A DNA stretch of 38,376 nucleotides from Thermoleophilaceae bacterium (GTDB taxonomy: Bacteria > Actinomycetota > Thermoleophilia > Solirubrobacterales > Thermoleophilaceae), in contig JAUJNT010000003.1 of NCBI GenBank assembly GCA_030448005.1, positions 208,170 through 246,545 on the forward strand. The letters are read 5' to 3'. Below are positions 1 to 38,376 of this stretch, piece by piece. The translations under genes and the position numbers were made by a program. The notes beneath the pieces are model-generated. The model ran no database searches. It saw only the letters and a program-made list of their open reading frames with translations, and had not been told where the DNA came from. Numbering within the stretch: the first letter of the stretch is position 1; every line of letters begins with the position of its first letter.

Positions 1-69
1 GTCGCCCAGATGCCCTTCGATACCCTCTCCGAGCCGTTCGAGGTCCTCGACCCAGGGACAGGACGCACC

Positions 70-1404
70 ATGGAGAAGTTCATCATCGAAGGTGGCCAGC
101 CACTGTCCGGGACGGTCGTCCCGGCAGGTAACAAGAACGCTGCGCTGCCCGCGCTCGCGGCCACGCTCCTCACCGAGGAGGAGGTGGTGCTGCGCAACAT
201 CCCGCGGATCCGGGACGTGGCGGCGATGATCGACCTGATCCGCGGGCTGGGAGGCACCGCCGAGTGGCGCGAGGACAACGTGGTGGCCGTGTGTGCGGCG
301 GATGTGACCGCCACCGAGGTCGACCCCGAGCTGTCAGAGAAGATCCGAGCCTCCTTTCTGCTGGCGGGGCCGCTGCTGGCGCGCTTTGGCTCTGCCAACA
401 TGCCTCCGCCTGGAGGGGATGTGATCGGCCGTCGCCGGCTCGATCCGCACCTCGACGCCTTCCGCGCGCTCGGCGCCCGGGTGGAGACCACGGACCGCTC
501 CTACCGTCTCTCCGCGCCGCTCGGCCTGCGCGCGTGCGACTTCTTCATGGACGAGCCGTCGGTGATGGGCACCGAGAACGCCCTGATGGCGGCGGCGCTC
601 GCCCCGGGCTCGACCGTGATCCACAATGCCGCCTCGGAGCCCCACGTCCAGGACCTGGCGCGCCTGTTGCTGCAGATGGGCGCGCGGATCGAGGGCATCG
701 GCTCGAACGTGCTGATCGTCTACGGGGCGGAGACGCTCGCAGGCGCCGACTACTCGATTGGCCCCGACTACATCGAGGTCGGCAGCTTCATCGCGCTGGC
801 AGCCTGCACCGGCGGCGAGCTTCGCATCCGGGACGTGGTGGCGGATGACCTGCGCATGACGCGGCTGGCCTTTGAACGGCTCGGCTGCCGCGCGGAGCTC
901 CAGGGCAACGACGTGGTCGTCCCGCCACGGCAGCAGCTGCGGGTGAAGGACGACGAGGGCGACGCCATCTCGAAGATCGAGGACGGTCCATGGCCCGCCT
1001 TTCCCGCGGATCTGACCAGCATCGCCCTCGCGCTGGCCACACAGGCCGATGGCATGGTGCTGATCTTCGAGAAGATGTTCGAGAACCGGCTGTTCTTCGT
1101 GGACAAGCTCGTGTCCATGGGCGCTCGGGTCCTGCTCTGCGATCCGCATCGCGCGGTCGTGAGCGGTCCGAGCCGGCTTCACGGCGAGCGCATGGAGAGC
1201 CCCGACATCCGTGCCGGGATGGCCATGCTCATCGCCGCGCTGTGTGCCGAGGGCAAGTCGGAGATCGGCAACATCCGCCAGATCGACCGTGGCTACGAGC
1301 GCATCGACGAACGGCTGCGGGCGCTCGGCGCCCGCATCGAGCGGGTTCCGTCGCGGGGTAGACCCGAGGGACTCACCCCGCACGGCGAGTCCCTCCCGGC
1401 CTAG
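70..1404 (+). CDS. murA: UDP-N-acetylglucosamine 1-carboxyvinyltransferase (MurA), Asp-type active site
   Basis: Transfers enolpyruvate from PEP to UDP-GlcNAc, the first committed step of peptidoglycan synthesis in the cytoplasm. From ATG 70 the protein is 444 residues, the family's usual length, and opens with the typical MEKFIIEGG start followed by the substrate-binding GNKNAALP motif. The frame is open from ATG 10, but those 20 extra residues do not resemble MurA. The active-site loop reads PPPGGDVIGRRRLD: the residue that is Cys115 in E. coli is Asp117 here (codon 418-420). Asp at this position is known in mycobacterial and chlamydial MurA and abolishes covalent capture by fosfomycin. The C-terminus carries a short Gly/Pro-rich tail. 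The gene lies 33 bp before hisZ; any promoter would be outside or at the window edge. Confidence 0.96.
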   Translation: MEKFIIEGGQPLSGTVVPAGNKNAALPALAATLLTEEEVVLRNIPRIRDVAAMIDLIRGLGGTAEWREDNVVAVCAADVTATEVDPELSEKIRASFLLAGPLLARFGSANMPPPGGDVIGRRRLDPHLDAFRALGARVETTDRSYRLSAPLGLRACDFFMDEPSVMGTENALMAAALAPGSTVIHNAASEPHVQDLARLLLQMGARIEGIGSNVLIVYGAETLAGADYSIGPDYIEVGSFIALAACTGGELRIRDVVADDLRMTRLAFERLGCRAELQGNDVVVPPRQQLRVKDDEGDAISKIEDGPWPAFPADLTSIALALATQADGMVLIFEKMFENRLFFVDKLVSMGARVLLCDPHRAVVSGPSRLHGERMESPDIRAGMAMLIAALCAEGKSEIGNIRQIDRGYERIDERLRALGARIERVPSRGRPEGLTPHGESLPA

Positions 1405-1437
1405 GCGCCGGCATCCCCAGACGAGGAGAGGGTCGTG

Positions 1438-2403
1438 ATGCACCCCATCCCCCCGGGCACGCGCGACGTGCTGCCCGACGAGATGTCCGAGCTGCGCTCG
1501 ATCAGCCGACGCCTGCGCGAGGCCTTCGAGTCAAGCGGCTACGGCGAGGTGTGGACCCCGCTGCTCGAGTACGAGGAGGTCCTGCGCACCGGTGACGACG
1601 CGGCGGCCGGCGCCGGCTACCGCATGTTCGACGCGCGCGGGCAGGTGCTGGCGCTGCGCTCGGACATGACCATCCCGATCGCGCGCCTGGTGGCAACGAG
1701 GCTCGCCGGCGGCACCGAGCCGCTGCGCCTCTGCTACTTCGCGCACGCCTACCGGGCCGTCGGCCATGGCAGCGGTCACCAGAGCGAGTTCCTTCAGGGA
1801 GGGCTCGAGCTGATCGGAGTGGCGGGCCAGGCGGGCGAGGCGGAGGTGATCGAGCTGACGCTCGCCGCGCTGGACGCGGCTGGCCTTGCCCGCCACCGGA
1901 TCGGGCTGGGCGACGGAGCCCTCTACCGCACGCTGCTCGGCGACCTGGAGGTCCCCGCCGAACGCCACCACGAGCTGCTCGAGCGCCTGTCGATGCGCGA
2001 TCTCGTGGGACTCGAGCTGCTGGTGGACGGGCTCGGGCTGGCCCCGGATGCGCGGGACACGCTCGTGCGCCTCCCGGCCCTGCGAGGCGGCCCAGAGGTC
2101 TTCGACCGGGTGGGAGGCCCCGCCCGCGGAGCACTCGACGGCCTGCGGACCCTCTACGCCGCGCTGGACGACCGCGGCGCGGCCGACCGCGTGATCCTCG
2201 ACCTGGGTCTCGTGCGGATGCTCGGCTACTACACGGGCGCGGTGTACGAGGTCTACGACCCGGCGGTGGGCTTCACGCTCGGAGGCGGTGGACGATATGA
2301 CGAGCTGATCGGCCGCTTCGGGGCCCCGCGACCGGCCTGCGGGATCGCGCTGGACGTACAGCGCGTGCACATCGCCCAGGCCGCCGAGGAGGGGCTGCGA
2401 TGA
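1438..2403 (+). CDS. hisZ: ATP phosphoribosyltransferase regulatory subunit HisZ
   Basis: HisZ is a class II aminoacyl-tRNA-synthetase-like protein without ligase function that forms a hetero-octamer with short HisG and is needed for its activity and histidine feedback. It is about 321 residues, opens with PPGTRDVLPDE (as in HisS/HisZ) and has the class II core LRSDMTIPIAR plus a late GYYTGAVYEVY motif. A full HisRS would exceed 400 residues and have an anticodon-binding domain; here the protein stops after the catalytic-type core (GGGGRYDELIGRFG). An AGGAG at 1424-1428 fits ATG 1438 (9 nt); GTG 1435 is an in-frame alternative. It overlaps hisG by 4 bp (ATGA), and the next gene being a 212-residue HisG settles HisZ over HisS. 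Confidence 0.93.
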   Translation: MHPIPPGTRDVLPDEMSELRSISRRLREAFESSGYGEVWTPLLEYEEVLRTGDDAAAGAGYRMFDARGQVLALRSDMTIPIARLVATRLAGGTEPLRLCYFAHAYRAVGHGSGHQSEFLQGGLELIGVAGQAGEAEVIELTLAALDAAGLARHRIGLGDGALYRTLLGDLEVPAERHHELLERLSMRDLVGLELLVDGLGLAPDARDTLVRLPALRGGPEVFDRVGGPARGALDGLRTLYAALDDRGAADRVILDLGLVRMLGYYTGAVYEVYDPAVGFTLGGGGRYDELIGRFGAPRPACGIALDVQRVHIAQAAEEGLR

Positions 2404-3034
2404 AGCACAAGCTCACGGTGGCCGTGCCGCGCGGGGCGCTCTTCGCCGACACGCTCGACCTGCTCGACACGCTCGGCGTGGAGACGGGCGAGGTGCGCTC
2501 GAACGACCGCAAGCTGCTCTTCGAGGATGCCGGCATCGTGACGATGCGTCCGGGCGACGTGCCGACCTATGTCGAGCACGGCGCCGCGGACATCGGCATC
2601 ACCGGCAAGGACGTGCTGCTCGAGCAGCCCCAGCGCGAGGTCTACGAGTTGCTCGACCTGGGCTACGGGCGCTGCGAGATGGTGGTGGCCGCCCGTACGG
2701 GAGACGACGCCCTGGCGGAGTCCTTGCGCCGCCTCGGACGCATGCGCGTGGCCACGAAGTATCCGCGCGTGGCCTCGCGCCATTTCGCGGAGACCGGGCG
2801 CCAGGCGGAGATCGTGGAGGTCAAGGGCTCGGTGGAGCTGGCACCGCTCACGGGGCTGGTCGACGGCATCGTCGACCTGACCGCCACGGGCACGACCCTC
2901 CGCGAGAACGGCCTCGAGGTACTCGAGGAGATCGTGACCTGCACGGCGAGGCTGATCGCAAACCCCGTGGCGCACAAGCTGAAGGCACCTGACATGGATG
3001 CGCTCGTGGACCGCATCCGGCAAGGTCACCTCGC

Positions 3035-3038
<4 letters not shown>
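2400..3038 (+). CDS. hisG: ATP phosphoribosyltransferase catalytic subunit, short form
   Basis: Condenses ATP with PRPP, the first and feedback-regulated step of histidine synthesis. At 212 residues it is the short (HisG-S) type, which lacks the C-terminal ACT-like regulatory domain and depends on HisZ, encoded immediately upstream with a 4-bp ATGA overlap. Recognisable elements are the N-terminal VAVPRGALF, the RPGDVPTYVEHGAADIGITG segment and the PRPP-binding region DGIVDLTATGTTLRENGL. It overlaps hisD by 4 bp (ATGA), so hisZ-G-D are very probably translationally coupled. Confidence 0.96.
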
Positions 3039-4266
<1,228 letters not shown>

Positions 4267-4270
<4 letters not shown>

Positions 4271-4854
4271 CCCGCAGCGCCGATATCTCACGCACCACGA
4301 ACGAGACCGACATCCGGCTCACGCTCTCCCTCGACGGGAGCGGGGAGGGCTCGCGCTCGACCGGCGTCGGCTTCTTCGACCACCTGCTGGACGCGGTAGC
4401 CCGCCACGGCCGCCTCGACCTCGACGTGAGCGTGGAGGGCGACCTCGAGACCGGCCCACACCACACGGTGGAGGACACCGGGATCGCGCTCGGCCGCGCC
4501 CTGGACGAGGCGCTCGGCGACCGCGCCGGGATCCGGCGCTACGGCCACGCCGTCGTGCCGATGGACGAGGCCAGGGCGGCGTGTGCGCTTGACCTGTCCG
4601 GCCGCCCGTACGCCACGCTCGAGGGAGACCTCCCGGCCGTGGCGGTGGCCGACTTCGACGCGGACCTGGCCGAGGAGTTCCTCCGCGCGGTGGCGGGCAC
4701 CGCGAAGCTCACCGTGCACGTCACGATCGAGCGTGGCTCCAACACGCACCACATGGTGGAGGCCGCGTTCAAGGCATTTGCACGTGCGCTGCGGGAAGCG
4801 GTGTCGATCGATCCCGCGGAGACCGGCATTCCCTCCACGAAGGGACTGCTTTGA
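4267..4854 (+). CDS. hisB: Imidazoleglycerol-phosphate dehydratase
   Basis: Dehydrates imidazoleglycerol phosphate to imidazole-acetol phosphate. The start is GTG 4267 overlapping the hisD stop (GTGA); the frame is open further upstream, but that part is antisense-free shadow inside hisD. The 195-residue product is the monofunctional form, without a fused histidinol phosphatase. The two symmetric Mn-binding motifs are present (HHTVED and THHMVEAAFKAFA), as are GVGFFDHLLD, the RYGHAVVPMDEA segment and a C-terminal IPSTKGLL. It is followed by hisH with a TTGA overlap. Confidence 0.96.
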
Positions 4855-5477
4855 GAACCGTTGCCGTCCTGGACTACGGCATGGGCAACCTGCGCTCGGT
4901 CGAGAAGGCCTTCGAGCATGTGGGCGTCAGGGCCACGGTCACGGCAGACCATGACGCCGTGCGCGCCGCCGACGGGGTCGTCCTACCCGGGGTGGGCGCG
5001 TTCCCGAAGGCGATGGAGAGGGTGCGCTCGCTCGAGCTGGACGAGCTTCTGCGCGAGCGCCGAAGCGCCGGCACGCCGATCATCGGCCTTTGCCTCGGGA
5101 TGCAGCTGCTCTTCGAGAGCTCGGCGGAGCTCGGCGGCGACGAGGGGATCGGTCTGCTCGAGGGAACCGTGGAAGCACTCGCTGCTCCCGGGCTGAAGGT
5201 GCCGCACATCGGCTGGAACCACGTCGCGTGGCGGCGCGAGTCGGAGCTTGCGGCCGGTCTGCCGGACCCGTGTGCCTTCTACCACGTGCACTCGTTCGTG
5301 GCCCGGCCCGCGCGAGGGGAGGACGTGGTTGGAGTGGCCACCTACGGGACCGAGCTGGCAAGCGTGGTGGCGCGCCCGCCGGTCTACGGAACGCAGTTCC
5401 ATCCCGAGAAGTCGGGCCCGGACGGCCTGCGGCTGCTCAGCAGCTTCGCGAGCTTCTGCGTGCCCGCCGCCGCATGA
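4851..5477 (+). CDS. hisH: Imidazole glycerol phosphate synthase, glutamine amidotransferase subunit HisH
   Basis: Class I glutaminase that hydrolyses glutamine and channels ammonia to HisF. The 208-residue product has the nucleophile elbow GLCLGMQ with Cys81, and the His184/Glu186 pair in GTQFHPEKSG completes the triad. The N-terminal VLDYGMGNLRSVEKA is typical. It starts at TTG 4851, inside the hisB stop (TTGA), and ends overlapping hisA (ATGA). Its partner HisF is encoded two genes downstream. Confidence 0.97.
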   Translation: MRTVAVLDYGMGNLRSVEKAFEHVGVRATVTADHDAVRAADGVVLPGVGAFPKAMERVRSLELDELLRERRSAGTPIIGLCLGMQLLFESSAELGGDEGIGLLEGTVEALAAPGLKVPHIGWNHVAWRRESELAAGLPDPCAFYHVHSFVARPARGEDVVGVATYGTELASVVARPPVYGTQFHPEKSGPDGLRLLSSFASFCVPAAA

Positions 5478-6217
5478 TCCTTCTCCCCGCCGTAGACATC
5501 CGCGAGGGCCGCGCGGTGAACCTGCGGCAGGGCCGCTTCGATGCGGAGACCGTGTACGCGGACGACCCGCTCGAGGCCGCCCGTGCCTTTGTCGAGGCGG
5601 GCGCGCGGTACCTGCACGTGGTGGACCTCGACGGCGCCCTCGAGGGCAGGCCGGTCAACCTCTCGCACCTCGAGCGGATCACCCGCGAGCTCGACCTGCC
5701 GGTGCAGTACGGCGGTGGCCTGCGCTCCCTGCCGGACGTGCGCGCCGCGCTGGCGGCGGGGGCTGCCAGGGTGGTCGTGGGGACCGCCGCCTACACCGAC
5801 CCGGAGTTCCTCTCGGAGGCGGTCCGGGCCGAGGGCTCACGCATCCTGGTGGGAGTCGACGTGCGCGGCGGCCGCGTGTCCGTGTCCGGATGGACCCGCG
5901 AGACGGACACGCTGCCGGAGGAGCTGATCGAGGCGCTTCAGGGCCAAGGGGTGGAGGGCTTCGTGTGCACGAACGCCGACCTCGACGGGATGCTCGGAGG
6001 CGTCGACCTCGACGAGACGCGGCGCATCTCCGAGGTCGTGAAGGGTCATTTCATCGTGTCCGGCGGTGTGAGCTCGCTCGAGGATCTGCGCGCGCTCGGG
6101 GACCTGGAGCTCGGCAACCTGGCCGGCGTGATCGCGGGCAAGGCGCTGTATGAGCGCCGCTTCACGGTCGCCGAGGCTCAGGCGGTGCTGGATTCGCAGC
6201 CAACCGGATCGGGCTGA
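5474..6217 (+). CDS. hisA: Phosphoribosylformimino-5-aminoimidazole carboxamide ribotide isomerase (HisA)
   Basis: Amadori isomerase with a (beta/alpha)8 barrel. From ATG 5474 (overlapping the hisH stop) the product is 247 residues. General acid/base residues are Asp8 (LPAVDIREGRAV) and Asp129 (VGVDVRGGRVSVSGW); phosphate-binding motifs are QYGGGLR, VVGTAAY and SGGVSSLEDL. Many Actinobacteria use the same protein (PriA) for both HisA and TrpF reactions. Whether this one is bifunctional cannot be read from the sequence; the second-half loop CTNADLDGMLGGVD would be the place to compare. The next gene, hisF, starts 18 bp later and may have its own promoter. Confidence 0.94.
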   Translation: MILLPAVDIREGRAVNLRQGRFDAETVYADDPLEAARAFVEAGARYLHVVDLDGALEGRPVNLSHLERITRELDLPVQYGGGLRSLPDVRAALAAGAARVVVGTAAYTDPEFLSEAVRAEGSRILVGVDVRGGRVSVSGWTRETDTLPEELIEALQGQGVEGFVCTNADLDGMLGGVDLDETRRISEVVKGHFIVSGGVSSLEDLRALGDLELGNLAGVIAGKALYERRFTVAEAQAVLDSQPTGSG

Positions 6218-6223
6218 CGCGGG

Positions 6224-6229
6224 TACGGT
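6224..6229 (+). promoter_or_regulatory. Possible -10 element before hisF (leaderless type)
   Basis: TACGGT lies 6 nt before the hisF ATG in the only non-overlapping gap of the his run. The spacing matches other start-proximal TANNNT hexamers in this window. No convincing -35 is seen. Confidence 0.25.
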
Positions 6230-6235
6230 TCCTCC

Positions 6236-7000
6236 ATGGTGCTCAAGCGGGTGATTCCCTGCCTCGACGTGGACAAGGGTCGCGTGGTCAAGGGCACGAA
6301 CTTCGTGGACATCCGCGACGCGGGCGATCCGGTGGAGCTGGCTGCCCGCTATCAGGAGGAGGGTGCCGACGAGATCGTCTTCCTTGACATCACCGCGTCC
6401 CACGAGCGGCGTGACACCGTGGCCGCCCTGGCCCGCCGCTGCGCCGACGAGGTCTTCATCCCGTTCACGATCGGAGGCGGCATCCGCTCCGTGGAGGACG
6501 CTCAGGCCGTGCTCGACGCCGGATCGGACAAGGTGGCCGTGAACTCCGCCGCGGTGGCGCGCCCCGAGCTGATCGGCGAGCTGGCAGAGGTGTTCGGCGC
6601 GCAGTGCGTCGTGCTCGCCATCGACGCCAGGCGCAGGCCCGGCGAGGGTGCCGGCTACGAGGTCGTGGTGCAGGGTGGCCGCAGGGACACCGGCCGCGAG
6701 GCCGTCGAGTGGGCCCGCGAGGGTGCCGAGCGCGGCGCCGGCGAGATCCTGCTGACGAGCATGGACCGGGACGGCACGGAGGACGGCTACGAGCTCGAGC
6801 TGACCCGCCGGGTGGCGAGCGCAGTCGAGGTGCCGGTGATCGCCTCCGGGGGCGCCGGCGCCCTTCAGCATCTGGTGGACGCGGTCGGGACAGGCAGCGC
6901 GGACGCGGTGCTCTGCGCCTCGATCTTCCACTACGGCGCCTTCACGGTCGGGGACGCGAAGAGGCACATGCGAGCGGCAGGCATCCCTGTCAGGCTGTAG
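6236..7000 (+). CDS. hisF: Imidazole glycerol phosphate synthase, cyclase subunit HisF
   Basis: Uses ammonia from HisH to convert PRFAR into imidazole glycerol phosphate and AICAR. The 254-residue barrel has the catalytic Asp11 ([14 protein letters not shown]) and Asp130 (LAIDARR), the phosphate-binding [10 protein letters not shown] and a later [11 protein letters not shown]. Length and all core motifs are normal. It starts at ATG 6236, 18 bp after hisA, and is the last recognised histidine gene in the window. Confidence 0.97.
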
Positions 7001-7004
7001 CGCG

Positions 7005-7679
7005 ATGATCCGCAAGACCAACCTTATGGTCGCCCTCGCCACCGCGGCGCTGCTCGTTACCGCACCGAATGCCCTCGCTGCGCCCGCCGACGACTTCAGG
7101 GCCGTGTTCGGCGACTGGCGCCCGGACGGGCGCATCACCCCATGCCGGTTCACGCGCGCGCAGCTTGGCAACGCCCGCAACGTGTCGAGGACCACCACGG
7201 ACTTCGACAGCTACGCCCCCGGATTCCGGGAGGAAGTCGGGCGAGAGCTGGCCCGTCACGATGCCGGTGGCTGCAAGGGCATCGCGCCCCAGCCATCGAG
7301 TGCACGGCGCAACCGCTCTGCGCTTCGCTCCGTACGGATCGTCGCGATCAGGCCCGAGGGCGGGGCGCTCGAGAGCGTCACCATCCGCAACGGCGGCCGG
7401 CGGGCGGTGAGCCTCAGAGGGGCTACGCTGCGCGACCGCGCCGGGCGCCGCCTGAGCCTGAGATCCGCCGGGAAACTCGGCGCCAGACGGTCGCTGCGGG
7501 TCATCAGCGGCTGTGCGCGCGCCCGCAAGAGGCCGGTGAGGCTCGGCACGCGGCTGTTCGCCTGCCGGGCGGGACAGGTGTGGGACGACCGCGGGGATGT
7601 GGTCAAGCTGGTGGACCCCCGCGGCACGGTGGTGGCCCAGCGCGGCTACGGCCGACTGCGCGGCGTCGCGCGGTTCTGA
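7005..7679 (+). CDS. Secreted protein with C-terminal lamin-tail-like (LTD) domain
   Basis: A 224-residue protein, 4 bp after hisF. It begins with a clear Sec signal peptide (basic MIRKTN, a hydrophobic stretch to about residue 22, and an ALA-A cleavage site), so it is probably exported. Residues about 27-90 (FGDWRPDGRITPC to HDAGGCKG) form a unit I do not recognise. Residues about 110-220 show the LTD pattern: VTIRNGGRRAVSLRGATLRD, then RSLRVISGC, then GQVWDDRGDVVKLVDPRGTVV and a terminal aromatic YG. LTD domains occur in extracellular nucleases and wall-associated proteins, usually as a binding or scaffold module. No catalytic motif is visible. Its position behind hisF is probably incidental. 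Confidence 0.8.
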   Translation: MIRKTNLMVALATAALLVTAPNALAAPADDFRAVFGDWRPDGRITPCRFTRAQLGNARNVSRTTTDFDSYAPGFREEVGRELARHDAGGCKGIAPQPSSARRNRSALRSVRIVAIRPEGGALESVTIRNGGRRAVSLRGATLRDRAGRRLSLRSAGKLGARRSLRVISGCARARKRPVRLGTRLFACRAGQVWDDRGDVVKLVDPRGTVVAQRGYGRLRGVARF

Positions 7680-7683
7680 TCTC

Positions 7684-7701
7684 CGCGACGGAGCCGTCGC
7701 G
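7684..7701 (+). terminator. Hairpin after the LTD gene
   Basis: A perfect 7-bp stem (CGCGACG with CGTCGCG) and a 4-base loop starts five bases after the stop codon. There is no T-tract, so termination is only suggested; the position between the his/LTD run and cca fits a transcript boundary. Confidence 0.4.
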
Positions 7702-7760
7702 TCCCGCACGAGCGGCTCGACTACTACTGCGACGAGTGGACGGGTAGGGACAATGTGCAC

Positions 7761-9008
7761 ATGGCTTTGCCGGTCACCGACCTGCGCGCCCGGCTGGCGT
7801 CGCTGCCGGGCCTCGAGACCCTGCTGCCTGTGCTGGGCGAGCTCGCCTGGCCGAGCTACCTGGTGGGCGGAGCGGTGCGAGACCTGCTGCGAGGCGAGCG
7901 CTCGATCGATCTCGACATCGCCGTTGAGGGGGATGCGCCGGCAGCGGCCCACGCGCTTGCCGCACGGCTCGGGGGCACCGCGCTCGGGCACGAGCGCTTC
8001 GGCACCGCCACGATCCGTGTCGGCTCGCTCACCGCAGACCTCGCGACCACCCGCCGCGAGGTCTATGACCGCCCGGGCGCACTACCCAGGGTCGAGCCGG
8101 CGCCGCTGCACGAGGACCTCGGCCGCCGCGACTTCACCGTGAACGCGATGGCCGTGGCGCTGACGGGCGAGGGGCTCGGCACGCTCCACGACCCTCACGG
8201 GGGCAGGACAGACCTCGACGCCGGGTGGATCCGCGTGCTTCACCAGGCGAGCTTCGTGGACGATCCCACCAGGTTGCTCCGCGCGCTGCGATACGAGGCG
8301 CGGCTCGGGTTCGCGCTTCACCCCGACACCGAGCGGCTCGCCCGGGAGGCCGCCGCCGGCGGGGCTCTCCTGACGCTCTCCGGCGACCGCATCCGCGTGG
8401 AGCTCGAGGCGCTTCTGGCCGAGCCCGATGCTCCGGGCGCCGTGGCTCGGCTCACGCAGCTGGGGCTCGACCGTGCGCTGCACCCCGCACTGGCGGCCGA
8501 CCCCCAGCTCGTGGCCTCGGCCCAGCTCGGTGCCCTCCAGACAGGGGCCAGCCCGGTCTTGAGCGCACTCGCCGCGCTCTGCATCGGCGCTTCCTCGGAC
8601 GGGCAGCGCCAGGACCTCGAGCGGTGGGTGGCGGGGCTCGGCCTTCCGGCCCCGGCCCGGGAGGCGGTCCTCAGCGCAACCCGCCGCGCACCCGCCCTCG
8701 CCGATCAGCTGGCCTCGCCGCTGCGCCCATCGGAGCTGCACGAGTCCCTGACCGGCGAGCCGGCGGAGACGCTGGCCCTTGCGCTCGCGCTCGGCGCGCC
8801 GGCCGAGCCGATCCTGCACTACCTGGCCGCGCTGCGCCCGGCGCGGCTGGAGATCACGGGCGCCGATCTGGTGGCAGCGGGCATCCCGGAGTCTCCGCTC
8901 CTCGGTCGGGCGCTGAGGGAGACGCTGCGGCTAAAGCTCGACGGCGAGCTCTGCGGGCGTGAGGAGGAGCTTCGGACCGCCCTGTCGCTCGCCCGGGAGG
9001 CAAGGTGA
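7761..9008 (+). CDS. cca: CCA tRNA nucleotidyltransferase / poly(A)-polymerase family protein
   Basis: Class II nucleotidyltransferase that adds or repairs the 3' CCA of tRNA. The head domain has YLVGGAVRDLLRG followed by the metal-binding pair Asp50/Asp52 in SIDLDIAVEGD, then LATTRREVYDRPGALP, the RRDFTVNAMA motif and the neck motif DPTRLLRALRYEARLGF. The C-terminal half is helical and poorly conserved. From ATG 7761 the protein is 415 residues; GTG 7755 is two codons upstream in frame. GACAAT at 7749-7754 would be a leaderless-type -10 for ATG 7761. The family includes true CCA-adding, A-adding and poly(A) enzymes, which cannot be separated here. Overlaps pgeF by 4 bp. Confidence 0.88.
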   Translation: MALPVTDLRARLASLPGLETLLPVLGELAWPSYLVGGAVRDLLRGERSIDLDIAVEGDAPAAAHALAARLGGTALGHERFGTATIRVGSLTADLATTRREVYDRPGALPRVEPAPLHEDLGRRDFTVNAMAVALTGEGLGTLHDPHGGRTDLDAGWIRVLHQASFVDDPTRLLRALRYEARLGFALHPDTERLAREAAAGGALLTLSGDRIRVELEALLAEPDAPGAVARLTQLGLDRALHPALAADPQLVASAQLGALQTGASPVLSALAALCIGASSDGQRQDLERWVAGLGLPAPAREAVLSATRRAPALADQLASPLRPSELHESLTGEPAETLALALALGAPAEPILHYLAALRPARLEITGADLVAAGIPESPLLGRALRETLRLKLDGELCGREEELRTALSLAREAR

Positions 9009-9721
9009 TCGAAGTCGACCTCCCGGGCGCGCGCGCCTGGTTCACCACCCGCAAAGGAGGTGTGAGCGAGGGGCCCTACAGCTCGCTCAACCTCGGGATC
9101 CTCACCGACGACGACCCCAAGTGCGTGACCCGCAACCGCGAGCTGGTGGCGGAGGCGGTCGGCAGCGACCCGGCCGCTGTAGTCATGGGCTGGCAGGTCC
9201 ATGGGGCGAAGGTGGCCGAATGGACCGCTGTGCCCCCGCCCGGCCGCGACGGGTTCGCCCGGCCGGGCGCCGAGCTCGAGAAGGTGGACGGCCATGCCAC
9301 CACGAGTGCAGACCTGGCTCTGCTGGTGCTCGTGGCCGACTGCCTGCCCGTGGCGCTCGCCACACCCGGACGCGTGGCGATGCTGCACTGCGGCTGGCGT
9401 GGCATGGCGGCGGGCATCATCGAACGTGCGGTCGAGTCGTTCGAGGACCCTCCCGCCGCCGCCATAGGGCCCGGGATCGGGCGCTGCTGCTACGAGGTGG
9501 GTCACGAGGTCCTCAGCGCCTTCGCCCACATCGACGGGGTGGCCGCCGGCCGGATGCTCGACCTGCGTGCCGTGGCGGAGAAGCAGCTGCGCGCCGCGGG
9601 TGTCGGACAGATAGAGCAGGTGGCGTTGTGCACGAGTTGCCGGGCCCACCTGTTCTTCTCGCACCGCCGCGACCACGGCGTGACGGGCCGTCAGGCGGGC
9701 CTCGTCAGGCGCACGGGATGA
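9005..9721 (+). CDS. pgeF: Peptidoglycan editing factor PgeF (YfiH/DUF152 multicopper-like)
   Basis: YfiH/YlmD-family protein, about 238 residues. Members remove wrongly incorporated L-Ser from muropeptide precursors, and some have purine nucleosidase or laccase-like activity. Metal-ligand motifs are intact: QVHG (His66), ADCLPV (Cys113), LHCGWRG (His128), and the C-terminal CTSCRAHLFFSHRRD. The start is GTG 9005 inside the cca stop (GTGA), and yggS follows with ATGA overlap. PgeF-YggS-SepF-YggT is a common Gram-positive order; here two exporter genes and a hydrolase separate yggS from sepF. Confidence 0.9.
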   Translation: MIEVDLPGARAWFTTRKGGVSEGPYSSLNLGILTDDDPKCVTRNRELVAEAVGSDPAAVVMGWQVHGAKVAEWTAVPPPGRDGFARPGAELEKVDGHATTSADLALLVLVADCLPVALATPGRVAMLHCGWRGMAAGIIERAVESFEDPPAAAIGPGIGRCCYEVGHEVLSAFAHIDGVAAGRMLDLRAVAEKQLRAAGVGQIEQVALCTSCRAHLFFSHRRDHGVTGRQAGLVRRTG

Positions 9722-10362
9722 CGCGGCAGTTCAGCGGCCTCGACCCCGCACGTGTACGTGCCAACCTCGCCAGGGTGCAGGAGCGCATCGCCGCCGCGGG
9801 GCACGATCCGGAGGAGGTCGAGGTGTGCGTGGCCACCAAGTACGTGGCAGCCGAAGAGCTGCCCGTGCTAGCGGAGGCAGGCGTGCGGCTGGTGGGGGAG
9901 AACCGCGTCCAGGACCTGGCCGCCAAGCAGGCACGGCATGGCTCCCTCTTTCACTGGGACTTCATCGGGGCGCTTCAGAGCCGCAAGCTGAAGGAGATCG
10001 TGCCACTCGTGCGCCTCATCCATTCCGTGGCGTCCCACTCGGCGCTCGCTCAACTCGCCCGGCACCCTGGAGCCGAGGTGCTCGTGCAGGTGAACGTGGC
10101 CGGCGAGGAGGGCAAGGCGGGCATCGCGCCCGAGGCGCTCGGGGAGTTCCTCGCCGCCTGCCCCGTGCCGGCCACGGGCCTCATGACGATGCCTCCGATC
10201 GCGCGGCGCCCCGAGCACAGCCGTCGCCACTTCGCCCGGCTCGCGGAGCTCGCGGCCGAGCACGGGTTGGCGCGACTCTCGATGGGCACCACGCAGGACT
10301 ACGGGGTGGCCGTCGAGGAAGGTGCCTCGATCGTGCGGCTGGGCTCGGCGCTGCTCGAGTGA
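9718..10362 (+). CDS. yggS: YggS-family pyridoxal-phosphate homeostasis protein
   Basis: PLP-binding protein with a single alanine-racemase-like barrel domain and no second domain, 214 residues. It is thought to buffer PLP and affect amino-acid pools. The PLP lysine is Lys41 in VATKYV. Other family motifs are VGENRVQD, HWDFIGALQSRK and the C-terminal SMGTTQDYGVAVEEGASIVRLGSALL. It begins at ATG 9718 within the pgeF stop, so the two are translationally coupled. Confidence 0.92.
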   Translation: MTRQFSGLDPARVRANLARVQERIAAAGHDPEEVEVCVATKYVAAEELPVLAEAGVRLVGENRVQDLAAKQARHGSLFHWDFIGALQSRKLKEIVPLVRLIHSVASHSALAQLARHPGAEVLVQVNVAGEEGKAGIAPEALGEFLAACPVPATGLMTMPPIARRPEHSRRHFARLAELAAEHGLARLSMGTTQDYGVAVEEGASIVRLGSALLE

Positions 10363-10406
10363 ATCCGCCTCGGTATCGGCCGCTCGGTTCGTCATGATGG
10401 TCCTCC

Positions 10407-11297
10407 GTGGCCGTCGTCGAGATCAAGGACCTCCACAAGCGCTTCGGGTCGGTCAACGCGGTGAAGGGTCTCTCCTTCGAGGTTGAGGCGGGGCGCGTGA
10501 CGGGCTTCCTCGGTCCCAACGGCGCGGGCAAGAGCACCACGCTGCGTGCGCTGCTCGGGCTCGTGCGGCCGTCGGCGGGGACCGCGACCTTCGGGGGACG
10601 GCGCTATGAGGAGCTCGACCGGCCGAGTGCGCATGTGGGCGCCGTGCTCGAGGACGCCGCGTTTCATCCCGGCCGCACGGCGCGCAACCACCTGCGGGTA
10701 CTGGCCGCGACCGGCGAGCACCCCGCGGGGCGGGTGGATGAGGTCCTGTCGATCGTCGGTATCGCCGACGCCGCCGACCGGCGCGTGAAGGGCTACTCGA
10801 TGGGTATGCGCCAGCGGCTCGCCATCGCCGCCGCGCTCCTCGGAGACCCCCAGGTCCTCATCCTCGACGAGCCGACCAACGGCCTCGACCCCCCCGGAAT
10901 CAGCTGGATGCGAGACCTGCTGCGCCACCAGGCGGCCAGCGGGCGCGCGGTCCTCGTCTCCAGCCATCTGCTCGCCGAGGTCGCACAGTCGGTGGACGAC
11001 GTGGTGGTCATATCCAACGGCGAGCTGCGTGGGCGCGGCACTCTGGACCAGGTGCTGGGCGGTGACGACGGTCCCGCCACGGAGGTCAAGGTGCAGGATC
11101 CCGAACGCCTCGCGAGCGCGCTCGAAGGGCGCGGCCACCACGTCGAGCGCACGGCAGACGGCCTGCTCGTACTCGGTGCGACCCCCGAGCAGGTGGGCGG
11201 GATCGCCGCCGAAGAGCAGGTGGTCGTGCTCGGCCTGGCCCCGCGCGCCCGCTCACTCGAGGCGGCGTTCTTCGCCCTCACGGGAGACGGGCGATGA
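10407..11297 (+). CDS. ABC-2 type exporter, ATP-binding subunit
   Basis: ATPase of a two-gene ABC-2 exporter; the substrate is unknown. The 296-residue product has Walker A GPNGAGKST (residues about 36-44), a signature YSMGMRQR in the style of BcrA/NatA exporters in place of LSGGQ, Walker B LILDEPTNGLDP (about 151-162) and the H-loop VSSHL. After about residue 215 there is an extra C-terminal segment (TEVKVQDPERLASALEGRGHH onward) resembling the small accessory domain of drug and bacteriocin exporters. GTG start at 10407; the permease gene follows with an ATGA overlap. The pair interrupts the conserved yggS-sepF neighbourhood. Confidence 0.93.
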   Translation: MAVVEIKDLHKRFGSVNAVKGLSFEVEAGRVTGFLGPNGAGKSTTLRALLGLVRPSAGTATFGGRRYEELDRPSAHVGAVLEDAAFHPGRTARNHLRVLAATGEHPAGRVDEVLSIVGIADAADRRVKGYSMGMRQRLAIAAALLGDPQVLILDEPTNGLDPPGISWMRDLLRHQAASGRAVLVSSHLLAEVAQSVDDVVVISNGELRGRGTLDQVLGGDDGPATEVKVQDPERLASALEGRGHHVERTADGLLVLGATPEQVGGIAAEEQVVVLGLAPRARSLEAAFFALTGDGR

Positions 11298-12025
11298 GCG
11301 CGCTGCTGCGCGCCGAGCTGCTCAAGCTGCGCACGACCCGGACCTTCGTGACGCTCGTTGCCGCGGCGCTCGTGCTGTCCCTGCTGGTGGTGGTGCTCAC
11401 CACGCTTCTGACCGACGACCTGAGCGAAGATGACCTGCGCAGCCTCTTCACCGCGGACTTCAGCAGCCTCTTCATCCTGCTGCTCGGCGTGATGGGGATG
11501 GCGGGCGAGTGGCGCCACCGGACGATCACGAGCACGGTGCTCGCCGCGCCGAACAGGCTGGCGCTGCTGGCAACCAAGACGCTGTCCTACGCGGTGGCGG
11601 GCGCCGTGCTCTCCCTCGTCGTGACCGTCGCCATAATGGCGGTGGGCACGCTGATCCAGTCCGCCGGCGGGGAGACGACCATCGGGATCGCCGACCTCGC
11701 CGACGTGCTCTGGCGCAACCTGGCCGTGGCGGCGCTGCTCGGCGCCTTCGGCGTGTGCATCGGCGGGCTGGTGCGCAACCAGGTGGCCGCCATGATCGGC
11801 CTGCTCGTCTTCGCCTTCGCGCTCGAGCCGGCGATCATGGGGGTGGCACCGGACGTGGGCCGGTTCGGCCCGACCTCCGGGGCGCCCAACGGCGTTCTCG
11901 CCGTCGAGTCCTTCGGAGGCGAGGACTTCCTCGCACCCGGCATCGCGCTGCTCGTGATGGCCGCCTGGGTGGGAGTGGCCTTTGCCGCGGCCGCGGCGCT
12001 TCTGCAGCGCCGGGACCTGGTCTAG
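11294..12025 (+). CDS. ABC-2 type exporter, membrane permease subunit
   Basis: A 243-residue integral membrane protein and partner of the preceding ATPase. It starts MSALLRAELLKLRTTRTFVTL, the usual ABC-2 permease opening. Hydrophobic stretches at about residues 18-40, 55-70, 97-120, 145-165, 170-185 and 213-238 suggest six membrane segments. ABC-2 pairs of this shape export lipids, antibiotics or peptides; nothing in the sequence fixes the cargo. Its TAG stop lies in a CTAG that also supplies the stop of the convergent hydrolase, leaving no intergenic space. Confidence 0.88.
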   Translation: MSALLRAELLKLRTTRTFVTLVAAALVLSLLVVVLTTLLTDDLSEDDLRSLFTADFSSLFILLLGVMGMAGEWRHRTITSTVLAAPNRLALLATKTLSYAVAGAVLSLVVTVAIMAVGTLIQSAGGETTIGIADLADVLWRNLAVAALLGAFGVCIGGLVRNQVAAMIGLLVFAFALEPAIMGVAPDVGRFGPTSGAPNGVLAVESFGGEDFLAPGIALLVMAAWVGVAFAAAAALLQRRDLV

Positions 12026-12891
12026 CCGGCTTGGGAGGCACCCCGGGGGTCCGGCGGGGAGGCCGAATTCCTTGAGGTCGGTACTCCTCGTGGCAGGACT
12101 CCTTCGAGGAAGTCGCCGATCGCGTTGGAGAGCCGGCTGCCCTGCCACGCAAGCGGCGGGGCTCCTCGGTCCTCGACGACCAGCTCGGCACCAGGGATGA
12201 GACGCGCGTAGTCCTGCGCGATGGAGAGCGGGTGGCCGGGATCCACCTCGTCCCGGCTCGCCACCACCAGCGTCGGCACCTCGAGCCCTGACAGCAGCTC
12301 GAGCCCCTCCCAGGCATCGGATCGCGCCACCACCCTCAGTGCGGATGCGACCGCCCGAAGATCGCGGTGGCGCTCGAGCCGCTGCCGGATAGCGAGCTCG
12401 ACGCCCTCGCGCCAGCGCTCGGGGATCTTCGTGGTGCCGGACAGGTCGATGAACGCATCGGGGTCCCCTCGCTCGAGGGCACCGGCAAGGGCGTCCCAGT
12501 GCGCGAGCTCGTCGGGGTCGCTGCGTCCGGCGCCCATGTAGGCGGGGGTGATCTGAACGAGCGCCGCCACCCGCTCCGGACGCTCGAGGGCGAACGCGGT
12601 GGCCGTGTGGGCGCCCATCGAGCTGCCCACCAGCACCGGACGGTCGAGGCCCTTCTCGGCGAGCACCCGGTCGAGGTCTCGCACCATCAGGTGGTAGTCA
12701 TAGGCGGCGGGATCGCGGGGGGCCTCCGACTCGCCATGTCCCCGGGCGTCGTAGGCCAGGAGCCGATACCCCCGGCCCAGGAGGTGGCGTGATCCCTGCA
12801 AGACGTAGCGCCGGGTGGCCGTCAGGCCGTGGAGCAGCACGATCGGCGGGCCTGCGCCGGTGTCCTCGATCGCTATCCGGGGCTCGCCCAT
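12022..12891 (-). CDS. Alpha/beta-hydrolase fold protein, catalytic His not conserved
   Basis: A 289-residue alpha/beta hydrolase. It has the oxyanion HGLTATRR, the YDARGHGES segment, the nucleophile elbow GSSMG (Ser91) and a late acid in ASRDEVDP (Asp214). Where the family normally has GH in the last loop, this protein reads EDRGAPPLAWQG, so the His position appears to be Ala244. The C-terminus (after FLEGVLPRG) is a Pro/Ser-rich tail. It may be inactive, use a shifted His such as His220, or have a non-hydrolytic role. It runs opposite to its neighbours, sharing its stop with the permease and diverging from sepF. Confidence 0.85.
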   Translation of the reverse strand: MGEPRIAIEDTGAGPPIVLLHGLTATRRYVLQGSRHLLGRGYRLLAYDARGHGESEAPRDPAAYDYHLMVRDLDRVLAEKGLDRPVLVGSSMGAHTATAFALERPERVAALVQITPAYMGAGRSDPDELAHWDALAGALERGDPDAFIDLSGTTKIPERWREGVELAIRQRLERHRDLRAVASALRVVARSDAWEGLELLSGLEVPTLVVASRDEVDPGHPLSIAQDYARLIPGAELVVEDRGAPPLAWQGSRLSNAIGDFLEGVLPRGVPTSRNSASPPDPRGASQAG

Positions 12892-12972
12892 TCCCCCGGG
12901 AGTTTCACGGGTTGGCGCGCTAACGTGTCAGCGAAGGGTTTTTCGCCTGCTCCGCGAAACACTCCGGCAGCG

Positions 12973-13512
12973 ATGGCAATCAGCGATACATGGCACCGCG
13001 CCCTCGTCTACTTCGGCCTCGCCGAGGAACACGACCCATACCCCGATTCCGGCCGTGAGCCGGAGCTCGAGCCCGAGGCCGAGATCGAGGACCGCTACCG
13101 GGAGCGGCCCAACGTGCGGCGCCTCCAGCGCCGGCGCCGCGACGAGTTCGACGACATCTTCGCCGACGACTCGCCGAGCGAACCGGCTCGCGAGACGCGC
13201 GTGCTGCGGCCGGTGTCCAACGGCTCCTCCGGAGACCTCCAGGTGCACCTGGTGGTGCCGAAGAACTTCAACGACGCGCAGCAGATCGCCGACCAGTACA
13301 AGGAATCGATCCCCGTGATCCTCAACCTCCAGCAGAGCGATCCGGACCTGTCCAAGCGGCTGATCGACTTCTCCTCCGGGCTGACCTACGCGCTCGACGG
13401 CGGCATGCAGCGGATTGCCGACAAGGTCTTCTTGCTCACGCCGCGAAACGTCGACGTCTCAGCCGAGGAGCGGGCCAGGCTCGTCGAAAAGGGCTTCTTC
13501 AACCAGTCCTGA
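12973..13512 (+). CDS. sepF: Cell division protein SepF
   Basis: SepF anchors FtsZ to the membrane and helps Z-ring assembly. The start is placed at ATG 12973 because the product then begins with a short amphipathic segment (MAISDTWHRALVYFGL), the SepF membrane-binding helix; the frame is open further upstream without SepF-like sequence. Residues about 20-75 are an acidic/arginine-rich linker. The C-terminal domain from about 85 (DLQVHLVVPKNFNDAQQIAD, VILNLQ, RLIDFSSGLTYALDGGMQRIADKVFLLTP) is the canonical FtsZ-binding, oligomerising fold. Length is 179 residues. It heads the sepF-proC-yggT-lspA-rluD group. Confidence 0.94.
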   Translation: MAISDTWHRALVYFGLAEEHDPYPDSGREPELEPEAEIEDRYRERPNVRRLQRRRRDEFDDIFADDSPSEPARETRVLRPVSNGSSGDLQVHLVVPKNFNDAQQIADQYKESIPVILNLQQSDPDLSKRLIDFSSGLTYALDGGMQRIADKVFLLTPRNVDVSAEERARLVEKGFFNQS

Positions 13513-13523
13513 GGTTCTAGGGC

Positions 13524-13542
13524 GGCGCCTCTATTAGGCGCC
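13524..13542 (+). terminator. Hairpin between sepF and proC
   Basis: Perfect 7-bp stem GGCGCCT / AGGCGCC with loop CTATT, 11 bases after the sepF stop. No T-run follows, so it may be a weak terminator, a processing signal or an mRNA stabiliser. Confidence 0.4.
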
Positions 13543-13553
13543 CGACCGCGGGC

Positions 13554-13559
13554 TATAGA
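13554..13559 (+). promoter_or_regulatory. Candidate -10 for proC
   Basis: TATAGA, ten bases before the proC ATG and just after the sepF hairpin. There is no Shine-Dalgarno between it and the start, which would fit a leaderless transcript. A -35 is not evident. Confidence 0.35.
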
Positions 13560-13569
13560 GTCCGGGCGC

Positions 13570-14325
13570 ATGCGGATCGGGTTCATCGGGGCGGGCAGCA
13601 TGGCCTCCGCGCTCGCGCGCGGCCTGGGTGAGCCGGCACTGGTCTCCGACCCGCAGGCGGAGCGCGCGGAGGCCCTTGCGGCCGAGCTGAACGGCCGCGT
13701 TGCCGCCTCCAATCGAGAGCTGGCGGAGGGTTGTGAGCTCGTGATCCTTTGTCACAAGCCGGTCCATCTGGAGGAGGTGGCCGAGCAGGTCGGAGGCAAG
13801 GCGAAGGCGGTGGCCTCGATCGTCGCGGCCACACCGGTGAGCCGGCTCGAGGCCGTCTACCCCGATACCCCCGTCTACCGCTTCATCCCCAACATCCCGG
13901 TGGAGGTGGGCCGCGGCGTCCTCTGCTACACGCCTGGCACCCTGGCCGCCCAGGGGCCCGAGGAGGAACTGCTGCGCCTCTTCGGGCGCACCGGCGTGGT
14001 GATCCCGCTCGAGGAGCCGCTGATCGACCCCGCCATGGCCGTGATGAGCTGTGGCCCCGCGTTCCTGGCGCTGGTGGTCGAGGCAATGGCAGATGCCGGA
14101 TCCCGGCACGGGCTCGAGCCTCGGCAGGCCCGGCGGCTGGTCACGGAGACCATGGCCGGCACAGCCGCCTACCTGGATGCAAACGACCTCGACGCGGCCA
14201 TGCTGCGCCGGCGCGTGGCGACCCCCGGGGGCTTGACCGAGAAGGGCCTCCAGGTGCTCGAAGACGCGGGCCTGCGGGCCTCGTTCGATTCCGCGGTCGA
14301 CCTCGTGGTGAAGGCCGGACGATGA
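13570..14325 (+). CDS. proC: Pyrroline-5-carboxylate reductase
   Basis: Last step of proline synthesis, NAD(P)H-dependent reduction of pyrroline-5-carboxylate. The 251-residue protein has the Rossmann motif GFIGAGSMASALARGL at the N-terminus, ILCHKP, RFIPNIPVEVG and the C-terminal dimerisation and substrate region SCGPAFLALVVEAM to RRRVATPGGLTEKGL. It is slightly shorter than average but complete. It lies between sepF and yggT, a frequent order in Gram-positive bacteria, and overlaps yggT by ATGA. Confidence 0.95.
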   Translation: MRIGFIGAGSMASALARGLGEPALVSDPQAERAEALAAELNGRVAASNRELAEGCELVILCHKPVHLEEVAEQVGGKAKAVASIVAATPVSRLEAVYPDTPVYRFIPNIPVEVGRGVLCYTPGTLAAQGPEEELLRLFGRTGVVIPLEEPLIDPAMAVMSCGPAFLALVVEAMADAGSRHGLEPRQARRLVTETMAGTAAYLDANDLDAAMLRRRVATPGGLTEKGLQVLEDAGLRASFDSAVDLVVKAGR

Positions 14326-14627
14326 GGACCTCCCTCGCGATCGGCCGGGAGGACGTGGCCGACTACGTGTACACGCTCGCGATCGTCTTCGTGGTGCTCA
14401 TCTTCATCCGGGTGATCATGAGCTTCTTTACCCGAGTCCCCTATTACCGCTGGCTCGACGCCTTCCTCACGTTCGTCACCCAGGTGACCGATCCGATACT
14501 GAACGTCTTCCGCCGCGTGCTCCCGCCGGTGAGGATCGGGCCGGTGGCGCTCGACCTGGCGCCGATGGTGGCCACCTTCGTGCTGTTGATCGTGGCGGGC
14601 ATCGTGGCGGGCCTCATCAGGGGCTAG
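14322..14627 (+). CDS. YggT (YlmG) family membrane protein
   Basis: A 101-residue integral membrane protein. A first hydrophobic segment spans about 15-36 (YVYTLAIVFVVLIFIRVIMSF), then YRWLDAFLTFVTQVTDPILNVFRRVLPP, the family signature around a re-entrant or second segment, and a final helix about 77-98. Start ATG 14322 overlaps the proC stop. YggT proteins lie near sepF in Gram-positives and are linked to osmotic tolerance and, in plastids, to nucleoid and envelope organisation; the molecular role is not settled. Confidence 0.88.
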   Translation: MRTSLAIGREDVADYVYTLAIVFVVLIFIRVIMSFFTRVPYYRWLDAFLTFVTQVTDPILNVFRRVLPPVRIGPVALDLAPMVATFVLLIVAGIVAGLIRG

Positions 14628-14661
14628 ATGGTTGGCCCCTATCCTGGGATCGCCGGCCTAG

Positions 14662-15120
14662 GTGGCCGCCGCCGCCGCGGGGTGGGGGCGCGTTGGCGCC
14701 ACGGTCGCGCTCGTGCTGGCGCTGGACCAGGTCACGAAGGCGCTCGTCACGAGCTCTCTGGCCCGTGGGGAGAGCGTCGAGGTCTTCTACGGCCTCGAGC
14801 TCACCAACACCCGCAACACGGGCGTCGCCTTCGGCGCCCTGCAGGGAAGCGGCGCGATCGTCGGCGCGCTGATAGCGGTGGTGCTGGTCTTGCTGATCGG
14901 GTACTTCGCGCTGAACGCCGCGCGCAGATGGCTCTGGCTGCCGGTCGGGATGCTGCTCGGCGGGGCCTCCGGGAACCTCGTCGACCGGGTTCGTGAGGGG
15001 GCGGTGATCGACTTCATCGACCCGGTGGCCTGGCCGGCGTTCAATGTGGCGGACATGGCCATCGTCGGGGGCGCGGCGGCCCTGCTCTACGTGCTGGAGG
15101 CCACTCCCGCAGAGCGATGA
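14662..15120 (+). CDS. lspA: Lipoprotein signal peptidase II
   Basis: Membrane aspartyl peptidase that cleaves lipoprotein signal peptides after diacylglyceryl attachment. The 152-residue protein has four hydrophobic segments. Conserved boxes are DQVTK near the N-terminus, TNTRNTGVAFG, GGASGNLVDRVREGAVIDFID with catalytic Asp108, and WPAFNVADMAI with catalytic Asp131. GTG 14662 is the only start that gives a full first membrane segment. TATCCT at 14640-14645 might be a -10. Overlaps rluD (ATGA). Confidence 0.95.
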   Translation: MAAAAAGWGRVGATVALVLALDQVTKALVTSSLARGESVEVFYGLELTNTRNTGVAFGALQGSGAIVGALIAVVLVLLIGYFALNAARRWLWLPVGMLLGGASGNLVDRVREGAVIDFIDPVAWPAFNVADMAIVGGAAALLYVLEATPAER

Positions 15121-16055
15121 GCCAGAAGGGGTTCGTGGCCACGGAGGAGGACGCCGGCCTGCGCCTCGATGCCGCGCTCGTGAGCCGCGGGATGCTCCCC
15201 TCGCGCGCCAAGGCCCAACGGGCGATCGTCGATCGGTTGGTCAGGGTGAACGGCCGCGTGCGCCGCGCCTCGCACCGGATGGCGGCCGGGGAGGAGGTGG
15301 CCGTGACCGAGGCCGAGCCGTCCGGGCAAGGGGAGGAGCAGTCGCAGGTGGCGGTGAGCGTCGTCTACGAGGACCCTCACCTGATCGTGGTGGACAAGCC
15401 GGCAGGGGTGGTGGTCCACCCCGGCGCCGGGCACAGTCACGGCACCCTCTCCCAGGCGCTCGCCGGACGGGCAGCGGGAGGCCCGGACCCCGGCCGCGCG
15501 GGGATCGTTCATCGGCTCGACCGGGACACGTCCGGGCTGCTGATCGTGGCCAAGTCCGAGGAGGCGCACGCGGCCCTCGCGAGGATGCTCCGGGAGCGGC
15601 GCGTCAAGCGCGAGTACCTGGCGCTGGTGGACGGACTCCCGGATGCCCGCACCGGCACCATCGACGCCCCGATCGGCCGTGACCGCGACCGGCGCACGCT
15701 GATGTCCACGCGAACCGACCGCGCCCGCAGCGCGGTGACGCACTTCGAGGTCATCGAGGCGCTCGCTCGCACCACGCTGCTCTCCGTGAGGCTCGAGACC
15801 GGACGCACCCACCAGATTCGGGCGCACCTGGCGGCAATCGGGCATCCGGTCTGCGGGGACAGCCGTTACGGCGGGGGTGAGAGCGGTCGCAGACTTGGGC
15901 TCACGCGCCAGTTCCTGCACAGCAGAGAGCTGAGGTTTGAGCACCCTGTCACACGGGAATTTCTGAACTGCGAGTCCAAAGCACCCGCCGATTTGCATCG
16001 CACGGTCGATGCGGCGAGGCGGGAACAGGTCTCCGGCGGGCCAGACGGGGACTGA
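15117..16055 (+). CDS. rluD: RluA-family 23S rRNA pseudouridine synthase (RluD-like)
   Basis: Isomerises uridines in large-subunit rRNA. The 312-residue protein has an N-terminal S4 RNA-binding domain (about 15-75: LRLDAALVSRGMLPSRAKAQRAI), then the catalytic core with VVDKPAGVVVHPG, AGIVHRLDRDTSG carrying catalytic Asp135, and GRTHQIRAHLAAIGHPVCGD. RluD-type synthases modify helix 69; the exact uridines cannot be read from the sequence. It follows lspA directly, a very common pairing, and is closed by a strong terminator 9 bases after the stop. Confidence 0.93.
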   Translation: MSQKGFVATEEDAGLRLDAALVSRGMLPSRAKAQRAIVDRLVRVNGRVRRASHRMAAGEEVAVTEAEPSGQGEEQSQVAVSVVYEDPHLIVVDKPAGVVVHPGAGHSHGTLSQALAGRAAGGPDPGRAGIVHRLDRDTSGLLIVAKSEEAHAALARMLRERRVKREYLALVDGLPDARTGTIDAPIGRDRDRRTLMSTRTDRARSAVTHFEVIEALARTTLLSVRLETGRTHQIRAHLAAIGHPVCGDSRYGGGESGRRLGLTRQFLHSRELRFEHPVTREFLNCESKAPADLHRTVDAARREQVSGGPDGD

Positions 16056-16064
16056 GTTGGAGAG

Positions 16065-16096
16065 CGAGGCGGCTTTCGGGCCGCCTCGTTTCTTTT
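16065..16096 (+). terminator. Rho-independent terminator after rluD
   Basis: Perfect 9-bp GC-rich stem (CGAGGCGGC / GCCGCCTCG), 6-base loop TTTCGG, followed by TTTCTTTT. This is the clearest intrinsic terminator in the window and ends the sepF-rluD group. Confidence 0.9.
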
Positions 16097-16200
16097 CCTC
16101 CGAGACGGCGGTGCCCTTCAGCGCTAGCGTGACGCGCGGCGTGCGCAAGTCCCGCGCCGCCCGTCGTCGTGGTGGCGCGCGCCTCCATCGCCCCAGCGCT

Positions 16201-16327
16201 TATGCTCTGCCGTTCGCAACCTCCAACCGACCCCCTGCCGGGCCGGCGCGAATCCTGCCCCGGGCCACGAGCCCCGGGTCCGCGTACCGCCGGTGGGGGA
16301 GCAGCACCACAAAGACAAGGGAGACGA
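16201..16327 (+). promoter_or_regulatory. Candidate promoter and leader of the rpsB operon
   Basis: The 230-bp gap between the terminator and rpsB holds no gene. TATGCT (16201-16206) is a possible -10; no good -35 is visible. A leader of about 110 nt would follow, containing a CCCGGG...CCCGGG hairpin around 16258-16280 and a good AAGGGAG ribosome-binding site at 16317-16323, five bases from the start. rpsB-tsf leaders are autoregulated by S2 in other bacteria; a specific S2 site cannot be recognised here. Confidence 0.4.
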
Positions 16328-17242
16328 ATGGCTCAGGTAACACTGAAGGAGTTGCTGGAGGCCGGTGTCCACTTCGGGCACCAGACCCGCCGCTGGAACC
16401 CGAAGATGCGTCGCTTCATCTTCGGAGAGCGCAGCGGCATCCACATCATCGACCTGCAGCGGACCGAGGTGCTGCTGGCGCGGGCGCAGGAGTTCGCCTC
16501 GAACGTGGCGGCGAGAGGCGGAACGGTGCTGTTCGTGGGCACCAAGAAGCAGGCCCGGGATACGATCGCCGACGCGGCCACCCGCGCCGGCATGCCCTAC
16601 GTGAACCAGCGCTGGCTCGGCGGTCTGCTCACGAACTTCCAGACGATCTCGAAGCGGATCAAGCGGTTGCACGAGCTCACAGACTGGACCCGTGACGGCA
16701 CCCTCGAGTTGCTGCCCACACGCGAGCGCATCGCGGCGATCAACGAGCGCGAGAAGCTCGAGACCAACCTCGGCGGGGTACGCGACATGCAGCGTCCCCC
16801 GGACGCCATGTTCGTCGTGGACCTGAAGACGGAGCTGATCGCGATCCGGGAGGCCCAGCGGCTGCGCATCCCGATCATCGGCCTCGTGGACACCAACTGC
16901 GATCCCGACCCGGTCAGCTACGTCATCCCGGGCAACGATGACGCGATCCGCTCCTGCAAGGTGATCGTCGATGCGATCGCGGGCGTCGTGGGCGAGCAGC
17001 ACACGCGCTTCCGCGATGAGGAGGAAGCCGCCCGCCGGGAGGCCGAGGAGCAGGCCCGCCGGGCCACCGAGGAGCGGGCTCAGCGAGAGAAGGAGGAGGC
17101 CGAGCGCCGCGAGGCAGCGGAGCAGGCCCGCAAGGAGGCAGCGGAGGCCGGCGAGACGCCCGCCCCACCAGAGGCGCCGGCCGAGCCGGTTCCCACCCCC
17201 GAGCGGCGCACCTTCGACCCGGACGAGGAGAGCCCGTCGTGA
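16328..17242 (+). CDS. rpsB: 30S ribosomal protein S2 with C-terminal charged extension
   Basis: Small-subunit protein S2. The core (about residues 1-230) has [44 protein letters not shown] and a final [14 protein letters not shown]...[10 protein letters not shown] region. After residue 230 there is an unusual tail of about 70 residues: an Ala/Glu/Arg-rich probable coiled coil or long single helix, then a Pro/Glu-rich end. The total of 304 residues compares with about 240-260 in many bacteria. It overlaps tsf by GTGA. The tail is worth comparing with relatives. Confidence 0.97.
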
Positions 17243-17847
17243 GCGCGGACATCCCGGCGAGGGTCGTGAAGGAGCTCCGCGAGCGTACCGGCGCGGGAAT
17301 GATGGACTGCAAGACCGCGCTGCAGGAGGCCGACGGCGACATGGAGAAGGCGATCGAGCTGCTGCGCGTGAAGGGGCAGGCAAAGGCCGCCAGGCGGGGC
17401 GAACGCGCCGCGAGCGAGGGCCTCGTGGAGAGCTATGTGCACCACAACGGCAAGGTGGGCGCCCTCGTGGAGGTGAACTGCGAGACCGACTTCGTGGCAC
17501 GAAACGAGGAGTTCGTGGCGTTCGTTCGCGAGGTGGCCTCCCACGTGGCCGCGGCGGCGCCCCTCTACGTGAGCGAGGAGGACGTCCCGGCCGAGGCTCG
17601 CGAGGCAGAGTTGCGGGTCCTCCGCGAGCAGGCGGCGGGCGAAGGCAAGCCAGAGGCCGTCCAGGAGAAGATCGCCGAGGGGCGCATGCACAAGTGGCTC
17701 GAGGAGAGCGTCCTGCTGAGCCAGTCCCACGTGAACGCCGACAAGCACGGGGGTAAGACCATCGAGGAGATGCGCGCCACGCTGTCCGCGAGCACGGGGG
17801 AGAACGTGGTCGTGCGGCGCTTCGCACGCTTCAGGATCGGGGAGTAG
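17239..17847 (+). CDS. tsf: Elongation factor Ts, short form
   Basis: Nucleotide exchange factor for EF-Tu. The N-terminal UBA-like domain ([38 protein letters not shown]) binds EF-Tu, followed by the single core motif [15 protein letters not shown]. The 202-residue length places it with the short Ts proteins, as in Thermus, lacking the second core subdomain of the E. coli protein. Start GTG 17239 lies in the rpsB stop. Confidence 0.96.
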
Positions 17848-17850
17848 CGG

Positions 17851-18606
17851 GTGACCGAGGAGGGGGGGAAGCCGCCCCTCGACGGGGACGCGGCGTTCAG
17901 CCGCATCCTCCTCAAGCTCTCGGGCGAGGCTCTCATGGGTGGCCTCGAGTACGGGGCGGACCCCGACCGGATCGCGGCTGTGGCCGCACAGGTCAAGCAG
18001 GTCGCGGACCGCGGGGTGGAGACCTCCGTGGTGGTGGGCGGAGGCAACATCTACCGTGGCCTGTCCGCCGCCGCCGCCGGCATGGATCGCGCCACCGGCG
18101 ACTACATGGGCATGCTGGCCACGGTCCTCAACGCGCTGGCGCTGCAGGACGCGCTCGAGCACCTAGGGGCGCTCACCCGGGTGCTGTCCGCGATCGAGAT
18201 CTCCGAGGTCGCGGAGCCCTATATCCGCCGGCGCGCCATGCGCCATCTCGAGCGCGGCCGGATCGTGATCTTCGCCGCCGGCACCGGCAACCCGTTCTTC
18301 ACCACGGACACCGCAGCGGCCCTACGGGCGCTCGAGATCCACGCGCAGGCGATCCTGATGGCCAAGAACGGCGTGGAAGGGGTCTACTCCGCCGATCCCC
18401 GCAGGGACCCCGACGCCAGCTTCATTGCGGAGATCAGCCACCGGGAGGCCATCGAGCAGCAGCTCCAGGTCATGGACGTGACGGCGCTCTCCCTCTGCAT
18501 GGACAATCGGCTGCCCATCCACGTGTTCAACATGGACGACGAGCGCAACATCGATCGCATAGTGTGCGGCGAGCGAGTGGGAACGGTGGTGTCTACCGAT
18601 GATTGA
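17851..18606 (+). CDS. pyrH: Uridylate kinase (UMP kinase)
   Basis: Bacterial hexameric UMP kinase of the amino-acid kinase fold, making UDP from UMP. The 251-residue product contains [59 protein letters not shown] and a C-terminal [21 protein letters not shown]. An extra N-terminal stretch of about 17 residues precedes the first strand. GTG 17851 is three bases after tsf; the stop overlaps the TTG at 18603. Confidence 0.97.
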
Positions 18607-18623
18607 CCTCCCTGGGCGCACGC

Positions 18624-19196
18624 ATGGATGACGAGCTGATCAGCGAGCTCCTGTCCGACGCCGACGAGCGGATGGCGAAGTCGGTCGAGGCCACGCGCAC
18701 CGAGTTCGGGACGATTCGCACCGGCCGCGCCTCGCCCCAGCTGCTCGACCGGATCGAGGTGGACGCCTACGGCGCCCCGACGCCGCTGAAGCAGCTGGCC
18801 AGCATCTCGGCCACCGAGGCGCGCCTGCTCACGATCACGCCGTTCGACAAGTCGACCATCAAGTCGATCGAGAAGGCCATCCTCGAGTCCGATGTGGGGC
18901 TCACGCCGTCCAATGACGGCAAGCTGATCCGGCTGACGATCCCGGAGCTCACCGAGGAGCGGCGCAAGGCGCTCGTCAAGGTCCTGCACAAGATCGCCGA
19001 GGAGCACGGCCGCGTGGCGGTGCGCAACATCCGCCGATTGGTGATGCACGACCTGCGCGAGCTCAAGAAGGAGGGTGAGCTGGGCTCCGACGACGAGCAT
19101 CGCGCCGAGACCGAGCTTCAGAAGCTCACCGACGCTCGCATCGCCGAGATCGACGCGCTGCTGGCGGGGAAGGAAGAGGAGATCCTCCAGGTTTGA
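18624..19196 (+). CDS. frr: Ribosome recycling factor
   Basis: Splits post-termination ribosomes together with EF-G. From ATG 18624 the product is 190 residues, near the usual 185, and reads MDDELISELLSDADERMAKSVE. TTG 18603, overlapping the pyrH stop, would add seven residues and gives the TTGA coupling seen elsewhere, so it cannot be excluded. Family motifs include TIRTGRASPQLLDRI, ITPFDKSTIKSIEKAI and RVAVRNIRRLVMHDL. It overlaps uppS. Confidence 0.95.
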   Translation: MDDELISELLSDADERMAKSVEATRTEFGTIRTGRASPQLLDRIEVDAYGAPTPLKQLASISATEARLLTITPFDKSTIKSIEKAILESDVGLTPSNDGKLIRLTIPELTEERRKALVKVLHKIAEEHGRVAVRNIRRLVMHDLRELKKEGELGSDDEHRAETELQKLTDARIAEIDALLAGKEEEILQV

Positions 19197-19867
19197 CGGA
19201 CCCCGGGCGGCCGAGGTACGTCGCGATCATCACCGACGGGAACGGCCGTTGGGCGCAGGGAAGGGGGCTGCCCATCATCGAAGGCCACCGGGCGGGCGCC
19301 GACGTCGTGAAGGCGCGCCTGCGCGACGGCGCCCGGCTCGGCATCGAGGAGCTCACCGTGTTCTCCTTCTCGACCGAGAACTGGACGCGGCCGCCGGAGG
19401 AGGTGGAGGGACTAATGGAGATGTTCGGGGAACGGATCGATCGCGAGACCCCGGAGCTCCACGAGGAGGGCGTGCGCATGCGCTTCATCGGCCGCCGCGA
19501 GGGTGTGCCGCCCCAGCTTGCCCGGCGGATGGACTGGGCGGAGGAGGTGACTCAGAACAACACGCGCATCACCCTCTTCGTTGCCTTCAACTATGGCGGC
19601 AGGGCGGAGATCGTGGATGCGGCGCGAACCTTCTCGGGAGAGACCGAGGAGCAGTTTCGCGAGCACCTCTACGCCCCAGACATGCACGACCCCGACCTCC
19701 TCATCCGCACGAGCGGGGAGCAGCGCATCTCGAACTACCTGCTCTGGCAGTGTGCCTACTCGGAGTTCGTCTTTCGCGATGAGCTGTGGCCGGACTTCTC
19801 GAGCGAGGCGTTCGAGGGCGCCCTGGCCGAGTACGCCCGCCGACGCCGCCGGTTCGGAGCGCGCTGA
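19193..19867 (+). CDS. uppS: Polyprenyl (undecaprenyl-type) diphosphate synthase, cis-type
   Basis: Cis-prenyltransferase that makes the polyprenyl carrier used in wall synthesis. The 224-residue product has IITDGNGRWAQGRG with catalytic Asp15, GHRAGADVVK, FSFSTENWTRP, LFVAFNYGGRAEIVDA and the C-terminal IRTSGEQRISNYLLWQCAYSEFVF. It is a little shorter than the E. coli enzyme, trimmed mainly at the ends. Start TTG 19193 is in the frr stop. It sits with dxr, ispG and cdsA, joining isoprenoid supply to lipid and wall synthesis. Chain length cannot be deduced. Confidence 0.95.
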   Translation: MTDPGRPRYVAIITDGNGRWAQGRGLPIIEGHRAGADVVKARLRDGARLGIEELTVFSFSTENWTRPPEEVEGLMEMFGERIDRETPELHEEGVRMRFIGRREGVPPQLARRMDWAEEVTQNNTRITLFVAFNYGGRAEIVDAARTFSGETEEQFREHLYAPDMHDPDLLIRTSGEQRISNYLLWQCAYSEFVFRDELWPDFSSEAFEGALAEYARRRRRFGAR

Positions 19868-19870
19868 GCC

Positions 19871-20806
19871 ATGAGCGCGCGGGGAGGAGGCGGTCGGGGA
19901 GGCAGGGGCAGGCCGCCGGAGCCCCGCCCTTCGCGCCGGCGGCCCGAGCGGCAAGCGCGTCGGGACGAGGGAGGGGGATCGGGCGGGGGCCCGCCGCCTC
20001 GGCGCGGTGGGGGCTCCGATCTCGGTCCGCGCATCCTCGTTGCGATCCCGGCCCTGGCCTTCGCGCTCTTCATCGTGATGCGGGGCGGGCTCGTCTTCGC
20101 CCTCGGGCTGATCGCGCTGGGCATCGTCGCGCTCGGCGAGCTCTACCGGATGATGCGCCGCTCCCGGCCGATCGACCTGGCGGGCTACATCTCGCTGGTG
20201 GCGCTGGTCCTCGTCGCGCTCTACAAGGAGCGGGCGGACGTCCTGATCCCCCTCGTCGCGGCGTTCCCGCTGGTCTTCGGGCTCGCACTGACGCGCGCAC
20301 GTCTGGACAACCTCGCCTGGGGCATGGCCGCGACCCTCTTCGGCCTGTTCTGGATCGGGCTCCCCCTGGCCCACGCGGTGTTCCTGCGCGAGCTGCCCCA
20401 CGGCGACGGCCTGATGATCGACGTGCTGATCGCCACCTTCATCGGGGACAGCGCGGCCCTCACCGGTGGGCGCCTATGGGGCCGCAGGGCGCTCGCGCCG
20501 GACATCTCACCGAAGAAGACCGTGGAGGGGCTCGCGGCAGGGATCGTGGGTGGCACCGCGGCCTTCTGGTTGGCGGGCCTCTACCAGGACTGGCTGACCG
20601 GGCCCGACGCGCTGTTGCTCGGGTTCCTCGTGGCGCTGGCCGCGCCCGTGGGAGACCTCTTCGAGTCGGCGGTCAAGCGAGACTTCGAGGTCAAGGATGC
20701 GGGCCGCTTCTTCGGTGCCCACGGCGGGGCCCTCGACCGCCTCGACGCCGTGTTCTTCACGGTGGTAGTGGCCTTCTACGCCGCGCTGGGGCTCGGCTAC
20801 GGCTGA
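19871..20806 (+). CDS. cdsA: Phosphatidate cytidylyltransferase with disordered Arg/Gly-rich N-terminus
   Basis: Makes CDP-diacylglycerol, the precursor for phosphatidylglycerol and related lipids. Residues 1 to about 50 are almost entirely Gly, Arg and Pro and should be disordered and strongly cationic. From about 52 there are seven or eight hydrophobic segments. The CDP-DAG synthase signature is intact: SPKKTVEGLAAG, then APVGDLFESAVKRDFEVKD and HGGALDRLDA near the C-terminus. Three bases separate it from uppS. PgsA, encoded at 26555, would use its product. Confidence 0.95.
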   Translation: MSARGGGGRGGRGRPPEPRPSRRRPERQARRDEGGGSGGGPPPRRGGGSDLGPRILVAIPALAFALFIVMRGGLVFALGLIALGIVALGELYRMMRRSRPIDLAGYISLVALVLVALYKERADVLIPLVAAFPLVFGLALTRARLDNLAWGMAATLFGLFWIGLPLAHAVFLRELPHGDGLMIDVLIATFIGDSAALTGGRLWGRRALAPDISPKKTVEGLAAGIVGGTAAFWLAGLYQDWLTGPDALLLGFLVALAAPVGDLFESAVKRDFEVKDAGRFFGAHGGALDRLDAVFFTVVVAFYAALGLGYG

Positions 20807-20834
20807 GCCCCGCGGTCGGAGACGCGGCCCCTCC

Positions 20835-20840
20835 TACACT
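20835..20840 (+). promoter_or_regulatory. Candidate -10 for dxr
   Basis: TACACT seven bases before the dxr ATG, in the 41-bp gap after cdsA. No Shine-Dalgarno is present, so a leaderless transcript is possible. Confidence 0.35.
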
Positions 20841-20847
20841 CCCTCGG

Positions 20848-22053
20848 ATGCGCAGGGTCCTCATCGTCGGCTCGACCGGCTCCATCGGCACGCAGGCGCT
20901 CGACGTGATCTCGCGAAGCGATTCGCTCGAGGTGGTGGGGCTCGCGGCGCACTCGAACGCAGAGCTCATTCTCGAGCAGGCCGCCGCCTTCGACGTTGAC
21001 CGGCTGGCGCTCGCCGACCCCGACGCCGCCGCGCGGGCGGCGGCGCGCTGGACCGCCGGCGAGGTGCTGGCCGGCCCCGAGGGGCTGGTGGCCCTGATAA
21101 CAGAGAGCGAGTGCGACCTCGTGCTGAACGCCCTCGTGGGCTCGGCCGGGCTCGGTCCCACCGTTGCGGCGCTCGGCGAGGGCATCGACCTGGCGCTTGC
21201 AAACAAGGAGAGCCTGGTGGTGGGCGGGGAGCTCGTGATGGCGCTCGCGGAGGCAACCGGCGCGAAGATCCTGCCTGTCGACTCAGAGCATTCGGCCCTC
21301 TTCCAGCTCGTGGAGGCCCAGAGCCCCGGCACCGTCGAGCGGTTGGTGCTCACGGCCTCGGGCGGTCCGTTCCGGGGGCACGAGGCCGCAGAGCTCGAGG
21401 GCGTCACCCGCGAGGAGGCGCTCGCCCACCCGACATGGGACATGGGCGGGAAGATCAGCGTCGACTCGGCGACGCTCATGAACAAGGGCCTCGAGTTGAT
21501 CGAGGCACACCACCTGTTCGGGGTCCCCTATGACCGCATCGACGTCGTGGTGCACCCCCAGTCGATCGTGCACTCGCTGATCCACCTCAACGACGGCTCG
21601 TCGCTCGCACATCTCGGATATCCGGACATGCGGGTGCCGATCTCCTACGCGCTCCACTACCCGGAGCGGCCTGACGTGCCGGTGGAGACCCTCGACCTGG
21701 CAGGCGTCGGGGAGCTGACCTTCGAGGCACCCGACACCGGGGTCTTCGGTTGCCTGCGGCTGGCCAAGCAGGCCGCTGCAACGGGAGGCACCGCGCCATG
21801 CGTGCTCAATGCCGCCAACGAGGTCGCCGTCCACGCCTTCCTCGCGGGTGAGCTGCGATTCCCCGGCATCGCGCAGGTGATCGAACGCACCCTCGAGGAG
21901 CTCCCCCCTGGTCCGGTCGGCCACTTCGCGGACCTCCTCGCCGCCGACGCTCAGGCGCGGGAGACGGCCTCGATGCTCGCGCGCGAGGGCGCAGGGGCAA
22001 CGCGCGGCGAGGATCAGGCGGCGCAGGCCCCCGGCCGGACACCGAGCGCTTGA
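20848..22053 (+). CDS. dxr: 1-deoxy-D-xylulose 5-phosphate reductoisomerase
   Basis: Second step of the MEP isoprenoid pathway, NADPH-dependent and the target of fosmidomycin. Starting at ATG 20848 the product is 401 residues and begins MRRVLIVGSTGSIGTQALDVI, the usual nucleotide-binding start. The frame is open about 1 kb upstream, but that is a shadow of uppS and cdsA. Motifs are ANKESLVVGGEL, PVDSEHSALFQ with the metal ligands, LTASGGPFRG, WDMGGKISVDSATLMNKGLELIEAH and VVHPQSIVHSL. The last 20 residues are an Ala/Gln-rich tail overlapping rseP by TTGA. Confidence 0.97.
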   Translation: MRRVLIVGSTGSIGTQALDVISRSDSLEVVGLAAHSNAELILEQAAAFDVDRLALADPDAAARAAARWTAGEVLAGPEGLVALITESECDLVLNALVGSAGLGPTVAALGEGIDLALANKESLVVGGELVMALAEATGAKILPVDSEHSALFQLVEAQSPGTVERLVLTASGGPFRGHEAAELEGVTREEALAHPTWDMGGKISVDSATLMNKGLELIEAHHLFGVPYDRIDVVVHPQSIVHSLIHLNDGSSLAHLGYPDMRVPISYALHYPERPDVPVETLDLAGVGELTFEAPDTGVFGCLRLAKQAAATGGTAPCVLNAANEVAVHAFLAGELRFPGIAQVIERTLEELPPGPVGHFADLLAADAQARETASMLAREGAGATRGEDQAAQAPGRTPSA

Positions 22054-23129
22054 GCTGGTTCCTCGCCTTCGCGGGCTTCGCGCTGCTCGTGATCCTGCAC
22101 GAGCTCGGTCACTTCGCCGTGGCCAAGGCGGTTGGCATGCGCGTGGAGAAGTTCTCGCTCTTCTTCCCGCCCACGCTGCTGTCGAAGAAGGTCGGGGAGA
22201 CCGAGTACGCGGTAGGCCTGATCCCGGCAGGGGGCTACGTGAAGATCAGCGGGATGAGCCCCAACGAGGACCTCCCCGACGAGGTGCGTACGAGGGCCTA
22301 CGTGGCTCAGCCGGTGTGGAAGCGCATCTCGGTGATCATCGCCGGCCCCGCCGTCAACCTCGTGCTCGCGCTCGTGCTGCTAGTTGTCTTCTTCTGGCTC
22401 ATCGGACCCACGACCGGCACCGACAAGGTCGGCACGCTCGAGAGGGGCTATCCGGCGGCCGCGGCGCTGAAGCCGGGCGACAAGCTCGTCTCGGTCGACG
22501 GCGTCCGGGGCGATCCGGCCGACCTCTCGAAGCAGATCTCCTCCCACCGCTGCGACACCCGGCCTCCCAGGAAGGGGTGCCGTGCCAAGAGCGAAGCGCG
22601 GCTCGTCGTGCGGCGCGAGGGGCGGACGATGCGCGTGAGCCTGCGCCCCATCTACGACCCGGCCGTGAAGCGCACGCGACTGGGGTTCTCCTATGCCGCC
22701 GGGCCGCGGGAGACGCTTCCCTTCGGGGAGTCGGTCACCCTCGGACTCGATCGCTTCTGGTTCATCACGAAGCAGACGGTCAGTCTGCCCGCCCGCCTGT
22801 TCGACGCCGAGAAGCGCAAGGAGATCTCGGGGATCGTCGGCAGCTACGAGGTCACGCGCCAGACGATTCTCAACGACCTCGCACAGGTAGTGGGGATCCT
22901 CGCGATCATCTCCCTCTCGCTCGCCATCATCAACCTGTTCCCGTTCCTGCCGCTCGACGGCGGCCACATCTTCTGGGCGGTCGTGGAGAAGGTGCGGGGC
23001 AAGCCCGTGCCCTTCAGCGTGATGGAACGCGCGGGGGTCGTTGGCTTCATGCTCGTGATCCTCCTCTTCCTGATCGGCCTGTCCAACGACATCGACCGGC
23101 TCCAGGGCGAGGGCTTCCGGGTGAGATAG
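22050..23129 (+). CDS. rseP: Site-2 protease RseP (M50), reading frame ended by an inserted element
   Basis: Intramembrane zinc protease that cleaves anti-sigma factors and signal-peptide remnants. The 359-residue protein has HELGH (residues 17-21) in the first membrane segment, the GGYVKISGM loop, a PDZ domain about 125-200 that carries a small insert bounded by Cys168 and Cys177, and NLFPFLPLDGGH with the third zinc ligand Asp303. Start TTG 22050 is in the dxr stop. The TAG stop (23127-23129) is formed by two bases of the target duplication plus the first base of the inserted repeat. Without the insertion the frame would run 12 more codons and overlap ispG. Confidence 0.95.
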   Translation: MSWFLAFAGFALLVILHELGHFAVAKAVGMRVEKFSLFFPPTLLSKKVGETEYAVGLIPAGGYVKISGMSPNEDLPDEVRTRAYVAQPVWKRISVIIAGPAVNLVLALVLLVVFFWLIGPTTGTDKVGTLERGYPAAAALKPGDKLVSVDGVRGDPADLSKQISSHRCDTRPPRKGCRAKSEARLVVRREGRTMRVSLRPIYDPAVKRTRLGFSYAAGPRETLPFGESVTLGLDRFWFITKQTVSLPARLFDAEKRKEISGIVGSYEVTRQTILNDLAQVVGILAIISLSLAIINLFPFLPLDGGHIFWAVVEKVRGKPVPFSVMERAGVVGFMLVILLFLIGLSNDIDRLQGEGFRVR

Positions 23130-23161
23130 CCGGGGGCTCGCGTCCCCGGAGCCCCCGCCGC
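23129..23161 (+). repeat. Left inverted end of the MITE-like element
   Basis: Starts GCCGGGGGCTC and is itself a hairpin: 23131-23139 pairs with 23149-23157 (9 bp). Its first base completes the rseP stop codon. It could also serve as a terminator-like structure after rseP. Confidence 0.8.
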
Positions 23162-23186
23162 TCTTGTCCCACCGCTTCCGGTGGCG

Positions 23187-23388
23187 GGTCCCGGTGGTTA
23201 GGCCCCGGCGGCGGCTTTGCGACCTCTGGCCCCGCTGGGGCCAGGGTCGCCCGGGCCTGCCCTGCAGAGACCACTTGTTCCGAAACCGATCCCCTGGGCC
23301 GCTGAGGCAACTGGTCGTTCCCCGGGCTACCGCCCCGGCGCCTCCTGCCCGGCGACACCGATCGCAGGTCCCGGCGGTTTGGCCCAGG
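23187..23388 (+). repeat. Internal 22-bp direct repeat pair in the MITE-like element
   Basis: 23187-23208 and 23367-23388 both read GGTCCCGG-Y-GGTT-W-GGCCC-M-GG, 19 of 22 identical, 180 bp apart. Meaning unknown. Confidence 0.55.
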
Positions 23389-23450
23389 TGGCGCCACAAG
23401 CGCTTCGGAAGCGAGGGTTGAAACGGTCACGGGAGGCCGTAGGGCGAGAG

Positions 23451-23483
23451 GCGCCGGGGGCTCCGGGGGCGGGAGCCCCCGGC
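23451..23483 (-). repeat. Right inverted end of the MITE-like element
   Basis: Reverse complement of the left end (30/33). It folds as a perfect 12-bp stem, 23453-23464 with 23472-23483, ending 19 bases before the ispG start. Confidence 0.8.
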
Positions 23484-23502
23484 AGATACCCTTCTGTGGC
23501 GA

Positions 23503-24798
23503 ATGGCATCCAAGAGGCAGATTGACGTCGGCGGGGTCAAGATCGGCGGCGGCGCGCCCGTTGCCGTGCAGTCCATGACCAAGACGGAGACCGCCGACTT
23601 CGAGGCCACCATGAGCCAGATCAGGGCGATCGCCGACGCGGGCGCCGACCTCGTGCGCTGTGCGGTGCCACGGGACGAGGACGTGGAGGCGCTCAGGCGC
23701 ATCGTGGTGGAGTCGCCCATACCGGTGATCGCCGACATCCATTTCAACCACACGCTGGCGCTCAAGGCGATCGACGCGGGCGCCCACTGCATCCGGCTGA
23801 ACCCGGGCAACATCGGCGGGCCCGACAAGGTGGCCGAGGTTGCCAAGCGGGCAAGCGCCGCTGGCACGCCGATGCGGATCGGGGTGAACTCGGGCTCGCT
23901 TCCCAAGCACCTGCACGCGCTCGAAGCGGAGAGCCCGGTCGAGGCCCTGGTCACGGCCGCGGTCGAGTTCGTCGAGCTGATGGAGAGGCTCCGGTTCGAG
24001 AACTTCAAGGTCTCCATCAAGTCCACGAGCGTCCCGAACACGATCGCCTCGAATCGCCTGCTCTCCGAGAAGATCGACTACCCGCTGCACCTCGGCATCA
24101 CCGAGGCGGGCACCAAGTGGACGGGCTCGCTGAAGTCGGCGGTCGGCCTGGGCACGCTGCTGGCGGATGACATCGGCGACACCATCCGGATCTCGCTCTC
24201 CACCTTCTTCGCCGAGGAGGAGGTCAAGGTGGGGTGGGAGATCCTGAAGGCGCTCAAGCTGCGCGAGCGTGGCCCCGTGCTCATCGCGTGCCCCACCTGC
24301 GGGCGGTTGCAGTTCGACATGGATGCGGTGGTGACCGAGGTGGAGCAGCGCCTTCAGGCATACGACGACCCGATCGAGGTGGCGGTGCTCGGCTGCGCGG
24401 TGAACGGAGTCGGTGAGGCCTCGCACGCCGACTTCGGGATCACGGGCGCCAAGAACCAGGGAGTGGTCTACTCAAAGGGAGAGGCGCTTCGCAAGGTCCC
24501 CCAGGAGCAGCTCGTGGACGTGTTGTTCGAGGAGATCGACAAGTACTACGCGGCCGGCAAGACCGTCGTGAGGGACGAGCGCCAGGCGGCGGAGGGCACG
24601 GCGTTCCTGCAGGAGATCGAGGAGGAGAACGCCGGCGAGCTCACACCCGAGCGGCTTGCCGCCATGGAGGCCGCCGCGGCCTCGGGCGAGGCGCTCGAGA
24701 ACGGCGTCGCGCTGCCGATGAACGGCGTCCCGCGCAAGCGCGTGACCCTCGACGAGAGCCAGTCCCCCACGGCAGGCCGGCGCTTCAGCCGCGACTAG
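23503..24798 (+). CDS. ispG: 4-hydroxy-3-methylbut-2-enyl diphosphate synthase (IspG/GcpE) with C-terminal extension
   Basis: [4Fe-4S] enzyme of the MEP pathway converting MEcPP to HMBPP. The 431-residue product has VAVQSMTKTET, ADIHFNHTLALKAID, RLNPGNIGG, RIGVNSGSL and the cluster ligands Cys263 and Cys266 (CPTCGR), Cys298 and Glu305 (LGCAVNGVGEASHAD). About 70 residues after the catalytic domain are Glu/Ala-rich with a basic end and have no counterpart in the E. coli enzyme. ATG 23503 lacks a Shine-Dalgarno. TACCCT at 23487-23492, 10 bases upstream and partly inside the target duplication, could be a leaderless -10. Confidence 0.96.
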   Translation: MASKRQIDVGGVKIGGGAPVAVQSMTKTETADFEATMSQIRAIADAGADLVRCAVPRDEDVEALRRIVVESPIPVIADIHFNHTLALKAIDAGAHCIRLNPGNIGGPDKVAEVAKRASAAGTPMRIGVNSGSLPKHLHALEAESPVEALVTAAVEFVELMERLRFENFKVSIKSTSVPNTIASNRLLSEKIDYPLHLGITEAGTKWTGSLKSAVGLGTLLADDIGDTIRISLSTFFAEEEVKVGWEILKALKLRERGPVLIACPTCGRLQFDMDAVVTEVEQRLQAYDDPIEVAVLGCAVNGVGEASHADFGITGAKNQGVVYSKGEALRKVPQEQLVDVLFEEIDKYYAAGKTVVRDERQAAEGTAFLQEIEEENAGELTPERLAAMEAAAASGEALENGVALPMNGVPRKRVTLDESQSPTAGRRFSRD

Positions 24799-24824
24799 CC
24801 GGGCAGCCGGCGGGCTACTCAGCA

Positions 24825-24854
24825 AGGACAGGGCGCACCGGCCACCTCTAGACT
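24825..24854 (+). promoter_or_regulatory. Candidate proS promoter (leaderless type)
   Basis: AGGACA (24825-24830) and TAGACT (24849-24854) are 18 bp apart, a passable -35/-10 pair, with the proS ATG only six bases after the -10. No ribosome-binding site is present. Confidence 0.45.
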
Positions 24855-24860
24855 CGCGCG

Positions 24861-26558
24861 ATGACCCGCCTGAGCGGCTACCTGTTGCCCACCGAGAAGG
24901 AGGCTCCCGCGGACGCGGAGGCCCTTTCGCACAAGCTGATGGTCCGGGCCGGGCTCGTGCGACAGCTTGCCGCCGGGATGTGGACCTATCTGCCGGCCGG
25001 CTGGAGGGTGCACCGCAAGGCGGCCCAGATCGTCCGGGAGGAGATGGACGCGATCGGCGGCCAGGAGATGCTGATGCCGGTCCTTCAGCCCGCCGAGCTG
25101 TGGCAGCGCTCGGGGCGCTACGAGATCGACGAGCTGTTCAAGCTCAAGGATCGGCGAGAAGCCGACCTGGTGCTCGCGATGACCCACGAGGAGGCGCTGA
25201 CATTTCACATGGCCCGGGAGGTGCGCTCCTACCGTGACCTTCCGATGATCCTCTACCACATGCAGGTCAAGGAGCGCGACGAGCCGCGCCCGCGTGCAGG
25301 GCTGCTGCGCACGCGCGAGTTCGTCATGAAGGATTCGTACTCGTTCGACCGCGACCTCGGGGGCCTCGAGCGCTCCTACGAGCGGCACGTCACCGCCTAC
25401 GATCGGATGTTCGACCGGTCGGGGCTCGAGTGGTACCGGGTGGAAGCGGACGTCGGGATGATGGGCGGGTTGGGGGGGCACGAGTACATGGCGCCCTGCG
25501 CGGCCGGGGAGGACGACGTGGCGCTCTCGGACACCGGCTATGCCGCAAACGTGGAGGTCGCCAGAGCCACGGCGGCGCCCGTGGAGGGACTGCCCGCCCC
25601 CGCCGCCGAGCCGCAGCCCGTTGACACCCCGGGAGCCACCACCATCGAGGGCGTATCGGGGCTCCTGGAGGTGCCAGCGGGCGCTTTGATCAAGGCGCTG
25701 CCGGTTATGCGCGGCGACGGCACGCCCCTGCTGGTGGTGGTGAGGGGCGATCACCGCCTGAACGAGATCAAGCTCCAGAATGCGCTCGGCGGGCCCACAC
25801 GCCTCGCGACCGAGGGGGAGATCCGGGACGTCTTCTCGGCGCCCCCCGGATACATCGGGCCGGTCCGCGCGGAGGTACCGGTGCTGGCAGACGAGGCCCT
25901 GATGGCGATGCGCGGGCTGATCGCGGGCGCAAACGAGGAGGGGCGGCACCTGCGCGGCGTGGAGCCGGGGCGTGACTTCGAGGCCGAGTGGGCCGACATC
26001 CGCACCGTCGAGGCCGGTGACACCTGTCCCGGCGGCGCGACGATCCGGATCGAACCCGCCATCGAGATCGCGCACATCTTCAAGCTCGGCACGCGCTACA
26101 GCGACCCGCTCAATGCCAGGTTCCTCGACGAGGAGGGCAAGGAGCGCCACATCTGGATGGGCTCCTACGGGCTCGGGCCGGCGCGGATGGCGGCCGCGGC
26201 CGTCGAGCAGTTCGGGGACGAGAAGGGCATCTCATGGCCTCGCTCGATCTCGCCCTTCGACCTGCATCTCGTAACGCTCGGCCAGGAGGGCGAGGAGGCA
26301 CGAGAGGTCGCCGATCGGCTGTACGACGAGCTTCGCTCGCTGGGGCTCGAGGTGCTCTACGACGATCGCGACGCCGGCGCGGGGGAGAAGTTCGCCGACG
26401 CGGAGCTGCTGGGTTGCCCGCTGCGGCTCACCGTTGGCAGGCGCGGGCTCGAGAAGGGAGAGATCGAGGCCCAGGTCCGGCGCGGGCGGGAGAAGCGACC
26501 ACTTGCACTCGAGGGGGCGGCCACGGCCGCGGCGGAGCTGTGGCGCGAGCTTCCGTGA
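24861..26558 (+). CDS. proS: Prolyl-tRNA synthetase, bacterial type with editing domain
   Basis: Class II synthetase charging tRNA-Pro. The 565-residue protein has the N-terminal catalytic part (LMVRAGLVRQLAAGMWTYLPAGWRVH; motif 2 around LLRTREFVMKDSYSF), then an insertion of about 170 residues (roughly 225-400) matching the YbaK-like editing domain that hydrolyses Ala-tRNA-Pro, motif 3 near MGSYGLGPARMAAA, and an anticodon-binding domain (SPFDLHLVTLGQEG, YDDRDAGAGEKFADAELLG). A free YbaK-type deacylase is also encoded at 34149-34601. Overlaps the next gene by GTGA. Confidence 0.96.
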   Translation: MTRLSGYLLPTEKEAPADAEALSHKLMVRAGLVRQLAAGMWTYLPAGWRVHRKAAQIVREEMDAIGGQEMLMPVLQPAELWQRSGRYEIDELFKLKDRREADLVLAMTHEEALTFHMAREVRSYRDLPMILYHMQVKERDEPRPRAGLLRTREFVMKDSYSFDRDLGGLERSYERHVTAYDRMFDRSGLEWYRVEADVGMMGGLGGHEYMAPCAAGEDDVALSDTGYAANVEVARATAAPVEGLPAPAAEPQPVDTPGATTIEGVSGLLEVPAGALIKALPVMRGDGTPLLVVVRGDHRLNEIKLQNALGGPTRLATEGEIRDVFSAPPGYIGPVRAEVPVLADEALMAMRGLIAGANEEGRHLRGVEPGRDFEAEWADIRTVEAGDTCPGGATIRIEPAIEIAHIFKLGTRYSDPLNARFLDEEGKERHIWMGSYGLGPARMAAAAVEQFGDEKGISWPRSISPFDLHLVTLGQEGEEAREVADRLYDELRSLGLEVLYDDRDAGAGEKFADAELLGCPLRLTVGRRGLEKGEIEAQVRRGREKRPLALEGAATAAAELWRELP

Positions 26559-27169
26559 GCAAGAGGCGGTTGCTGGGCCTCGACCGATCCGGCGGCCCTC
26601 CGCCCGAGACGCAGAAGGGCCAGCCGCTTCGCCCGCTCACCATCCCGAACCTGGTGTCCTACGTCAGGCTGGCGCTGCTGCCGGTCTTCCTGGCGATGGC
26701 CTTCTCTTCGGACGACGGCAGGGGCGTCTCGGTGGCGTTGGTCTTCTGGCTGATCGCCATCGGGGACCAGCTCGACGGGTTCCTCGCGCGCGTCACCGGG
26801 CAGTACAGCCGCCTGGGCGCGCTGCTCGACCCGCTCACCGATCGTGCTCTGGTGCTCTGCGGGGCGGTGGTGTGCTGGCGCTTCGAGCTACTGCCCCGGT
26901 GGGCGCTCGCAGCCCTCGGCCTGCGTGAGCTCTTCATGCTCGCGCTCACCCAGTTCGGGCTGCGCAAGGGAATGGACATCCAGATCAACATGGTGGGCCG
27001 GTGGGCCGTGTGGCCGGTCATGTTCGCGATATTCCTGGCCTTGCTGACCGACACCCCTGTGGCCGACGTATCCTTGTACCTCGGTCTGGCCCTGACGTTG
27101 TCGGCGACCGCGATCTACGTCCACGATGGAATCGCCTTCCTTCGAGGCACACCCTCAAGCTCGACTTGA
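26555..27169 (+). CDS. pgsA: CDP-alcohol phosphatidyltransferase, PgsA type
   Basis: Membrane enzyme transferring a phosphatidyl group from CDP-diacylglycerol to an alcohol, probably glycerol-3-phosphate. GTG 26555 in the proS stop is chosen; the frame is open upstream only as a shadow of proS. The 204-residue product has the full family signature with Asp71, Asp74, Gly75, Ala78, Arg79, Gly88, Asp92 and Asp96 (DQLDGFLAR...GALLDPLTD). Five or six hydrophobic segments follow. Related enzymes make cardiolipin or phosphatidylinositol-phosphate, so substrate assignment is tentative. Confidence 0.85.
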   Translation: MSKRRLLGLDRSGGPPPETQKGQPLRPLTIPNLVSYVRLALLPVFLAMAFSSDDGRGVSVALVFWLIAIGDQLDGFLARVTGQYSRLGALLDPLTDRALVLCGAVVCWRFELLPRWALAALGLRELFMLALTQFGLRKGMDIQINMVGRWAVWPVMFAIFLALLTDTPVADVSLYLGLALTLSATAIYVHDGIAFLRGTPSSST

Positions 27170-27179
27170 CGCCTCGGTC

Positions 27180-27208
27180 TATACTCGCCATCCGCCTCAC
27201 GAAAGGAC
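27180..27208 (+). promoter_or_regulatory. Promoter -10 and ribosome-binding site of the RsiG-like gene
   Basis: TATACT at 27180-27185 is the best -10 match in the area, just after the pgsA stop. GAAAGGA at 27201-27207 is a good Shine-Dalgarno five bases before ATG 27213 and decides that start. No -35 at normal spacing is evident. Confidence 0.5.
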
Positions 27209-27212
27209 TGCA

Positions 27213-27473
27213 ATGGACACCGTTCCGGATCTGGGAGCCCTCTCCGACGGAGAGCTCAAGGAGCTGATCGCACAGCTCACCGAGGAGGAGCAGGAGGTCT
27301 CCTATCAGCGCCGGATCCTGCACGGCCGGATCGACATCCTCCGCGCCGAGCTCGTCAACCGGCTGCGAAAGAAGCACGGAGAGGGCGAATCGACCATCAG
27401 CGGCGCCGACGTCGAGCAGCTCACCGACATCCTCTCCGGCAAGGCGATTCCCACGGACGAATCCGGTGGTTAG
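27213..27473 (+). CDS. RsiG-like small helical protein with a single c-di-GMP-binding-type motif
   Basis: An 86-residue, mostly helical protein. Residues 26-41 read EQEVSYQRRILHGRID, which fits the RsiG signature E-x3-S-x2-R-x3-Q-x3-D with His37 in place of Gln (Glu26, Ser30, Arg33, His37, Asp41). Streptomyces RsiG is an anti-sigma factor that holds the sigma factor WhiG when two such motifs bind a c-di-GMP dimer. Shorter one-motif relatives in deep-branching Actinobacteria act as homodimers. The C-terminal TISGADVEQLTDILSGK would be a second short helix. No sigma factor gene is adjacent; a GarA-like FHA protein and FtsR follow. Often annotated as aerial mycelium formation protein. Confidence 0.75.
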   Translation: MDTVPDLGALSDGELKELIAQLTEEEQEVSYQRRILHGRIDILRAELVNRLRKKHGEGESTISGADVEQLTDILSGKAIPTDESGG

Positions 27474-27505
27474 GCCGGCACCGGCAAGACCCGGGGCCTA
27501 AGAGC

Positions 27506-27964
27506 ATGCACTGTCCGCGATGCGGCTTTGCCAACGCCGAGAGCGCCAACTACTGCCAGAAGTGCGGCGCCTTCCTAGTCGAGGCAGGGGGAAGCGGCGA
27601 GAGCACCGAGGCCTACCAGGTAGACGAGACCGGCGAGCTCAGGCCGGTCGACCTGGAGCAGGGCACCGGGGCGGGGGCCACGCTCGCGATCCGGTCCGGT
27701 GGCGGCCGCGCCGGTGAGGTGTTCGGCGTGGCCGGAGACCGGATGACCATCGGGCGGAGCCCCGAGGCGGAGGTGTTCCTCGACGACGTCACGGTGTCCC
27801 GCAACCACGCGCTCCTTGTGCGCCGGCGCGACGGTCTCTACATCGACGACCTGGGCTCTCTGAACGGCACCTATGTGAACCGCCGCCGGATCGAGTCCCA
27901 CCGGCTGCAGCACGGCGACGAGCTGCAGGTGGGCAAGTACAAGCTGAGCTACCTCGAGCGGTGA
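27506..27964 (+). CDS. GarA-like FHA-domain protein with N-terminal zinc ribbon
   Basis: A 152-residue soluble protein. Residues 1-22 form a zinc ribbon (Cys3, Cys6, Cys17, Cys20). A linker with STEAYQVDETGEL could hold a phosphorylatable threonine (Thr34 or Thr42). The FHA domain (about 58-150) has GRSPEAEVFLDDVTVSRNHA and GSLNGTYVNRR with the phosphothreonine-binding Arg84, Ser99 and Asn120. The domain is strikingly like mycobacterial GarA, which controls 2-oxoglutarate metabolism according to PknB/PknG phosphorylation; GarA has no zinc ribbon. The downstream neighbour is an FtsR-type MerR regulator, as in mycobacteria (Rv1827-Rv1828). Overlaps it by GTGA. Confidence 0.85.
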   Translation: MHCPRCGFANAESANYCQKCGAFLVEAGGSGESTEAYQVDETGELRPVDLEQGTGAGATLAIRSGGGRAGEVFGVAGDRMTIGRSPEAEVFLDDVTVSRNHALLVRRRDGLYIDDLGSLNGTYVNRRRIESHRLQHGDELQVGKYKLSYLER

Positions 27965-28704
27965 GCGCCCAGTCGGACGTGGAAGGTCGCACTGCCCCAG
28001 CCGCCCCCAGCGGGAAGTCGCTGACGATCGGCGCGGTCTGCAAGCAGCTCGAGCGCGAGTTCCCCGACGTCTCGATCTCGAAGATCCGCTACCTCGAGGA
28101 CCAGAAGCTCCTGGCGCCGCGGCGCACCGCGGGCGGCTACCGGCTCTACGGTCCCGCGGACGTGGGGCGGCTGCGTACGATCCTTCGCCTCCAGCGCGAC
28201 GAGTTCCTGCCCCTGCGGGTCATCCGCCAGGAGCTCGCCTCCGGGCGCGCCGACGAGGAGATCTCCAAGGGCCAGGGGCCCGATCCCCGGGCGCTGCGGC
28301 GCACCACGCTGACGGAGCGCCCGGGGGAGTCGCTCTACCGGCTTCAGGAGGTCCTCGATGAGACAGGCGCCGACGCGGCTCTCGTGAAGGAGCTCGAGGA
28401 GTACGGAGTCATCCGCGGGGAGAAGCGCGACGGCGAGATCCTCTACGACGACACCGTCCGCGAGATCATCAGAGCGGTCACCGAGCTCAAGCGGTTCGGA
28501 GTCGGGGGGCGCAACCTGCGCGTCTTTCGCACCTCCGCGGACCGTGAGGCCGCGCTGCTCGAGCAGATCCTCGCTCCGGCGCTGCGCTCGCGGAACCCGG
28601 AGCGTCGCAAGGAGGCGGTGCAGGCACTCGAGAACCTGGCGGCGATCGCCTCCCATCTCAAGCATCTGCTGCTGATCCGCGACCTGCGCAAGATCGCGAA
28701 GTGA
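27961..28704 (+). CDS. ftsR: MerR-family regulator, FtsR type
   Basis: DNA-binding regulator of 247 residues. The N-terminal winged helix-turn-helix (about 20-90) reads TIGAVCKQLEREFPDVSISKIRYLEDQKLLAPRR then GYRLYGPADVGRLRTILRLQRDEFLPLRVIRQEL, typical of the Rv1828/FtsR group. FtsR of Corynebacterium activates ftsZ. The C-terminal half has no ligand-binding domain I recognise, but is helical and ends in a basic segment (RDLRKIAK). The GarA-FtsR neighbourhood supports the assignment; targets in this organism are inferred only. Confidence 0.8.
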   Translation: MSAQSDVEGRTAPAAPSGKSLTIGAVCKQLEREFPDVSISKIRYLEDQKLLAPRRTAGGYRLYGPADVGRLRTILRLQRDEFLPLRVIRQELASGRADEEISKGQGPDPRALRRTTLTERPGESLYRLQEVLDETGADAALVKELEEYGVIRGEKRDGEILYDDTVREIIRAVTELKRFGVGGRNLRVFRTSADREAALLEQILAPALRSRNPERRKEAVQALENLAAIASHLKHLLLIRDLRKIAK

Positions 28705-28771
28705 CCAAGGGCGCTGCGCTCGCTCGCGAGCACACGGTGACCAGTCTGGTGGCCTTCGAGGAGGAGGAAGG

Positions 28772-29221
28772 ATGATGCCGACCGTGGCGCGCTCCCGAAC
28801 GGTGGGAGCGGCTCCACAGCGGCTTTGGGAAGTGGTTGCGGATCCCGAGCGCCTACCGGAGTGGTGGCCGGGGGTGCAGCGCGTGGAGGACGCTTCGCCA
28901 CGGGCGTGGACGACGGTGCTCGGCACGTCCAAGGGCAAGGGCGTCCGAGCCGACTACACGCTCCTTCACGCCGAGCGGCCGTGGCGCCTGCGCTGGCGCC
29001 ACGAGGTCGAGGAGTCGCCATTCGAGCGCATCCTGAGCGACTCGGTCACCGAGCTCGAGCTCCAACCCGCCGAGGAGGGCACCGTGGTGAGGCTCACGAC
29101 GCGCCTCCGGATGCGCGGGCTCTCCCGCTTCGGCGGCTTTCAGGTGAGCCGTGCCACCCGGCGCCAGCTCGAGGAGGCGCTCGAGGGCCTCGAGGCACTG
29201 GCTCGAGGCTGGGACCGCTGA
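28772..29221 (+). CDS. SRPBCC-family (START/Bet v1-like) protein
   Basis: A 149-residue protein with the polyketide-cyclase/dehydrase helix-grip pattern: VARSRTVGAAPQRLWEVVADPERLPEWWPGVQRVE at the N-terminus, a WRLRWRHEVEESPF middle strand, and a final long helix (SRATRRQLEEALEGLEALA). These folds bind hydrophobic ligands; there are no catalytic residues to fix a function. GAGGAGGAAGG just upstream is a strong ribosome-binding site; ATG 28772 and 28775 are both possible. It overlaps or abuts the oxidase gene, so the two may act together. Confidence 0.8.
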   Translation: MMPTVARSRTVGAAPQRLWEVVADPERLPEWWPGVQRVEDASPRAWTTVLGTSKGKGVRADYTLLHAERPWRLRWRHEVEESPFERILSDSVTELELQPAEEGTVVRLTTRLRMRGLSRFGGFQVSRATRRQLEEALEGLEALARGWDR

Positions 29222-29223
29222 CC

Positions 29224-30855
29224 TTGCGCTGGTGGGGATGGGGAGAGGACGAGGGCGCTATCGCCCTGCCGGAGCCGGCTCTCGGGCTGCTTCGCGCCGA
29301 GCTCGGCCTGGACGGCTCGGAGAGCAGCCCGCGCGTCCGGCTCGAGGACATCGTGCTGCCCGACCCCCGGCTCGCCGACGCGGCGCGGCGCTCTCTGGAG
29401 GGGGCGGTGGGAGCCGACCACGTCCTCGAGGACCACGGCACGCGGGTCACCCACGCGGCCGGAAAGAGCTTTGCGGACCTCATCCAGATCCGCTCGGGCG
29501 ACGCCTCGAGCGCTCCGGATGCCGTGGTGCGACCGGAATCCGCCGCGCAGGTGGGGGCGGTGCTCGACACATGCAGCGAGCACGGGCTGGCCGTCGTGCC
29601 CTTCGGCGGGGGCACGAGCGTGGTGGGCGGCGTGGCCGCTCTGCGGGGACCTCACGCCGCCGCGATCAGCCTGGATCTCCGGCGGATGGACCGGGTGCTC
29701 GACCTCGACCGTGACTCGTTGACGGCGGCCTTCCAGCCGGGTCTCCTCGGGCCGGAGCTCGAGCACAGGCTCGGCACGGCGGGCCTCACCCTCGGGCACT
29801 ACCCGCAATCCTTTGAGTTCTCGACGGTTGGCGGATGGGTGGCCACCCGGTCCGCCGGACAGGCATCGACCGGCTACGGGCGCATCGACGAGCTCGTGGA
29901 GTCGGTGCACTGCCTCTGCCCGACCGGCGAGCTCGCCACCCTCGCCGTGCCGGCGACCGCGGCCGGGCCCTCGCTGCGGGAGCTGCTCGTGGGCTCGGAG
30001 GGCACCCTGGGGGTGATCACGGCGGTGACGCTGCGCGTGCGCCCGCTCCCCCAGCAGCGCCACTATGAGGCCTGGTCGTTCAAGGACTTCGAGGAGGGCC
30101 TGCAGGCCTATCGCGTGATGGAGCAGCGCGACGCCTCACCCGACGTCGCCCGCCTGTCCGACGAGCACGAGACGCGGCTCGCCAAGGCCCTCGCCTCAGG
30201 CGGGGACGGAGTGACCGAGAGGGTAGGAAAGGCCTACCTCCGCCTTCGCGGCCACGACGAGGGGTGCGTTGCGCTGCTCGGCTTCGAGGGGACCCCCGAG
30301 GAGGTGGCCCGCCGCCGTGCGCGCGCCGCGGAACTGCTGCGCGCGGCGGGAGGTATCGCGTTGGGCGAGCGGCCCGCGCGCTCGTGGCGCAGGACGCGCT
30401 TCTCGGCCCCCTACATGCGCGACGAGATGCTCGATCGGGGGGTGATGGTTGAGACGCTCGAGACCGCTACCGGTTGGAGCAGGCTGTCACATCTCTACCG
30501 GGCCGTGGGCGATGCACTGCGCGACACCCTCTCGGGCCGGGGCACGGCGCCGCTCGTGATGTGCCACGTGTCGCACCTCTATCGCTCGGGCGCCTCGCTC
30601 TACTTCACGTTCATCGCCCGCCAGGAGCACGGTGCCGAGCTGGAGCAGTGGTCGGCCGCCAAGAGCGCGGCCTGTGATGCCATCGTTGCGGGCGGCGGCA
30701 CCCTCACCCACCATCACGCCGTTGGCCGGGACCACGCTCCCTGGATGATCGACGAGGTGGGCGAGCTTGGCCTGGACGTGCTGCGGGCCGCCAAGGAGCG
30801 GCTCGACCCGGACGGGATCATGAACCCGGCGAAGCTGCTCCCGGACGAGGCCTGA
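29224..30855 (+). CDS. FAD-linked oxidase, alkyldihydroxyacetonephosphate synthase-like
   Basis: A 543-residue flavoprotein of the VAO/PCMH fold. The start is taken as TTG 29224 (MRWWGWGEDEG, like the RWNGWG start of alkyl-DHAP synthases); the frame stays open upstream only inside the SRPBCC gene. FAD-binding parts are PFGGGTSVVGGV, STVGGWVATRSAGQASTGYGR and GSEGTLGVITAVTLRVRPLP. The C-terminal THHHAVGRDHAPWM (His about 497-499) matches the catalytic His cluster of alkyl-DHAP synthase. That enzyme makes the ether bond of plasmalogen-type lipids. Bacterial homologues may instead oxidise hydroxy acids, so function is tentative. Confidence 0.82.
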   Translation: MRWWGWGEDEGAIALPEPALGLLRAELGLDGSESSPRVRLEDIVLPDPRLADAARRSLEGAVGADHVLEDHGTRVTHAAGKSFADLIQIRSGDASSAPDAVVRPESAAQVGAVLDTCSEHGLAVVPFGGGTSVVGGVAALRGPHAAAISLDLRRMDRVLDLDRDSLTAAFQPGLLGPELEHRLGTAGLTLGHYPQSFEFSTVGGWVATRSAGQASTGYGRIDELVESVHCLCPTGELATLAVPATAAGPSLRELLVGSEGTLGVITAVTLRVRPLPQQRHYEAWSFKDFEEGLQAYRVMEQRDASPDVARLSDEHETRLAKALASGGDGVTERVGKAYLRLRGHDEGCVALLGFEGTPEEVARRRARAAELLRAAGGIALGERPARSWRRTRFSAPYMRDEMLDRGVMVETLETATGWSRLSHLYRAVGDALRDTLSGRGTAPLVMCHVSHLYRSGASLYFTFIARQEHGAELEQWSAAKSAACDAIVAGGGTLTHHHAVGRDHAPWMIDEVGELGLDVLRAAKERLDPDGIMNPAKLLPDEA

Positions 30856-30866
30856 GGCGAGGCTGC

Positions 30867-31880
30867 CTAGGGCTGAGGCTGGGGGCCGCCCTGTGCGGTT
30901 GGCGGCGGGGGAGCCACGAAGTCCTCGATCCGCCCCCGGAGGACCGACCTACCGGAGTGGCCCTTGTTCTCGTCCACCGCTTCGCGGGAGATCTCGATGA
31001 ACTTGAAGCGCGCGAAGTCGCTCGTCAGGGGCGCCAAGCCCTGGTAGGTGCCCTGCTGGTTGGTGACCTGAGCGCCGAGGGAGCGGGCGTCGGTGTCGCT
31101 GTTGTAGAGCCAGACCTCGTAGGCCTCGCGGTTCCTGCTCGGGGTGAGGCGCGCCTGGATGATCAGCTGGCGCTTCTTGCCCTGCTGCGCTATCGCGGCC
31201 ACTCCGACGCCCTTTGCGCCCTCGACCGGCTTCAGCGCAAGCTGTCCGATCACGCGCGGGGCGGCCGCCTGCTTGCCCTTGGCGTCTGCCTTGTTGTCGT
31301 CGTCGTCGTCTCCGGTGAGCACTCCGCCGGGCCAGACCAGGATCGCCAGCAGGGCCACCACGGCGAAGGCGGCCGCGCCCGCGATACGCCGGCGGAGCAC
31401 GATCGCGCGGGCTTCGGGCGAGAGCTCCCCGCGCGGGGCCTGGTCGCCGTCGGAGGCGGAAGCGCCCGCCTCGGTTGGAGCCTTCTCCTTCTTTGCGCGC
31501 TTCGGCGCGGGAGGGGCGCCGGCCTCGCCGGTGGGAATGGTCGGCAGGTTGCCGGCGTCGTAGAACTGGTCGAGCGAGTCGAGCAGCGAGCGAGCCCAGC
31601 CGCGGGCGGTCTCCGAGCGGCGTAGGTGGTCTCTCGTGGAGGTGGACTCCGATGCCGACTGCTGTCCCAGCAGGTAGTCCGCGATCGGGCCGCGCCACTC
31701 CTCGTCGACCTGTGAGGCGCTCACGGGAGAGAGGGTCACGAGAGCGCTGCGGGCGAGCTCCCTCACGCGGGCCGTGGAGATGCCGAGGGTCTTGCCGAGC
31801 GCCTCGTAGGTCTGGCCCTGCTTCAGCAACAGCTCGATGATCGCCCGCTGCTCCGCGGAGAGCTGATCGAAGGTGGCCAT
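30867..31880 (-). CDS. Membrane protein: sigma-region-4-like HTH, one membrane helix, RskA-like outer domain
   Basis: A 337-residue protein with a mixed architecture. Residues about 5-50 (FDQLSAEQRAIIELLLKQG, YEALGKTLGISTARVRELA) are a helix-turn-helix like sigma-70 region 4 or LuxR. A low-complexity linker rich in Ala, Pro, Lys and Ser follows (about 110-155). One membrane helix spans about 166-187 (GAAAFAVVALLAILVWPGGVL), followed by an Asp cluster. The outer domain (about 205-322) resembles the anti-sigma-K (RskA) C-terminal domain (AYEVWLYNSDTDARSLG, FKFIEISREAV). The anti-sigma zinc-finger part is missing. A transmembrane one-component regulator is a reasonable guess. Divergent from the thioesterase with a 26-bp gap. 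Confidence 0.75.
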   Translation of the reverse strand: MATFDQLSAEQRAIIELLLKQGQTYEALGKTLGISTARVRELARSALVTLSPVSASQVDEEWRGPIADYLLGQQSASESTSTRDHLRRSETARGWARSLLDSLDQFYDAGNLPTIPTGEAGAPPAPKRAKKEKAPTEAGASASDGDQAPRGELSPEARAIVLRRRIAGAAAFAVVALLAILVWPGGVLTGDDDDDNKADAKGKQAAAPRVIGQLALKPVEGAKGVGVAAIAQQGKKRQLIIQARLTPSRNREAYEVWLYNSDTDARSLGAQVTNQQGTYQGLAPLTSDFARFKFIEISREAVDENKGHSGRSVLRGRIEDFVAPPPPTAQGGPQPQP

Positions 31881-31889
31881 GTGCGGGGA

Positions 31890-31899
31890 AAGATAGCCT
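31890..31899. promoter_or_regulatory. Overlapping divergent -10 elements in a 26-bp intergenic gap
   Basis: TAGCCT (31894-31899, plus) lies 7 nt before the thioesterase ATG 31907. TATCTT on the minus strand (31895-31890) lies 9 nt before the HTH/RskA-like gene's ATG. The two hexamers share a TA. Neither side has room for a Shine-Dalgarno, so both transcripts are probably leaderless and mutually exclusive. Confidence 0.5.
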
Positions 31900-31906
31900 G
31901 CGGGTG

Positions 31907-32320
31907 ATGATGGACGACCCCACCGACCTCCGCGAGCGGTCCGCCCAGACGCTGGACGGTGTGCTTGGGTTCGAGATCCTCGAGGCGGGCGAAGGGCACG
32001 CGCGCGGGCGCTTCGAGGTCACGGACGCGGTGCGCCAGCCGTTCGGGGTCGTCCACGGCGGCGCCTACGCGGCGATGGCGGAGACCCTGGCCTCTGCCAC
32101 CACCTACTTCGCGGTTAACGACGGAGGCGACATCGCGGTCGGCCAGTCCAACCACACGAGCTTCCTGCGCCCGGTGGCCGAGGGCACCGTGCAAGCGGAG
32201 GCGCGCTGCAGGCACCGCGGGCGCACGAGCTGGGTCTGGGAGGTGGAGTTCACCGACGAGCAGGGCCGCCTCTGTGCCCTGGCGCGGATCACGATGGCGG
32301 TGCGCCCCGCGCCGGCCTGA
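31907..32320 (+). CDS. PaaI-family hotdog thioesterase
   Basis: A 137-residue acyl-CoA thioesterase of the hotdog fold. The core motif VRQPFGVVHGGAYAAMAETLAS contains the conserved HGG and the catalytic acid position, followed by VGQSNHTSFLRPVAEGTVQAEARCRHRGRTSWVWEVEF. Such proteins hydrolyse aromatic or other acyl-CoA esters (PaaI, EntH, YbgC relatives); the substrate is unknown. Start codons at 31904 (GTG), 31907 and 31910 (ATG) are consecutive in frame; 31907 is best spaced from the -10. Convergent with nadE. Confidence 0.9.
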   Translation: MMDDPTDLRERSAQTLDGVLGFEILEAGEGHARGRFEVTDAVRQPFGVVHGGAYAAMAETLASATTYFAVNDGGDIAVGQSNHTSFLRPVAEGTVQAEARCRHRGRTSWVWEVEFTDEQGRLCALARITMAVRPAPA

Positions 32321-32356
32321 CGGGCCCTTGCCGAGGTCGCGAAGCGTCCCGGACGA

Positions 32357-34105
32357 CTACCTGGCCCGGCTCACGTAGCGGTTGGTGATCGGCAGGCGGC
32401 GGTCGCGGCCGAACGCCTTGGTGGACATGCGGATTCCCGGCGGGGCCTGGCGGCGCTTGTACTCGGCGCGGTCCACCATCCAGATCACGCGCTCGACCTC
32501 TTCGGCGGCGTAGCCGAGGGTCACCAACTCGGCGGCATCGAGGTCCCGCTCCACATAGCCCGCCAGGATCGCGTCGAGGACGTCGTAGGGGGGAAGGGAC
32601 TGATCGTCGCGCTGGTCGTGGCGCAACTCGGCCGACGGTGGCCGTTCGAGCACGGACGCGGGCACGAGAACCTCGGCTCCCTGCTGGTTTCGCCATTCCA
32701 CCAGCCGGTAGATCAGCCCCTTGAAGACGTCCTTCAGCACGGCGAACCCACCTGCCATGTCCCCGTAGAGCGTGGCGTAACCGACCGAGAGCTCGGACTT
32801 GTTGCCGGTGGTGAGCACCAGCCAGCCGAACTTGTTGGAGAGGGCCATCACGAGGTTGCCGCGGATGCGGGCCTGCAGGTTCTCCTCGGCGATGTCGGGC
32901 TCACGGCCCTCGAAGGCGCCGCTCAAGACCTCGTCGTAGGCCTCCATCGCCGCCACGATGTCCAGCTCGATCAGGTTGGCTCCCAGGTTTGCGGCGATGG
33001 TCCTGGCGTCCGCCTGGGTCTCGCCGGACGAGTAGGGCGAGGGCATCACGACGCAGCTCACCCGCTCCGGTCCGAGCGCGTCGACCGCGAGCAGGGCCAC
33101 GAGCGCCGAGTCGATCCCACCGGAGAGCCCGAAGACCACTCGCTCGAACCGGTTCTTCTCGGTGTAGTCGAGGAGGCCGAGGCGCAGCGCGGCATAGGCC
33201 TCCGCCTCGGGGGCGAGGACGGTCCCCTTCGGGCCTCCGAGGCCGGTCACCTTTCCGGACGGGACCTCGAAGCTGCCGAGTGGCTCGGCCAGCCGCTCGC
33301 CGGAGCCCCGCCCGCGGCGCACCGCGCTGCGATGGCGCGGATCCCGTAGCCGGGCGGCCGCCACCTCGCCCGGGTTCAAGGTGCAGAGCATCAGGTCCTC
33401 CGCGAACTGGGGGGCCCTCGCCAGCAGCACGCCGTCCTGGTCGATGGCCACGCTGTGGCCGTCGAACACGAGCTCGTCCTGGCCGCCGACCGCGTTGCAG
33501 AAGAGCACCGAGACGAGGTTGTCGCGCGCGCGCTGCACCAGCATCCGCTCCCGCTCGAGGCCCTTCCCCAGGTGGTAGGGCGAAGCGGAGAGGTTGACGA
33601 TCACCTCCGCGCCCGCCAGCGCCTCGTCCGTGGCCGGCGGACCGGGCTCCCAGATGTCCTCGCAGATCGTGACGCCGAGGGTCACGCCGTTCAGCTCGAG
33701 GATGGCGGGCTGCGAGCCCGCCTGGAAGTAGCGCTGCTCGTCGAAGACGCCGTAGTTGGGCAGGTGCATCTTGCGGTAGACGGCCGCCACCTTACCGTCG
33801 GCCAGCACCGCGGCGGCGTTGTAGACGTCGTCGGTGCGCTCGGGGAACCCCACCACGGCCACGATGTCCTGCGTGCCCGCCGCGAGCTCGTCGAGTGCTG
33901 CGCCCACCGCCACGAAGAAGTGCGTCTTGAGCAGCAGGTCCTCGGGTGGATACCCGGTGAGGGCAAGCTCCGGGAAGACCACGAGCTGGGCGCCCTCCTC
34001 GCGCGAGCGGCCGATCAGGTCGGCCATCTGCGCGGCGTTGCCGTCGATGTCCCCCACCGTGGAGTTCATCTGCGCCAGCGCGGCGCGCAGCGGCTCAGTG
34101 CTCAT
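32357..34105 (-). CDS. nadE: Glutamine-dependent NAD+ synthetase
   Basis: Two-domain enzyme that amidates deamido-NAD with glutamine nitrogen. From ATG at 34105 the product is 582 residues; an upstream open stretch does not resemble the family. The N-terminal nitrilase-type glutaminase has the triad Glu46 (FPELALTGYPPEDLL), Lys112 (YRKMHLPNYGVFDE) and Cys148 (VTICEDIWEP). The C-terminal synthetase domain has the PP-loop GLSGGIDSALVALL (about 327-339), TTGNKSELSVGYATLYGD and a final RRQAPPGIRMSTKAFGRDRR. CATACT six bases before the ATG (34117-34112, minus) is a leaderless-type -10. Confidence 0.96.
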   Translation of the reverse strand: MSTEPLRAALAQMNSTVGDIDGNAAQMADLIGRSREEGAQLVVFPELALTGYPPEDLLLKTHFFVAVGAALDELAAGTQDIVAVVGFPERTDDVYNAAAVLADGKVAAVYRKMHLPNYGVFDEQRYFQAGSQPAILELNGVTLGVTICEDIWEPGPPATDEALAGAEVIVNLSASPYHLGKGLERERMLVQRARDNLVSVLFCNAVGGQDELVFDGHSVAIDQDGVLLARAPQFAEDLMLCTLNPGEVAAARLRDPRHRSAVRRGRGSGERLAEPLGSFEVPSGKVTGLGGPKGTVLAPEAEAYAALRLGLLDYTEKNRFERVVFGLSGGIDSALVALLAVDALGPERVSCVVMPSPYSSGETQADARTIAANLGANLIELDIVAAMEAYDEVLSGAFEGREPDIAEENLQARIRGNLVMALSNKFGWLVLTTGNKSELSVGYATLYGDMAGGFAVLKDVFKGLIYRLVEWRNQQGAEVLVPASVLERPPSAELRHDQRDDQSLPPYDVLDAILAGYVERDLDAAELVTLGYAAEEVERVIWMVDRAEYKRRQAPPGIRMSTKAFGRDRRLPITNRYVSRAR

Positions 34106-34148
34106 GGCGGCAGTATGCCCGCAGGGCGCCGGTGCCCGCGCGCAGCGG

Positions 34149-34601
34149 CTACGCGCCGACGGGCGCGACGATCGCCTGCGTGCAGTCGGCGAGCTGACGG
34201 GGAGCGATCTGGAAGAGGCTGTGACCGTCGCCGCCCGCGGCCCAGACCATCTCGTGAGCGAGCAGTTCCTCGTCGAGCACCACCGGCAGGCCATGTCCGA
34301 ACGGCGGCACGCCGCCTACCGAGAAGCCGGTGGCTGCCCGGACCTCCTCGGGCGCGGCGGCCCGGACCTCGGCCACATCGAAGATCTCGGCGAGCCGCTC
34401 GAGGTCCACCCGGTGTGCCCCGGAGGCGATGCAGAGCACAGGGTCACCGTCCGCCACGAACACGAGCGACTTCGCAATCTGCGCCGGTGGGCAGCTCACC
34501 GCCTTGGCCGCGTCCTCCACCGTCGCGGTGGAGTCCTCCAGACGCTTGACCTGGACCTGGAGGCCAAGGGCGCGTGCGGTGTCGATCACTTTCTCTCGCA
34601 T
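34149..34601 (-). CDS. YbaK/EbsC-family aminoacyl-tRNA deacylase
   Basis: A 150-residue stand-alone editing domain. Members deacylate mischarged Cys-tRNA-Pro or Ala-tRNA-Pro in trans. Typical parts are TVEDAAKAVSCPPAQIAKSLVF with the conserved Lys, ATGFSVGGVPPFGHG with the GxxPP loop, and VWAAGGDGHSLFQIAPRQL. The proS in this window already has a cis-editing insertion, so this protein may act on a different mischarged product. It is transcribed away from the mobile element, whose inverted end begins about 105 bp upstream. Confidence 0.88.
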   Translation of the reverse strand: MREKVIDTARALGLQVQVKRLEDSTATVEDAAKAVSCPPAQIAKSLVFVADGDPVLCIASGAHRVDLERLAEIFDVAEVRAAAPEEVRAATGFSVGGVPPFGHGLPVVLDEELLAHEMVWAAGGDGHSLFQIAPRQLADCTQAIVAPVGA

Positions 34602-34706
34602 GTTCTCGCCGGCTGACTGGCTCGGCTCTCAAGAGGTTATTCGCCCGGAACCGCGGATCGGATGAGCCCGCGCATTTGAGGCGTGCCTGGGCCGCGGGTT
34701 GCAGGG

Positions 34707-34755
34707 GGACGGGTGTGTGACCGCGATCACACATATCCCATGCCTGTATAAGCTG
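34707..34755 (+). repeat. Left inverted end of the IS1595-like element
   Basis: Begins GGACGGGTGTGTGA and continues to CTGTATAAGCTG. It includes the CRP-like palindrome at 34716-34731. It lies upstream of the YbaK-type gene. Confidence 0.7.
34716..34731. promoter_or_regulatory. CRP-like palindrome, left copy
   Basis: TGTGACCGCGATCACA is a perfect TGTGA-N6-TCACA, the consensus of cAMP receptor proteins, including the mycobacterial type. It lies within the inverted end, about 115 bp upstream of the YbaK-type gene. Confidence 0.5.
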
Positions 34756-34760
34756 GGTTG

Positions 34761-35440
34761 GCGTGACAGGCCGGACCGCTCTACGAGCGTGCACCGCCGG
34801 GAGCACTTCGCCCATCAGGTAGTCGATAGGCCAGCCCACGAACGACGCCAGGGAGAGTACGTCCTTCACCTGCACTTTCGGCTCAGGGCCGATGGGCGTC
34901 ACGTCAGCGACCGCGTACGTTGCGCCGTTGTAGAAAGCTCCGAGCAAGAAGATGTTTCGGTGTTTGATGATGCGTGCCCAACCCAGTCGTCAATGATGTA
35001 TCTCCGCTTGCGATCTGCGCGTTCGTTCTATGTTCGGCTCGCCAGGGTCGCGGGTGATCGGCAGAACCTCGCGCTCCACTCCTCGATCTGCGCGAGGTGG
35101 TCACGTTCGGCTGACCGCTGAATCTCTGCATGGTCGGGGTGCCGTGACCATGTAGGCGCTGAACTCGCGCGCCCGGGTGTTGATCGGAAATCGCGTTCGT
35201 CGGTCGGGGTCGCGCGACGCTCCGCGTTGGGCGAGGTTCCACTTCGCCAGTCCCACGCGTTGAGCGCAGAGCGCAAGTTCACAGCGCATCGCCAGCCGCA
35301 GACTCCCTCGATCCGACCTGGATGGCGCTCACCTCCGGGTGGAACTGCTGCCCGAACGTTATGGAGTTGGGATCGAAGGCGGGCGGGGCGATCTTGGCTT
35401 TGAGGCACTCGAACTGCTCTGTTGCCCGCGCGATTTTGGC
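34761..35440 (-). pseudogene. Remnant of an unidentified passenger gene in the IS element
   Basis: On the minus strand, protein-like stretches lie in different frames in a consistent order: AEIQRSAERDHLAQIEEWSARFC (near 35130-35062), ERADRKRRYIIDDWVGHA (near 35029-34976), then ARIIKHRNIFLLGAFYNGATY...VADVTPIGPEPKVQVKDVLSL...GWPIDYLMGE (near 34980-34810). A stop and frameshifts separate them. I recognise no family. The last stretch runs into the inverted end without a stop. Reading this as one broken gene is inference. Confidence 0.35.
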
Positions 35441-35458
35441 GAAACAGCCGTCTAACGG

Positions 35459-35608
35459 ATGGCCACGCGGCAGATGGCTGAGCCTAAGCGGGAGCCGACG
35501 GAGCGCACGCCGAAGGGCTTTGATCCAGTTCCCAAGCGTGGCGAGTTCTTCGCGAACCTCAAGAAGATCGCCAAGAAGCCCTCAGCTACGCGCCGACCGC
35601 AGCAGTAG
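35459..35608 (+). CDS. Small basic protein (49 aa) carried by the IS element
   Basis: An intact 49-residue ORF, MATRQMAEPKREPTERTP then KGFDPVPKRGEFFANLKKIA and a KKPSATRRPQQ end. It is strongly basic with the compact motif TPKGFDPVPKRGEFFANL. It runs opposite to the transposase and its last 27 bases overlap the transposase 3' end. ATG 35459 or 35474 may be the start. It is in a region where every other ORF is broken, so its integrity is notable. Similar short companion ORFs beside such transposases are my recollection, not something shown here. No function is assigned. Confidence 0.5.
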   Translation: MATRQMAEPKREPTERTPKGFDPVPKRGEFFANLKKIAKKPSATRRPQQ

Positions 35609-36738
35609 CTGCTCGAACATCGACGAGGGCTGGTAGCGATGGTTGTAGCGCCACGCGTACTCGTTGCAGTACGACTGGAGGTAGGCGCGGCGAGACTTTC
35701 TTGTACGCCCCGCGCATCCCGGTCTTCATGTTCCCGAAGAACCCTTCGATCGTGTTCGTGAAAACGTCCCCGTCGACGTAGAGGCCGGCTGAGTGGTTGA
35801 TGACCCGATGGTCGATGGCGCCGCGCCCGTGAGCGGCCTGTAGGGGCCAGTCGTCCGTGTAGAGGATGGTGCTGGGGTTGACGTTCGCCTTCACCGACCT
35901 CTCTACTAAGCGGGACACCGCGACGGGGAAGGGATCACGCGGGCACGGACTCGCCCACCGCGCTCAACCATCCCCAGCACGGTCGGCTTGGCCTCACGGA
36001 AGGCGGCAGCCTCAGCGCGGGTCCGGTGAGTGCTGCGGGGCTTCCCGCCCCACGAAGTCTCGTCTACGTCGCCCGACTACGGCTCGTCGCCTTCGTCGGT
36101 CATCAGTTCTGTTCGGATCTTCTTCATCATCCGGTGCGCGGTCTTGTACGTCACGCCCAGCTCGCGTGCGAGCAGCTTCATCATCCGGTGGGCGGTCTTG
36201 AGGTACATGGCGTAGAACCAAAGCTGTAGAGAGGTCGTGGATTTCTCAAAGATCGTCCCCTTCATCGGATGGATCGCGAAGGCCGCAGGAGTCGCATGTG
36301 TACGTGGACGCGTCTTGGTGCGGTGGAAGATCGTCACGCTCGCAGCGCGGGCTGGAGCGTGGTGGCCGTCCGGTGCGCACGTCCGCGCCACAGCCGGTCA
36401 AGGCAGGCCGAATCGTCTGGATAGGTGCGCATGAACTCGACAAGGGAGAAGTCCGATGCCGAAGACGCTTTGCGAGTCGATCGTTCCGGTCGTTAGCGCC
36501 CATTGCCCTGCTTTCAACTTCCCTCGGAGGATGTCTGCCGCATGCGAACGGACGAAGGCACGCTCGCACATCAGCGTGACGACCTTGATGCCACGCGCAT
36601 GAACCGTCCTTCGGGCTCATGACGGGCACGATGGTTGGAGATCCGGCCTGGAGACAAACCTTGTGGCGCGGTCGGACAATCGGGCCGGGCGAGACGCTTG
36701 ACTGCATCGTTGAGTTCGTTCAGCTCATCTGACGCCAT
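35582..36738 (-). pseudogene. Broken ISXO2-like (IS1595 family) transposase
   Basis: Fragments in order along the minus strand: FMRTYPDDSACLDRLWR (near 36435), a damaged zinc ribbon ending in FHRTKTRP, then IHPMKGTIFEKSTTSLQLWFYAMYL and LLARELGVTYKTAHRMMKKIR (36280-36100). After a TAG comes GDVDETSWGGKP with the first catalytic Asp. A frameshift leads to ILYTDDWPL, HRVINHSAGLYVDGDVFTNTIEGFFGNMKTG (35860-35710). A last frameshift at about 35690 precedes RRAYLQSYCNEYAWRYNHRY and the end. This matches the ISXO2-type DDE transposase plan, but at least one stop and three frame changes make it inactive. Confidence 0.8.
36122..36200 (+). repeat. 25-bp direct repeat inside the transposase remnant
   Basis: CTTCATCATCCGGTG-S-GCGGTCTTG occurs at 36122-36146 and 36176-36200 (24 of 25 identical, 54 bp apart). 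In the protein it gives KTAHRMMK on both sides of LLARELGVTY; only the second copy is normal for the family. Confidence 0.8.
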
Positions 36739-36743
36739 GACCA

Positions 36744-36795
36744 CAGTTTATACAGCTCTGATGACATATGTGTGACCGCGATCACACACCCGTCC
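36744..36795 (-). repeat. Right inverted end of the IS1595-like element
   Basis: Reverse complement of the left end with a 3-base length difference near its inner part. The inner part holds TATAAA (minus strand, 36752-36747) eight bases before the degenerate transposase's probable ATG at 36738. Confidence 0.7.
36771..36786. promoter_or_regulatory. CRP-like palindrome, right copy, at about -41 of the riboswitch promoter
   Basis: The same perfect TGTGA-N6-TCACA. A TATCTT (36807-36812) downstream is a good -10; the implied start near 36819 puts the palindrome centre at about -40.5, the class II activator position. No separate -35 is visible, as expected for an activator-dependent promoter. Confidence 0.55.
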
Positions 36796-36806
36796 GCCGT
36801 GGCCTC

Positions 36807-36812
36807 TATCTT
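36807..36812 (+). promoter_or_regulatory. Candidate -10 of the RlpA-like gene
   Basis: TATCTT in the 34 bp between the mobile element and the riboswitch. It would start transcription a few bases before the aptamer. Confidence 0.45.
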
Positions 36813-36829
36813 CTGCGGTCGTTCGATTC

Positions 36830-36978
36830 GGCCTCGCTGAACCTCGCGCCCACATGGGCACGGGGACGGGGAACCCACTGCCGCCGTCAGGCGGCCGGGG
36901 CGAATCGGCTGGTGATCCAGCCGTAGCGCTGCCCATGCGGCGCGAGCCCGACAGCTAACCCCGTAGGCACAGGAGGCC
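36830..36978 (+). ncRNA. c-di-AMP riboswitch (ydaO/yuaA type)
   Basis: The conserved landmarks of this class appear in order: GCTGAACC (36836-36843), GGGGACGGGGAACCCA (36862-36877), GGGGCGAATC (36897-36906), a variable stem-loop, and GACAGCTAACCCCGTAGGC (36950-36968). The closing helix can be GCCT 36831-36834 with AGGC 36965-36968. The overlapping GGCCTC (36830-36835) can instead pair with GAGGCC (36973-36978), which contains most of the AGGAGG ribosome-binding-type sequence. The RNA lies just before a secreted RlpA-like gene; in Actinobacteria this class commonly controls wall hydrolase genes. Confidence 0.9.
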
Positions 36979-36991
36979 AAGAAAGGCATGT

Positions 36992-37957
36992 TTGAGCACG
37001 CATTCGACAGTGCATGGCCGTGGGCTGTTGCTCGCAATATCGGCCGCGTGCATGATTCCGACAGGGGCGAGCGCCACCCAGGTCTCCGGCGGCGCGGGAG
37101 GCCCGAAGGCCACCGGGGGCCCCAACGCCCCACTCGTCATGGCCGGCGCCGGCAAGAGCCAGAGGGTGCGATACGGCAAGCGCGTGGCAATCAGGGGGTT
37201 CGTGAGCCCGCGGGTGGCGGGCAGGCCCGTGAAGCTGGAGCACGCCATCCGCGGCCGCTCCTTCCGGCCGCTGGCAGCCACCAAGACGGGCGCCGACGGG
37301 TCGTACCGGTTCAGGGTCAAGGCCAGGCGTTCTGGCTCCTACCGGGCCACCACGACCGCCACCCCGAACGGCGCCCAGACCGCCACCGCCGCCCGCACCG
37401 TGACGGTGGTGGCCAGGCTGGTCGGCCGATCGAGGCGGCACGTCCTCGGCGGCCGCCCCTTACGGGTTAGAGGCAAGCTGGTGCCGCGGATGTCGAAGCG
37501 GGCGGTGCGCCTGCAAGTGAGGACCCGACGTGGGTGGAAGACCGTCGACCGCACCCGCACGCGGGCCCGCGGCCGGTTCAGGGCCTCGTTCAGGCCACGG
37601 CGCGCCGGCGTGTACCGGCTGCGGGTGCGCTTCCCCGGGGACAGCGCGGCCGCCGCCGCCAGCGACCGCCTCAAGCGGGTCTACGTGTACCGGTCGGGAC
37701 ACGCGTCCTGGTACGGACCCGGCCTGTATGGCAACAGCACCTCATGCGGCGGCGCCCTCACCGCCGGAAGGCTCGGCGTTGCCCACAAGTACCTGCCCTG
37801 CGGCACCCGGGTCACGTTTCGGTACCGCGGGCGATCGGTGACAGCGCCGGTCATCGATCGCGGCCCGTTCGTCGGGGGCCGGGACTGGGATCTGACCGCC
37901 GCCACGAAGCGGCGGCTGAGGTTCGGTGATGTGGGGATGGTGTGGTCGACGCGGTAG
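36992..37957 (+). CDS. Secreted RlpA-like double-psi beta-barrel protein
   Basis: A 321-residue exported protein. TTG 36992, five bases after GAAAGG, gives a signal peptide (GRGLLLAISAACMIPTGASA); GTG 37010 would shorten it. Two repeats of Ig-like beta domains follow (about 55-140 and 142-230), each rich in Arg and Gly. The C-terminal domain (about 237-321: HASWYGPGLYGNSTSCGGALTAG, APVIDRGPFVGGRDWDLT) is the RlpA/expansin-type barrel with the conserved DRGPF Asp. Such domains bind or cleave peptidoglycan. Expression is probably set by the riboswitch and the CRP-like site. An ATG at 36988 is out of frame. Confidence 0.88.
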   Translation: MSTHSTVHGRGLLLAISAACMIPTGASATQVSGGAGGPKATGGPNAPLVMAGAGKSQRVRYGKRVAIRGFVSPRVAGRPVKLEHAIRGRSFRPLAATKTGADGSYRFRVKARRSGSYRATTTATPNGAQTATAARTVTVVARLVGRSRRHVLGGRPLRVRGKLVPRMSKRAVRLQVRTRRGWKTVDRTRTRARGRFRASFRPRRAGVYRLRVRFPGDSAAAAASDRLKRVYVYRSGHASWYGPGLYGNSTSCGGALTAGRLGVAHKYLPCGTRVTFRYRGRSVTAPVIDRGPFVGGRDWDLTAATKRRLRFGDVGMVWSTR

Positions 37958-37963
37958 GGGGAC

Positions 37964-37981
37964 GGGGAGGTGGTCCTCCCC
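37964..37981 (+). terminator. Hairpin after the RlpA-like gene
   Basis: Perfect 7-bp stem GGGGAGG / CCTCCCC with loop TGGT, six bases after the stop. CCTCCCC can also pair as part of a 10-bp arm with GGGGAGGACC at 38008-38017. There is no T-run. Confidence 0.45.
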
Positions 37982-38054
37982 TTCGCGGCGACAAGGAGCA
38001 CCGCTCAGGGGAGGACCGCTAGGAGGGTCTCGGAAGCGACTAGCGAAGTCGGGC

Positions 38055-38060
38055 TAAGGT
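38055..38060 (+). promoter_or_regulatory. Candidate -10 of the zinc-finger gene
   Basis: TAAGGT six bases before ATG 38067, with no ribosome-binding site between: leaderless type. Confidence 0.4.
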
Positions 38061-38066
38061 TGCTCC

Positions 38067-38231
38067 ATGACCAACCGAAAGCCTCCTGCCGATCTTCGGT
38101 GCAACTTCTGCGGCCACCACGAAAGCGATGGCCGCTCAATGGTCGCCGGTCCGGGCCTCTACATCTGCAACGAGTGCGTCGAACTGGCGATTGAAGTCTT
38201 GGAGAGGCGCGGAGTGAACGTGATCCGCTAA
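38067..38231 (+). CDS. Stand-alone ClpX-type C4 zinc finger protein (54 aa)
   Basis: A 54-residue protein consisting of little more than the ClpX zinc-binding domain: RCNFCGHHESDGRSMVAG followed by LYICNECVELAIEVLERRG. The four cysteines are in CxxC...CxxC order and the GPGLYICNECV segment is that of ClpX, but no AAA+ domain follows; the frame stops at TAA 38231. In ClpX this domain dimerises and docks substrates and adaptors such as SspB. A free copy could modulate ClpXP. Base composition is lower in GC than neighbours, hinting at recent arrival. Confidence 0.82.
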   Translation: MTNRKPPADLRCNFCGHHESDGRSMVAGPGLYICNECVELAIEVLERRGVNVIR

Positions 38232-38260
38232 GCGACCGCCGGAACGGCTCGTGCGCCCTT

Positions 38261-38281
38261 GTCGAGCGCGCACGTCTCGAC
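38261..38281. terminator. Possible bidirectional hairpin between convergent genes
   Basis: GTCGAG / CTCGAC with a 9-base loop, between the zinc-finger gene and the convergent dinB end. Weak, no T-run. Confidence 0.25.
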
Positions 38282-38288
38282 CGCCGCG

Positions 38289-38376
38289 TCAGAGGGACAG
38301 GCGGAGCTGGTCCTCGGCGGGCTCGGGCTCCTTCGGGGCTTCGTCGAGTCCCGCTACGCGGACGCCCAGGAGGCGT
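38289..38376 (-). CDS. dinB: DNA polymerase IV (DinB), C-terminal end only
   Basis: The last 28 residues of a minus-strand gene that continues beyond the window: RLLGVRVAGLDEAP then KEPEPAEDQLRLSL and TGA. RLLGVRVSGL is the typical end of the little-finger domain of Y-family polymerase IV, and the final QLRLSL matches a sliding-clamp-binding motif. The assignment rests on this short tail alone. Confidence 0.65.
   Translation of the reverse strand, partial: RLLGVRVAGLDEAPKEPEPAEDQLRLSL

What the first reader, a model, noticed from the sequence alone, without database searches (positions are those of the whole stretch)
27213..27473. One-motif RsiG-like protein: possible c-di-GMP-controlled sigma switch
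Residues 26-41 match the E-x3-S-x2-R-x3-Q-x3-D c-di-GMP signature of RsiG with a Gln-to-His change. RsiG of Streptomyces has two motifs; a single-motif protein that dimerises is thought to be the ancestral state. No WhiG-like sigma gene is adjacent, so the partner here is open.
Basis: partly seen in the sequence, partly recalled or inferred. Interest (0 to 1): 0.75.

Follow-up and report, generated by a model that had tools for sequence, protein, structure and literature searches.

The report
Single-motif RsiG controlling pilus sigma factor
This is a normal member of a known small protein family (RsiG) that uses the messenger c-di-GMP to hold a sigma factor in check; the genome does carry that sigma factor (WhiG), and the likely output is surface pili plus the enzymes that make the messenger itself.

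Summary
In detail: window 27213-27473 (+) encodes an 86-residue protein with E26-S30-R33-H37-D41. It is a true RsiG (Pfam RsiG E=5e-22; matches solved Rubrobacter RsiG). The His is no deviation: it is invariant in 35 aligned relatives, and Conexibacter woesei RsiG with the same His binds c-di-GMP (PMC8325347). The "open" partner is in the genome: one WhiG, 192 kb away on the same contig, with the c-di-GMP-contacting K-x3-G-R intact. Diguanylate cyclases are present. RsiG occurs in 235 of 299 sampled genomes of the class, nearly always with WhiG, in conserved synteny pgsA-rsiG-FHA-merR. New here: a WhiG-type promoter lies upstream of pilM in all 11 family genomes with a detected pilM, and the refined motif falls before pilus and GGDEF/HD-GYP genes in relatives. 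Best reading: a homodimeric c-di-GMP-armed anti-sigma restraining WhiG, with type IV pili and c-di-GMP enzymes as output, as proposed for Rubrobacter. A new member of a known kind; the predicted output in Thermoleophilia extends published work.

The parts
27213..27473 (+). rsiG, single-motif RsiG, 86 aa
   Evidence: Pfam RsiG 5e-22; PDB RsiG hits; relatives up to 89% identical in Thermoleophilaceae
27288..27335 (+). c-di-GMP signature E26-x3-S30-x2-R33-x3-H37-x3-D41
   Evidence: read from translation; all five positions invariant in 35 relatives
26555..27169 (+). pgsA-like CDP-alcohol phosphatidyltransferase, conserved upstream neighbour
   Evidence: Pfam CDP-OH_P_transf; synteny
27506..27964 (+). 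FHA-domain protein, conserved downstream neighbour
   Evidence: Pfam FHA; next to rsiG in 65 of 68 loci, including distant ones
27961..28704 (+). MerR-family regulator, overlapping the FHA gene
   Evidence: Pfam MerR; synteny

Best explanation
The gene encodes a single-motif RsiG. Two copies pair as an antiparallel coiled coil, so that the two E-S-R-H-D motifs hold a c-di-GMP dimer. At high c-di-GMP this armed dimer binds the sigma2 and sigma4 domains of the genome's only WhiG and keeps it off RNA polymerase; when c-di-GMP falls WhiG is released. WhiG then transcribes the type IV pilus operon beginning with pilM and, judging from relatives, GGDEF/HD-GYP genes, giving feedback on c-di-GMP. Shown here by sequence: family membership, motif, WhiG and its c-di-GMP contacts, cyclases, co-occurrence, and conserved WhiG-type promoters. 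Inferred from the solved Rubrobacter and Streptomyces complexes: dimer, c-di-GMP binding, sequestration and direction of control.
For: RsiG family and PDB matches. E/S/R/H/D invariant. WhiG 282.8 bits against a cut-off of 189.6, with K40/G44/R45 conserved, unlike the other own sigmas examined. GGDEF proteins with GGEEF. RsiG and WhiG both present in 222, both absent in 55, discordant in 22 of 299 genomes. WhiG-type promoter TCAAG-N14-GCCGATA ending 22 bases before the pilM ATG. Same motif with <=2 mismatches before 27 of 60 pilM genes, against a mean of 0.34 and maximum of 5 for 300 permuted consensuses, only at spacers 15-16. Refined motif: 38 hits against 2 for the control in 8 relatives, with 7 GGDEF, 1 HD-GYP, 1 pilin and 1 T2SSE gene downstream besides 5 pilM.
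Against: Nothing was measured in this organism. In its own genome the strict promoter motif gave only 5 hits against 1 for the control; two look like chance, and the cyclase downstream of one is frameshifted in the assembly. The published consensus itself is not enriched there (24 against 17). No WhiG-type promoter was seen at the four other GGDEF genes checked. A congeneric genome has WhiG and the pilM promoter but no detected RsiG. The dimer was not modelled; fold search of the monomer was uninformative.
Confidence: 0.85

Rival explanations
1. It is an RsiG that binds WhiG and c-di-GMP, but the regulon here is something other than type IV pili; the pilM motif is a chance match or a relic.
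For: Published consensus not enriched over control in the own genome; about half of pilM genes in the class lack a close match within 300 bases.
Against: 11 of 11 family genomes with pilM carry the motif; it is absent at other spacers and with permuted consensuses; the motif also marks GGDEF, HD-GYP, pilin and T2SSE genes; no flagellin gene was found in the genome.
Confidence: 0.1
2. The protein has lost c-di-GMP control (His at the Gln position) and acts as a constitutive or differently gated anti-sigma.
For: Gln is replaced by His at the base-stacking position.
Against: C. woesei RsiG with His binds c-di-GMP, Kd 25 uM alone and 1.7 uM with WhiG (PMC8325347); the His is invariant in relatives together with all other motif residues.
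Confidence: 0.03
3. Its main partner is not WhiG but a neighbour product (FHA or MerR protein) or one of the other sigma factors.
For: rsiG-FHA-merR adjacency is conserved even in distant relatives, while whiG lies 192 kb away.
Against: Near-complete co-occurrence with WhiG; the K-x3-G-R contacts are absent from the six other own sigmas that could be aligned there; solved RsiG-WhiG complexes (PMC8325347).
Confidence: 0.05

Closest known systems
Rubrobacter radiotolerans single-motif RsiG in the (RsiG)2-(c-di-GMP)2-WhiG complex (PDB 7lq2, 7lq3, 7lq4; PMC8325347)
   Same: One motif per chain, homologous coiled-coil helix, WhiG present, WhiG-type promoters at pilus and cyclase genes.
   Different: Gln instead of His at the stacking position in Rubrobacter; regulon there backed by start-site mapping, here by conservation only.
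Conexibacter woesei, Patulibacter medicamentivorans and Thermoleophilum album RsiG (PMC8325347)
   Same: Same class (Thermoleophilia), single motif; C. woesei has the same His and binds c-di-GMP.
   Different: Their regulons are not described in that paper; the output predicted here was not in it.
Streptomyces venezuelae RsiG-WhiG (PDB 6pfj, 6pfv)
   Same: Same family and motif, WhiG partner with the same K-x3-G-R contacts.
   Different: Twin-motif monomer controlling sporulation.

Membership tests
RsiG | Sequence match to the RsiG family | tested here: met
   Pfam PF22802 77.8 bits against a cut-off of 27; PDB RsiG sequences
RsiG | E(X)3S(X)2R(X)3[Q/H](X)3D motif | tested here: met
   E26 S30 R33 H37 D41; the [Q/H] form is given in PMC8325347
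single-motif RsiG | One motif only, small protein, Rubrobacteria/Thermoleophilia | tested here: met
   86 aa, one motif; closest relatives are Thermoleophilaceae and Solirubrobacterales
single-motif RsiG | Long coiled-coil helix with flexible N- and C-terminal extensions | tested here: met
   Monomer model: helix 12-56 and helix 64-75, pLDDT 82.7
single-motif RsiG | Antiparallel homodimer | not testable with these tools
   Only monomer prediction available; the Foldseek search of the single-helix model was uninformative
RsiG | Cognate WhiG in the same genome with c-di-GMP-contacting residues | tested here: met
   WhiG 282.8 bits; K40, G44, R45
RsiG | c-di-GMP made in the cell | tested here: met
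   GGDEF genes, two with GGEEF and near-complete domains
RsiG | Binds c-di-GMP and WhiG | not testable with these tools
   Needs biochemistry; shown for C. woesei and R. radiotolerans (PMC8325347)

The most novel reading that the evidence does not exclude
Control of type IV pili and of c-di-GMP enzymes by an RsiG-WhiG switch is a class-wide feature of Thermoleophilia as well as Rubrobacter. It would then be the ancestral role of the switch, before a gene duplication and its recruitment to sporulation in Streptomyces.
Probability: 0.65. Interest if true: 0.5.

Novelty: new member of a known kind. Interest (0 to 1): 0.38.

Why it matters
The 2021 work left the output of single-motif RsiG known only in Rubrobacter. 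Conserved WhiG-type promoters at pilus and c-di-GMP-enzyme genes across Thermoleophilia make the ancestral function of the switch directly testable in cultured genera such as Solirubrobacter and Conexibacter. It also suggests a feedback loop: the switch senses c-di-GMP and appears to drive the genes that make and break it.

Tried and rejected
(1) His as a loss-of-function change: rejected. (2) Published WhiG consensus over the own genome with 2 mismatches: 24 against 17 for the control, no enrichment on its own; useful only with comparative data. (3) Second RsiG match at C1:729132-729257: no start codon seen in its frame near the match, frameshifted and truncated, beside a transposase-like ORF; taken as a pseudogene, not a second switch. 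(4) Flagella as output: no flagellin. (5) Foldseek of the monomer model: uninformative. (7) L157 and L160 motif hits: judged chance from position.

Full report
Observation. The ORF at 27213-27473 (+) reads as described and carries E26-x3-S30-x2-R33-x3-H37-x3-D41 once. It belongs to Pfam RsiG (5e-22) and matches solved Streptomyces and Rubrobacter RsiG sequences. NCBIfam has no model over its cut-off.

The His. Schumacher et al. 2021 (PMC8325347) write the motif as E(X)3S(X)2R(X)3[Q/H](X)3D. They show that C. woesei RsiG, with His, binds c-di-GMP (Kd 25 uM; 1.7 uM with WhiG). In 35 aligned relatives collected here the His is invariant, so it is the normal state in this lineage. In the set read from other families of the class most are also His, with a few Gln.

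Where it comes from. The nearest named relatives are Thermoleophilaceae MAGs (up to 89% identity), then Solirubrobacter and Conexibacter, so the genome is most likely a member of Thermoleophilia. The class is one of the two in which single-motif RsiG was described.

Context. The gene sits in proS-pgsA-rsiG-FHA-merR. In 68 loci from named genomes, FHA follows rsiG in 65, and FHA-merR persists in the more distant relatives that no longer show pgsA upstream. The spacing (43 bases after pgsA, 32 before FHA) suggests co-transcription; this is inference.

Partner. The genome has one sigma over the FliA/WhiG cut-off (C6:42892-43572, 282.8 bits; next best 127), beside xerC/D-like and EF-G-like ORFs (named from sequence). 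It aligns over nearly its full length to S. venezuelae WhiG. Its K40, G44 and R45 correspond to the sigma2 residues that touch c-di-GMP in both solved complexes. They are KGR in 20 of 20 WhiGs from the class, and in none of the six other own sigmas that could be aligned there. The sigma4 contacts of Rubrobacter WhiG were not compared.

Messenger. Five GGDEF loci were found (one is split over two hits), two with near-complete GGDEF domains and GGEEF. Phosphodiesterases were not searched for in this genome.

Co-occurrence. In 299 genomes of the class, RsiG and WhiG are both present in 222 and both absent in 55; 13 have RsiG only and 9 have WhiG only. The Fisher p of 9e-38 is not corrected for relatedness. 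Some discordant genomes are incomplete. PilM also associates with both.

Output. The type IV pilus cluster lies 30 kb beyond the window on the same contig (pilins, pilM, pilO). One hit of the published WhiG consensus search lies just upstream of pilM: TCAAGCGAATCGGATCCGTGCCGATAG. In 60 pilM upstream regions across the class, 27 have a match with at most 2 mismatches at spacer 15-16; permuted consensuses give 0.34 on average and at most 5, other spacers 0-2, and the opposite strand 0 and 4 at spacers 15 and 16. All 11 genomes of the window's family with pilM are among the 27. In one family (f6) the box sits at a nearly constant 85-90 bases from the pilM match.

A pattern refined from these (TMAAGS-N13/14-GYCGATA) gives 38 hits against 2 for the reversed pattern in 8 family genomes. 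The reversed control does not keep dinucleotides, so the ratio is inflated to an unknown degree. Of 30 loci retrieved, the gene downstream is pilM in 5 (circular, since the pattern came from pilM), GGDEF in 7, HD-GYP in 1, N-methyl pilin in 1, T2SSE (PilT-like) in 1 and HDOD-LuxR in 2. Two of the GGDEF and both HDOD loci come from two genomes of one genus. In the own genome the refined motif marks pilM, a secreted-protein ORF and a cyclase gene that is frameshifted in this assembly.

Structure. AlphaFold2 of the monomer gives helix 12-56 and helix 64-75, pLDDT 82.7, the layout of Rubrobacter RsiG. The dimer itself was not modelled.

Judgement. Membership as single-motif RsiG is firm. Mechanism follows by homology to solved complexes. 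Pilus and c-di-GMP-enzyme output is a prediction supported by conservation. The 2021 paper gives it only for Rubrobacter, and the held literature has no other paper joining RsiG and Thermoleophilia (open-licence papers only).

Noticed in passing
30867-31880 (-): 337-aa protein with an N-terminal sigma-70 region 4 HTH and a C-terminal RskA anti-sigma domain: an HTH fused to a membrane anti-sigma-like part.
   Followed up: no
L002:1501-1626 (-) (G000 C1:729132-729257): Decayed second rsiG copy, frameshifted and truncated, beside a transposase-like ORF.
   Followed up: partly
27213-28704 and L230-L232: rsiG-FHA-merR adjacency kept in distant relatives that no longer show pgsA upstream, which may point to a functional link.
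   Followed up: partly
genomes G003, G135, G153, G178: Four to six RsiG family matches in one genome, unlike the usual single copy.
   Followed up: no
genome G124 (same genus): WhiG and the pilM WhiG-type promoter present but no RsiG detected; loss or assembly gap not resolved.
   Followed up: no
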